Part shown: one piece after another, positions 1 to 39,263 of the stretch
Position numbering within the stretch: the stretch's first letter is position 1
Layout of the letters: every line of letters starts with the position of its first letter
From: Candidatus Woesearchaeota archaeon
GTDB taxonomy: Archaea > Nanobdellota > Nanobdellia > Woesearchaeales > JACPBO01
Length of the DNA stretch: 39,263 nucleotides
NCBI GenBank assembly: GCA_016180285.1
Contig: JACPBO010000004.1
Coordinates: forward strand, 1-39,263
Direction: 5' to 3'
Notes under the pieces: generated by a model
What the model was told of the DNA's origin: nothing
What the model saw: only the letters and a program-made list of their open reading frames with translations
Database searches by the model: none
Translations under genes and position numbers: made by a program

Positions 1-584
1 CGGACATTGGTTAATCTCATCTTCGCCCGTATCCCGCCGTATTCTTTTGCATCGGAGTTATAGATTATTTTCATCAAGATTTTCCGTGCAATTCTTCGCT
101 TGTGAAAGTCTAAAAACCAGCCTTCCCATTTGATGTTAGCGATTTTTGGAGCGCCTAAGACTAAAAAAGTGCCTCCTGCCTTAAAAGACAGCATCAGCTC
201 TTCCCTGATTGCTTTGATTCCCTGAAAACCTTCATAGATTTCTGCCACTCTTTTTGCGGAGACTGAAGCTCTTTCCAACATCAATCTGGGCAAAATCTCT
301 TCAACTTCATTTTTGGTTTCCTGAAGTTCCTGCTCTTTTTTTGAGATATATCCCAAGATCATATGCGGATCATTGGCCACAAAGTACTTTGTCCCTTCTT
401 TTACGATATAACCAACTAATCCTTTCTCTATAAGCTTGTCGAGGATATCATATATCTTGGATTTTGAGACTTTGCTATCTTTGCCGATAGGCCCGATTGT
501 AGATTCTCCCAGCCTATTCAGGGCAAGATACACCTTGGTCTCTCCGTTTGTGAGTCCTAATTTTCCAAGTAAAGCTTCATCCAT
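1..584 (-). CDS. TrmB-family transcriptional regulator, C-terminus cut by window edge
   Basis: Reading the minus strand from the ATG at 584 gives about 194 residues without a stop, beginning MDEALLGKLGLTNGETKVY. The first 70 residues have the winged-helix pattern of the TrmB family (LGLTxxExKVYLAL, then KDSKVSKSKIYDILDKLIEKGLV as recognition helix and wing), followed by a charged helical segment (roughly 85-120) and the start of a phospholipase-D-like effector fold (GGTFLVLGAPKI). TrmB proteins are sugar or metabolite responsive repressors/activators in archaea. The start is supported by a GGTGA ribosome site 5 bases upstream and a TATA-like AT-rich box near 605-615. It is divergent from the gene at 729. 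The ligand cannot be told from what is visible, and the C-terminal effector domain is missing from the window. Confidence 0.85.
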   Translation of the reverse strand, partial: MDEALLGKLGLTNGETKVYLALNRLGESTIGPIGKDSKVSKSKIYDILDKLIEKGLVGYIVKEGTKYFVANDPHMILGYISKKEQELQETKNEVEEILPRLMLERASVSAKRVAEIYEGFQGIKAIREELMLSFKAGGTFLVLGAPKIANIKWEGWFLDFHKRRIARKILMKIIYNSDAKEYGGIRAKMRLTNV

Positions 585-623
585 CAGATCACCCTAATCT
601 GATGTTATTTATTAATCTTTCTA

Positions 624-673
624 TAGTAACCCACTAAGGGGGGGACTAGATTTATATAGTTAATATGTTACTA
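624..673. promoter_or_regulatory. Inverted repeat TAGTAAC/GTTACTA around a TATA box, likely operator
   Basis: TAGTAAC at 624-630 is matched by its reverse complement GTTACTA at 667-673, and between them lies TTTATATA (651-658), the plausible TATA box of the plus-strand gene at 729. Two half-sites bracketing the promoter in the divergent region next to a TrmB-like gene suggest a binding site for that regulator. Seen: the repeat and TATA box. Inferred: the binding protein. Confidence 0.45.
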
Positions 674-728
674 CCATGTTGAGATAAAAAAGCCAATACC
701 TCTGGGCTTAAAACGAGGTGGAGACAAA

Positions 729-1187
729 ATGAATGACGTGGAAGGAAAATCAAGAGGATATTTGGAAAAAATCCTAAAGAGAAACCCAAATTTGTTTATA
801 GACGACCTAAGACACGTTGAAGAGGGTATATTTGTGATAATTGGAAGAGCACTTGTTGAATATGCTGATGAACTTTACTTAACATCACATACTCCAAAAG
901 AGTGTGCTAAGACTAGCTATAGACTATGGATTGAAAAACCACCCATTTCAAGGTCAGGCCATCCAGACTGGTTACCTGAGTTAGCTGTTGCTGAAATGTG
1001 GAAAATAAGAGAACATAACAGAGATGAACCAATATGGAGAATAAGAAACTATGACACAGATAAACAAATATATTCACAAATAGCAAAAACAGCTTATAGT
1101 AACACGGCAGATCCATATCCATTTCCCGACATAGTTAGAAATGGCGGTTGGTTTTGTTCCGAATCAAGAATATATAAGATAAAATAA
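729..1187 (+). CDS. Hypothetical protein, 152 aa, no recognised family
   Basis: A 152-residue soluble protein starting MNDVEGKSRGYLEKILKRNP. It has no signal peptide or membrane segment and is rich in Trp, Tyr and acidic residues (LWIEKPPISRSGHPDWLPE; a C-terminal GGWFCSESRIYKIK). I do not recognise a family. The start is well supported: an AGGTGG ribosome site at 716-721 sits 7 bases upstream and a TATA box at 651-658 sits about 70 bases upstream. It stands alone between a TrmB-type regulator (divergent) and the HTH/nucleotidyltransferase gene. The inverted repeat around its TATA box suggests that it is the regulated target of the neighbouring regulator. Confidence 0.6.
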   Translation: MNDVEGKSRGYLEKILKRNPNLFIDDLRHVEEGIFVIIGRALVEYADELYLTSHTPKECAKTSYRLWIEKPPISRSGHPDWLPELAVAEMWKIREHNRDEPIWRIRNYDTDKQIYSQIAKTAYSNTADPYPFPDIVRNGGWFCSESRIYKIK

Positions 1188-1344
1188 ATTTTTCATTCCA
1201 TTATTTTTTATTTTTCAATAAGAGATTATGATGGCACGCTCATTTACGAAGAGCCAAAAGGGCAATTGGATATATCCAAGGTTCTTTAAATTTTGTCATT
1301 TCCGACACATTTTTATTCAGCTATATGATCATAAAACCAAAACC

Positions 1345-1377
1345 TTTATATACTACTATCAACTATTAGTTGACAAC
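1345..1377 (+). promoter_or_regulatory. TATA box plus overlapping palindromic operator
   Basis: TTTATATA at 1345-1352 lies about 38 bases before the ATG at 1388. Directly behind it is the perfect 15-bp palindrome TCAACTATTAGTTGA (1359-1373), overlapped by a second palindrome GTTGACAAC (1369-1377). These cover the expected transcription start. A protein bound here would block initiation, so autoregulation by the winged-helix protein at 1388 is likely. Confidence 0.55.
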
Positions 1378-1387
1378 TATCAACAAA

Positions 1388-1987
1388 ATGGAGACAGCAA
1401 AAACAACCAGCAGGATTTTGAAATTAATATTCAGGGATTTTGCTGCAAAGCATACTGTAACCACACTCTCAAAAGAAGCAGGCATGAGCAGATGGGGATT
1501 ATGGAAAGTCCTTAGAAAGCTTGAGTCTGAAAAAATCCTTATTTTATCGCCTGTTGGCTCTGGAAAAACAAGCACCCATACAATCAGCCTAAACTGGGAG
1601 AACCCGATTGCAGAAAAAATGCTGGCCATAATCCTTACAGAAGAAGCATTGAAAAGCCAAAGGTGGGCAAGCAGCTTTTCAGAGTTTGAGGGAAAAGCAA
1701 AATTCAGCATAATCTATGGCGGCATCCTGAATAAGCCAAACGAAGCAAATGACATCGATATATTAAGCGTGATCTCAAATAGGAAAAACTTTATAGAGAT
1801 GGAGAAAATAACAGCAAATTTGCAAAAGACCCAGCTCAAGAAGATCCATTCGCTGAATTTCACAGAAGCGGAATTCAAGAGTGAATTAAAAAAGCCAAAT
1901 AAGGCATTTATTGACGCTGTAAAGAAAGGAGTTGTATTATTTGGGCAGGATAGTTTCATCAGATTTATAAAGGGCTTGGCAAAATGA
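1388..1987 (+). CDS. Winged-helix domain fused to a minimal nucleotidyltransferase domain
   Basis: About 199 residues from the ATG at 1388 (METAKTTSRIL); an upstream TTG at 1370 is in frame but lies inside the promoter palindrome. Residues 1-65 are a winged helix (TVTTLSKEAGMSRWGLWKVLRKLESEKILI). Residues about 100-185 match a DNA polymerase beta-type minimal nucleotidyltransferase: FSIIYGGILNKPNEANDIDIL carries the Gly-Gly...Asp-x-Asp metal-binding pattern, although the usual GS dipeptide is GG. Such proteins appear as transcriptional regulators and as antitoxin-like MNT proteins; no HEPN partner is adjacent, so toxin-antitoxin function is not supported here. The gene ends 6 bases before topA and is probably co-transcribed with it. 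Confidence 0.7.
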   Translation: METAKTTSRILKLIFRDFAAKHTVTTLSKEAGMSRWGLWKVLRKLESEKILILSPVGSGKTSTHTISLNWENPIAEKMLAIILTEEALKSQRWASSFSEFEGKAKFSIIYGGILNKPNEANDIDILSVISNRKNFIEMEKITANLQKTQLKKIHSLNFTEAEFKSELKKPNKAFIDAVKKGVVLFGQDSFIRFIKGLAK

Positions 1988-1993
1988 CTAAAA

Positions 1994-4207
1994 ATGACTG
2001 AACTGATCATAACTGAAAAGCCGGCAGCAGCATTGAAGATAGCTGAAGCTCTTGCCGACGGTAAAGCGATAAAGGAATCTAACCAGGGAGTGCCTTATTA
2101 CAAAGTAACCCATGGCAAAAATGACATCATTGTGGCATGCGCAGTAGGCCACCTCTATGGATTGGCTGAAAAAGAGAAGGGAAAATGGACTTATCCAGTC
2201 TTCGATATCGAATGGAAGCCGACTAATGAAACAAATAAAGGAGCGGCATTCTCAAAAAAATACCTGCAGACAATTAAAAAGCTTTCAAAAGAGGCAAAAA
2301 CATTCACAGTTGCAACTGATTATGATGTTGAAGGCGAGGTCATCGGGCTTAATGTTGTCCGCTTCATCTGCAATCAAAAAGATGCTGCAAGAATGAAATT
2401 CTCCACATTAACAAAGCCTGATTTAATTGAAGCATATGAGACTAAATCAAAAACATTAAACTGGGGCCAGGCAATGGCCGGCGAAACAAGGCACGAATTG
2501 GATTGGTATTGGGGCATCAACACAAGCAGGGCATTGACAGCTGCAATAAAAGCAGGCGGAATGTTCAAGATAATGAGCTCAGGCAGAGTGCAGGGCCCTG
2601 CATTGAAAATAATTGTTGACCGTGAAAAAGAAATAAGAAATTTCAAGCCTGTTCCGTTCTGGCAGATCGAGCTCAAAGGCAATGTGAACAAAGGCGAAAT
2701 AACAGCGTGGCACAAGGAAGACAAGTTCTGGGAAAAGGAAAAGGCAGAAGCTGTAATGCATAAAGTTAAAGCCGAGAAAAAAGGGCTTGTGCAGGAAGTC
2801 AAAAAAACACAGTTCAACCAGAAAGCTCCTGTTCCGTTTGACCTGACAGCGCTGCAGATAGAGGCTTACCGCGTCTTCAGGATACAGCCTAAAGAAACAC
2901 TGGAGATCGCCCAAAACCTATACCTTGCCGGATTGATATCTTATCCGAGAACATCAAGCCAGCAGCTTCCTTTTGTTTTGGATTTCAAAAAGATTTTAAA
3001 AAATTTAAGCTCGAATGAAAGCTATAAAAAATTAACTCAGCTTTTGCTTGCAAAAGAAAAATTAATCCCAAACAATGGGAAAAAAACCGATCCTGCTCAT
3101 CCCGCTGTCCATCCTACAGGAGAATACCCTAAAAAGATTGATGCAAGGGAATATAAAATATATGACTTGATTGTAAAAAGGTTTTTTGCAACATTCGGCG
3201 AAGATGCAGTAAGAGAAACTGTGGCAGTTGACATAAATGTTAAAAATGAGATTTTCATTGCAAAAGGAACAAGGACAATAGCAAAAGGGTGGCATATTTT
3301 ATACGAGCCTTACGTTACGTTAAAAGAAGAAGAGCTTCCTCCGATAAACAAGAGCGATATTGTAAACATAGATAAAATAACAATGTATGACAAAGAAACA
3401 CAGCCGCCTGGCCGCTTCACTCCAGCTTCAATCATAAAAGAACTCGAAAGAAAAAATTTAGGCACGAAAGCTACCAGAGCGCAGATCATTGACACATTGT
3501 CGCAAAGGGGATATATAACAGGAAAAGTAATTGAAGCTACTGATCTGGGAATTAAAACAGTTGAAACTTTGGAAAAGTACTCGCCATTGATCCTTGATGA
3601 AGAGCTGACAAGGCATTTTGAAGAAGAGATGGAAGAAATACGCGATCAGAAGAAAAAGCCAAAGGAAATTCTTGAAGAGGCAAAAGCTGCTTTAATAAAA
3701 ATCCTGAATGAATTCAAGGGGAAGGAAAAAAAGATTGGCGAAGACTTAAAAGACACATATCAGGAGCAATTAAGGCAGGAGAGTGAAATAGGAAAATGCC
3801 CTGTATGCGAAAAAGGGACATTAAAAATGAGAAAAGGCCGCTTTGGAAGGTTCATTGCATGCGACCAATATCCGGAATGCAAGACAACATTCAAGCTTCC
3901 TTCTTCAGGCCTGATCAAGCCATCTGAAAAAATATGCGAGCAATGCAAATATCCAATGATAATGGTTATCAGAAAAGGAAAAAGGCCGCAGGAAGTGTGC
4001 ATCAATAAGGAATGCCCCTCAAAGCAGATAATGGATGCAGCTTTGAAAAAAGAAGCTGAAAAGATTGAATCAGGCAAAATAGAAAAGAAATGCCCTAAAT
4101 GCGGAATAGGCAACCTTGTTCTGAGAAAAAGCGTATATGGTGTTTTTTATGGTTGCTCGCAATATCCGAAGTGCAGATATATAGAGAAAATAGGAACTAA
4201 ATCATAA
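1994..4207 (+). CDS. topA: DNA topoisomerase I (type IA)
   Basis: This 737-residue protein relaxes negatively supercoiled DNA by transient single-strand cleavage. The Toprim domain shows the catalytic Glu near residue 8 (ITEKP) and the acidic motif DYDVEG at 109-114. The active-site tyrosine is Tyr317 in LISYPRTSS. The C-terminus holds three four-cysteine zinc ribbons: CPVC...CDQYPEC, CEQC...CINKEC and CPKC...CSQYPKC, with the KGRFGRFIAC pattern usual for TopA rather than topoisomerase III. Length is normal for archaeal TopA. The ATG at 1994 is 6 bases after the stop of the winged-helix/nucleotidyltransferase gene, suggesting one operon. Confidence 0.95.
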   Translation: MTELIITEKPAAALKIAEALADGKAIKESNQGVPYYKVTHGKNDIIVACAVGHLYGLAEKEKGKWTYPVFDIEWKPTNETNKGAAFSKKYLQTIKKLSKEAKTFTVATDYDVEGEVIGLNVVRFICNQKDAARMKFSTLTKPDLIEAYETKSKTLNWGQAMAGETRHELDWYWGINTSRALTAAIKAGGMFKIMSSGRVQGPALKIIVDREKEIRNFKPVPFWQIELKGNVNKGEITAWHKEDKFWEKEKAEAVMHKVKAEKKGLVQEVKKTQFNQKAPVPFDLTALQIEAYRVFRIQPKETLEIAQNLYLAGLISYPRTSSQQLPFVLDFKKILKNLSSNESYKKLTQLLLAKEKLIPNNGKKTDPAHPAVHPTGEYPKKIDAREYKIYDLIVKRFFATFGEDAVRETVAVDINVKNEIFIAKGTRTIAKGWHILYEPYVTLKEEELPPINKSDIVNIDKITMYDKETQPPGRFTPASIIKELERKNLGTKATRAQIIDTLSQRGYITGKVIEATDLGIKTVETLEKYSPLILDEELTRHFEEEMEEIRDQKKKPKEILEEAKAALIKILNEFKGKEKKIGEDLKDTYQEQLRQESEIGKCPVCEKGTLKMRKGRFGRFIACDQYPECKTTFKLPSSGLIKPSEKICEQCKYPMIMVIRKGKRPQEVCINKECPSKQIMDAALKKEAEKIESGKIEKKCPKCGIGNLVLRKSVYGVFYGCSQYPKCRYIEKIGTKS

Positions 4208-4239
4208 ACTATAAAAACCTGAATTTTTTCTCTATTCCT

Positions 4240-6021
4240 ATGAAAAAGCTTTTACTTTTATTGTTGATCCTCTTGACCATTCCTCTGGCTTATGCCAAAA
4301 CAGGCCATACAAAGCTGCTTGCTGTTTCAGAGGCAGACGGCGGCTTCATAGGCAGCACTGCTGACCTATATCTTGAAATAAAAGAAGGAACAGGCAGGGT
4401 TTTTATTGATTCTTACCCATTGACAAAGTTTGACACGCAGTTCTCAACAAGATTTGCAAAAAGCGTTGCATGCGATTTCCTCAACAAGGACTGCAGCAAA
4501 TATGATTTCTTTTATACAATAAGGGCAGATGCCCCAATAATAGGCGGGCCAAGCGCAGGAGCTGCAATGTCTGTTTTGACTGTTGCATTGCTTGATGACC
4601 TTAAGCTCAAGGAAGATGTTGCAATGACAGGAACAATAAACTCAGGCGGGATAATAGGGGCTGTTGGCGGAATCAAGGAAAAAACAGAGGCAGCTGCAAA
4701 TGCGAGCATGAAAAAAGTCCTGATTCCCGAAGGCGAAAGATTTGTCGGTGAGGAAGGAAACAAGACAGATCTCATCAAATATGGAAAAAAGATAGGCGTT
4801 GATGTCATTGAAGTGCTCAGCCTGAATGATGCAATATACGAGTTTACAGGTAAAAAATACAGCGATGGTATTGAAGCAATCAACATAACAGCAGACTATG
4901 AGGGAACGATGATGAACATTTCAATAGACCTGTGCTCAAGGGCAGATTCATTAAAAGCCAGCTTAAATGTTTCCGGGCAGAATGATGTTCTGGAAGCTGC
5001 TGATAACTCAACTGAAAGGGGAAAAGCTGCATTCAGCCAGAAAAAATATTATTCATCTGCTTCTTTCTGTTTCAGCTCAGATATAAAATACAATTACCTC
5101 AGCATAAAAGACATTAACGAGAGCAAATTAAGGGAAAAGATCAGCATCACATCCGCAGAACTAAAGCAGCGCGAGGAAAAGCTGAAAAATGATTATAAAA
5201 CAATAAACGATCTTGAGACATACATCATTGTAAAAGAGCGAATTAATGAAGTGAAAGATTACCTTAACCTAAGCCTGGCAAGCCTTGACGGGCAAAAACT
5301 GGATGACAGCAAATATTATCTGGCATATTCAATCGAAAGGCTTTACACAGTTAACTCCTGGTCTTTCTTTTTCGGAAAAAGCGGCATAAAGCTCAATATT
5401 GACGCGCAGATGCTCAGGGATTCCTGCACTCAGAAAATAGTTGAGGCGCAGGAGCGCTTTGATTACGTTGCCTTGTTCGTTCCCTCTGCTAATTTGGTTC
5501 AGATAAGCAATGAACTGGAAGGCGCAAAGCAGGACCAGAAAAATGAGAACAGCGAGCTTTGCCTGTTCAGGGCATCAAAGGCGAAAGCCCAGGTTGATGT
5601 TGTCATAACATCAATGGGCATAAGCGACCAGAACATAAGCAGCATAATAAACAAAAAGCTAGAGATCGTGAACAGGCAGATATTGAAGGAGACAAATAAG
5701 GGAATCTTCCCCATATTGGGCTACAGCTATTATGAATATGCAAAAGAGCTTAAAGAAGAAGATCCTTATTCTTCCTTGCTATTTTCAGAATACGCACTTG
5801 AATTGAGCAATTTAGATATTTATTTTAAAAAAGAAGAGATCCCGGCCATATTCGAGAAAAGAATAAATATTGACTATAACTTAGCTGTTATTTTTGTTGC
5901 CGGCATTTTAATCGGCTTCATTCTGAGAAGTCTTGTAGTGAAGATAAAACATAAGCGAAAAAGAGCTAAAAAATTGATAGGAAAAAAGGTTGGGCGTATA
6001 AAAGCAACAAGGAAAAAATAA
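4240..6021 (+). CDS. Exported, membrane-anchored Lon-like (S16) protease
   Basis: This 593-residue protein begins with a clear signal peptide (MKKLLLLLLILLTIPLAYA). The S16 protease domain follows at about 25-205: the nucleophile is Ser105 in GGPSAGAAM and the partner is Lys146 in GGIKEKTEAA, the Lon Ser-Lys dyad. No AAA+ ATPase domain is present. Residues about 210-530 form a long helical region with five or so cysteines, and a single transmembrane segment near 550-572 (LAVIFVAGILIGFIL) is followed by a Lys/Arg-rich tail. The family corresponds to the archaeal ATP-independent Lon-like secreted proteases (COG1750 type). The protease therefore faces outside the cell. TATA-like CTATAAAA at 4209-4216 fits leaderless initiation at 4240. 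Confidence 0.85.
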   Translation: MKKLLLLLLILLTIPLAYAKTGHTKLLAVSEADGGFIGSTADLYLEIKEGTGRVFIDSYPLTKFDTQFSTRFAKSVACDFLNKDCSKYDFFYTIRADAPIIGGPSAGAAMSVLTVALLDDLKLKEDVAMTGTINSGGIIGAVGGIKEKTEAAANASMKKVLIPEGERFVGEEGNKTDLIKYGKKIGVDVIEVLSLNDAIYEFTGKKYSDGIEAINITADYEGTMMNISIDLCSRADSLKASLNVSGQNDVLEAADNSTERGKAAFSQKKYYSSASFCFSSDIKYNYLSIKDINESKLREKISITSAELKQREEKLKNDYKTINDLETYIIVKERINEVKDYLNLSLASLDGQKLDDSKYYLAYSIERLYTVNSWSFFFGKSGIKLNIDAQMLRDSCTQKIVEAQERFDYVALFVPSANLVQISNELEGAKQDQKNENSELCLFRASKAKAQVDVVITSMGISDQNISSIINKKLEIVNRQILKETNKGIFPILGYSYYEYAKELKEEDPYSSLLFSEYALELSNLDIYFKKEEIPAIFEKRINIDYNLAVIFVAGILIGFILRSLVVKIKHKRKRAKKLIGKKVGRIKATRKK

Positions 6022-6071
6022 GAAGTCTCATTTTTGAATATATTGAATTCATGATGTAATTATTAGGAATT

Positions 6072-6593
6072 TTATTTATTTGATTTTATTTTTCTTAAAA
6101 TAAAGGAAGCAAAATGATCTCCATAGCAGTCTTGTAATTGTTTTAATTTCCAATCATCTCCAGTTATTTTCCCTCTACATATTTTACTTCCACAATCACA
6201 TTTTAAATTAGAAAAAGCACCCATATTTGTAAAACACATTGCATAATCATGGGTTAATTCTTCTCCAAGATTAATATCCCTTAAAGCCATATAGATTATT
6301 TGGCCATCAAAACCAACATTTGGTTCGCATGAATGGTTGATAAAGATTGCATTATCTGCTATTTCTTCTATTGTTCTAGGTCCGAGAAAGAAATCATCTT
6401 GTATCTGTAAACAATATTGTCTGCATTTTTCATCGAGTTCCTTAAATTCTTGTAAATCAAGGATATAACCGTTCTTAATAGCTATAATTTCATCTTTCTT
6501 TATTAACCCTTTAGCAAACAAACCTCTGCCTTGGATCATACTGCTTTCTCTAACTTCTGTTTTTGGAGATCGATAGGATTTCATAGCTGTCAT
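6072..6593 (-). CDS. SET-domain protein (putative lysine methyltransferase)
   Basis: The protein has 173 residues, essentially one SET domain. Visible motifs are GRGLFAKGLIKKDEII (SAM-binding start), INHSCEPNV (the NHSC knot), GEELTHDYA (with the catalytic-site tyrosine) and a post-SET zinc motif CDCGSKICRGKITGDDW. The two CxC-type clusters CDC...C are complete, so it looks functional. SET proteins transfer methyl groups from SAM to lysine; targets in archaea include chromatin proteins, but none can be named here. A TATA box lies on the minus strand at 6617-6624, 24-31 bases before the ATG, so leaderless translation is likely. The second Met (codon 4) is an alternative start. Standalone gene, convergent with the Lon-like protease. 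Confidence 0.85.
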   Translation of the reverse strand: MTAMKSYRSPKTEVRESSMIQGRGLFAKGLIKKDEIIAIKNGYILDLQEFKELDEKCRQYCLQIQDDFFLGPRTIEEIADNAIFINHSCEPNVGFDGQIIYMALRDINLGEELTHDYAMCFTNMGAFSNLKCDCGSKICRGKITGDDWKLKQLQDCYGDHFASFILRKIKSNK

Positions 6594-6652
6594 ATTCTGA
6601 TTAAGAATAATTAACCTTTTATAAGCCTTATCGGAGTCTTATCATACTAAAA

Positions 6653-6672
6653 GATTTATATTTTTATAAATC
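6653..6672 (+). promoter_or_regulatory. Palindromic TATA region upstream of the putative RNA
   Basis: GATTTATA (6653-6660), TTTT, TATAAATC (6665-6672) is a perfect 8-bp inverted repeat that supplies a TATA box on either strand. On the plus strand it would start transcription near 6685, at the beginning of the GC-richer structured stretch. Confidence 0.4.
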
Positions 6673-6684
6673 AAATAATCTAAA

Positions 6685-6860
6685 CCTTAGAAGCAAGCCC
6701 CTTTCGAAGCCCGCTTCCAGGAAAAAGAGGTGATCCTAAACCAGGGCAAACACCCTTGCGGACATCTGCCCTGGAAAAAGAGGTGATAGATTGTGAGCTT
6801 GCGAGCAATCCGCCGAAAATCTCTGATTTTCGATGGATCGTAAATCGGTATACCACGCCC
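6685..6860 (+). ncRNA. Putative structured RNA with duplicated anti-SD-complementary motif
   Basis: This stretch is clearly richer in G+C than its surroundings and has no convincing gene. It contains two exact copies of GGAAAAAGAGGTGAT (6720-6734 and 6773-6787). The core GAGGTGATCC of the first copy is the complement of the GGATCACCTC at the 3' end of archaeal 16S rRNA. Between the copies is a perfect 8-bp stem CCAGGGCA/TGCCCTGG (6741-6748 / 6767-6774). A further stem CGAAAATC/GATTTTCG (6814-6821 / 6825-6832) closes a 3-base loop. Upstream is a good TATA region. It could be a small regulatory RNA, or two tiny leader ORFs behind strong ribosome sites (a 16-codon ORF starts at the GTG at 6793). 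Box C/D, SRP and RNase P signatures were not found. Confidence 0.35.
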
Positions 6861-6896
6861 CAACTTGACTTATCTACTTTAGAGTAGTGCTACTAG

Positions 6897-6914
6897 TATA
6901 TAAATCTTTCGGTT
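6897..6914 (+). promoter_or_regulatory. TATA promoter, 18-bp copy shared with 34650-34667
   Basis: TATATAAATCTTTCGGTT occurs here and, letter for letter, at 34650-34667 in front of the winged-helix gene. Here it precedes the ChaN-like gene by about 70 bases. A second AT-rich box (GATTTTTAAAAG, near 6946-6957) is closer to the ATG at 6982 and could drive a leaderless transcript. Confidence 0.5.
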
Positions 6915-6981
6915 TAAGAGCATTTTAAAGTGGTGACAACGGAAGATTTTTAAAAGAGAAAGAACTTGCCTCCTGCTTATC

Positions 6982-7917
6982 ATGACGAGACGCATTTTAA
7001 AAGGGTTAATATGCGTATTGATCGGCTATAATTGCGCACTGGCCCAGATTCAGGCTGTTGGCGAGACTTTCTTCTCTAGAAAGGAATTTGAGGAATTTGA
7101 AAAAACTGCGAATGATTATGATGCTGCATATTTTGATCAGATTGCGGATTACAATGAAATATGCTGCGCACAAAAACATATTAAAAACAATGTCATTGGC
7201 GAAAAGGGCATGCACAGGGAACTGAAGAAAGAGCGCATTGTGATACTGGCTGATGCGCATTGCTTTACAGCGCAGCATAAAAAGATGATTGATATGATTC
7301 ATAATGTCAAAAGGAAGGGTTTAATTGTTGGGCTGGAGTCGTTTAGCATTGATGAGCAGAGCTACATAGACAATTATTTAGAATCCAAGATAGGCCTTGA
7401 AGAACTTGTTGAAAGCACAAAATACAGACTGAAGGAGCTTGACAAGTACGGCTATACAGACATTTACAGATTCCTGAAAGAAAAAAATATAAGATTTATC
7501 GGCATAGATATGCCAAGCACCATAGAAAGAGAGCTCATAACAGAAAACAGCATAGAGCTGTCAATAAGCCGCTATTTCATGTTTAATTTTTATGACAGGG
7601 ATTCAACAATTGCAAAGGCAGTCAAAGAAGTTTTAGAAAGAGGAAATGACATCTTAATAATTGCAGGAACGCTGCATGCTGAAAGCAACCATCTGCCGTA
7701 TATGATAAAAAAGCTGACTTCGCAGTGCTCTGCGATTGTTTTCCAGCAGCCATATAAGTTAATGCAGTGTAAAAACCCTCTAAAAGAGTATGAAAGGTTC
7801 AATAAGCTTGGCCTTGGCAAGGGCGAGGTGCTTAAAATAAAAGGCGAACATCTTAAATTTTACCTTAATGTAAAGCCTAACATGGAAGAGTGGTCAGGCT
7901 GGGGTGAGGAGCAATAG
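6982..7917 (+). CDS. Exported ChaN/Tiki-superfamily-like protein
   Basis: This 311-residue protein has a likely signal peptide (MTRRILKGLICVLIGYNCALA). The body resembles the ChaN/TraB/Tiki fold: IVILADAHCFTAQHKKMIDMI (the first conserved His/acidic motif), KGLIVGLESFSIDEQSYIDNYL (GLExF), and ILIIAGTLHAESNHLPYMI near the end (GxxH). In ChaN these residues bind haem or metal; in Tiki proteins they form a metalloprotease site. Which applies here is not decidable from sequence. It is longer than the core domain by an N-terminal 60-residue helical part. There is no Shine-Dalgarno site, consistent with leaderless translation. It stands 46 bases before the Ctu2-like gene, which has its own TATA box. 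Confidence 0.6.
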   Translation: MTRRILKGLICVLIGYNCALAQIQAVGETFFSRKEFEEFEKTANDYDAAYFDQIADYNEICCAQKHIKNNVIGEKGMHRELKKERIVILADAHCFTAQHKKMIDMIHNVKRKGLIVGLESFSIDEQSYIDNYLESKIGLEELVESTKYRLKELDKYGYTDIYRFLKEKNIRFIGIDMPSTIERELITENSIELSISRYFMFNFYDRDSTIAKAVKEVLERGNDILIIAGTLHAESNHLPYMIKKLTSQCSAIVFQQPYKLMQCKNPLKEYERFNKLGLGKGEVLKIKGEHLKFYLNVKPNMEEWSGWGEEQ

Positions 7918-7963
7918 CATCAAAAATAATCAAGTATATAAATGAAGCCAGATAACTTTTCTT

Positions 7964-8539
7964 ATGAAATGCATTTCCTGCAAAAAAACAGCCAATGTCA
8001 TTCTGCACCATCTGCAGCCATACTGCTGCCCCTGTTTCTGCAGGATGATCGAAAAAAGAGTAAGAAAGTTTGTAAGAATCAATAAGGTCTTTAAAAAAGG
8101 CGATAATATCTGCATTGTTGATGACGGCTCTCATGATTTTCTGAATGCGCAGTTTTTATTGAAAAGCATAATAAAGGGCCTTCCTGTAAAAATCAGGATT
8201 TTAAGGATCAAAATAAAGAACCGCCAGGATTTTTTAAAAAATAAGGTTTTATTGAAATTATCCAAAAATACAAAAATGATCATTCCGTGGACCATGGAGG
8301 ATGAAGATTCTTTATTCTTAAAAAACATATTTGATTCAAAAGCCCCGATAAAATCAAGCTTTATAAAATTATTAATGATCATTACAGATGACGAAAGTGC
8401 TGCTTTTGCAGAATGCAGGGGTTTTAATGTTTCAAAAAAAGAAGATAAAAATGATGTTAAAATTTTTTTAAATGAAATTGAGAATAAATACCCGGGCAGC
8501 AAGTTTGGATTGCTGAAAAGCAGCCTGGAATTGAAATGA
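7964..8539 (+). CDS. Ctu2/Ncs2-like degenerate PP-loop protein
   Basis: The 191 residues begin with a zinc-ribbon-like MKCISC...YCCPCFC, then IEKRVRKFVRINKVFKKGDNICIVDDGSHDF. This is the arrangement of the TtcA/TtuA/Ncs6 tRNA thiolation family, but the ATP-binding PP-loop SGGxDS is replaced by VDDGSHDF, as in the non-catalytic Ncs2/Ctu2 partners. It may assist thiolation of U34 in tRNAs. No catalytic Ncs6/TtuA gene is in the window. TATATAAA at 7935-7942 is placed for leaderless start at 7964. The stop codon overlaps the start of the PLD-like gene (ATGA at 8536-8539), so the two are translationally coupled. Confidence 0.55.
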   Translation: MKCISCKKTANVILHHLQPYCCPCFCRMIEKRVRKFVRINKVFKKGDNICIVDDGSHDFLNAQFLLKSIIKGLPVKIRILRIKIKNRQDFLKNKVLLKLSKNTKMIIPWTMEDEDSLFLKNIFDSKAPIKSSFIKLLMIITDDESAAFAECRGFNVSKKEDKNDVKIFLNEIENKYPGSKFGLLKSSLELK

Positions 8540-9579
8540 GCATATTTAAGCTCATAGATAAATTATTGAAGAATTTTTTCACTTATATGGTTGTTCTGGC
8601 AATAATCATATCGGTTTCAAAATTTATGAATTATGAAAATAATTCCAATAACAAAATAACAGGCCAGGCAATAATCAGTATCGTTGCTGAAAATAACAAT
8701 TTCACTCCATCAGTTTATTTCTGCAAATATGATGACTGTGCAAAGGAATTCATCAGATTAATAGAAAACTCAAACAAATCAATACATTGCGCGCTTTATG
8801 ATTTTGAATATGAGAATATAACAAACGCCATGACTAAAAAGATCAATGAGGGTGTTGATGTAAAAGTCGTTGTCGATAGCGAGAACTTCAAGAAAGTCAA
8901 AAATCTCAATTTCATAAGGCAGGATGACCGGAATCAGTTAACACACAACAAATTCTGCATTTTCGAAAATAAAATTATCTTCAGCGGCTCATTTAACCCG
9001 ACAATAAAAAACAATGTCAAGAATGACAACAATATGATTGTTTATCAATCAAATTACCTTGCGGAGAATTATGAAGAGGAATTCAATGAAATATGGAATG
9101 GTATTTTTGGAAAAGGCAATAATGTAAAATATGCCATAGTAATTTTAAATAATAAAAAAATCGAGAATTACTTCTGCCCCGAAGACCATTGCAGCTCGCA
9201 CGTTATAAGCACCCTGAATAATGCTAAAAAAAGCATCTATTTCATGCAGTTCAGCTTCACAGACAACAGTATAGGCGATGTTTTAATCAACAACAAAGGC
9301 AGGCTTGATATAAAGGGCATTATGGAGAGAACGCAGAACAACACATATAGTGAATTCCAGAGATTTGAGCAAAACAACATAAGCGTGAAATGGGACAGCA
9401 ACAAATACAATATGCACCACAAGGTTTTTATTATAGACAATGAAACGGTCATTACAGGCAGCTACAACCCCACAAGGAATGCTGATGAATCAAATGATGA
9501 GAATGTTTTGATCATCAACGATGCCGATGTTGCATCAAAATACCTGGAAGAATTTAAAAAGGTTTATGGTGAAGGATGA
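8536..9579 (+). CDS. Membrane-anchored phospholipase D-like protein (two HKD motifs)
   Basis: This 347-residue protein has an N-terminal membrane anchor (about 12-28) followed by KITGQAII (residues 40-47), so the catalytic part probably faces outward. It has two PLD repeats. The first motif is H137-N-K139...E144 (usual Asp replaced by Glu) with GSFNPT after it. The second is complete: H294-H-K296...D301 with GSYNPT. Single-chain PLD family members include phospholipases, cardiolipin synthases and Nuc-type nucleases; the short GSxNPT style resembles Nuc/minicardiolipin-synthase-like hydrolases. It overlaps both neighbours by 4 bases (ATGA at each end), indicating a tight operon with the Ctu2-like and DUF3800 genes. 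Confidence 0.8.
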   Translation: MSIFKLIDKLLKNFFTYMVVLAIIISVSKFMNYENNSNNKITGQAIISIVAENNNFTPSVYFCKYDDCAKEFIRLIENSNKSIHCALYDFEYENITNAMTKKINEGVDVKVVVDSENFKKVKNLNFIRQDDRNQLTHNKFCIFENKIIFSGSFNPTIKNNVKNDNNMIVYQSNYLAENYEEEFNEIWNGIFGKGNNVKYAIVILNNKKIENYFCPEDHCSSHVISTLNNAKKSIYFMQFSFTDNSIGDVLINNKGRLDIKGIMERTQNNTYSEFQRFEQNNISVKWDSNKYNMHHKVFIIDNETVITGSYNPTRNADESNDENVLIINDADVASKYLEEFKKVYGEG

Positions 9580-10232
9580 CTTATGTTTACATTGATGAAA
9601 GCGGAGATCTTGGTATGAGCAACAAAGGAAGCGAGTACCTTATATTAACAGCAGTCAAAATAGAAGATGACCAAACAAATATTATCTATAAAAGAATACC
9701 TAAAAACATAAGACAAAAAACATTGAAGAAAAAGGTAAAGAAGATGGCGGAGTTAAAATTTTCGAATTCCTCTGTACTTATAAGAGAGAGATTTTTGACA
9801 CGAATTGCTCAGCTAGATGTAGAAGTTTATTCGCGCATCATTAAAAAAGAGTTTACAAAAGACAGCTTAAAGAATAATCTTCCCATATTATATAATTATT
9901 TGATAAAAATTCTTTTAGAAAAAGTTCTTTCTGATATAAACAAAAACAAGAGACTGGAGATACATCTTGATAAATGTATGTCATCTAGTCAAAGAGAAAA
10001 TTTTGAGAGCTATGTAAAAACAGAATTCTTATATCTTTTTTCAGTTCTGCCTAATGTCACTATCGTTCATGAATCTTCTCAATGTAATGAGGCTTTACAA
10101 GTAAGTGATTTTGTATGTGGAGCATTCGGATATAAGTACAATACTGCAAAATTAAAGGAAAATTGTAATCATTACACTGGCTTAATTTCAAATAAAATCA
10201 AAATTGAGAAAAATGACCTGTTCAGAAAATAA
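9576..10232 (+). CDS. DUF3800 domain protein
   Basis: The 218 residues open with MTYVYIDESGDLGMSNKGSEYLILTAV, the characteristic YIDESGD start of DUF3800, an RNase H-like fold with acidic residues that may bind metal. The later LEIHLDKCMSS and QCNEALQVSDFVCGAFGYKYN segments match the family's second acidic strand and C-terminal QxxDxxxGA helix. DUF3800 genes are frequent in mobile and defence contexts; the catalytic activity is not established. The ATG overlaps the stop of the PLD-like gene (9576-9579), so it is made from the same transcript. It has no signal peptide and would be cytoplasmic, unlike its upstream partner. Confidence 0.8.
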   Translation: MTYVYIDESGDLGMSNKGSEYLILTAVKIEDDQTNIIYKRIPKNIRQKTLKKKVKKMAELKFSNSSVLIRERFLTRIAQLDVEVYSRIIKKEFTKDSLKNNLPILYNYLIKILLEKVLSDINKNKRLEIHLDKCMSSSQRENFESYVKTEFLYLFSVLPNVTIVHESSQCNEALQVSDFVCGAFGYKYNTAKLKENCNHYTGLISNKIKIEKNDLFRK

Positions 10233-10311
10233 AACGATCCCTGTTTACTTGTCCTGAGCTCAATCCTGAGCCGTCATCCGTTCAACAGGACTTACTCGTT
10301 AAATATGAAAT

Positions 10312-10331
10312 AATATAAACTAGTATATAAA
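10312..10331 (+). promoter_or_regulatory. Two TATA boxes before the PfkB kinase
   Basis: AATATAAA (10312-10319) and TATATAAA (10324-10331) lie 26-33 and 14-21 bases before the ATG at 10345. The upstream one has the spacing expected of a leaderless transcript. The rest of the gap 10233-10311 holds a GTCCTG/CAGGAC inverted repeat (about 10250-10295) that may end the preceding operon. Confidence 0.5.
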
Positions 10332-10344
10332 CATTCCCATTTAA

Positions 10345-11322
10345 ATGAAAAAATACGATGTTTTCGGAATTGGAAGCGCTTTGATGGATTTTCTTGTCGA
10401 AGTAGACCATAAAAAGCTGCTTGAAATGGACTTAAAGCACGGCGAAATGCATCTGATTGATAAAGCTCATTCAAAGAGGATTTTTGAGAAGTTAAAGAAC
10501 TACAAATTTAAAATTGCGCCTGGCGGATCAGCTGCAAATGTTCTTGCCGGAGTTGCTGTTTTGGGCGGCAATGCTGTTTTCTGCGGCAAAGTGGGCAAAG
10601 ATGAGCACGGAGCAATATACGAGCAGAAAATGGCAGAAGGCGGAGTTTACTCCAGCATTAAAAAAAGCGATTTGATGACAGGGCACACAATTTCATTTAT
10701 AACGCCGGACTCTGAAAGGACATTTGCCACTCATCTTGGAGCAGCGCTTGAATTGGAAAAAGAGGATGTTTTGGAAGAAGAGTTAAGGCAAAGCAAAATA
10801 CTGCATATAGAGGGTTATCAATTAGAGGACAAAAATTTAAGGGAAGTTTCGATTCATGCAATGGGAATTGCAAAGAAAAACAATGTTTTGGTTTCAATTG
10901 ACCTGGCTGATCCTGCTCTTATACGAAGAAACTTAGATAATATGAAAAATTTAGTTAAAAAATATGCGGATATTGTTTTTGCAAATGAAAAGGAAGCAGA
11001 AGCATTTACCGGAAAAGAAGAAGAAGCTGCATTGAATGAAATTGCCGAATTTGCAGATGTTGCTGTTGTCAAGCTCGGTGAACGCGGCTCATTAATAAAG
11101 TCTAAAGGTAAAATATACAAAATTAAACCATTTGAAGCGAAAGCAGCTGACACAACAGGAGCAGGAGACATGTATGCTGCAGGCATTCTGTATGGAATAA
11201 GCCACGATCTTCCATTGGAAAAAGCAGGCAGGATAGCGAGCTATGCAGCTGCAAAGGTTGTCGGGCAGATTGGCGCAAGATTAAGCAAAAGCCTGAAGGA
11301 TGATATAAAGAAACTTACATAA
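10345..11322 (+). CDS. PfkB-family kinase, adenosine-kinase-like
   Basis: This 325-residue ribokinase-fold sugar/nucleoside kinase shows the family signatures: APGGSAANVLAGVAVLGG near residue 55 (substrate side) and DTTGAGDMYAAG near 270 with the catalytic Asp (anion hole and ATP site). The N-terminal GIGSALMDFLVEVD is typical of the adenosine kinase/inosine-guanosine kinase group. It would phosphorylate adenosine or another ribosyl compound with ATP in the cytoplasm. The adenosylhomocysteinase gene at 13846 releases adenosine, which makes adenosine the attractive substrate. The 3' end lies 3 bases from the end of the convergent lipoprotein gene. Substrate remains an inference. Confidence 0.85.
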   Translation: MKKYDVFGIGSALMDFLVEVDHKKLLEMDLKHGEMHLIDKAHSKRIFEKLKNYKFKIAPGGSAANVLAGVAVLGGNAVFCGKVGKDEHGAIYEQKMAEGGVYSSIKKSDLMTGHTISFITPDSERTFATHLGAALELEKEDVLEEELRQSKILHIEGYQLEDKNLREVSIHAMGIAKKNNVLVSIDLADPALIRRNLDNMKNLVKKYADIVFANEKEAEAFTGKEEEAALNEIAEFADVAVVKLGERGSLIKSKGKIYKIKPFEAKAADTTGAGDMYAAGILYGISHDLPLEKAGRIASYAAAKVVGQIGARLSKSLKDDIKKLT

Positions 11323-11325
11323 TAA

Positions 11326-11964
11326 TCAGTATTTCATTACAATTCCTTGCTGCTGGTTTCCCTGTACGATTTGTAAACACTGCTGCTTCTGGCTGCTGCC
11401 TGTTATTTTATCGCAAATTGAAGAATCCCGCATTGAGTACATCATATTTACATAGCAGCTGTCCCTTTGGTCAACGCCCGAGATTTTATCGCATAAAGTA
11501 ACATCCCTCAGCTGGTTAGCCATGTTAGAATAACAGTTGTCTTTTGGCGAGGTTTCCTTGATATTGCCGCAGACAGAGCCATCCTTTTTATCCCTTGCGT
11601 ACAGCTCATAGCATTGATAGTCTGATTCCGATCCTGCGCATATGGTTGGGTCGTTTTTCGCTTCAGCAACCAGCGCTAAACAGGCTGGACGCTGGTCTCT
11701 GCTTAATTTCTTGCACAATGACGTATCATTATTCTTTGCAGCAACTCCCATCACACACATATCCTCTATAGAATATGACTGAGTGGAAGGCATTCCAGTG
11801 CAGACTGACATTTGCGAGTCAACACTCAGCTTCTCGGCTGCGCATCCTGTTTTATCCGCTACAACCCTGCCATCTGGGCAGATGTACTGCGTAGCAGCTG
11901 TGCAGCCCACTATAAAGAAAACAGAAGCGATCAATAACGCCAATAATATGTGCTGTTTGCCCAT
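11326..11964 (-). CDS. Lipoprotein-like exported protein with Cys-rich repeats
   Basis: This 212-residue protein begins with a signal sequence ending in a lipobox-like FFIVGC (Cys21). After a short YICPDGRVV segment it carries about five imperfect units of 27-30 residues in which D-x-x-x-C-x-x-I/L is followed by a second Cys (examples: DVTLCDKISGVDQRDSCY and DSSICDKITGSSQKQQC). Paired cysteines suggest disulphide-stapled helical hairpins outside the cell. I recognise no named domain. TTTATATATT on the minus strand at about 11987-11997 is 26-28 bases before the ATG, so the message is leaderless. The convergent PfkB kinase ends 3 bases away, leaving no room for a separate terminator. Confidence 0.7.
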   Translation of the reverse strand: MGKQHILLALLIASVFFIVGCTAATQYICPDGRVVADKTGCAAEKLSVDSQMSVCTGMPSTQSYSIEDMCVMGVAAKNNDTSLCKKLSRDQRPACLALVAEAKNDPTICAGSESDYQCYELYARDKKDGSVCGNIKETSPKDNCYSNMANQLRDVTLCDKISGVDQRDSCYVNMMYSMRDSSICDKITGSSQKQQCLQIVQGNQQQGIVMKY

Positions 11965-12027
11965 AATTCAGTAAATTTGGCATAATTAATATATAAAGCT
12001 TTTTGTTTTTCCTCCTGCTTTTTTCAG

Positions 12028-12444
12028 CTATATCTCTTCCTTTATATTTATCGTGCTGATCATCGTCAGGGTTTTCTTGATGTTTTTGTTTTTTCTCAGA
12101 TCTATGATATATTTATTAAAGTCTTCAATATCCTTAAACTTTAATTTTAAAAATAAATCATGCTCTCCTGTTATGCCAAATGATTCTTTTATATGCGCAT
12201 TTTCGAAGAAAGATGGATCAAGATCCTTGTCAGTTGTAAGCAGCATGAATACAATGAAATTCTCGCCAACTGCCTTGTTGCTCAATTTAACTGTGAATTT
12301 TTCTATTACTTTCTCTTTTTTTAATTTTGTCAGCCTTTGATGCACTGTAGACGGCCTTAAACCTGCCTTTTTGGCAATGCTTCTGATTGACTCCCTGCTG
12401 TTCTGCTTCAATAGCTCAATTATTCTGCTGTCTTTGGCGTCCAT
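12028..12444 (-). CDS. Lrp/AsnC-family transcriptional regulator
   Basis: This 138-residue protein has the two-domain Lrp/AsnC layout: helix-turn-helix at 1-50 (MDAKDSRIIELLKQNSRESIRSIAKKAGLRPSTVHQRLTKLKKE) and a RAM ligand-binding domain at 60-135 (GEHDLFLKLKFKDIEDFNKYI, with the usual TMIS near the end). It likely binds as an octamer or dimer to promoter DNA in response to an amino acid or similar ligand. Its start overlaps the 3' end of the MFS gene by 25 bases and the two are on the same strand, so it is translated from the transporter message and may regulate that transporter. Confidence 0.9.
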   Translation of the reverse strand: MDAKDSRIIELLKQNSRESIRSIAKKAGLRPSTVHQRLTKLKKEKVIEKFTVKLSNKAVGENFIVFMLLTTDKDLDPSFFENAHIKESFGITGEHDLFLKLKFKDIEDFNKYIIDLRKNKNIKKTLTMISTINIKEEI

Positions 12445-13619
12445 TTTGAATATTCCGTCGATCTAATGTGCATGAATAGGTGCAAGATAACCAAATCAGC
12501 AAACAATATTATTGCTGAGATCAAAAATGCTGTTTGTATTGACCACAAATCAGCAAGATAGCCTAAAATCGGAGATAAAATGCTGAAAAGCAAGTCGCCT
12601 CCGAGATTCTTCAGGGAAAGTATTGTTGCGCGATGATGTGTTTGTATATGCTTATTGACATAATCCTCAAGAACAGGCTCGGAGAAGCCGCCGATAAAAA
12701 ACTTAATTATTGGAAAAAAAACAGCCAATGGAATGAGCAGTTTCCACAGGAACAAAAAGGATATTATTGGGATTATGAGCATTGCGTATAATGTTGTTTT
12801 TTCTCCAAGCATGTTTTCTATGTTATGGGCAAATTTCGATCCTATCGCTCCTGCAATATTCATCAAAAAGAATATAACGCCAAAATAAAAGATGTCGATC
12901 TTGATTAGCTTGAAATATGGCTGGTAAAAGAAATAAGCAGCAGCCCCCACACCGCCAAATATCATTGAATAAATGATGAAAAATTTCACTTTCGGGTGGC
13001 TCAATGAAAATCTAATAGCTTCTCTAATATGGGCAAGATATTTTTTTTCCAGCGGCTTATGCACATAAGGCTCGACAAAAAACAGGGGAATAAGGCACGA
13101 AATAGCTATAGGCAATGCCGTTGCCCAAAATGTCATTCTTAACCCATAAACTGAGGCAATATACCCGCCTGCAAGCGAAGCAATGCCCCACACAAGATAA
13201 TTGATGGATGTAACTGCCCCGAATATTTTTTTAAAATGCTCTTCCTTGCCTAATGCAGCCAATGTATCATATATAAAAGCAGATGATGCAGAACCCCACA
13301 AAGCCGATGAAATTCCTATTAATGTTTCTGCAATTATAAATCCTAAAAAATTAGTTCCAAGCGCATAAAAAATCCAGCTGGCTAAAAAAAGAAACTGGGA
13401 TATAATAATCGCTTTCCTCCTTCCTGCAAAGTCTGTAAAAACCCCACTAGGAATCCTAAAAAGGACGATTATGAGTGCATAATACGCCTGCAGAATCATA
13501 ACCTGCATCATCGTAAGATTGTTTTCAAGGAGGAATAGGACAAATATCGGGGTTACAAATATAAGAGTGCCTAAAATCCTGTAAATATAAAATTTCCATA
13601 TATTGTCTTCTATTCGCAT
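12420..13619 (-). CDS. MFS transporter
   Basis: This 399-residue membrane protein has about 12 predicted transmembrane segments. The MFS loop 2-3 signature is visible as GVFTDFAGRRKAIIISQFLF (near residue 60) and a second-half equivalent is degenerate. The family exchanges small solutes using proton or ion gradients; the cargo cannot be named. TTTAAATA on the minus strand (13640-13647) is 21-28 bases before the ATG, so the message starts at or very near the start codon. The Lrp/AsnC regulator overlaps its end. A long inverted repeat just upstream of the TATA box is a likely operator. Confidence 0.85.
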   Translation of the reverse strand: MRIEDNIWKFYIYRILGTLIFVTPIFVLFLLENNLTMMQVMILQAYYALIIVLFRIPSGVFTDFAGRRKAIIISQFLFLASWIFYALGTNFLGFIIAETLIGISSALWGSASSAFIYDTLAALGKEEHFKKIFGAVTSINYLVWGIASLAGGYIASVYGLRMTFWATALPIAISCLIPLFFVEPYVHKPLEKKYLAHIREAIRFSLSHPKVKFFIIYSMIFGGVGAAAYFFYQPYFKLIKIDIFYFGVIFFLMNIAGAIGSKFAHNIENMLGEKTTLYAMLIIPIISFLFLWKLLIPLAVFFPIIKFFIGGFSEPVLEDYVNKHIQTHHRATILSLKNLGGDLLFSILSPILGYLADLWSIQTAFLISAIILFADLVILHLFMHIRSTEYSKWTPKTAE

Positions 13620-13648
13620 TTTCTTCCTTTCTCTGTTCTATTTAAAGA

Positions 13649-13698
13649 CTCTCTGAACAAGAAATCTTTAAAGTTAAGTTGGGGGCATGTTCAGAGAG
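13649..13698. promoter_or_regulatory. 10-bp inverted repeat upstream of the MFS-Lrp promoter
   Basis: CTCTCTGAAC (13649-13658) and GTTCAGAGAG (13689-13698) are perfect inverted copies 30 bases apart. The pair lies immediately upstream of the minus-strand TATA box of the transporter gene. Two half-sites about four helical turns apart (start to start) fit binding by an Lrp-type oligomer. It could instead form a hairpin if transcription starts further upstream. Confidence 0.5.
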
Positions 13699-13804
13699 CC
13701 TTCTTGACATTTAAATCAATTTGTACAGCTTATATTTAAATATTTCCATATTTGTCTTTATTTTTTAATAAATTATGGACAATGTTCGCTTTTTGTTGAA
13801 AAAA

Positions 13805-13840
13805 ATATATAAATGTGTATAAATCAATCAATTCAGGTGA
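13805..13840 (+). promoter_or_regulatory. TATA box and ribosome site of ahcY
   Basis: TATATAAA at 13805-13812 and GGTGA at 13836-13840. The ribosome site is 5 bases before the ATG at 13846, which decides that start over the in-frame ATGs at 13813 (inside the promoter) and 13840 (overlapping the ribosome site). Confidence 0.65.
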
Positions 13841-13845
13841 TGAAA

Positions 13846-15108
13846 ATGGACAAAGGCGAAACTTATGAAGTAAAAGACATCAAATTAGCAGAGCAGGGCG
13901 GTATGAACATCGAGATTGCAGAATCCCGCATGTCCGCTTTATTAAAAATAAAAAAAAGATTTGAAAAAGAGAAGCCATTAAAGGGAATCAGAGTTGGGCT
14001 TGCATTGCACATTACAAAAGAAACAGCTGTTCTCGTTAAAACATTAATTGCAGGCGGAGCAGAAGTCGCTATAACCGGCTGCAACCCATTAAGCACGCAG
14101 GATGATGTTGCAGCTGCGCTGGCAAAGCAGGGAGTAAAGGTTTGGGGGTATAAAGGAGAAACAAGTGAAGATTATTACAGATACTTAACAAGTGTTATCA
14201 ATTTTAAGCCGCATATAACAATTGATGATGGCTGTGATTTAGTTTCTGAGATACATTCAAAACATACTGAATTAATAAAAGATATTATCGCAGGATGTGA
14301 AGAAACAACAACAGGAATAATAAGATTGAAAGCAATGAAAAAAGACAATGCTTTGAAATACCCGATTATAGCAGTTAATGATAATAAAACAAAGCACCTA
14401 TTAGATAACTATTATGGGACAGGACAATCAACAGTAGACGGAATAATAAGAGCAACCAATGTTCTGTTCGCTGGAAAGAATATTGTTGTTTTAGGATACG
14501 GAAGCTGCGGAAAAGGGTTTGCAATGCGGTGCAAAGGACTTGGCGCAAATGTAATTGTAACGGAAGTTAATAATTTCTGCGCATTGCAGGCTGCTTATGA
14601 CGGATTCAGGGTAATGAAAATGGAAGATGCCTGCAAGATAGGAGATATATTCTGCACGCTGACAGGAAACAAGCATGTTGTAAGAATAGAGCACATAAAG
14701 CAGATGAAAGAAGGCGCAATCCTGGCAAATTCAGGTCATTTTGACATTGAGATTGATGTGAAAGGATTGAAACAGATAGCTTCAGGCGAAAGAAGAGTAA
14801 GGCCTTTCCTTGACGAATACATTGTTGATGGAAAAAAGATTTTCCTCTGCGGAGAAGGCCGCTTGGTCAACCTTGCTGCTGCAGAAGGCCATCCGAGCGA
14901 GGTCATGTCAACCAGCTTCTGCGGACAGGCGCTGGCAGTGGAATATGCTGTCAAAAACAAAGGAAAGCTTCCGACAGATGTTATCCTGCTGCCGGAAGAG
15001 ATCGACGACAGCATAGCAAAGCTTCAGCTTGAAGCAATGGGTATTGAGATTGATGCGCTGACAGAAGAGCAGAAGAAATACCTTTCAAGCTGGCAGGAAG
15101 GAACATAG
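13846..15108 (+). CDS. ahcY: Adenosylhomocysteinase (S-adenosylhomocysteine hydrolase)
   Basis: About 420 residues from MDKGETYEV. The enzyme splits S-adenosylhomocysteine reversibly to adenosine and homocysteine, using bound NAD, and so prevents product inhibition of SAM-dependent methyltransferases. Visible features: substrate-binding DDGCDLV and EETTTGIIRLKAM, the lysine/aspartate region NDNKTKHLLDNYYGTGQS, and the NAD-binding Rossmann motif VVLGYGSCGKGFA. C-terminal GHPSEVMSTSFCGQALA is family typical. Like other archaeal forms it lacks the plant/bacterial insertion and ends soon after the dimer arm. It has its own TATA box and GGTGA site. The nearby adenosine-kinase-like gene and SET methyltransferase fit a methyl-cycle role. 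Confidence 0.95.
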   Translation: MDKGETYEVKDIKLAEQGGMNIEIAESRMSALLKIKKRFEKEKPLKGIRVGLALHITKETAVLVKTLIAGGAEVAITGCNPLSTQDDVAAALAKQGVKVWGYKGETSEDYYRYLTSVINFKPHITIDDGCDLVSEIHSKHTELIKDIIAGCEETTTGIIRLKAMKKDNALKYPIIAVNDNKTKHLLDNYYGTGQSTVDGIIRATNVLFAGKNIVVLGYGSCGKGFAMRCKGLGANVIVTEVNNFCALQAAYDGFRVMKMEDACKIGDIFCTLTGNKHVVRIEHIKQMKEGAILANSGHFDIEIDVKGLKQIASGERRVRPFLDEYIVDGKKIFLCGEGRLVNLAAAEGHPSEVMSTSFCGQALAVEYAVKNKGKLPTDVILLPEEIDDSIAKLQLEAMGIEIDALTEEQKKYLSSWQEGT

Positions 15109-15173
15109 GTTTGTTTTTATCAAGGGTTTTGCAGCACTTATGCAAAATTAAACAAGAAAAAACAATCGGAAAA

Positions 15174-15641
15174 TCATTTATACTTCTTCACAATCTCCTT
15201 GAACTTGGCATAACTCTCAGAATCCTTGAACTTGCCGAAATCCTTATCTGAAAGCTTATCGAGAATTGACAAAAACATTTTGGACAGCTCCTTTATGTCT
15301 TTCGAAGCCTCTCCTTTTGCAATCGTTTCTTCAGTTTTTATTTCTTCTTCAGCAGGCTCTTCCTTTTTCCTTCCAAAAAGCCTTGAAAAAAATCCAGGCT
15401 TTTCTTCCTTTCTTATTTCTTCCTCTGCATCTGAGAATTCTTCCTGCTCTGCTTTAGGCTCATTAACAACCATTTTCACTTCAACTCCTGATTTCTTGGC
15501 TTCCTTCAGCTCGGGATAAGCTTCCATCTTTCTTGGAATTTTTATTTTTTTAAAAACCTTTGCAATCTTCTTGGCTGTTTCAGATCTTCTTCTCCCAGCA
15601 ATGTACTTCGACACCATCCTGCCAATTTCTTTGTCAGCCAT
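15174..15641 (-). CDS. Hypothetical charged protein, 155 aa
   Basis: The protein is rich in Lys and Glu. Its N-terminal basic part (MADKEIGRMVSKYIAGRRRSETAKKIAKVFKKIKIPRK) could bind nucleic acid or membrane lipid, and a Glu-rich linker leads to GFFSRLFGRKKEE and a C-terminal helical segment (IKELSKMFLSILDKLSDKDFGKFKD). There is no signal peptide and no membrane segment. I do not recognise a family. A TATA box on the minus strand at about 15664-15669 is 26 bases before the ATG, indicating a leaderless gene with its own promoter at the tail of the pilus-related run. Confidence 0.6.
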   Translation of the reverse strand: MADKEIGRMVSKYIAGRRRSETAKKIAKVFKKIKIPRKMEAYPELKEAKKSGVEVKMVVNEPKAEQEEFSDAEEEIRKEEKPGFFSRLFGRKKEEPAEEEIKTEETIAKGEASKDIKELSKMFLSILDKLSDKDFGKFKDSESYAKFKEIVKKYK

Positions 15642-15672
15642 ATCTTTTCAGAAAAATAATCAATATATAAAG

Positions 15673-15897
15673 CTATCTTTTTTTATGCGTTGCCTCTATT
15701 ATGGCGCGCAGGTCAGCAACCTCTTCCTTCAGATCCTTCAGCTCCTTGCTCAGCTCGGTTTCCTCGTTTTCAAATTTGCCTGCTATCTTTCTCAATTGCC
15801 TGAACTCTATCTCAAGCAGAATAAGGTAGCCGACAACAACAATGGAAAAAACAACAAGCAATTCAAGTATGGGTAAGTTTAACCCGAAAACATACAT
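15673..15897 (-). CDS. Small membrane-anchored coiled-coil protein
   Basis: The 74 residues comprise an N-terminal transmembrane helix (about 9-28, LPILELLVVFSIVVVGYLILL) and a charged coiled coil to the end (EFRQLRKIAGKFENEETELSKEL...). The message has a GAGGTGTG ribosome site a few bases before the ATG and a minus-strand TATA box at about 15943-15950. No family is recognised. Its position directly downstream of the giant surface protein, on the same strand, suggests a role beside the pilus or envelope genes. Confidence 0.6.
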   Translation of the reverse strand: MYVFGLNLPILELLVVFSIVVVGYLILLEIEFRQLRKIAGKFENEETELSKELKDLKEEVADLRAIIEATHKKR

Positions 15898-15956
15898 ATT
15901 TCACACCTCTTTTTTTACTGATCTATGCTAATAGCCGAAGTATTTAAACCTTTGCG

Positions 15957-18900
15957 TCAGGCTCTTTTTCTTATTTCCTGCACTCTCCTGTATGTCAAAA
16001 CTAATAAGCCAAGCCCCAGCATCACTATCGCTGCGCTTTCAACCCATCTCAGTATGCCCTCTCGTTTTCCAAGCACATAAAAGTTTGCAAATCCCTCGCT
16101 TATTGTAGCAAAATCTTCCCTGAATCTGACATTCGCAACATATCCGCCTGTAATTGCCTGAGCCGGTATGATGAATTTCTCGGAGCTTTCTGTCTTCTCC
16201 AACGGCTCAAGCGAATTCAGGCTGGTGAATGATGAATGAATAGTGTCTAAGTTGGGATCAAAAACCTCTGTCTCAAAATAAGGCCTTTCTATTTTTTCAC
16301 CGCCGTTTATCACAAGAATTGCCAATCCTACTGGCGAATCCGATGTATAGCGGTCTTTATCTGATGTTATGATTATCGCAGGATAGCTTTCCTCATAAAG
16401 CACTGTGATTGTTCTAATTCCATCTGCTTCCATCTCTCCTATTTCTATTGAAATTGAGTCTGCGCCGCCATTGAACTTCAGCCTTTCCCCGAATGCATCT
16501 TTGACCTCGATAATCTTGCTATAGCTTATCGGAAGATTTAATCTTATATTCCTGTAAGCTTCTTTTGCAAAGCTTTTCAGATAAATGTCTGTCTTAAATT
16601 TTACTTTTTTATTTTCAAGTTTTTCCAGCACTTCTACCTTTTTGTCAACTTCAAGAATCGGCGGCGTCAGCACAGTTATGTCATAAGTTCTTGTTTCCAA
16701 AGCTCCAACAACTGTTTCCCAGAAAACAAGGCTGTTGTCTTTTTCAGCCTTCTCATCTATTTTCTGCCCGAATGCATTATAATAGCTTGCATATGCCTGT
16801 GTTGAATCAGGGAATACTGTTGTTTCAAATCTTGACTGTATTGGCCTGGAATTCGGGTTATAGACAGTGAATTTCTTCGACCACATTGCAGGCTGCCCGA
16901 CAACAATTACTTTAGCCAAAGTTAAATTGCTGTCATCTATTTCAAAAGGCTTTGCAGGCTCGGGGATTGTAACATGAACAACGCCGAATGCAGACGAAGA
17001 TATCTCTTCTCCTGTTGCCGGGTCAACGCCGAACACCTGCATTGGAATTGTGTAAGTGCCAGTTGCAGTTATGTTAAACCTATAGGAGATAACAAGGTAA
17101 TCGCCGTCTTTCATGGTGCCGTTCCAGAATGTGTTGTTCGGAAGGAATCTGCTGTACTCATATGCATCAACTGGAGTTCCATCCGTCAGCGTAGTTGTTC
17201 CATTTACATGAGTTGCATTTATATTAGTTCCATTGACCAATGTTATTGAATTGCTTCCTGAATTGTTGAAATAAACTATCAGGACATTGCTTATTGTAAA
17301 GTTAGTTCCATTTACAATATAATCCAGCAATTTTATATCTGCAATCCCGTCAGCAGTTGAGGACTTGTCAACAGCGTCCACCCTTATAGTTGCATTAACG
17401 CTGTTTGGCTGCGCAGGGTTGTTTATCTTAAGCTCTTTATACGCATTCAGCCTTTTTGTGGCAACAGTTACATTTGTCAGCGGCATATTCTCCACTATTG
17501 GAGTTCCTGACCTGCTCCACATTGTCACATTTCCTGTCATGTTAAAAACAAGCCCTTCCTGAAGGCTTTCGTTGAAGACAAGATCATAGGAAATATTTAC
17601 CACTTCATTTGTCAGCAAATAGCTCTTATACAGTGATTGGTTCAGGTCTTTTATCACAGCCTTGACATATCCTTCTGCGCTTGCAGTATTATTAACGCAA
17701 GTTATTGTAACATTGTTTGTTATCGCTGTCCCGTTAACTGTCACAGCAACAGAGCTGCAGTTTGCATAAAAAATAACAGCAGTTCCATTCACTGATTTCG
17801 GCGGATAAACTGAAAATATTGAAAAATTAAGCCCCCTTGCGCTGTTGTCCCCTAAATAAGTTGTGCTATCTCTTATTTTTATTGACTGCTCAGGCAATCC
17901 CCTGTCAACTCCAGAATCCGGCAGCATAACTCCGTCAATTGCTTTTGAATTTGAAATGTCAATTATGAAAAGCGAACCCATATCCAATCTCCCCCTTACT
18001 TCTGCATCATAGCCCTCGGCCCCGCCCCAGCTAACATTCCAGTCAAAGTATGATGCAAAATAAGGCTTGGTTGTTGTCAAGGTGTCAAGCCAGTCTGTGT
18101 ATTTCGTTGTGCCTGCGCTTATATTCCCCCATCCAGGAGCTGAATTGCTTGAATTTGCTGTTCCGACAGGCGTCCCATTTGCCAGCACTTGGTAGAGCTT
18201 CCATGATCCGACAAGGTAATTCAGGCCGCCGCCGTTTTCATTTGCTGCATTTTTAAAATAGCCCCTTACGCGCCATGTTGATGACGACCCATTCGACGGA
18301 TTAGTCAATGCCAAATCCACGCCTTGCCTGACAGGCCCTCTGCTGAATTTTACTGTAACATTCATTCCAGTCAATAATTTGCTGTTATCCAAGCCAGACA
18401 CTGCAGAATTATTGAATGTTGCAACAACTCCTGTTGTGCCTGCTGCATCATTCAGGTTATAGCTTGTTGTGCCGCTGTCTGCAAGATTCCTGTTCGTCCT
18501 TACTGTTGCATTTATTGTTATCGTGATATTTCCATACGCAACAATATCGCCTGTCCAGTTCACAAGCTCAGAATCCATACCGCCAGTTGCATTCCTGACA
18601 GCCGCTGTTTCATTTCCTCTGAAGCTTATCCACACAGTCCCGTTGAATATCGCAACCCCGGTTACATTGACAACATCATATCCTGTCTGCGTGCTTTGGT
18701 CAAATGTTATTGTGACATTTGCAGAATTAAGGCTTCTCCATCCTGAGGGATTCGTTATATTTATTGTTATGTTAAGATTGTTCCAGGATTGGTTTAAGTT
18801 GCCTTCATAATTATTGTCAAAAATATTGTCATCATTGTAAACATCTGAGCCGCCAGCATAATTTGACACTGCCATCGAAATATTCAACATTGGGCCATCA

Positions 18901-19265
18901 GCATTTATTGTGTAAGTATTGCTGTCGCTGCCGCTCGCATTATGGTATAATGTTGAATTGTCATTTGCAGCTCCTGCATAGAAATTCCATATTCTCCCAT
19001 CTATGTCTGTCCTGTTTGCAATATTCGTTCTGCTGGGCCCGATGCTTGACATATTAAGCCGGACATACTGCAGAACATCAGCAACATTCACAACCCTTAT
19101 TGCTACTTCGCCCCTGTTGACATTCGTGCCTGTAGAAGTTCCGTTTCTCAGGTAATCCTGCCTGTAAATCTCAGTTATTGTCAGATTCGGGGAAACAGCA
19201 TAAGCAAAGGGCATAAATGCAAATAGAAATATGATTACCGCTATCCAAAAACCTCCTTTCATCAT
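15957..19265 (-). CDS. Giant Asn-glycosylation-rich surface protein with C-terminal anchor
   Basis: This 1102-residue protein has a signal peptide (MMKGGFWIAVIIFLFAFMPFAYA) and ends in one transmembrane helix (about residues 1074-1092, ESAAIVMLGLGLLVLTY) with a short Arg/Lys tail. Nearly all of the chain is beta-rich, Thr/Ser/Asn-rich and carries dozens of N-x-S/T glycosylation sequons. The C-terminal third (TFAVYN-type NPNSRPIQSRFETTVFP and ILEVDKKVEVLEKL) looks like Ig-like or DUF11-like stalk domains. It is probably an S-layer-associated or pilus-assembly surface protein. It lies in line with the pilus ATPase and platform genes. GGTGA just before the ATG supports 19265 or 19262 as start. 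No exact family can be named. Confidence 0.7.
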   Translation of the reverse strand: MMKGGFWIAVIIFLFAFMPFAYAVSPNLTITEIYRQDYLRNGTSTGTNVNRGEVAIRVVNVADVLQYVRLNMSSIGPSRTNIANRTDIDGRIWNFYAGAANDNSTLYHNASGSDSNTYTINADGPMLNISMAVSNYAGGSDVYNDDNIFDNNYEGNLNQSWNNLNITINITNPSGWRSLNSANVTITFDQSTQTGYDVVNVTGVAIFNGTVWISFRGNETAAVRNATGGMDSELVNWTGDIVAYGNITITINATVRTNRNLADSGTTSYNLNDAAGTTGVVATFNNSAVSGLDNSKLLTGMNVTVKFSRGPVRQGVDLALTNPSNGSSSTWRVRGYFKNAANENGGGLNYLVGSWKLYQVLANGTPVGTANSSNSAPGWGNISAGTTKYTDWLDTLTTTKPYFASYFDWNVSWGGAEGYDAEVRGRLDMGSLFIIDISNSKAIDGVMLPDSGVDRGLPEQSIKIRDSTTYLGDNSARGLNFSIFSVYPPKSVNGTAVIFYANCSSVAVTVNGTAITNNVTITCVNNTASAEGYVKAVIKDLNQSLYKSYLLTNEVVNISYDLVFNESLQEGLVFNMTGNVTMWSRSGTPIVENMPLTNVTVATKRLNAYKELKINNPAQPNSVNATIRVDAVDKSSTADGIADIKLLDYIVNGTNFTISNVLIVYFNNSGSNSITLVNGTNINATHVNGTTTLTDGTPVDAYEYSRFLPNNTFWNGTMKDGDYLVISYRFNITATGTYTIPMQVFGVDPATGEEISSSAFGVVHVTIPEPAKPFEIDDSNLTLAKVIVVGQPAMWSKKFTVYNPNSRPIQSRFETTVFPDSTQAYASYYNAFGQKIDEKAEKDNSLVFWETVVGALETRTYDITVLTPPILEVDKKVEVLEKLENKKVKFKTDIYLKSFAKEAYRNIRLNLPISYSKIIEVKDAFGERLKFNGGADSISIEIGEMEADGIRTITVLYEESYPAIIITSDKDRYTSDSPVGLAILVINGGEKIERPYFETEVFDPNLDTIHSSFTSLNSLEPLEKTESSEKFIIPAQAITGGYVANVRFREDFATISEGFANFYVLGKREGILRWVESAAIVMLGLGLLVLTYRRVQEIRKRA

Positions 19266-19319
19266 TCACCAGCTCTTTTATGAATTCCTATTTGATAAAA
19301 AAACAAATAAGCGTAAAAA

Positions 19320-19688
19320 TTAAACTTCCTTTAAATCGTCCTCTATCTTTTTGACTTTGCCCATCTTTTCCTTGAGCCTAGACAGTTTATCCTGAAGATC
19401 GTCCTTCTTTGCAGCCAGTGCATCTTCCTTCTCCGCCAGTGCAGCTATCTTGTCTTTAACTGCCTTAAACTCGCCTCTTGTTGAAGATATGTCTTTTGAA
19501 GTTGAATCAAGCTCAGCCTCAACTTTTGTTCTTATTTCTGCAAGCTTTCCCAGCTCTTCTTCAAGATCATTTATGGCTTCAGAAAGCAATTCTTTTTTTT
19601 GCTTGTGCTCCGGCTCTTTTTCAGCTGCTGCTTCCTTTTTCTCTACGCCATTTAAAAAGTCGCGTACGTTTTTTATCAGTTCTGCCAC
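19320..19688 (-). CDS. Coiled-coil protein, 122 aa
   Basis: The protein starts with GTG (MAELIKNVRDFLNGVEKKEA) behind an AGGTGA ribosome site. Nearly all residues from 20 to the end show heptad spacing rich in Glu, Lys, Ala and Leu, so it forms a long coiled coil; no signal peptide, no membrane segment. No family is recognised. A minus-strand TATA box at about 19723-19732 gives it its own promoter, downstream of the structured intergenic element that follows the platform genes. Proteins of this kind often accompany archaeal pilus clusters, but a role is not shown. Confidence 0.6.
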   Translation of the reverse strand: MAELIKNVRDFLNGVEKKEAAAEKEPEHKQKKELLSEAINDLEEELGKLAEIRTKVEAELDSTSKDISSTRGEFKAVKDKIAALAEKEDALAAKKDDLQDKLSRLKEKMGKVKKIEDDLKEV

Positions 19689-19735
19689 AAAATCACCTTT
19701 TAATCATAAATAATACAAGTTATTTATAAATCTTG

Positions 19736-19867
19736 TCAAAAACCACGCTGTAGCACCGTGCATAAGGTGGTTTTTGAGCATGCTCAAAAATTTTTCACAA
19801 ATAAAAAAGGGATTGGCTTTCAGCCACCAATCCAAGATTGATGGAAAATTTTTGACATTTTTATTTG
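19736..19867. other. Dense nested inverted repeats, likely terminator or structured RNA
   Basis: In 132 bases there are: TCAAAAACCAC/GTGGTTTTTGA (19736-19746 / 19767-19777), a perfect 20-bp palindrome at 19771-19790 centred on GAGCATGCTC, GGATTGG/CCAATCC (19810-19816 / 19827-19833), and an enclosing pair CAAATAAAAA/TTTTTATTTG (19798-19807 / 19858-19867). The element sits between the stop of the platform gene (19881) and the next promoter, so as RNA it would be the 3' end of the secretion operon. The first two hairpins share bases and exclude one another. Confidence 0.55.
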
Positions 19868-19880
19868 CAAAACTAAGTTC

Positions 19881-21014
19881 TCAAAATATCCCTCCTAAGA
19901 TTCTTTCCAATACAATCGAAACTCCCAAAAATATCAAAAGAGAGGTTACCATAAATACAGGAACATATTTTATGCCCGACTTCACATCGCCTTTGTTTAT
20001 AATTGCCACAATCACCGCTGAAAAAAATGATGTTACAAGCAGCGAACAGATGGCAAATATCCTGAAATCTGACGGTGTAATGGCAACATTTGAGAAAGAT
20101 ATTGGAAAGCCTATGGCTGCGGAATTTGACCCGGCTCCTGCTATGCCTGTCATTTTGTTTATTATTGTCAGCAGCTGGCCTGACAATGCGAACAAAAAAG
20201 GCGCTGCAAGTATAGTTGCAAATGTTATGAAAATCATATAGGTAGTTACATTTGCTGACATTTCCTTCTTTATTGTCTGCGACTCCTTTATATTGAGCGC
20301 AATCTTATTCAGCAGGTCAGCTATCTCGCCCCCGGAATTGATGCCCTCGATTATCAGCGTAACAGACCTTTTCAGCGTATCAGAATCATACCTGTCCGAG
20401 AATCTTTGCAATGCATCTTCCAGATCTTCTCCACTCATGGTTTCCTTTGCAACATCTTCAATCTCTTTTGCCAAAACTCCGAAGCGGGGCCTTATTGCGC
20501 TCCACAGCGCCCTGTCAATAGGCATTCCTGCCCTTACATTGGAGGCAGTCAGCTGCAGAAAGTCAGGAAGCACCTGCTCTATTGTTACCTTTCTTTTGAA
20601 AATTTTCAAGTCAAGAAAAACATAAAAAATAAGCCACAGCAGCAGCAGCAGCGCTATAAAGACAAAGATCCACAGAAAGAACATTGTAAAAATGACATAT
20701 GCCAGCGTATAGCCGAAATTTGCAGAGAAAAAATACATCAGGTAGAAAGATATTGCAAGGTTGATAATAACGCAGAAGTCAAATATCCATTTTGAAATAT
20801 TATGCTCTTCCAATGCCAGCCCGGCCCTTTCAAGATAAGCTCTCAGCTTGAGCCTTTTGCGCTCCTTTTTCTTTTCTTCCCTCGACTTTCTCAAATGCGC
20901 TATAAGGATCTTTTTCCTACGCTCAACCAAGCTTTCATCGTGCACTTTTGTTTTGAAAATTTGTTTCAGAAAGCTTAATTTTCCTTTGTTGCCGTTATTG
21001 TTCGTGTTGTTCAT
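19881..21014 (-). CDS. Type II secretion F-domain platform protein (TadC/FlaJ-like), second of pair
   Basis: This 377-residue inner-membrane platform protein has a basic cytoplasmic N-terminus (KKILIAHLRKSREEKKKERKRLK), two or three transmembrane helices near 80-145, a T2SSF domain at about 160-290 (VLPDFLQLTASNVRAGMPIDRALWSA, then LEDALQRFSDRYDSDTLKRSVTLIIEG), and three more helices at the C-terminus. It is expected to hold the pilus base in the membrane and to be driven by the TadA-like ATPase. The start lies one base past the end of the first platform gene, so the two are coupled. Two single-domain F proteins rather than one two-domain FlaJ is the Tad/EppA arrangement. Confidence 0.85.
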   Translation of the reverse strand: MNNTNNNGNKGKLSFLKQIFKTKVHDESLVERRKKILIAHLRKSREEKKKERKRLKLRAYLERAGLALEEHNISKWIFDFCVIINLAISFYLMYFFSANFGYTLAYVIFTMFFLWIFVFIALLLLLWLIFYVFLDLKIFKRKVTIEQVLPDFLQLTASNVRAGMPIDRALWSAIRPRFGVLAKEIEDVAKETMSGEDLEDALQRFSDRYDSDTLKRSVTLIIEGINSGGEIADLLNKIALNIKESQTIKKEMSANVTTYMIFITFATILAAPFLFALSGQLLTIINKMTGIAGAGSNSAAIGFPISFSNVAITPSDFRIFAICSLLVTSFFSAVIVAIINKGDVKSGIKYVPVFMVTSLLIFLGVSIVLERILGGIF

Positions 21015-21015
21015 C

Positions 21016-21795
21016 TTAAAACTCGATAGCCGGCCTCAGCGATTTTATTATTGAAATGAACATGAACTGCACGAATGCGAGCAGCAGAACTCCTGCAAGC
21101 AGAACTGCAAGCGTTATTTTAATTGACATGAAAGTTGCAAGCACAATGAGTATTGTCACACCCAGCGAAGGGACTATTACCGTGACTATCATGTAAAACA
21201 TAGCTAAGGGGTTTAATGTCCTGCCGTATTTTTTCATCTCTATATTCTGCTCTCTTGTAATCTGCTCAATCACATCCCTCAGTGACTTGGCAATATCAGA
21301 TCCGGTCTTCAGGGAATTTACTATCTGCCACAGCATTCTTCTGAAATCGTCAGATGGTGTGTACTCGATAGATTCATTCAGCGCATCCTCCAATGTTGTT
21401 CCAATCTCAACTTTGTCAGTTATTTCCTTGAAATAAATTCCAATATCCTTGTAGCTGTTCGCAACATTCTTTATTGCATCGTACAGGCTGATGCCTGACT
21501 CAAGCTCTATTATCAGAAATCTGCCTGCAAAAATAATTTCCTTGCTTATCTGCTTTCTCCTCTTGAATATTTTTACCTCAGGCAGCTTTGACAGGTAAAG
21601 GAAGACCAGCAGGAAAATAAAGGGCGCAATAAATATAAGCAAAGCGAGCTTAAAGCTGGTTTTCGAAAGCAAGGCAGTAATAAAAAACATCAGCCCGGTT
21701 GTCAGATAAAAGCTGCTGACTAATGTGTTCTTTACAAACTCCTCAGGCTCTTCCACCATTCCTGCCTGCTTTAGCTTGTCCCTTAAGCCAGGCAT
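21016..21795 (-). CDS. Type II secretion F-domain platform protein (TadB/TadC-like), first of pair
   Basis: This 259-residue membrane protein (MPGLRDKLKQAGMVEEPEEFVK) has two transmembrane helices near 28-70, a T2SSF domain at about 90-200 (LIIELESGISLYDAIKNVANSYKDI, DFRRMLWQIVNSLKTGSDIAKSL), and two helices at the C-terminus. It forms the inner-membrane platform of the pilus together with the following gene. It begins 32 bases after the stop of the ATPase gene on the same strand. Sequence between the two F proteins differs clearly, so they are not a recent duplication. Confidence 0.85.
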   Translation of the reverse strand: MPGLRDKLKQAGMVEEPEEFVKNTLVSSFYLTTGLMFFITALLSKTSFKLALLIFIAPFIFLLVFLYLSKLPEVKIFKRRKQISKEIIFAGRFLIIELESGISLYDAIKNVANSYKDIGIYFKEITDKVEIGTTLEDALNESIEYTPSDDFRRMLWQIVNSLKTGSDIAKSLRDVIEQITREQNIEMKKYGRTLNPLAMFYMIVTVIVPSLGVTILIVLATFMSIKITLAVLLAGVLLLAFVQFMFISIIKSLRPAIEF

Positions 21796-21827
21796 CAGGG
21801 AGGCAAGCCTTTTGATCAGGATATTGT

Positions 21828-23309
21828 CTATTTTAAACCACCCAATAATTTATTTTTATTCACAAATGCCATTAAATTATCCTTGTCAGTATAATATTCG
21901 GCCATAACCCTGCCAACGCTTTCAACAGTGTTGATCTTATTGCCAACCAGGTATTTCAGCACCTTTTCCTTGATTTTTAAATCATCTTCTATCTCTTTTT
22001 TTGAAAGCCCAGTGTACAGCTGCAATGTGTTAAAAAGCGCAACAGGCTTGTTGACATTCTGAAGTATATCCTTGTAAGTGTCAAACTGGACAAGTATATT
22101 TGGCCTTGCATCAGGCAGTATCTCTGCAATCTGGAATGTCCTCCTTATCCCTGTTCTCCTGTTTCTGTACTGTACAACTATCATTGAAATTGCAGGCAGC
22201 ATTGTCTTTGGCACTTCAATCGGCGGGCTTGTCAGCCTTGTTATTGTTTCCTGCACATTGTTTGCATGGACAGTCGCGTAAACGCTGTGCCCGGTATGTA
22301 TCGCTTCAAATAAAACTTCTGCTTCCCTTTTTCTCCTTATTTCTCCGACAATTATCCTGTCCGGCCTCATCCTTAATGAATTGACCAGCAAGTCAAGCAT
22401 TGATATCTCCCCTTTGCCTTCTATATTTGGCAGCCTTGTGACCATGGGTATCCAGTGCAAAAAGCTCGGCAGCTGCAATTCTCTTGTGTCTTCTATGCTT
22501 ATTATTCTCTGATTGGGAGGAAAAAATACAGACATGACATTCAATGCTGATGTTTTTCCGGTAGCTGTTCCGCCGGTTATTAAAGTAGAGAGCTCGTACT
22601 GCACAGCAAGCCATATGAGCGAAGCAGCTAAAGCCGAGATTGTATTGGTTTCGATAAAATCTGTTATAGTCCATGGCTTTGATGCGAATTTTCTGAAAGT
22701 TATCGTGTTCCCCTTTGCCGATATCGGAGACAATGTTGCATTGACCCTGTCCCCGGTTTCCAGGTTGGCATCCATTAATGGCGCAAGGACAGTAATCTGC
22801 TTTCCGACCTTTCTTCCAATCATTGTTGCGTAATGGGTGATCTGCTCTTCACTGGCAACCTTTATGTTTGTTTTCAGCCACCCGTATTTTCTGTGGTAAA
22901 CCCAGACAGCTTCATCAGCATTATTGATGGCAACCTCTTCCAGATTTGCATCACCCATAAGGATTTCCAAATTGCCGAGCCCAAGGCTTCTCTGAATAAG
23001 GTATGTCGTAAGAAATGCTGTTGTCTTTTCGTCAACATCAGGAAAGTACCTCTTTACAAGGACTGCAATCATGTCCCTGAATTTCTCCTCTATAATGCCT
23101 GCCTTTTTTATATCTGCAATTTCAACTATGCCCAGGCTGACTTCCTTTATAAGCTCCTGCCTTATCTTCTCGAGTATTATTTCAGTGTTCTTGCTTATTG
23201 CTGCAATTGAAATCTCGTATATCGGAACATACTCTCCTGCCTTTGCGTATATCTTTACAGAAATAGGCATGTCGCTTGAGAGAAACTTATATTCGTCTTT
23301 TATTGCCAT
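21828..23309 (-). CDS. Pilus/secretion ATPase (TadA/FlaI/VirB11-type)
   Basis: This 493-residue hexameric ATPase powers pilus assembly. The ATPase core shows Walker A GGTATGKT (246-253), the Asp box IEDTREL (272-278), the Walker B region RPDRIIVGEIR (315-325) and the His box HTGHSVYATVHA (338-349). The N-terminal 200 residues form the secretion-ATPase N domain (IQRSLGLGNLEILMGDANLEEVAIN). It is cytoplasmic and docks on the platform proteins encoded just downstream. The ribosome site lies ahead of the ATG at 23309 (GAGGTGG). It follows the winged-helix/coiled-coil gene by 29 bases. Confidence 0.92.
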   Translation of the reverse strand: MAIKDEYKFLSSDMPISVKIYAKAGEYVPIYEISIAAISKNTEIILEKIRQELIKEVSLGIVEIADIKKAGIIEEKFRDMIAVLVKRYFPDVDEKTTAFLTTYLIQRSLGLGNLEILMGDANLEEVAINNADEAVWVYHRKYGWLKTNIKVASEEQITHYATMIGRKVGKQITVLAPLMDANLETGDRVNATLSPISAKGNTITFRKFASKPWTITDFIETNTISALAASLIWLAVQYELSTLITGGTATGKTSALNVMSVFFPPNQRIISIEDTRELQLPSFLHWIPMVTRLPNIEGKGEISMLDLLVNSLRMRPDRIIVGEIRRKREAEVLFEAIHTGHSVYATVHANNVQETITRLTSPPIEVPKTMLPAISMIVVQYRNRRTGIRRTFQIAEILPDARPNILVQFDTYKDILQNVNKPVALFNTLQLYTGLSKKEIEDDLKIKEKVLKYLVGNKINTVESVGRVMAEYYTDKDNLMAFVNKNKLLGGLK

Positions 23310-23338
23310 TGGCCACCTCTTTTTTATCTTACAATGAA

Positions 23339-24502
23339 TTATCTCAACAAACTGGTTATCTTCTCAATATCGCTTTCATATTCGGATTTCTTTTTATTTA
23401 TCTCGCTGAATTTTTTGTCAAGTTCCTTGGCATAGCCTTTGACATCTCCGCTCTTGCTTGAAGCTGCAAAAGCCTGCGCCCTTTTTATAAGCTGGTTCAG
23501 TTCAATCTGCAAATCGTGCTTCTGGTGCTCAAGGTCGCTCATCATTTTGTAAACATTTAATTTTTTGTTGAAAAATTCCTCAAATTTTTTTGAAATTTCT
23601 TTGCCTTTTTTAACATCAAAGCCAATAGCATATTTTTTTTCCTTTAGTTTTTCAAGTATGCCGGAGCGCGATTTAATAATGTCCTTTTCTCTGGCTTTGC
23701 TTTCTTCAGCAAGCGCGCGGGCTTTCTTTTGCTCCTCTTCGATTTCTTCTTCCACCTGTTTAGCCAAGTTCTTTAAATTATCAATATGATTCCTTTCATT
23801 GTAAATCAGCTGACTATCTTCTTTTGCCCTATCCTCAATTTTGCTTATCATTATTTTAAAATTTTCCAGCTTTTTAGCTATCAGCTTTTCTTTTCCCTGA
23901 AGCTTATTTATATCGCACTCTTCGTTTTTTATGTTCTTCCTTACATTCTTCTCTTCTACTACGATTTCTTTCACAATATCCCTGTATTTTTCCTGCTCTT
24001 TTTTCATCGTATTCTGAGACTCAATGATTTTATCAGCATAATCGTGCTTTTGCTTTATCAGATCAGCATCAAGATTCTTCTTTAACTCTTCAAGCTTTTC
24101 AAGCTCTTCAACTTCGCCTCTGACATGCTCAACTTCAGAGCCTATTTCATTTTTTATTTTTTTAAACTGATCTTCCGCGGTTTTAAAGGAAGTGGACTCC
24201 TTATCAAGGCTCTTCAAAACAATCTCTGCTTTTCTTACAAAAACGTCTTTTCTTCTTTCAAATTCCTTTTCCTTTTCCTTGATTTCCCTGTTGTTTAATT
24301 TCTTTTCCTGCAAATATGCTGTTGCAAACTTGTATTCTATGCTTATTATGCCTTCCTCTTCAAGAAAATCAGCCCATTCTTCAACAACATCTTCCGACAC
24401 GCCGAGTTTTTCAGCGGCATCTGGCACAGAGATCCTGCCAGCCTTCTTTATAAGCTCGACTAATTTATCTACTCCTGTCTCTATCATCCTCGTTTCTTCC
24501 AT
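23339..24502 (-). CDS. Winged-helix plus long coiled-coil protein of the pilus cluster
   Basis: This 387-residue protein has an N-terminal winged helix (residues 8-60, LVELIKKAGRISVPDAAEKLGVSEDVVEEWADFLEEEGIISIEY) and then almost 300 residues of charged coiled coil (EREKEFERRKDVFVRK..., KARALAEESKAREKDIIKS...). There is no membrane segment. It leads the ATPase-platform operon and has a minus-strand TATA-like box about 25 bases upstream. The winged-helix part resembles those that bind other proteins as well as DNA. It may be a cytoplasmic scaffold for the pilus machine. No named family is recognised. Confidence 0.7.
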   Translation of the reverse strand: MEETRMIETGVDKLVELIKKAGRISVPDAAEKLGVSEDVVEEWADFLEEEGIISIEYKFATAYLQEKKLNNREIKEKEKEFERRKDVFVRKAEIVLKSLDKESTSFKTAEDQFKKIKNEIGSEVEHVRGEVEELEKLEELKKNLDADLIKQKHDYADKIIESQNTMKKEQEKYRDIVKEIVVEEKNVRKNIKNEECDINKLQGKEKLIAKKLENFKIMISKIEDRAKEDSQLIYNERNHIDNLKNLAKQVEEEIEEEQKKARALAEESKAREKDIIKSRSGILEKLKEKKYAIGFDVKKGKEISKKFEEFFNKKLNVYKMMSDLEHQKHDLQIELNQLIKRAQAFAASSKSGDVKGYAKELDKKFSEINKKKSEYESDIEKITSLLR

Positions 24503-24659
24503 GTGATTTATCTGTAATGTTCATGTTTAAAAAGCTTTCTATGATGGTCTATATCTGAGCATAGCAGCTAATTCTCAGAAATCCGATCAATATGGCCTTA
24601 TTAAGATGATTGAAATAAAGAAATATAAATTGATTAAAGCAGCGTTAACTAAGCTGTTG

Positions 24660-25139
24660 TTAGTCTTTATTTCTTATTTTTTTGGCCAATTTTTCAAGAG
24701 CTTTATCATCTGCTCTCGCATAATCATGTGAAGAAATGTATCCCTCGTACTTCTTGAAATATTTATTAACATCTGATTTTATAGGTCTCCATTCTTTCAT
24801 ATTTGCAGTCCCATGCATCGGAAATAATTTTGCATGAACATGGTCTATCCCAAAGCCTTCAAAAATCATCGCAGTCCTTCCAACATCTTCAAGTTTTTTG
24901 TCAAGCAATTTAGCTGCTTTCTTAGTGGCCATGATAAGTTCTTTCAGTACGTAGTCGGGTAAATCAAACGGATAGCTCGAATAATGTTGCTTTGTAATAA
25001 TCACCGAACACCCTTCTGTGTTTGGAAAGATGGATAAAAATGCAAGATGTTTTTTATCTTCCCATATTTTATGGCAAGGTGATTCCCCTTTAACAATTTT
25101 ACAAAATATGCAGTTTTCTTCAATTTTTTTCTGCCCCAT
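24660..25139 (-). CDS. HIT-family nucleotide hydrolase/transferase
   Basis: This 159-residue cytoplasmic protein has the Hint/HIT layout. N-terminal CIFCKIVKGE carries a zinc-binding CxxC, and the histidine triad is DHVHAKLFPMH (about residues 98-108). The family hydrolyses nucleoside phosphoramidates, ADP-linked compounds or dinucleotides. It is 40-50 residues longer than the minimal Hint protein, with a helical C-terminus. A minus-strand TATA box at about 25163-25172 overlaps the end of hicA and gives a leaderless start at 25139. An inverted repeat GAAATAAAGA/TCTTTATTTC (24611-24620 / 24665-24674) spans its 3' end and may terminate it. Confidence 0.9.
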   Translation of the reverse strand: MGQKKIEENCIFCKIVKGESPCHKIWEDKKHLAFLSIFPNTEGCSVIITKQHYSSYPFDLPDYVLKELIMATKKAAKLLDKKLEDVGRTAMIFEGFGIDHVHAKLFPMHGTANMKEWRPIKSDVNKYFKKYEGYISSHDYARADDKALEKLAKKIRNKD

Positions 25140-25172
25140 ACACTTCCAATATTTATTTCATCTTTATAAATC

Positions 25173-25379
25173 TTACTTTATCCCATTCAAAAATTCTTCT
25201 CTGCTTACTTCTATCTCATTTAAAATCTTTTTCAACAGGCCTCTTCCTATATCCCTTCCTGAATGAACTGGAACTACAGTTGCTCTTCCGTCAGGATGCT
25301 TAAAATAATTATGGCTGCCATGCTGCCTCACTTCTTCAAAACCTATTTTCTTCAGAATTCTTATTATAGCAAAAGACAC
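25173..25379 (-). CDS. hicA: HicA-family toxin (mRNA interferase), N-terminus odd
   Basis: The 68 residues follow the HicA fold, a double-stranded RNA-binding-like mRNA interferase: ILKKIGFEEVRQHGSHNYFKHPDGR, with the catalytic His in the GSH motif, then VVPVHSGRDIGRGLLKKILNEIEVSREEFL. Most HicA proteins begin with M-x-K/R-L-P-x-V-S-G before the first helix; here the chain starts with GTG and reads MSFAIIRILKKIG, so those residues are missing. An ATG at about 25395 in another frame (MLKI...) hints at a frame shift that cut off the normal start. The first four codons form one arm of a 12-bp perfect inverted repeat. It follows hicB after 107 bases instead of the usual tight spacing. Confidence 0.8.
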   Translation of the reverse strand: MSFAIIRILKKIGFEEVRQHGSHNYFKHPDGRATVVPVHSGRDIGRGLLKKILNEIEVSREEFLNGIK

Positions 25380-25412
25380 AATATTTTAAGCATTATAAAC
25401 GTGTCTTTTGCT
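25368..25412 (-). promoter_or_regulatory. Perfect 12-bp hairpin covering the hicA start codon
   Basis: AGCAAAAGACAC (25368-25379) pairs with GTGTCTTTTGCT (25401-25412) around a 21-base loop. On the minus-strand message the downstream arm is exactly the GTG start and next three codons of hicA. If the RNA folds, translation of the toxin would be blocked at initiation. Confidence 0.6.
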
Positions 25413-25415
25413 TAT

Positions 25416-25457
25416 TAATAGCGGACAACAATTCTCAATTTTCTTTGTCCGCTATTA
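25416..25457 (-). terminator. 13-bp hairpin between hicB and hicA
   Basis: TAATAGCGGACAA (25416-25428) and TTGTCCGCTATTA (25445-25457) form a perfect 13-bp stem with a 16-base loop. On the message it lies between the antitoxin stop (25487) and the toxin hairpin. It could end most transcripts after hicB or protect the 3' end of the antitoxin message; no long T tract follows it, so terminator function is tentative. Confidence 0.45.
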
Positions 25458-25486
25458 TAGCTCCTGAGCAGACAACAAAGGAAGCT

Positions 25487-25708
25487 TCATACTTCAACCT
25501 GCACCTGCTGTATGCCTACAAATTCTCCTCCAGGAATCTCCTTCTCTACCTGCAGGCATAATTCAATCGCTTCTCTTATATTTTTCAGCAATTCATCTAG
25601 AGTTTTGCCTTGTGTATGGCATCCGCGAAGAGCAGGCACGCTGCCTACATAATATCCATCCTCGTCTTTTTCTATTACTACAGTAAAATTATGTATTTGT
25701 TTTCTCAT
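25487..25708 (-). CDS. hicB: HicB-family antitoxin
   Basis: From MRKQIHNFTVVIEKDEDGYYVGSVPALRGC the protein has 73 residues of the UPF0150/HicB type: partly degraded RNase H fold with the DEDGYYVGSVPALRGCHTQG signature and the helix LDELLKNIREAIELCLQ. It lacks the C-terminal DNA-binding helix-turn-helix or ribbon-helix-helix of longer HicB proteins, so autoregulation by it is uncertain. A longer reading frame starts at 25747, but a minus-strand TATA box (GGTTTAAATATG, about 25725-25737) lies between, and 25708 is 25 bases after it. That decides the start. It neutralises the HicA product encoded downstream. Confidence 0.85.
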   Translation of the reverse strand: MRKQIHNFTVVIEKDEDGYYVGSVPALRGCHTQGKTLDELLKNIREAIELCLQVEKEIPGGEFVGIQQVQVEV

Positions 25709-25853
25709 GATGTATAGTAAGTTAAACTCATATTTAAACCTTTCCATATATTCACTTCAAAATGGTGAAAAAACTGAAAGATTTAATATCAGACAGTATT
25801 TGCAATAGATAAGTTAGTATGCTCTTTCATTTTGTTTTTGAAGGGGGGTAAAG

Positions 25854-27359
25854 TCAAACAAACTCCCTCATCACATGCTCTTTTATGATCTCATAGGCAA
25901 ACATAAAATACCCTACAACATAAAATATCATAAGCAGCATCATGAAAATAAGCATGAAGGCTGAAATGAAGAAATAGCGGCCTGCAATCAGGCTCATTAT
26001 TGTGTTAACATAATAGACAAAAACGCTTTCAAAAAAGAACCATATATAAAATCCGAAAAACACGAAGCCAATCAACACGCATACAACAAAAAACTTTTTC
26101 CTCGCTTCTTTGTCAATGGCCAATAAATAAACGGCTATTCCTGCAATAATGGAAACAACTGCAACGATAATTGCAGAGAGCGGATGCGCAATAAAATTGT
26201 TTATTAAAAATCTGCCCTCTGCAATTCCCCTTGTGATTATATCGGCTCCTGTAAGCCCTTCTTTCACCATTATGCTTTGGGGAATGCTTCTTATGCTGAA
26301 TAAGGGCATTAAAAAGAAAGCTGCAAGAGATGAGCAGATTACGCCAAGCGCAGCCCTGTTCACATGAAGCTCCTTTTTATTGAACATCTTATACCACACA
26401 AAGGCAGGCATCAAAAGGAAGAAGACAATTGCAATTATATTGAGCAGATAAATTATAAATGCAGAAATGTTATTAAGCAGAACAGCCCCCATATCATTCA
26501 TCATGAGGCCGAATATAGGGCTATGCCCTGCTCCGAGCCTCGCAAGAAACACATCATCCTTTATTCCAAAAATATAGGGAATGACAAAATTCCCAAAATC
26601 TGTAAGAAGGTGGAGCGCAAGCAGCCCTCCAACCCCTAAAAAAACACCTCTTTTGTAATGAAACAGGCTGACAAATCCCTTGTACAGCTTGTCTCCGAAA
26701 TCGCCTGCCTTGTAAATCAGGTGCTCTGCTGAAAACTTCTCATAATGCCTCATCACAATGAACAGGTAAGCCACAAGCCCAATAACAATAATCGGCGAAT
26801 CAAGCAGGAATATGAGCCAGCCTTCAAGCAAGTTGAAAACAGCGACAAAAAACCCGCTCAATACAATCAACACAACAAAAAATCTTGCCAAAAGCCCATA
26901 AGCTCCGCTTATTTTTCCTTCCTCAGATATCACATCCATGAAGCTTGGCTTTTTGATTTCAATTTTAAACGCAGCGTATATTGAAATTATCAGCAGCAGA
27001 ATTCCTCCTGAATAAATTCCGAGGTTATCAAGAAATGCCGCATTCGATTCCATTGCGCTCAGCGCTTCCTTGAAAAAATACATTTGTTCTGCAGCAGCGC
27101 CTGCATATGTGGTGAAATCCTTTATCACAAGCAAAAAATAGGCCGCTATTATCGCAAGGTCAATAGCATTTTTTCTGCTTCCAAATATGATTTTTGTAAA
27201 GCTTACTTTGTATAAAATATACCCCAACGCAGCCCATGATGTCAGCTTCTGCACAACATCCAAATCGCCTTTCAGCAGCCTGAATGCATCAAGTATGTTG
27301 AGCGCAATAATCATTACAAGGATTATTTCTTCAACTCTATGGCTTATTTTTTCATTCAT
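25854..27359 (-). CDS. Polytopic membrane protein of the pilus cluster
   Basis: This 501-residue protein has roughly 11-12 hydrophobic segments along its length and short basic cytoplasmic loops (KKELHVNR, DKEARKKFF). There are no repeats and no catalytic motifs I can identify. It is not an obvious transporter family. It follows the KaiC-like ATPase gene by 8 bases on the same strand, so the two are one operon. It may be a membrane partner of that ATPase, comparable in place but not in sequence to FlaJ. Function unknown. Confidence 0.65.
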   Translation of the reverse strand: MNEKISHRVEEIILVMIIALNILDAFRLLKGDLDVVQKLTSWAALGYILYKVSFTKIIFGSRKNAIDLAIIAAYFLLVIKDFTTYAGAAAEQMYFFKEALSAMESNAAFLDNLGIYSGGILLLIISIYAAFKIEIKKPSFMDVISEEGKISGAYGLLARFFVVLIVLSGFFVAVFNLLEGWLIFLLDSPIIVIGLVAYLFIVMRHYEKFSAEHLIYKAGDFGDKLYKGFVSLFHYKRGVFLGVGGLLALHLLTDFGNFVIPYIFGIKDDVFLARLGAGHSPIFGLMMNDMGAVLLNNISAFIIYLLNIIAIVFFLLMPAFVWYKMFNKKELHVNRAALGVICSSLAAFFLMPLFSIRSIPQSIMVKEGLTGADIITRGIAEGRFLINNFIAHPLSAIIVAVVSIIAGIAVYLLAIDKEARKKFFVVCVLIGFVFFGFYIWFFFESVFVYYVNTIMSLIAGRYFFISAFMLIFMMLLMIFYVVGYFMFAYEIIKEHVMREFV

Positions 27360-27367
27360 AGTAGAAG

Positions 27368-28105
27368 CTAGCTCTTTACAATGATGCCTGATTTTGTTAT
27401 GAGCATTGGAATCTCGCCCTGCCTGTGCGCTGTTCTTCTCATCTTTAAAATCTCAATAGAGCGGTGGCATTTCTTTGAATCCTCAAGAACGTCTAAAATG
27501 ACCACAGAGTCGCATACAAACTCCTCTACATTGAACCTGCTTATTCTCTTCAGCTCCCTATTTTCAGGATCGCGAACCTCTCCGACTATCTCTGATGTTA
27601 TTATTGCTGTGCACTCGAGTTTTTTCAGCTGCGTGGAAAGCGAATACAGGGCCTTTCTTATTTCATATTCATTTCCGAATGCCATTCCGAATGCGGATGT
27701 GCTGTCTATTACAACCCTTTTCGCATTAATCCTCTGCACTTCGCTTATCAGCCTCGTCTGAAAATCCTCAAGCTCATAAGGATAATAATAAAGAAAAGCG
27801 CATTGCCCATTTTCTTCGCATTTGGTAAAATCCCAGCCAAAGTTTTCAGCATCGCCTTTCAAATCTTCAAGGTCTTCTTCAAAAGAAATAAACAGGCCTT
27901 TATCTCCCTTTTTTATTCCTTCATGTATAAACTGCATCCCGAAAATTGTTTTTCCGGTTCCGGCACCGCCTGTAACTAGGTTGACGCTTCTCGCCAGCAA
28001 GCCGCCTTCGCAGAGCCTGTCAAATCCAGGAATCCCTGATGCAAGCCTTCTGTTGTTTTGCAATAATTTTCCGGCTGTTTTCAGTTTTTCTCTTTTTTTA
28101 GCCAT
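27368..28105 (-). CDS. KaiC/FlaH-like RecA-fold ATPase
   Basis: This 245-residue single-domain KaiC-like ATPase shows the N-terminal SGIPGFDRLCEGGLL, Walker A GGAGTGKT (46-53), the FEED acidic pair typical of KaiC (75-78), and Walker B VVIDS (131-135). The C-terminal RRTAHRQGEIPMLITKSGIIV is normal for the group. FlaH-like KaiC ATPases of archaella bind ATP at the motor; other KaiC-like proteins act as signalling ATPases. Located inside the pilus run between pilins and the polytopic membrane protein, it is the likely ATP sensor or motor accessory of this pilus. Cytoplasmic; overlaps no neighbour, gap 9 bases to the upstream small membrane gene. Confidence 0.85.
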   Translation of the reverse strand: MAKKREKLKTAGKLLQNNRRLASGIPGFDRLCEGGLLARSVNLVTGGAGTGKTIFGMQFIHEGIKKGDKGLFISFEEDLEDLKGDAENFGWDFTKCEENGQCAFLYYYPYELEDFQTRLISEVQRINAKRVVIDSTSAFGMAFGNEYEIRKALYSLSTQLKKLECTAIITSEIVGEVRDPENRELKRISRFNVEEFVCDSVVILDVLEDSKKCHRSIEILKMRRTAHRQGEIPMLITKSGIIVKS

Positions 28106-28114
28106 CTAACCCCT

Positions 28115-28483
28115 TCATCTTTCAGATGCAATGTCTAAAAATGACTTCAATGCGACAATAAATCCGCCTGACGCTATGAACACAGTTAAATTCTGCAGCA
28201 TCTTGCTTAACGCGTCATTAAAAACAGGCACTTTCTCAAGCACAGAGTTAAAGCTTGAAAATATGGCTATCATTGTTATTGTTGCAACAAGGTAGAGCAT
28301 CTTCTCTTTGTCTGTTATATTCAGCAGGCCAACAACTAGGCCGAGAATTGCTATAATTATCACTTCAATTGCAGCATATTCCGCAGGAAGATTGAATGCT
28401 CCCATTACAATTGCGATTACAGCTCCCACAAGAAAAGAAGCAATGCCCATCTTCTCCAAAAAAGTTCCCTTTGACTTTGACAT
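28115..28483 (-). CDS. Small four-helix membrane protein
   Basis: The 122 residues hold four hydrophobic helices (about 15-32, 37-55, 62-78 and 100-116) with a short amphipathic stretch between the third and fourth. No motif is recognised. It has an AGAGGTGAAAA ribosome site before the ATG and a minus-strand TATA-like box near 28533-28543, so it may start the operon with the KaiC-like and polytopic genes. The gap of 126 bases to the pilin gene upstream contains AAACCAA/TTGGTTT (28562-28568 / 28582-28588), a possible terminator. Confidence 0.6.
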   Translation of the reverse strand: MSKSKGTFLEKMGIASFLVGAVIAIVMGAFNLPAEYAAIEVIIIAILGLVVGLLNITDKEKMLYLVATITMIAIFSSFNSVLEKVPVFNDALSKMLQNLTVFIASGGFIVALKSFLDIASER

Positions 28484-28609
28484 TTTTCACCTCTTTGAAC
28501 AATATGATTTTATAGTGTTATCTTAACTACAGTTATATTTAAAACTTGCTGTTTGTATTATAAACCAATAGCCAAGAATATTTGGTTTTTGCTTATATTA
28601 TAAACAATT

Positions 28610-29536
28610 TTATCCCGCGCAGCCTGCGCTGTATGCGCTCAAATGAGCTGTATCGAGCTTGAACCATGAATAGCTGCCCGCAGTCTCATTCACAGTGCAG
28701 TAAGCCAGTGTTGAGTTGCTGAAATACAGGTAATCAACCCCGCTTCTTGCATAGATCGGAATTTCCTGGGCGCTGAACTCATCCAAATTAACAAGGCTCT
28801 CTATTCCGTTTGCATCTGAATTGAATTTTCCCTCTAAGCGCATTAAAAAATTAGGGGCTGTTATTGATGGAATGTAGCGTGAATTAAGCAGATGGCCTAT
28901 CAGCTCAGCATCGCTGAAATATGTTATATTTGACCTTGAAATTATGTTTGTAACCCTTCCATAGCTGTATATATTGTAAAGCGGATCCTCAAATCCCTCA
29001 ATGCCTATTTTCGTTGTGACATATTTTGTATTGTTCCACTTGGCCGTGTTCCTTTCATCAGCTATATTTAATGTTATGTTAAGGTCAATGCTGACAAACC
29101 ACGGCTCCAGCTGGTAAATTTTAATTTTATTTACTGTAAAATCCATGATTATGCCTGTTTTTCCGGCTTCTGCCTTTATCTTATTCATCCAGTCGACAAA
29201 TGTAGAGCCTTCCATTATGTTTATTTCGGTGCCGTTGTAGCTGCCATTAGTCATAAGCTCGCTAAATGCTAGGCTGGCATTTGTTACAAATGTGCCGCGC
29301 GTTACAATAAACTGCTCCAGCCCGAGTATTGACCTGAACCCCGAAATATAAAGCCCGCGCCCCATATCCTTGCCAGCATCGTCTATGAAATTGTCCATTG
29401 TGCTTATCCTTGTTTCCACTACAGCCATCTTGTCTCTCAGATTATATCCGGTAATTATCGAAAAAGAAACTAAAATGAGGCCTACAAGCAAAATACCGAT
29501 TACTGTAAAAAATATGGCCTTCTTCTTCAACGCCAT
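28610..29536 (-). CDS. Pilin-like membrane-anchored protein, about 308 aa
   Basis: From MALKKKAIFFTVIGILL the chain has one N-terminal transmembrane helix (about 9-28) ending in SIITGYN, followed by about 270 extracellular residues with several N-x-S/T sequons and two late cysteines (CTVN, AGCAG). The short basic head plus long hydrophobic helix is the type IV pilin-like or pseudopilin style. The start at 29536 is preferred over the longer frame because GGTGAGAGT precedes it; that places the start 10 bases inside the end of the upstream gene. It is part of the chain of pilin-like genes, probably a minor pilin or adhesin. Confidence 0.65.
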   Translation of the reverse strand: MALKKKAIFFTVIGILLVGLILVSFSIITGYNLRDKMAVVETRISTMDNFIDDAGKDMGRGLYISGFRSILGLEQFIVTRGTFVTNASLAFSELMTNGSYNGTEINIMEGSTFVDWMNKIKAEAGKTGIIMDFTVNKIKIYQLEPWFVSIDLNITLNIADERNTAKWNNTKYVTTKIGIEGFEDPLYNIYSYGRVTNIISRSNITYFSDAELIGHLLNSRYIPSITAPNFLMRLEGKFNSDANGIESLVNLDEFSAQEIPIYARSGVDYLYFSNSTLAYCTVNETAGSYSWFKLDTAHLSAYSAGCAG

Positions 29537-31383
29537 ACTCTCACCTCTACTGTTGTAGGGCCCCATAAGCTCGGAACATTGCCTACGCTTATTGTCTCGT
29601 TGTTTATTTCAACAGCGCTGACGCTGGCGCCTAAAATAGACCTCAGCCTGGTGGTTGCATCAGCTACAGCTTCCTCTTCTGTTGCAAATGTGCTGCCATA
29701 TCCTACAAGTGAAGGGACAAAGATCTTATAGCTAAACAAAGTTTCATTTAAAATATAGCAGATGGGGCAGACATCAGACAGGCTTATTGCATTTGTCCCA
29801 TTAAACAGGTAATTAGGGTCAATGTAAAGCGAGGATGGCGTTGCATCAGGCATCGGAGTCTTGAAAATCTGATGGCCGTTCACTATCGCAGTTATATTCC
29901 TGCTCTCAAGCTCAACAAGCCCAACAGCCGCATCAACTACAGAGTCGCCGTCAAAATATTTCTGATACAGGACATTTGTGCTTTTTTGCGTCATGAACTT
30001 TTCAGCAACCAGCAGATCTATCTTGCCATACTGCAGCTTTTGGTCATTCAGGTCATAGCTGTATTCTACATAAGATGACTGCTCGGGGTCTTCTTCCGGA
30101 TCAGAATAAAGCACAGTGCTGTCATCGCCCCAGAAATCATTGTCCGGGAAGCAATTTAAGTAAACAGCAATAGTGTTTGTTCCGTAGCTTAAGTTGCTTG
30201 TTATGTTGTATGTTTTTTCAAAATCGCAGTTATTGCCTGTATTGCATGGCGGATCAGTTAAATCAAGCGTTTTATTATTTATGTAAACCTGTATGTTGTC
30301 TTTGTTGTCTTTGTTGTATATGCTTTTCCCATGCAGATAAAGCGTTGCGCTCCTGAAGCCCATATATTCCGGCTTCAGCAATGGCATTATTGCCCATGCG
30401 CAGCTTTCCAGCTGGCCATGAGCCTGGCTTTCTATGTTGTCAAAATAAACTTTTTTTGTGACTTCTTTGCTCACGCTTCCAATGTAATCTGTCTGGTAGC
30501 CCACAATAAGGTGCGTTCCTGGATGAAGATGCGTATGCCACTGCGCCTGCGCATCCAATGTTACCCTTATTTCATTCCATCCAGCATTCAGGCAGCTTAT
30601 TGGAATTTCTTTCATTCCGAAAAACATATGCGTGTCAGGGGTTGTTCCGGCATCCTGGTAATCGAGCTGTATAAAATCATCCTTGCTGTATTCGCAATCG
30701 TCATCATTGTTTATCTCTACCTTATTTTGGTTTGACTGGCTTGTTCCGTAATGCATTGACCAGTAGAAAGTTGCGTTTTTTATATTGGTTGAATTCAGGT
30801 AAATCTTTTTCGTGATGAAAACCTTGTCTGTTGAATGCGCGCTTCCTTCCGGCTCGAATGTAAAGACTTCAGTAACATTCTTTCTGACTTTTGTTGCAGT
30901 TGCCCTTGCATTATACCCCTTTATTGCAACGTTTTTTGCAATCCCTGAAATAATCTTCTTTGCGCTTACCAGGCTCACGCTGTAATTTGCCGTTCTGTTA
31001 TAAATCCTCTCTCCGCCTATATAAAGCTCATATCCAGTATTATTTTCAATAAAGCTGTCTATTATATTTTTTGTCAGGTTTGCAGCTTTGCCGCTTTTGT
31101 TTGCAGACCAAAGCTCGCCGATCTGTTCTATTATGCTGCTGTTTAAGTCGCTTACATCATTGCCTGCAATCAGGCTCTGCACATAAGTGTTGTTGTCCTT
31201 GATTTCGTAAATCTTCAGTTCAGACAATGCATTCAGCAGGTCATACGGCAAGTTTTCAGCAGAGCTTTTCGGAATGTCGCGGATGTAAAAAGACGATGCT
31301 ATTATTATGCCAAGGATAATTATGCTTGAGCACATCACAGCATCTATTGTGAAAAATATTCCCTTCTTCCTTTTTAATTCCAT
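29527..31383 (-). CDS. Large pilin-like surface protein, 618 aa
   Basis: The N-terminus MELKRKKGIFFTIDAVMCSSIIILGIIIASSF is a basic head followed by a long hydrophobic helix, as in class III pilin signals, although no QxSxE motif is present. The remainder (about 40-618) is extracellular, rich in N-x-S/T sequons and beta-strand-like stretches, with several cysteines (CEYSKD, ESCAWAI, CNTGNNCDF, NCFPDN, CPICYI) that may form disulphides. It is far longer than a structural pilin, so it is more likely a tip adhesin or minor pilin. It overlaps the preceding gene (31374-31931) by 10 bases and the following one by 10 bases: translationally coupled. Confidence 0.65.
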   Translation of the reverse strand: MELKRKKGIFFTIDAVMCSSIIILGIIIASSFYIRDIPKSSAENLPYDLLNALSELKIYEIKDNNTYVQSLIAGNDVSDLNSSIIEQIGELWSANKSGKAANLTKNIIDSFIENNTGYELYIGGERIYNRTANYSVSLVSAKKIISGIAKNVAIKGYNARATATKVRKNVTEVFTFEPEGSAHSTDKVFITKKIYLNSTNIKNATFYWSMHYGTSQSNQNKVEINNDDDCEYSKDDFIQLDYQDAGTTPDTHMFFGMKEIPISCLNAGWNEIRVTLDAQAQWHTHLHPGTHLIVGYQTDYIGSVSKEVTKKVYFDNIESQAHGQLESCAWAIMPLLKPEYMGFRSATLYLHGKSIYNKDNKDNIQVYINNKTLDLTDPPCNTGNNCDFEKTYNITSNLSYGTNTIAVYLNCFPDNDFWGDDSTVLYSDPEEDPEQSSYVEYSYDLNDQKLQYGKIDLLVAEKFMTQKSTNVLYQKYFDGDSVVDAAVGLVELESRNITAIVNGHQIFKTPMPDATPSSLYIDPNYLFNGTNAISLSDVCPICYILNETLFSYKIFVPSLVGYGSTFATEEEAVADATTRLRSILGASVSAVEINNETISVGNVPSLWGPTTVEVRVWR

Positions 31384-31931
31384 GAATAAACCACCATTTT
31401 CAATAAGCTCGAATTATAAAGCACAATCCTTTCAACTTTTGCAATATTTTTTGCCATCGCATTGCTTATATTTATCAGGCACTTTGCGTTTCCAACAGCC
31501 CATGGCCCCGTTATATTTACAACCTCAATATTCACTTGCGGGCTGCCAATTCCGCATGTTGCATTAAGCCTAGGAGCATTTCCGTATTTATCCTCAAAAA
31601 AAACAAAGTAATCGCTGCTTGTTCCCAAAAGAAATTTTGACCTGCTGTAATCCAGCGCAGCAAATGAGTTTATCTTGTTCTGGATCAGCCTGTAATTTCC
31701 ATCTGTAATGCCTATCCTGTTGACATCGAATGTGCTCCAGTTTGCAGGATACCCTTCCTCTATCAGGGATGATGAAATTGCCTTGGCATCGAGCAGCAGG
31801 TCCTTTATTGCATTCTTATTTTCAACAGATATATTCCCCGCATACTGATAGTAAATGATCATAGTTATTGAAAAAAGCGCAATAGCTATCATAAAATCCC
31901 CATACCAGCTCTGCGCTTTTCTGTTATTCAT
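31374..31931 (-). CDS. Pilin-like protein, 185 aa
   Basis: The head MNNRKAQSWYGDFMIAIALFSITMIIYYQYAG combines a short basic KAQ segment and a hydrophobic helix of pilin type. The KAQS resembles the cleavage area of class III signals (cut before Q), but the conserved Glu at +5 of the mature form is absent. The extracellular part has N-x-S/T sequons (NWS, NAT, NIT, NIS, NSS) and a Cys pair (ATCGIG, AKCLIN). Probably a minor pilin. It sits 2 bases after the next pilin gene on the message and overlaps the 618-aa gene. Confidence 0.65.
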   Translation of the reverse strand: MNNRKAQSWYGDFMIAIALFSITMIIYYQYAGNISVENKNAIKDLLLDAKAISSSLIEEGYPANWSTFDVNRIGITDGNYRLIQNKINSFAALDYSRSKFLLGTSSDYFVFFEDKYGNAPRLNATCGIGSPQVNIEVVNITGPWAVGNAKCLINISNAMAKNIAKVERIVLYNSSLLKMVVYSWN

Positions 31932-31933
31932 GT

Positions 31934-32323
31934 TTAATTTATCTGAACTATTCCACCAGTCTTTTTTATCGTATTGTTTCCTTTGGCCAATGTTCCATTT
32001 GCATCAGGAAGCTGAAGCACATAATCATAATTATCAGACTGCGCAATAAGCGTTCTTCCGGTTATTGAAATATTATAGTCTGATGTCTCAAGCCTTTCCG
32101 GAATGTCAAATGTTCTCATATACCCGTCATTAACAATAGAAGCCAGCACAATCTCGTTCTGGACCTTATATGCAACATCCTTCAGCAGGATGAACTCTTT
32201 CTCTGTATTGAATTCCTTCATTTTTTCTATTGAAGAAGCAAGGAATATCAGCAGCATAATGAATCCAATGCCTACAAAAACAATGAATTCAACAGACACC
32301 TGGGCTTTTATGTTCCGACCCAT
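31934..32323 (-). CDS. Type IV pilin with class III signal (QxSxE)
   Basis: The 129 residues begin MGRNIKAQVSVEFIVFVGIGFIMLLIFLA. KAQVSVEF is the class III signal peptide motif recognised by EppA-type prepilin peptidases, with mature pilin starting at Gln. The hydrophobic assembly helix follows directly. The rest (about 30-129) is an extracellular beta-rich domain with a couple of N-x-S/T sites. It overlaps the upstream pilin gene by 16 bases. It is likely a structural pilin subunit. No prepilin peptidase gene is in the window. Confidence 0.85.
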   Translation of the reverse strand: MGRNIKAQVSVEFIVFVGIGFIMLLIFLASSIEKMKEFNTEKEFILLKDVAYKVQNEIVLASIVNDGYMRTFDIPERLETSDYNISITGRTLIAQSDNYDYVLQLPDANGTLAKGNNTIKKTGGIVQIN

Positions 32324-32715
32324 ACATAATCCCCCCTCGCTTCAACAACAATGAACTTTATTCCCTGGCTGCTGTCTACGCTGCCCATCATATTTGTGGC
32401 TGCAACTGATGTTACATCTGTTATGCCGTTTGCAGTTGCGACCTTGAACCTTACTTCTCTTCCGCTGAAGCTAATCTCCTTGACATTTTCAGGCATATAA
32501 AGCTTCAATGTCATCTTTGATGGCTCTCCCAGGTAATAAACAGAATCAGCAGCATCAGTTATCTTTTTTGCGATCTGGTCAGCCTCACCTGTAACAACCT
32601 GGTCTTTTGTGGAAATGCCCTGCTTGTAGAATATGACTATCAGTGGGATCAGCACAAGTGCAACAAAGCCGATTATTATCATGTATTCTGTGCTGGCCTG
32701 CCCTCTTTTTTTCAT
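32308..32715 (-). CDS. Type IV pilin with class III signal (QASTEY)
   Basis: The 135 residues begin MKKRGQASTEYMIIIGFVALVLIPLIVIFY. RGQASTEY is the textbook archaeal class III motif (cut before Q). The assembly helix runs from 9 to about 29, and the rest is a small beta-rich extracellular domain. It is the first gene of the pilin run and has an AGGTG ribosome site plus a minus-strand TATA-like TTTATTAAA near 32748-32757. It is likely the main pilin subunit, with the next four genes coupled to it. Confidence 0.88.
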   Translation of the reverse strand: MKKRGQASTEYMIIIGFVALVLIPLIVIFYKQGISTKDQVVTGEADQIAKKITDAADSVYYLGEPSKMTLKLYMPENVKEISFSGREVRFKVATANGITDVTSVAATNMMGSVDSSQGIKFIVVEARGDYVWVGT

Positions 32716-32990
32716 GAAACACCTCTGTCAATACTCTCTTTAACTTTTTTAATAAAGCTTTCGGTTTTGAGGAGCTCAGGCATTAAGTCTGGCAGTGTTA
32801 TTCACAGAAAGGATATTCATAAAAAATAAAGATAAATTGCCAACAGCTAAGAAGGAAAAGCACAGGTATATGAGCTTTAAGCTGTGATCCTTTAACAATG
32901 ATCTTTAAGCTTTTATCTCTAAGGCATCACATCCCATCATTGCCCATTTTAGTATGGTGTTTGTGTACAGCATTTATCCTATACGCAAAT

Positions 32991-33038
32991 AAAAAATCCT
33001 CTCGGATTTTTTAAGCCTCAAACTTGTTCCAAGTTTGA
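32991..33038. terminator. Two adjacent perfect hairpins in the 413-base gap 32716-33128
   Basis: AAAAAATCC/GGATTTTTT (32991-32999 / 33004-33012, loop TCTC) and TCAAACTTG/CAAGTTTGA (33018-33026 / 33030-33038, loop TTC) follow one another. The first ends in a T tract on the plus strand and starts with A's that become T's on the minus strand, so it can act in either direction. They probably end transcription from the island at 33129-34341. The rest of the gap holds the pilin promoter near 32750 and otherwise nothing I recognise. Confidence 0.55.
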
Positions 33039-33128
33039 GCAATCATAGATTTGGCATAAGACAAATCCTGCACGCCCATGCTTACCCTCAAAACTGCCGG
33101 CAATCTTACCTATCTGAGATAGATAAGC

Positions 33129-33587
33129 TTAATCGCGTAATTGAGTTGTCCAGTTTGCCATCTGTATTTTATTATCAAGCTGGACTTTTTCAATCTCCAA
33201 CTTTTCTATTTCGTCCTCTATTTTAAGTTCATCTAGTTGAGCTACCATTTCTTTCTCATCTTTGTCTCTAAAGATATAGCTCCTTCTTTTCTCAAATAAA
33301 GAGCTTAAATGAGCCAGCTTGCTTCGCATATCATTAACTTTAACTATTGCTTCAGCCAATGTTATCTTTTCTCCATTAACTGCTGTATCTAAGTTTGTTT
33401 TTTGCACCTTAATTTTTAGCTTCCTGATTTCTTCAATTTTCTCGTCTATCTCATCAGACAGCTTTTTTGGGTCAAATTTTGTTTTTTTGCCTTCTTCTGC
33501 ATAGATGTTTTCTTTTCTCAGCAATATTAGTCTTGCTAATTTGCTTTTTTCTTTCTTTAATTTGCTTAACGCTTCACCAAGTTTCAT
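33129..33587 (-). CDS. DIP1984-family coiled-coil protein
   Basis: Starting at MKLGEALSKLKKEKSKLARL (about 152 residues; the longer frame begins 5 codons earlier), the protein matches the DIP1984 family: N-terminal MKLxEAL, central VQKTNLDTAVNGEKITLAEAIVKVNDM (the NxxT...LTEAL segment), and C-terminal NKIQMANWTTQL (family NWTTEL). Predicted helical throughout. The family's role is unknown; it is best known from bacteria and often from mobile elements. The chosen start is 4 bases after the stop of the AbrB-like gene and has a GAGGACTGATA ribosome-type site. Its presence in an archaeon-like context points to transfer. Confidence 0.75.
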   Translation of the reverse strand: MKLGEALSKLKKEKSKLARLILLRKENIYAEEGKKTKFDPKKLSDEIDEKIEEIRKLKIKVQKTNLDTAVNGEKITLAEAIVKVNDMRSKLAHLSSLFEKRRSYIFRDKDEKEMVAQLDELKIEDEIEKLEIEKVQLDNKIQMANWTTQLRD

Positions 33588-33591
33588 ATTA

Positions 33592-33843
33592 TCAGTCCTC
33601 ATCTATTTTCTCTACAAAACCATACATTGTTTTTTTCACAAATCTTATAATAAACCCGTTTTTATCAACAATTTTGAATATTGCAACATCGCCAATCTTA
33701 ATATGATACGCTTTAACAATATCGTCTGGTATAGGCATTATCAAATCGCCATTCTTTGCTTTTCTAATGGCAACGATATAGCGTCTCTTTAGCTTGAATC
33801 TTTTATCGCGCTCTCTGTAAGGTATTAGTTGAACTTTTTTCAT
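33592..33843 (-). CDS. SpoVT/AbrB-like small DNA-binding protein
   Basis: The 83 residues have a basic head (MKKVQLIPYRERDKRFKLKRRYIVAIRKAKNGD) and an AbrB swapped-hairpin-like segment (LIMPIPDDIVKAYHIKIGDVAIFKIVDKNGF). AbrB-type proteins bind DNA as dimers and act as transition regulators or antitoxins. A minus-strand TATA-like TTTAAA (33873-33878) and an inverted repeat (33886-33921) lie upstream, fitting autoregulation. The DIP1984 gene follows directly; the two would be co-transcribed. The AbrB assignment rests on pattern only. Confidence 0.6.
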   Translation of the reverse strand: MKKVQLIPYRERDKRFKLKRRYIVAIRKAKNGDLIMPIPDDIVKAYHIKIGDVAIFKIVDKNGFIIRFVKKTMYGFVEKIDED

Positions 33844-33885
33844 TTAATTTTCTCATTACCACTAACAACTCATTTAAATAGCCAG

Positions 33886-33921
33886 TACGTATGTTTTTAC
33901 ACCCACAAAAACATACACGTA
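33886..33921. promoter_or_regulatory. Inverted repeat upstream of the AbrB-like gene
   Basis: TATGTTTTT (33890-33898) is matched by AAAAACATA (33907-33915), with ACGT boxes on both outer sides (33887-33890 and 33917-33920) offset by two bases. It lies directly upstream of the minus-strand TATA box of the AbrB-like gene. AbrB dimers prefer AT-rich palindromes, so this is a candidate operator. Confidence 0.45.
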
Positions 33922-33964
33922 ACATTTAAATATTGGTTGTGTTTTATAGCGTATATTACTAGTG

Positions 33965-34065
33965 CGGTGCGGCTGGGATTTGCACCTTTTTAGGTTTTGA
34001 ACCCAGATTCCCTGTCAGGAAGATACCTTTCAAGTATCCTCCATACCAAATTAGGCGACCGCACC
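33965..34065 (-). tRNA. Class II tRNA-like, anticodon GAA (Phe), 17-nt T-loop insertion
   Basis: Read on the minus strand, GGTGCGG (34059-34065) pairs perfectly with CCGCACC (33966-33972). The anticodon arm GATAC/GTATC encloses the 7-nt loop TTGAAAG, giving GAA at 34029-34031. A variable arm TTCC/GGAA follows, as in Ser and Leu tRNAs but not in Phe tRNAs. The T-stem CTGGG/CCCAG (34002-34006 / 33973-33977) is perfect, but its loop is 24 nt instead of 7: the usual TTC...AAAT is split by 17 nt containing an ACCT/AGGT mini-hairpin. The D-arm is weak. G73 follows and CCA is not encoded. A TTATAAAG box lies about 10-20 bases upstream. Could be an intron-containing functional tRNA or a decayed mobile one. 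Confidence 0.6.
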
Positions 34066-34087
34066 TTTACACTTTATAACTAATTAA

Positions 34088-34143
34088 ACTCGAATCTATC
34101 CGTGAGTCAGACAGATGCTCTTTCCAAACTAAGCTACACGCCC
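34088..34143 (-). pseudogene. tRNA-like sequence, anticodon GAC (Val), 3' part missing
   Basis: On the minus strand it starts GGGCGTG, then TAGCTTAGTTTGGAAAGAGC (a normal D-arm), an anticodon arm TCTGT/ACGGA with loop CTGACTC (GAC at 34106-34108), and a TTCGAGT T-loop. The T-stem and 3' acceptor strand (CACGCCC expected) are absent; instead the promoter of the next tRNA-like gene begins. The 5' end overlaps the last codons of the AbrB-like gene at 34129-34341. It is a truncated tRNA or a half gene. Confidence 0.5.
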
Positions 34144-34341
34144 TTTACACTTCTCTTTTTGATCTAAATATGCTAAAATAACTGGTCGGTTATCTCCGTC
34201 TTTAGCCAAATAACAGTACAATGCCTGGCCTTTTTCCAAGCCACATCCAATCGCGACTAACTTGTTGATAGAAATACTCAAAGTAGATCTTTTTTGAGTT
34301 ATCTTGCTTTTCCAGCCTATGTTTTGGAAAGTTATTTTCAT
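34129..34341 (-). CDS. Small AbrB-like protein whose 3' end overlaps a tRNA-like sequence
   Basis: From the ATG at 34341 the 70 residues read MKITFQNIGWKSKITQKRSTLSISINKLVAIGCGLEKGQALYCYLAKDG..., a two-strand pattern (STLSISINKLVAIGCGLEKGQALYCYL) like the AbrB/MazE swapped hairpin. The frame's first codon 34347 is TTG and is less likely. The final residues (KGRVA) and stop are encoded by the 5' end of the Val-like tRNA sequence. It may therefore have a C-terminus altered by insertion. It is flanked by tRNA-like sequences on both sides on the same strand. A role as DNA-binding antitoxin or regulator is only suggested. Confidence 0.5.
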   Translation of the reverse strand: MKITFQNIGWKSKITQKRSTLSISINKLVAIGCGLEKGQALYCYLAKDGDNRPVILAYLDQKEKCKGRVA

Positions 34342-34359
34342 TTTCAATTATATTTACGG

Positions 34360-34478
34360 CGCCGAGGGAGGGATTTTCAGCAACCCCTACAGTTAGCATT
34401 TGAACCCTCATAGCGTTGTGGGTTAACGCTAACTGGATCATAAGTCCAGCGTCTTAAGTCAGACTCGACCACCTCGGC
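34360..34478 (-). tRNA. Class II tRNA-like, anticodon TAT (Ile), 25-nt T-loop insertion
   Basis: On the minus strand: acceptor GCCGAGG/CCTCGGC (34472-34478 / 34361-34367), D-stem GTC/GAC, anticodon arm CTGGA/TCCAG with loop CTTATGA, so TAT at 34440-34442, a 7-bp variable arm TAGCGTT/AACGCTA (34425-34431 / 34411-34417), and T-stem GAGGG/CCCTC (34405-34409 / 34368-34372). Every stem is perfect. The T-loop region is 32 nt (34373-34404): TTCAAAT is interrupted by 25 nt that fold as GC(T)AAC/GTTGC. The discriminator is G73, CCA not encoded. The long variable arm is that of Ser or Leu tRNAs, yet TAT reads AUA. TATATAAAA lies at about 34491-34499. Confidence 0.7.
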
Positions 34479-34501
34479 TTTACCGATAATTTTATATATT
34501 A

Positions 34502-34578
34502 GTTGAACAATACTTTCTTTGTGGGTTAACGCTAATTGTTTCAAGTCTAGTGTCTTGGCCATTCTCGGCCACTTTACT
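34502..34578 (-). pseudogene. Degenerate class II tRNA-like sequence related to the TAT one
   Basis: On the minus strand TGGCCGAG...GGCCAAGAC gives a D-arm, then CTAGACTTGAAA resembles a Ser(TGA) anticodon half whose 3' strand no longer pairs. The following AGCGTTAACCCACAA is shared with the TAT tRNA: 17 bases are identical (34519-34535 versus 34416-34432 on the plus strand). A GTTCAAC T-loop remnant follows and then the promoter of the TAT tRNA. Acceptor strands are missing or unmatched. It is most simply a decayed duplicate. A TATA-like ATATAAAAAA lies upstream near 34583-34594. Confidence 0.5.
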
Positions 34579-34600
34579 TTTCGTTTTTTATATGTCATGC

Positions 34601-34667
34601 GGTAATTTAGTAATTACCATAGTTGGTAACCAATATAGAGAACAATAAATATATAAATCTTTCGGTT
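34601..34667 (+). promoter_or_regulatory. Two palindromes and TATA box of the winged-helix gene
   Basis: GGTAATT/AATTACC (34601-34607 / 34612-34618) and the perfect palindrome TTGGTAACCAA (34623-34633) lie ahead of TATATAAATCTTTCGGTT (34650-34667). The latter repeats the promoter at 6897-6914. Two GGTAA-containing sites just upstream of a regulator gene suggest autoregulation, activating or repressing. Confidence 0.5.
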
Positions 34668-34671
34668 CTTA

Positions 34672-35127
34672 ATGATGGTTATGGAAATGCACCCGGCAAA
34701 AAGAGAAAAAATAATACACAGCAGGATTATTGAGTTTCTTAAAAATAACCCTAAGGGTTTGACTATGACTCATATAGTTAGGGGCACGAGGTTCTCCAGA
34801 AAAGCCATTGAAAAGCATTTGGAGATGCTTATTCTTGAGAATGAGATTTATATGAAGCAATTTGGAGTTACAAAAGTTTATTATCCCAACCACAGAATTC
34901 GGCACCTTGATTTTGAAAAGCTGGATTACAGCAATAGGACAATATGGTTTGATATTCTAGAGAATGAATTTGGAAGGTATCTTTTAATACAGAAAAATAA
35001 AAAAGTTGAAAATGAATGGGTTCATGAGCATTCCATCACCATACCTTTAGAGCAGAGCGAAGAATTCCTGAAAGTTTTAGGCAGGATGTTGCACTCGCAG
35101 AGAATGGAGAGATTAATTAACAGATAA
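34672..35127 (+). CDS. Winged-helix transcriptional regulator, 151 aa
   Basis: The N-terminal 70 residues are a winged helix (REKIIHSRIIEFLKNNPKGLTMTHIVRGTRFSRKAIEKHLEMLILENEIYMKQFGVTKVYYPN), followed by an 80-residue dimerisation or effector part (NRTIWFDILENEFGRYLLIQKNKKVENEW...). The C-terminus is Arg-rich. No cysteine pattern for metal binding is seen. The start is ambiguous: ATGs at 34672, 34675, 34681 and 34687 are in frame, and the TATA box at 34650-34657 favours 34681 as a leaderless start. The paired palindromes upstream suggest that it controls its own expression. Family not certain. Confidence 0.7.
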   Translation: MMVMEMHPAKREKIIHSRIIEFLKNNPKGLTMTHIVRGTRFSRKAIEKHLEMLILENEIYMKQFGVTKVYYPNHRIRHLDFEKLDYSNRTIWFDILENEFGRYLLIQKNKKVENEWVHEHSITIPLEQSEEFLKVLGRMLHSQRMERLINR

Positions 35128-35186
35128 ATATCTTTTGCTAAAACCCGCCAGCCACATTTTAAGTAATAACTGCAGCAATATAGAAA

Positions 35187-35240
35187 TTTATATAAACCAA
35201 GAGTGATTTAGTCAAGGAATAATGCATATCGGGGTGGTCT
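35187..35240 (+). promoter_or_regulatory. Promoter and ribosome site of the PQQ/TSP3 gene
   Basis: TTTATATAAA at 35187-35196, then GGGGTGG at about 35231-35237 shortly before the ATG at 35242. Transcription would start near 35218, leaving a short leader with a good ribosome site. Confidence 0.55.
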
Positions 35241-35241
35241 G

Positions 35242-37605
35242 ATGGGTAAAAAAATATTTTTTCTAGCTTTATTTGTGTTGGTTTTGTCGAATATAAGTTT
35301 TGTCCTAGCTGATGACTGGCCCACGTTCGGGCATGACGCAGCAAGGAACAGCTGGGCGCTTTCATTTGCCCCTGATTATGACCTTTACAGCTCAACTGGA
35401 CTGACGGGCAGCATTGCGCTTGCAGCAGGAGATTATGTAGAATCAACTCCGGTTATAAAAAACAATGTGATGTATGTTCTTGCAGGCCAGCTTGATGCCA
35501 GCAATCATTTCTCAACTGGAAAGCTCTATGCATTCAACACTGCAACAAATGCAAAAATATGGGAAGTGAGCTTTGCTTTGGACCAGAGCCCAAAAGTTAC
35601 TCCGACAGTGAGTGATGACGCCTCAACAATATGCCATGGTGGAGGCAGTGTATTTTATTGCAGGAATGCGTCAGATGGAACAATATTTTGGAGTTATGCA
35701 GACGCATATGCGGGAAATTTTATTTACTCCCCCGCCATCAGCAATGGAAGAGTGTGGGCAACAACAAGGGGCAATCCTCCAATGATTTATGCATTTAATC
35801 TAACTGATGGAACAGTGCTGTTCAGCAAAATTGATTGCGATGGCTGCGGTGATGCGGTATACAATCCTGTTCTGTCAGCAGGAACGCTATATTTTGCAGG
35901 AGAAAGCACATCGCCATGCTCAGGCGGCGTAGTTATGGCGCTTGATGAAAATGCTGCAGCGGTCAAATGGGCGTATACAAGCGATGTAGGGGCAATATCC
36001 CTTAATACTCCGTCTGTGCATAATGACAAAGTATTCATAGGAGTTGAAAACCAATGCGAAGGAATCAGCACAAAGGGCTATTTGCTTGCCTTGAGCAAAA
36101 ATGACGGCTCACTTTTATGGAGGGCTGCCATCCCTGTTGCAGGGCAGCATTTCATCAGCAGTATGCCTGCTGTTTATGCAAACAAGGTCATAATTGCATC
36201 AAGGGATGAAGCCAATACAAACCATTATGTATTCGCATTTAACGAATCTTCAGGTGCAGTATTATGGCAGTCAGCAAACATGGCATATGCTGTTGGCGGC
36301 CCTGTTTCTGTTGCAGACAGCAAAGTGGTTGTAAGCGGAGCTGATTCAAGAAAAATCAATGTTTTCAGCACGCTAAACGGAACTTTGTTATGGAGCAATA
36401 CTGCATCAGGCGATGTTTATTCAGCCCCTTCAATTGTGAATGGCACTGTTTACACCGGCACAACTTCCACTGCAGGAACAAACGTTGTTGAGCTTTTAAA
36501 GTCAGACACAACATATGAAGGCAGCGTTTCATTAAGCCCGCTGAAAACTGCAACAATAGATGCAAGTGCAAATTCAGATGCCATAATACAAATAACGCCT
36601 AAGTCGACCTTGCTGACAACTGCATCAGGCACCATCAATATTTCAGAATTCCTGCAGCAGACAACATTGACATTAGGCGTAACGCAGCTGAACAAATATA
36701 TTAACATAAAAGCAGATCCAACGATAACAAACAACATGCTTTCCGCCACTATTAAAATATATTACACAGATGATGAGATCGCAGCTGCCGGCATTGATGA
36801 AAACAGCCTGAAGCTTTACGCTGTTGTTGGCAACACAACTGTTCTCACTGCGAATTCAGGAGTTGATAAAGTGAATAATTTTGTCTATGGCACAACAACA
36901 ACATTCAGCTCATATGGCGCAGCAGGAAACATAAAGGATTATGACAATGACGGAATAGCTGATTTCAATGACAATTGCGTCAGCTCAAGCAATGCTGATC
37001 AAGCAGACTCGGATCAAGATGGCATTGGAGATGCATGCGACAACTGCATTAATGCTGCAAATCCCGACCAATCTAATGCAGATAACGACACTATTGGAAA
37101 TGCATGCGATACAGATGATGACAATGACGGCGTTTTGGATGTTGCTGACAACTGCAGAATTGCAGCAAATTCAGATCAAGCAGATTCCGATGCTGACGGT
37201 GCTGATGGAATAGGAGATGCATGCGACAACTGCATGGATATCAACAATACAGAACAGGCAGATGCTGATAAAGACGGGCATGGAGATGCGTGCGATAGCT
37301 GCTCAAAAATCTATGGGGCATATCATGATGCTCCAAGCAGCAACATAAAAGATGTGATCTATGCAATAGACGGCTCTGTAATTGCAAAAGGAACAAAGAA
37401 CAGCCTTACGTCAAAGCTTGATGGCGCAGTTTCATCCCTAAGCAGAAATCAGCTCAGCAATGCAAGAAGAAAGCTGGATTCATTTATCAGCGAGCTTGAC
37501 AGGCTTTACAAGCAGAGAAAATTAGGGAGCGGGCCTGAGTCAAATGAGGAAACGTATGGCGCATTGAGAGGATGCGCAGGCATCATAAAAGGACAGATAC
37601 GGTAA
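35242..37605 (+). CDS. Exported PQQ-type beta-propeller with thrombospondin type 3 calcium repeats
   Basis: This 787-residue protein has a signal peptide (MGKKIFFLALFVLVLSNISFVLA). Residues about 25-410 hold repeated PQQ/BamB-like blades (DDWPTFGHDAARNSW, GKLYAFNTATNAKIWEVSF, DGTVLFSK, NDGSLLWRA, SSGAVLWQS, LNGTLLWSN), a beta-propeller. Residues about 410-560 form beta-rich linker domains. About 565-685 are thrombospondin type 3 repeats: DYDNDGIADFNDNC, ADSDQDGIGDACDNC, NDGVLDVADNC, with DxDxDG calcium loops and paired cysteines. The last 100 residues are helical with two late Cys. The protein is secreted and probably calcium-dependent, in a surface adhesion or binding role. Confidence 0.85.
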   Translation: MGKKIFFLALFVLVLSNISFVLADDWPTFGHDAARNSWALSFAPDYDLYSSTGLTGSIALAAGDYVESTPVIKNNVMYVLAGQLDASNHFSTGKLYAFNTATNAKIWEVSFALDQSPKVTPTVSDDASTICHGGGSVFYCRNASDGTIFWSYADAYAGNFIYSPAISNGRVWATTRGNPPMIYAFNLTDGTVLFSKIDCDGCGDAVYNPVLSAGTLYFAGESTSPCSGGVVMALDENAAAVKWAYTSDVGAISLNTPSVHNDKVFIGVENQCEGISTKGYLLALSKNDGSLLWRAAIPVAGQHFISSMPAVYANKVIIASRDEANTNHYVFAFNESSGAVLWQSANMAYAVGGPVSVADSKVVVSGADSRKINVFSTLNGTLLWSNTASGDVYSAPSIVNGTVYTGTTSTAGTNVVELLKSDTTYEGSVSLSPLKTATIDASANSDAIIQITPKSTLLTTASGTINISEFLQQTTLTLGVTQLNKYINIKADPTITNNMLSATIKIYYTDDEIAAAGIDENSLKLYAVVGNTTVLTANSGVDKVNNFVYGTTTTFSSYGAAGNIKDYDNDGIADFNDNCVSSSNADQADSDQDGIGDACDNCINAANPDQSNADNDTIGNACDTDDDNDGVLDVADNCRIAANSDQADSDADGADGIGDACDNCMDINNTEQADADKDGHGDACDSCSKIYGAYHDAPSSNIKDVIYAIDGSVIAKGTKNSLTSKLDGAVSSLSRNQLSNARRKLDSFISELDRLYKQRKLGSGPESNEETYGALRGCAGIIKGQIR

Positions 37606-37669
37606 CTAAGCCAGCAGCCATTTCCATAATGGAATGAAGTTAACAGTTGCCTTATCGCCAAACCATTTA

Positions 37670-37755
37670 TTGGAAATTAAGTAAAAAATTTCTTATCTAT
37701 AACTTAATTTCCAATATACCAAAAAAGTTGAAAATGAGAAATTTTCAACTTTTTT
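37670..37755. terminator. Two long perfect hairpins after the PQQ/TSP3 gene
   Basis: TTGGAAATTAAGT/ACTTAATTTCCAA (37670-37682 / 37702-37714) is 13 bp with a 19-base loop. AAAAAAGTTGAAAAT/ATTTTCAACTTTTTT (37721-37735 / 37741-37755) is 15 bp with the loop GAGAA and ends in a T run. Both are bidirectional-looking. They separate the exported gene from the repeat-controlled gene that follows. The remaining sequence 37606-37669 and 37756-37871 shows nothing else I recognise. Confidence 0.6.
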
Positions 37756-37871
37756 CAGTATAACTATTTCTTCTGCTTCATAATCCTCCGTTATAATTAA
37801 AATATTATTGCACTTCAAAACATAATGCAATATAGTTTACAAATTTTTGTATTTTGATGCAATAAATTTTA

Positions 37872-38025
37872 ACTTACATATTAGGATTTTTTCCTTATTT
37901 TATTGGTTTTTTACTTACATAATAAGATTTTTATTTTAATTTAAATAGCTATTTTAAGATTATTTACTTACATATTAGGAAAATAATGGGTGATGACTTG
38001 CTTCCCTTTTACTTACATAATAAGA
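37872..38025 (+). repeat. Four 15-bp direct repeats in an alternating A-B-A-B order
   Basis: ACTTACATATTAGGA occurs at 37872-37886 and 37966-37980; the variant ACTTACATAATAAGA occurs at 37913-37927 and 38011-38025. Start-to-start distances are 41, 53 and 45 bases. All are on the same strand and lie just upstream of the TATA box at 38040. The spacers differ and are AT-rich, unlike CRISPR. A multi-site regulator binding array is the likely reading; see also the core ACTTACA inside the palindrome at 38051-38067. Confidence 0.75.
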
Positions 38026-38039
38026 AAAAAATCGAAATC

Positions 38040-38067
38040 TTTATATATAGACTACTTACAAAGTAGT
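38040..38067 (+). promoter_or_regulatory. TATA box and palindrome at the expected start of transcription
   Basis: TTTATATA at 38040-38047 is followed by the perfect 7-bp inverted repeat ACTACTT/AAGTAGT (38051-38057 / 38061-38067), which contains ACTTACA, the core of the four upstream repeats. It overlaps the predicted start near 38069, so a bound protein would block or guide the polymerase. Confidence 0.6.
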
Positions 38068-38077
38068 ACTGAGTAAA

Positions 38078-39263
38078 TTGAACGCCGCAGAAAAAAGAGA
38101 TGCAGAGTTAGCTGGAAATAGAGGCAGCGCTTTTCATATCAGAAAGCTTGTAAAATTCTGCAATATTCTGGTGATTTTGATTTTAGTTTCTGTTGCTTTG
38201 TTCAGGCTCTTCACTTTAATAAATCCCTCTATAACGGGCTTTGCAGTTGTGCATGGAGAATATTCGCAGGATCTCAACCTCACAATAAGCCAGAGCTCTG
38301 AGCAGGTTGTTGCTTTGCAGAATCCCGGCGAGCTGTCTTCTCTTAAGATAAGCGGGAATGTGATTGGAAAAGGAACAGCAAGGGTTTATTTAAAGGTTAA
38401 TGATGCACGGTTTTTAATTTTTGATAATAGCTTAAGCAAAAATAATAATCTTATAACAGCGAATCAAACAAATAACCCTCCTTTATGGATATCTGAAATT
38501 TCGTCATTTGCAGTTGATCAAGGAACCTCATTAGCCCTTAATCTGAGCAATTACTTTTCTGATGCAGACAACGACACGATTTCTTATCTGGCTTCAAGCA
38601 ATGAAAATGTCGATGTTGTCATTGACAATTTTGTTTCGCTGATGACAATAACTCCGAAGCCTGAATTTTCAGGGAATAGCTCAATAATATTATTTGCAGG
38701 CGATGGAAAAGAGCTTACAACAAAGGAAATAACAATAATTGTAAACCCTGCTGTTATAACTAACTTTGAATTTGAATGCGCTGAAACATGCTTCTTGAAC
38801 AATATAACAACAGATGAAATAACATTAATTACGGAGCTTGAAAATGCCAGCTTGCAGATAAATTCAATAAATTATAATGTATTCGAAACAGTTTTAAATG
38901 AGACAATAAGCAACATTTCCAATGTTTCAATAAAACAGAATATTACGAATATAACTAATGAAACAATTCCTGCTTTAGAAATAACAAATGTTACAATTAA
39001 AAAATCCAAAAAAACCGAGGTTGATAAGAGCTTCAAGGCTGCTGAAAATGCTGAGTTTGAGCTTGAATTCGTCAAGGAAACAGAGCTGATAAAAGAGAAT
39101 AAAGCCATAAACAGAAAGAATTTTGAAAAGAGATTAAATAAATGGGCTGCTGAAAATGAAACAGTTGAAGCGAATGTCATTTATAATTTCAATAATAAAA
39201 AAATAAGCTTTGATGTTGAGATTGAGGAATTAAGAGAAGGCAAATTTTTCTTTAATATTATTA
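38078..39263 (+). CDS. Large surface protein, N-terminal part, cut by window edge
   Basis: The open frame runs 395 codons from the TTG at 38078 to the window end. No ATG is in frame until about codon 188, past the membrane segment, so a TTG start is favoured. The order is: charged head, a transmembrane helix (about residues 30-48) ending in NPSITGFAVVHGEY, then an extracellular part. About residues 130-225 resemble an Ig- or cadherin-like domain of the kind common in archaeal surface proteins (FAVDQGTSLALNLSNYFSDADNDTISYLASS...). After residue 250 the sequence is Asn/Thr-rich with many N-x-S/T sequons and charged stretches. Full length, C-terminus and function are not visible. Confidence 0.7.
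   Translation, partial: MNAAEKRDAELAGNRGSAFHIRKLVKFCNILVILILVSVALFRLFTLINPSITGFAVVHGEYSQDLNLTISQSSEQVVALQNPGELSSLKISGNVIGKGTARVYLKVNDARFLIFDNSLSKNNNLITANQTNNPPLWISEISSFAVDQGTSLALNLSNYFSDADNDTISYLASSNENVDVVIDNFVSLMTITPKPEFSGNSSIILFAGDGKELTTKEITIIVNPAVITNFEFECAETCFLNNITTDEITLITELENASLQINSINYNVFETVLNETISNISNVSIKQNITNITNETIPALEITNVTIKKSKKTEVDKSFKAAENAEFELEFVKETELIKENKAINRKNFEKRLNKWAAENETVEANVIYNFNNKKISFDVEIEELREGKFFFNII

What the first reader, a model, noticed from the sequence alone, without database searches (positions are those of the whole stretch)
33965..34478. Two class II tRNAs with Phe (GAA) and Ile (TAT) anticodons
Both have perfect acceptor, anticodon and T stems and a long variable arm, the hallmark of Ser/Leu tRNAs, but their 7-nt anticodon loops read GAA and TAT. 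Both have G73, a Ser identity element in archaea. If charged with Ser (or Leu), they would insert the wrong residue at UUC and AUA codons. A known parallel is the nematode V-arm tRNA-Ile(UAU) charged with Leu. I know of no archaeal case. Alternatively they are decoys or decayed mobile tRNAs. For the GAA gene a 9-nt loop reading TGA (Ser) cannot be fully excluded.
Basis: partly seen in the sequence, partly recalled or inferred. Interest (0 to 1): 0.85.

Follow-up and report, generated by a model that had tools for sequence, protein, structure and literature searches.

The report
Miscoding tRNAs paired with antisense RNAs
Tiny archaea of one order carry many serine-type transfer RNAs whose anticodons read codons for water-avoiding amino acids, most of them next to a small RNA that matches and probably silences that same tRNA, which looks like a new, RNA-only way to poison or reset protein synthesis on demand.

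Summary
Both genes are class II, G73 tRNAs with anticodons GAA and TAT. They belong to a multi-copy family in the window's order (Woesearchaeota-like archaea).

Of 106 intron-bearing members tested, 84 have just upstream a degraded same-sense copy of the tRNA's own D-arm, anticodon and/or variable-arm region. Its opposite strand reads as a short antisense RNA: TATA box, about 25 nt, a guide complementary to that tRNA, a hairpin, a T tract. Mismatches between copy and tRNA keep G-U pairing 242:39, so the antisense strand is the functional one. All 84 anticodons have A35 and so read NUN (Phe/Leu/Ile/Val) codons; 82 have G73, the serine discriminator.

Best reading: stress-regulated Ser-tRNAs that would put serine at hydrophobic codons, each held in check by its own antisense RNA, like a toxin-antitoxin pair. 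Charging, expression and toxicity are inferred. The window's TAT cassette is complete apart from a D-loop G19A change. The GAA gene is an orphan that replaced the 3' half of a tRNA-Val(GAC) gene intact in the sister genome.

The parts
34360..34478 (-). class II tRNA, anticodon UAU (TAT), G73; pre-tRNA with T-loop intron
   Evidence: fold and homologues; D-loop G19 is A here, G in G001
34433..34449 (-). anticodon arm CTGGA-CTTATGA-TCCAG
   Evidence: sequence; stem kept in 15 homologues
34411..34431 (-). variable arm TAGCG-TTAACCCACAA-CGCTA
   Evidence: covariation in the arm across homologues
34374..34398 (-). 25-nt T-loop intron, BHB layout (TTCA/TGAA helix, 3-nt bulges)
   Evidence: sequence; same position in the family, splice helix at least 3 of 4 pairs in 78 of 78 parsed
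34519..34589 (+). predicted antisense RNA: guide complementary to the TAT tRNA D/anticodon/variable arms (34519-34556), hairpin GGCC..GGCC (34557-34570), T-rich tract (34572-34589)
   Evidence: z = 15.9 against shuffled flank; coordinates; family-wide G-U-keeping substitutions
34488..34500 (+). TATA box of the antisense RNA (palindromic, could also serve the tRNA)
   Evidence: 23-25 nt from guide start; family-wide peak at 24-29 nt
34584..34594 (-). TATA-like box CATATAAAAAA, candidate sense promoter of the tRNA
   Evidence: position matches the family's upstream TATA; weaker evidence
34601..34633 (-). palindromic sites TTGGTTACCAA / TGGTAATTACTAAATTACC, operator-like, at the place where relatives have ACTGGACA repeats
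   Evidence: sequence only
33965..34065 (-). class II tRNA, anticodon GAA, G73, T-loop intron; orphan copy without antisense element
   Evidence: homologues in other genera; no upstream copy, z = 1.5; absent from G001
33979..33995 (-). 17-nt T-loop intron of the GAA gene; splice helix TTCA/TGCA has one mismatch
   Evidence: sequence
34087..34143 (-). 5' part of tRNA-Val(GAC); 3' part lost where the GAA gene sits
   Evidence: intact tRNA-Val(GAC) with T-loop intron at the same place in G001

Best explanation
The TAT gene is one member of a family of RNA-only cassettes: a class II, G73 tRNA reading a NUN (hydrophobic) codon, plus a divergently transcribed antisense RNA complementary to that tRNA. 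Shown by sequence: the tRNA fold with arm covariation, the spliceable T-loop intron, the A35 anticodons, the paired antisense element with promoter spacing and terminator-like end, and selection for pairing to the tRNA. Inferred: the tRNA is spliced and charged with serine, and when its promoter fires faster than the antisense RNA can neutralise it, serine enters Leu/Ile/Phe/Val positions and slows or poisons the cell (a toxin-antitoxin-like, stress-triggered mistranslation switch). The GAA gene in this window is a decayed or silenced orphan of the same family.
For: Upstream copy with z > 4 in 84 of 106 intron-bearing members, median 9.7, against a maximum of 2.5 in 46 ordinary tRNAs. Substitutions keep antisense-tRNA pairing 242:39, 67 cassettes to 3 and 39 genomes to 2. 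TATA-like hexamers 24-29 nt from the guide start in 131 of 174. Own duplex -51 against -24 kcal/mol for other cassettes. A35 in 84 of 84 and G73 in 82 of 84 (one anticodon re-read by hand), G1-C72 in 82 and G30-C40 in 66. Serine identity rests on G73 and the variable arm, not on the anticodon (PMC9976931); tRNA-Ser with foreign anticodons mistranslates and is toxic in yeast (PMC6827378). AUA is still read as Ile, so a Ser-charged TAT tRNA would miscode. ACTGGACA repeats before the tRNA promoter are shared with recombinase, nuclease and methyladenine glycosylase genes.
Against: No transcript, charging or growth data. 22 of 106 members have no detectable upstream copy. Six members have C33 in place of U33. 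Type A bodies are about equally near Leu and Ser tRNAs. Nematode V-arm tRNAs with foreign anticodons cause no detectable mistranslation (PMC4300185). The window's own copy lacks G19.
Confidence: 0.5

Rival explanations
1. Regulated, useful mistranslation: the tRNAs are Ser-charged but switched on under stress to diversify or destabilise the proteome, with the antisense RNAs as dimmers rather than antitoxins.
For: Same anatomy as the best explanation; promoter motif shared with repair-like and recombination genes; several cassettes with different anticodons in one genome.
Against: The uniform choice of hydrophobic codons is the most damaging substitution class; each cassette keeps its own matched antisense RNA, as addiction pairs do.
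Confidence: 0.22
2. Decoys or non-coding tRNA-like RNAs: they are never used on ribosomes but titrate an enzyme or another RNA, and the antisense RNA tunes their level.
For: Six members have C33; nematode V-arm tRNAs mature but do not detectably mistranslate (PMC4300185).
Against: A35 is invariant while stems and the flanking anticodon bases vary, which points to codon reading; G73, G1-C72 and the splice motif are kept.
Confidence: 0.13
3. Selfish RNA cassettes or decayed mobile tRNAs without a present function.
For: Many genomic sites, no recurring neighbour gene; the GAA copy in G000 sits in a broken tRNA-Val gene and is absent from G001; one related copy lies in a giant ORF.
Against: Arms and antisense pairing are under selection across 45 genomes; TAT differs at 1 base of 119 between two species.
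Confidence: 0.1
4. The TAT gene is simply the genome's AUA-reading tRNA, charged with Ile (or Leu).
For: AUA is the commonest Ile codon here (345 of 698), TiaS is absent, and I could not find another AUA reader.
Against: TiaS is missing in 287 of 288 genomes of the order, yet only 10 of 84 antisense-linked tRNAs have TAT, so another AUA reader must exist in general; close homologues carry TAA or CAG; the pattern cannot see tRNAs with introns before the anticodon.
Confidence: 0.05

Closest known systems
Nematode nev-tRNAs (V-arm tRNA-Ile(UAU) and tRNA-Gly(CCC); PMC4300185)
   Same: class II body with a non-Ser/Leu anticodon, including UAU; conserved; would break the code if used
   Different: nev-tRNAs are leucylated in vitro and have no reported antisense partner; here G73, archaeal T-loop introns, A35 throughout and a matched antisense RNA
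Toxin-antitoxin pairs with RNA antitoxins, e.g. tisB/istR-1 (PMC8145889, PMC4147584); RNA-toxin pairs such as CreTA (named from memory)
   Same: inducible harmful product with its own antisense RNA transcribed close by; several copies per genome
   Different: the putative toxin is a tRNA, not a peptide mRNA or a tRNA-trapping RNA; archaeal; toxicity untested
Engineered mistranslating tRNA-Ser variants (PMC6827378)
   Same: serine body with a foreign anticodon, charged regardless of anticodon and toxic
   Different: laboratory constructs; here a natural multi-copy family under antisense control
Archaeal tRNAs with non-canonical BHB introns
   Same: intron in the T loop at about 59/60 with a bulge-helix-bulge
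   Different: none in the intron itself; ordinary tRNAs of this genome share it

Membership tests
tRNA-Ser | long variable arm (class II) | tested here: met
   arm covariation; both window genes
tRNA-Ser | discriminator G73 with G1-C72 | tested here: met
   82 of 84 each
tRNA-Ser | serine anticodon (NGA or GCU) | tested here: not met
   A35 in all 84; so not filed as an ordinary tRNA-Ser
tRNA-Ser | charged by SerRS | not testable with these tools
   inferred from identity elements only (PMC9976931)
tRNA-Leu | discriminator A73 | tested here: not met
   ordinary Leu tRNAs of the order have A73 (L152, L155); the family has G73
toxin-antitoxin with RNA antitoxin (type I / VIII) | antisense RNA complementary to its own partner | tested here: met
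   (predicted, not observed as RNA)
toxin-antitoxin with RNA antitoxin (type I / VIII) | partner is toxic when expressed and the RNA neutralises it | not testable with these tools
   no expression data
nematode nev-tRNA | leucine charging | not testable with these tools
   G73 argues against LeuRS (PMC9976931); type A bodies about equally near Leu and Ser
archaeal BHB intron | 4-bp helix with 3-nt bulges at the splice sites | tested here: met
   at least 3 of 4 pairs in 78 of 78 parsed members

The most novel reading that the evidence does not exclude
A new class of RNA-only toxin-antitoxin: natural Ser-charged tRNAs reading hydrophobic (NUN) codons serve as inducible mistranslation toxins in Woesearchaeota-like archaea, each neutralised by its own divergently transcribed antisense RNA and, in many genomes, controlled by a damage-like regulon.
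Probability: 0.4. Interest if true: 0.97.

Novelty: categorically new. Interest (0 to 1): 0.9.

Why it matters
If right, the active part of a toxin is a tRNA: serine is put in place of hydrophobic residues across the proteome, gated by a base-paired antisense RNA. That would be a new principle for toxin-antitoxin systems, a natural case of programmed miscoding, and a rare regulatory RNA system in the uncultured DPANN archaea. It makes a standing question testable: why some organisms keep tRNAs that break the code. For annotation, it warns that class II tRNAs with Leu/Ile/Phe/Val anticodons in this order may not be ordinary isoacceptors and should not enter codon-usage or code-reassignment inferences unchecked.

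Tried and rejected
(1) Chance folds: rejected by homologues and arm covariation. (2) Variable arm as an intron of a class I tRNA: it is a continuous covarying stem without bulges. (3) Serine anticodon TGA in a 9-nt loop for GAA: homologues keep A35 in a 5-bp/7-nt arm. (4) AUA reassigned: Pfam scores fall with AUA = Leu or Ser (topoisomerase 391.8 / 380.2 / 353.9; T2SSE ATPase 116.3 / 106.2 / 84.8); the AdoHcyase NAD domain is neutral between Ile and Leu. (5) A short ORF across the upstream element in G000: start codon lost and frame shifted in G001. (6) Upstream element as a functional sense copy: substitutions favour the antisense strand. (7) A conserved partner protein: no neighbour family recurs in more than 4 of 82 loci. 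(8) Viral carriage: one IMG/VR pattern gave six hits, none with a tRNA. (9) Wider spread: the type B model finds only own-order genomes at E <= 1e-18 among 236 of the phylum; weaker relatives elsewhere are not excluded. (10) A census of the ordinary tRNAs of G000 stayed incomplete because many have several introns.

Full report
OBSERVATION. The window is contig C4 of a 1.33-Mb assembly (G000) whose closest named relatives are Woesearchaeota/Nanoarchaeota MAGs. ARAGORN reports none; Rfam RF00005 gives 31.6 bits for the GAA gene and 21.3 for part of the TAT gene. The score is low because both T loops contain an insertion. In both it is laid out as an archaeal bulge-helix-bulge intron between positions 59 and 60, e.g. 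GGG-TTCA-AAT...TGAA-AAT-CCC for TAT; removing it leaves TTCAAAT. T-loop introns occur in several ordinary tRNAs of this genome (Asp, Cys, Ala, Ser), so the feature is local custom. Mature forms: acceptor 7/7, anticodon stem 5/5, 7-nt loops TTGAAAG (GAA) and CTTATGA (TAT), long variable arm, G73. Flaws: TAT has G19 changed to A in the D loop (83 of 84 family members keep a GG there); GAA has a G10-A25 mismatch and one mismatch in its splice helix.

SISTER GENOME. In G001 (same genus) the TAT gene differs at one base of 119 (the D-loop base, where G001 has GG) and is bracketed by two small repeat-like insertions. The GAA gene is absent there; its place is taken by an intact tRNA-Val(GAC) with a T-loop intron, whose 5' part survives in G000. 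So TAT is conserved, and GAA is a newcomer that cost G000 the 3' half of that Val gene.

A FAMILY. BLAST of the spliced TAT sequence against 288 genomes of the order found homologues (83-90% identity for the best full-length ones in other genera). BLAST of the GAA gene found a second group with a different body. I aligned each group and built covariance models R1 (type A) and R2 (type B). In type A all six variable-arm pairs change on both sides at least once, and 97.7% of cells are paired against 86.2% in shuffles and 37-47% when slid. Searching the order with both models gave many intron-bearing hits (97-167 nt), often several per genome (eight parsed in G082). Model E-values of the seed sequences are high by construction; the independent evidence is the BLAST homology. 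I parsed 109 sequences, of which 106 are intron-bearing with enough flank to test.

ANTICODONS. Among the 84 members with an antisense element (below) the anticodons are GAA 19, CAG 14, GAT 12, TAT 10, TAA 7, CAA 7, AAG 5, GAG 3, TAG 2, GAC 2, AAC 2 and one parsed as TGA. The last (L210) re-reads by hand as AGGGG TTGAGAT CCTCT, i.e. GAG, with five pairs. All therefore have A35 and read NUN codons for Phe, Leu, Ile or Val; none reads Met. G73 is present in 82 of 84, G1-C72 in 82 and G30-C40 in 66. G73 and G30-C40 are the serine elements named for bacterial and archaeal SerRS, G73 repels LeuRS in Haloferax, and the anticodon does not matter for serine identity (PMC9976931). With the anticodon arm left out, 66 of 78 bodies are closer to ordinary Ser than to ordinary Leu tRNAs of the order, with type A ambiguous.

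THE ANTISENSE RNA. Just upstream of the tRNA lies a degraded same-sense copy of its D arm, anticodon arm and/or variable arm. Local alignment against shuffled flanks gives z > 4 in 84 of 106 members, median 9.7; 46 ordinary tRNAs of G000 and G001 never exceed 2.5. Four facts say that the opposite strand is the product. (a) Where copy and tRNA differ by a transition, 242 changes keep pairing between antisense strand and tRNA through G-U (G to A 160, T to C 82) and 39 do not (A to G 14, C to T 25); 67 cassettes lean one way and 3 the other, 39 genomes versus 2. AT-biased mutation would raise G to A and C to T alike. (b) TATA-like hexamers sit 24-29 nt from the copy end (131 of 174), the archaeal TATA-to-start distance, while their distance to the tRNA is spread over about 9-23 nt. 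(c) Beyond the copy the sense strand is A-rich (76 of 84), i.e. a T tract after a hairpin on the antisense strand. (d) The antisense RNA pairs with its own tRNA at a median of -51 kcal/mol against -24 for other cassettes, better in 84 of 84; its own tRNA is the single best match in 65 of 84. In the window: TATA 34488-34500, guide from 34519, hairpin 34557-34570, T-rich tract 34572-34589. The GAA gene has no such element (z = 1.5).

THE tRNA PROMOTER. About 60-70 nt before the copy many cassettes have ACTGGACA repeats (56 copies, 0.14 expected), followed by a TATA box. In eight genomes ACTGGACACTGGACA occurs 47 times against 0 for the reversed pattern. Elsewhere it precedes protein genes: a tyrosine recombinase (Phage_integrase), HNH endonuclease, Bro-N, RNase_H_2, DUF763 and methyladenine glycosylase. 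I read this as a damage- or mobile-element-like regulon; that is inference. One cassette (L209) has this promoter directly before its tRNA with no copy between, which supports it as the tRNA's promoter. The window's cassette has different palindromic sites there (34601-34633).

GENETIC CODE. Pfam scores of window proteins are best overall with AUA = Ile. AUA is the commonest Ile codon (345 of 698) and NUN codons are 32% of all codons counted. TiaS is absent in G000/G001 and in 287 of 288 genomes of the order, so an AUA reader that does not need TiaS must exist throughout. I could not identify it.

MECHANISM (inferred from here on). Stress fires the sense promoter; the pre-tRNA is spliced by the BHB endonuclease, charged by SerRS and inserts Ser at Leu/Ile/Phe/Val codons. 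At rest the antisense RNA pairs with the anticodon or variable arm and blocks folding, splicing or use. This is the logic of LexA-controlled tisB with the RNA antitoxin istR-1 (PMC8145889, PMC4147584), with a tRNA as the toxin. tRNA-Ser with a foreign anticodon mistranslates and is toxic in yeast (PMC6827378). Against it: no expression data, about one fifth of members lack a detectable antisense copy, and nematode nev-tRNAs show that such tRNAs can be harmless (PMC4300185). Literature searches found no description of this system, within an open-access library only.

VERDICT. Observation confirmed; interpretation partly right. The finding opens onto a family that I would file as unlike any known system, with high confidence in the anatomy (about 0.9) and moderate confidence in the toxin-antitoxin reading (about 0.5 for the whole statement).

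Noticed in passing
L086 (G000:C41:12282-12391, minus strand) and L087 (G001:C6:25221-25330, plus strand): A third class II G73 tRNA shape with anticodon GAA and a T-loop intron lies inside a giant surface-protein-like ORF without breaking it; degraded copies of it upstream form in-frame peptide repeats (one in G000, two in G001).
   Followed up: partly
L234, L236, L237, L239, L240, L245, L248, L251: ACTGGACACTGGACA followed by a TATA box precedes recombinase, nuclease, Bro-N, DUF763 and methyladenine glycosylase genes: a possible archaeal damage regulon.
   Followed up: partly
L172, L180, L186: Members without an upstream copy often have the A-rich tract (a T tract on the other strand), in L172 with a hairpin, directly before the tRNA, as if an antisense RNA started inside the tRNA gene itself and ended there.
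   Followed up: no
L054 (G001:C6:16500-20500), both sides of the TAT tRNA: Two insertions of about 150 nt with hairpin ends (ATGTCA...TGACAT) flank the TAT gene in G001 and are absent in G000: small non-autonomous mobile elements.
   Followed up: no
L128, L168, L174, L190: Cassettes with different anticodons (TAA, GAA, GAA, GAC) lie close to homologous neighbour genes in different genera, which hints at anticodon or cassette exchange at one chromosomal site.
   Followed up: no
L034 / L088 (G000:C1, about 3200-3400) and L085 in G001: A tRNA-like gene with very long or multiple introns that I could not assign; many ordinary tRNAs of this genome have two or more introns.
   Followed up: no
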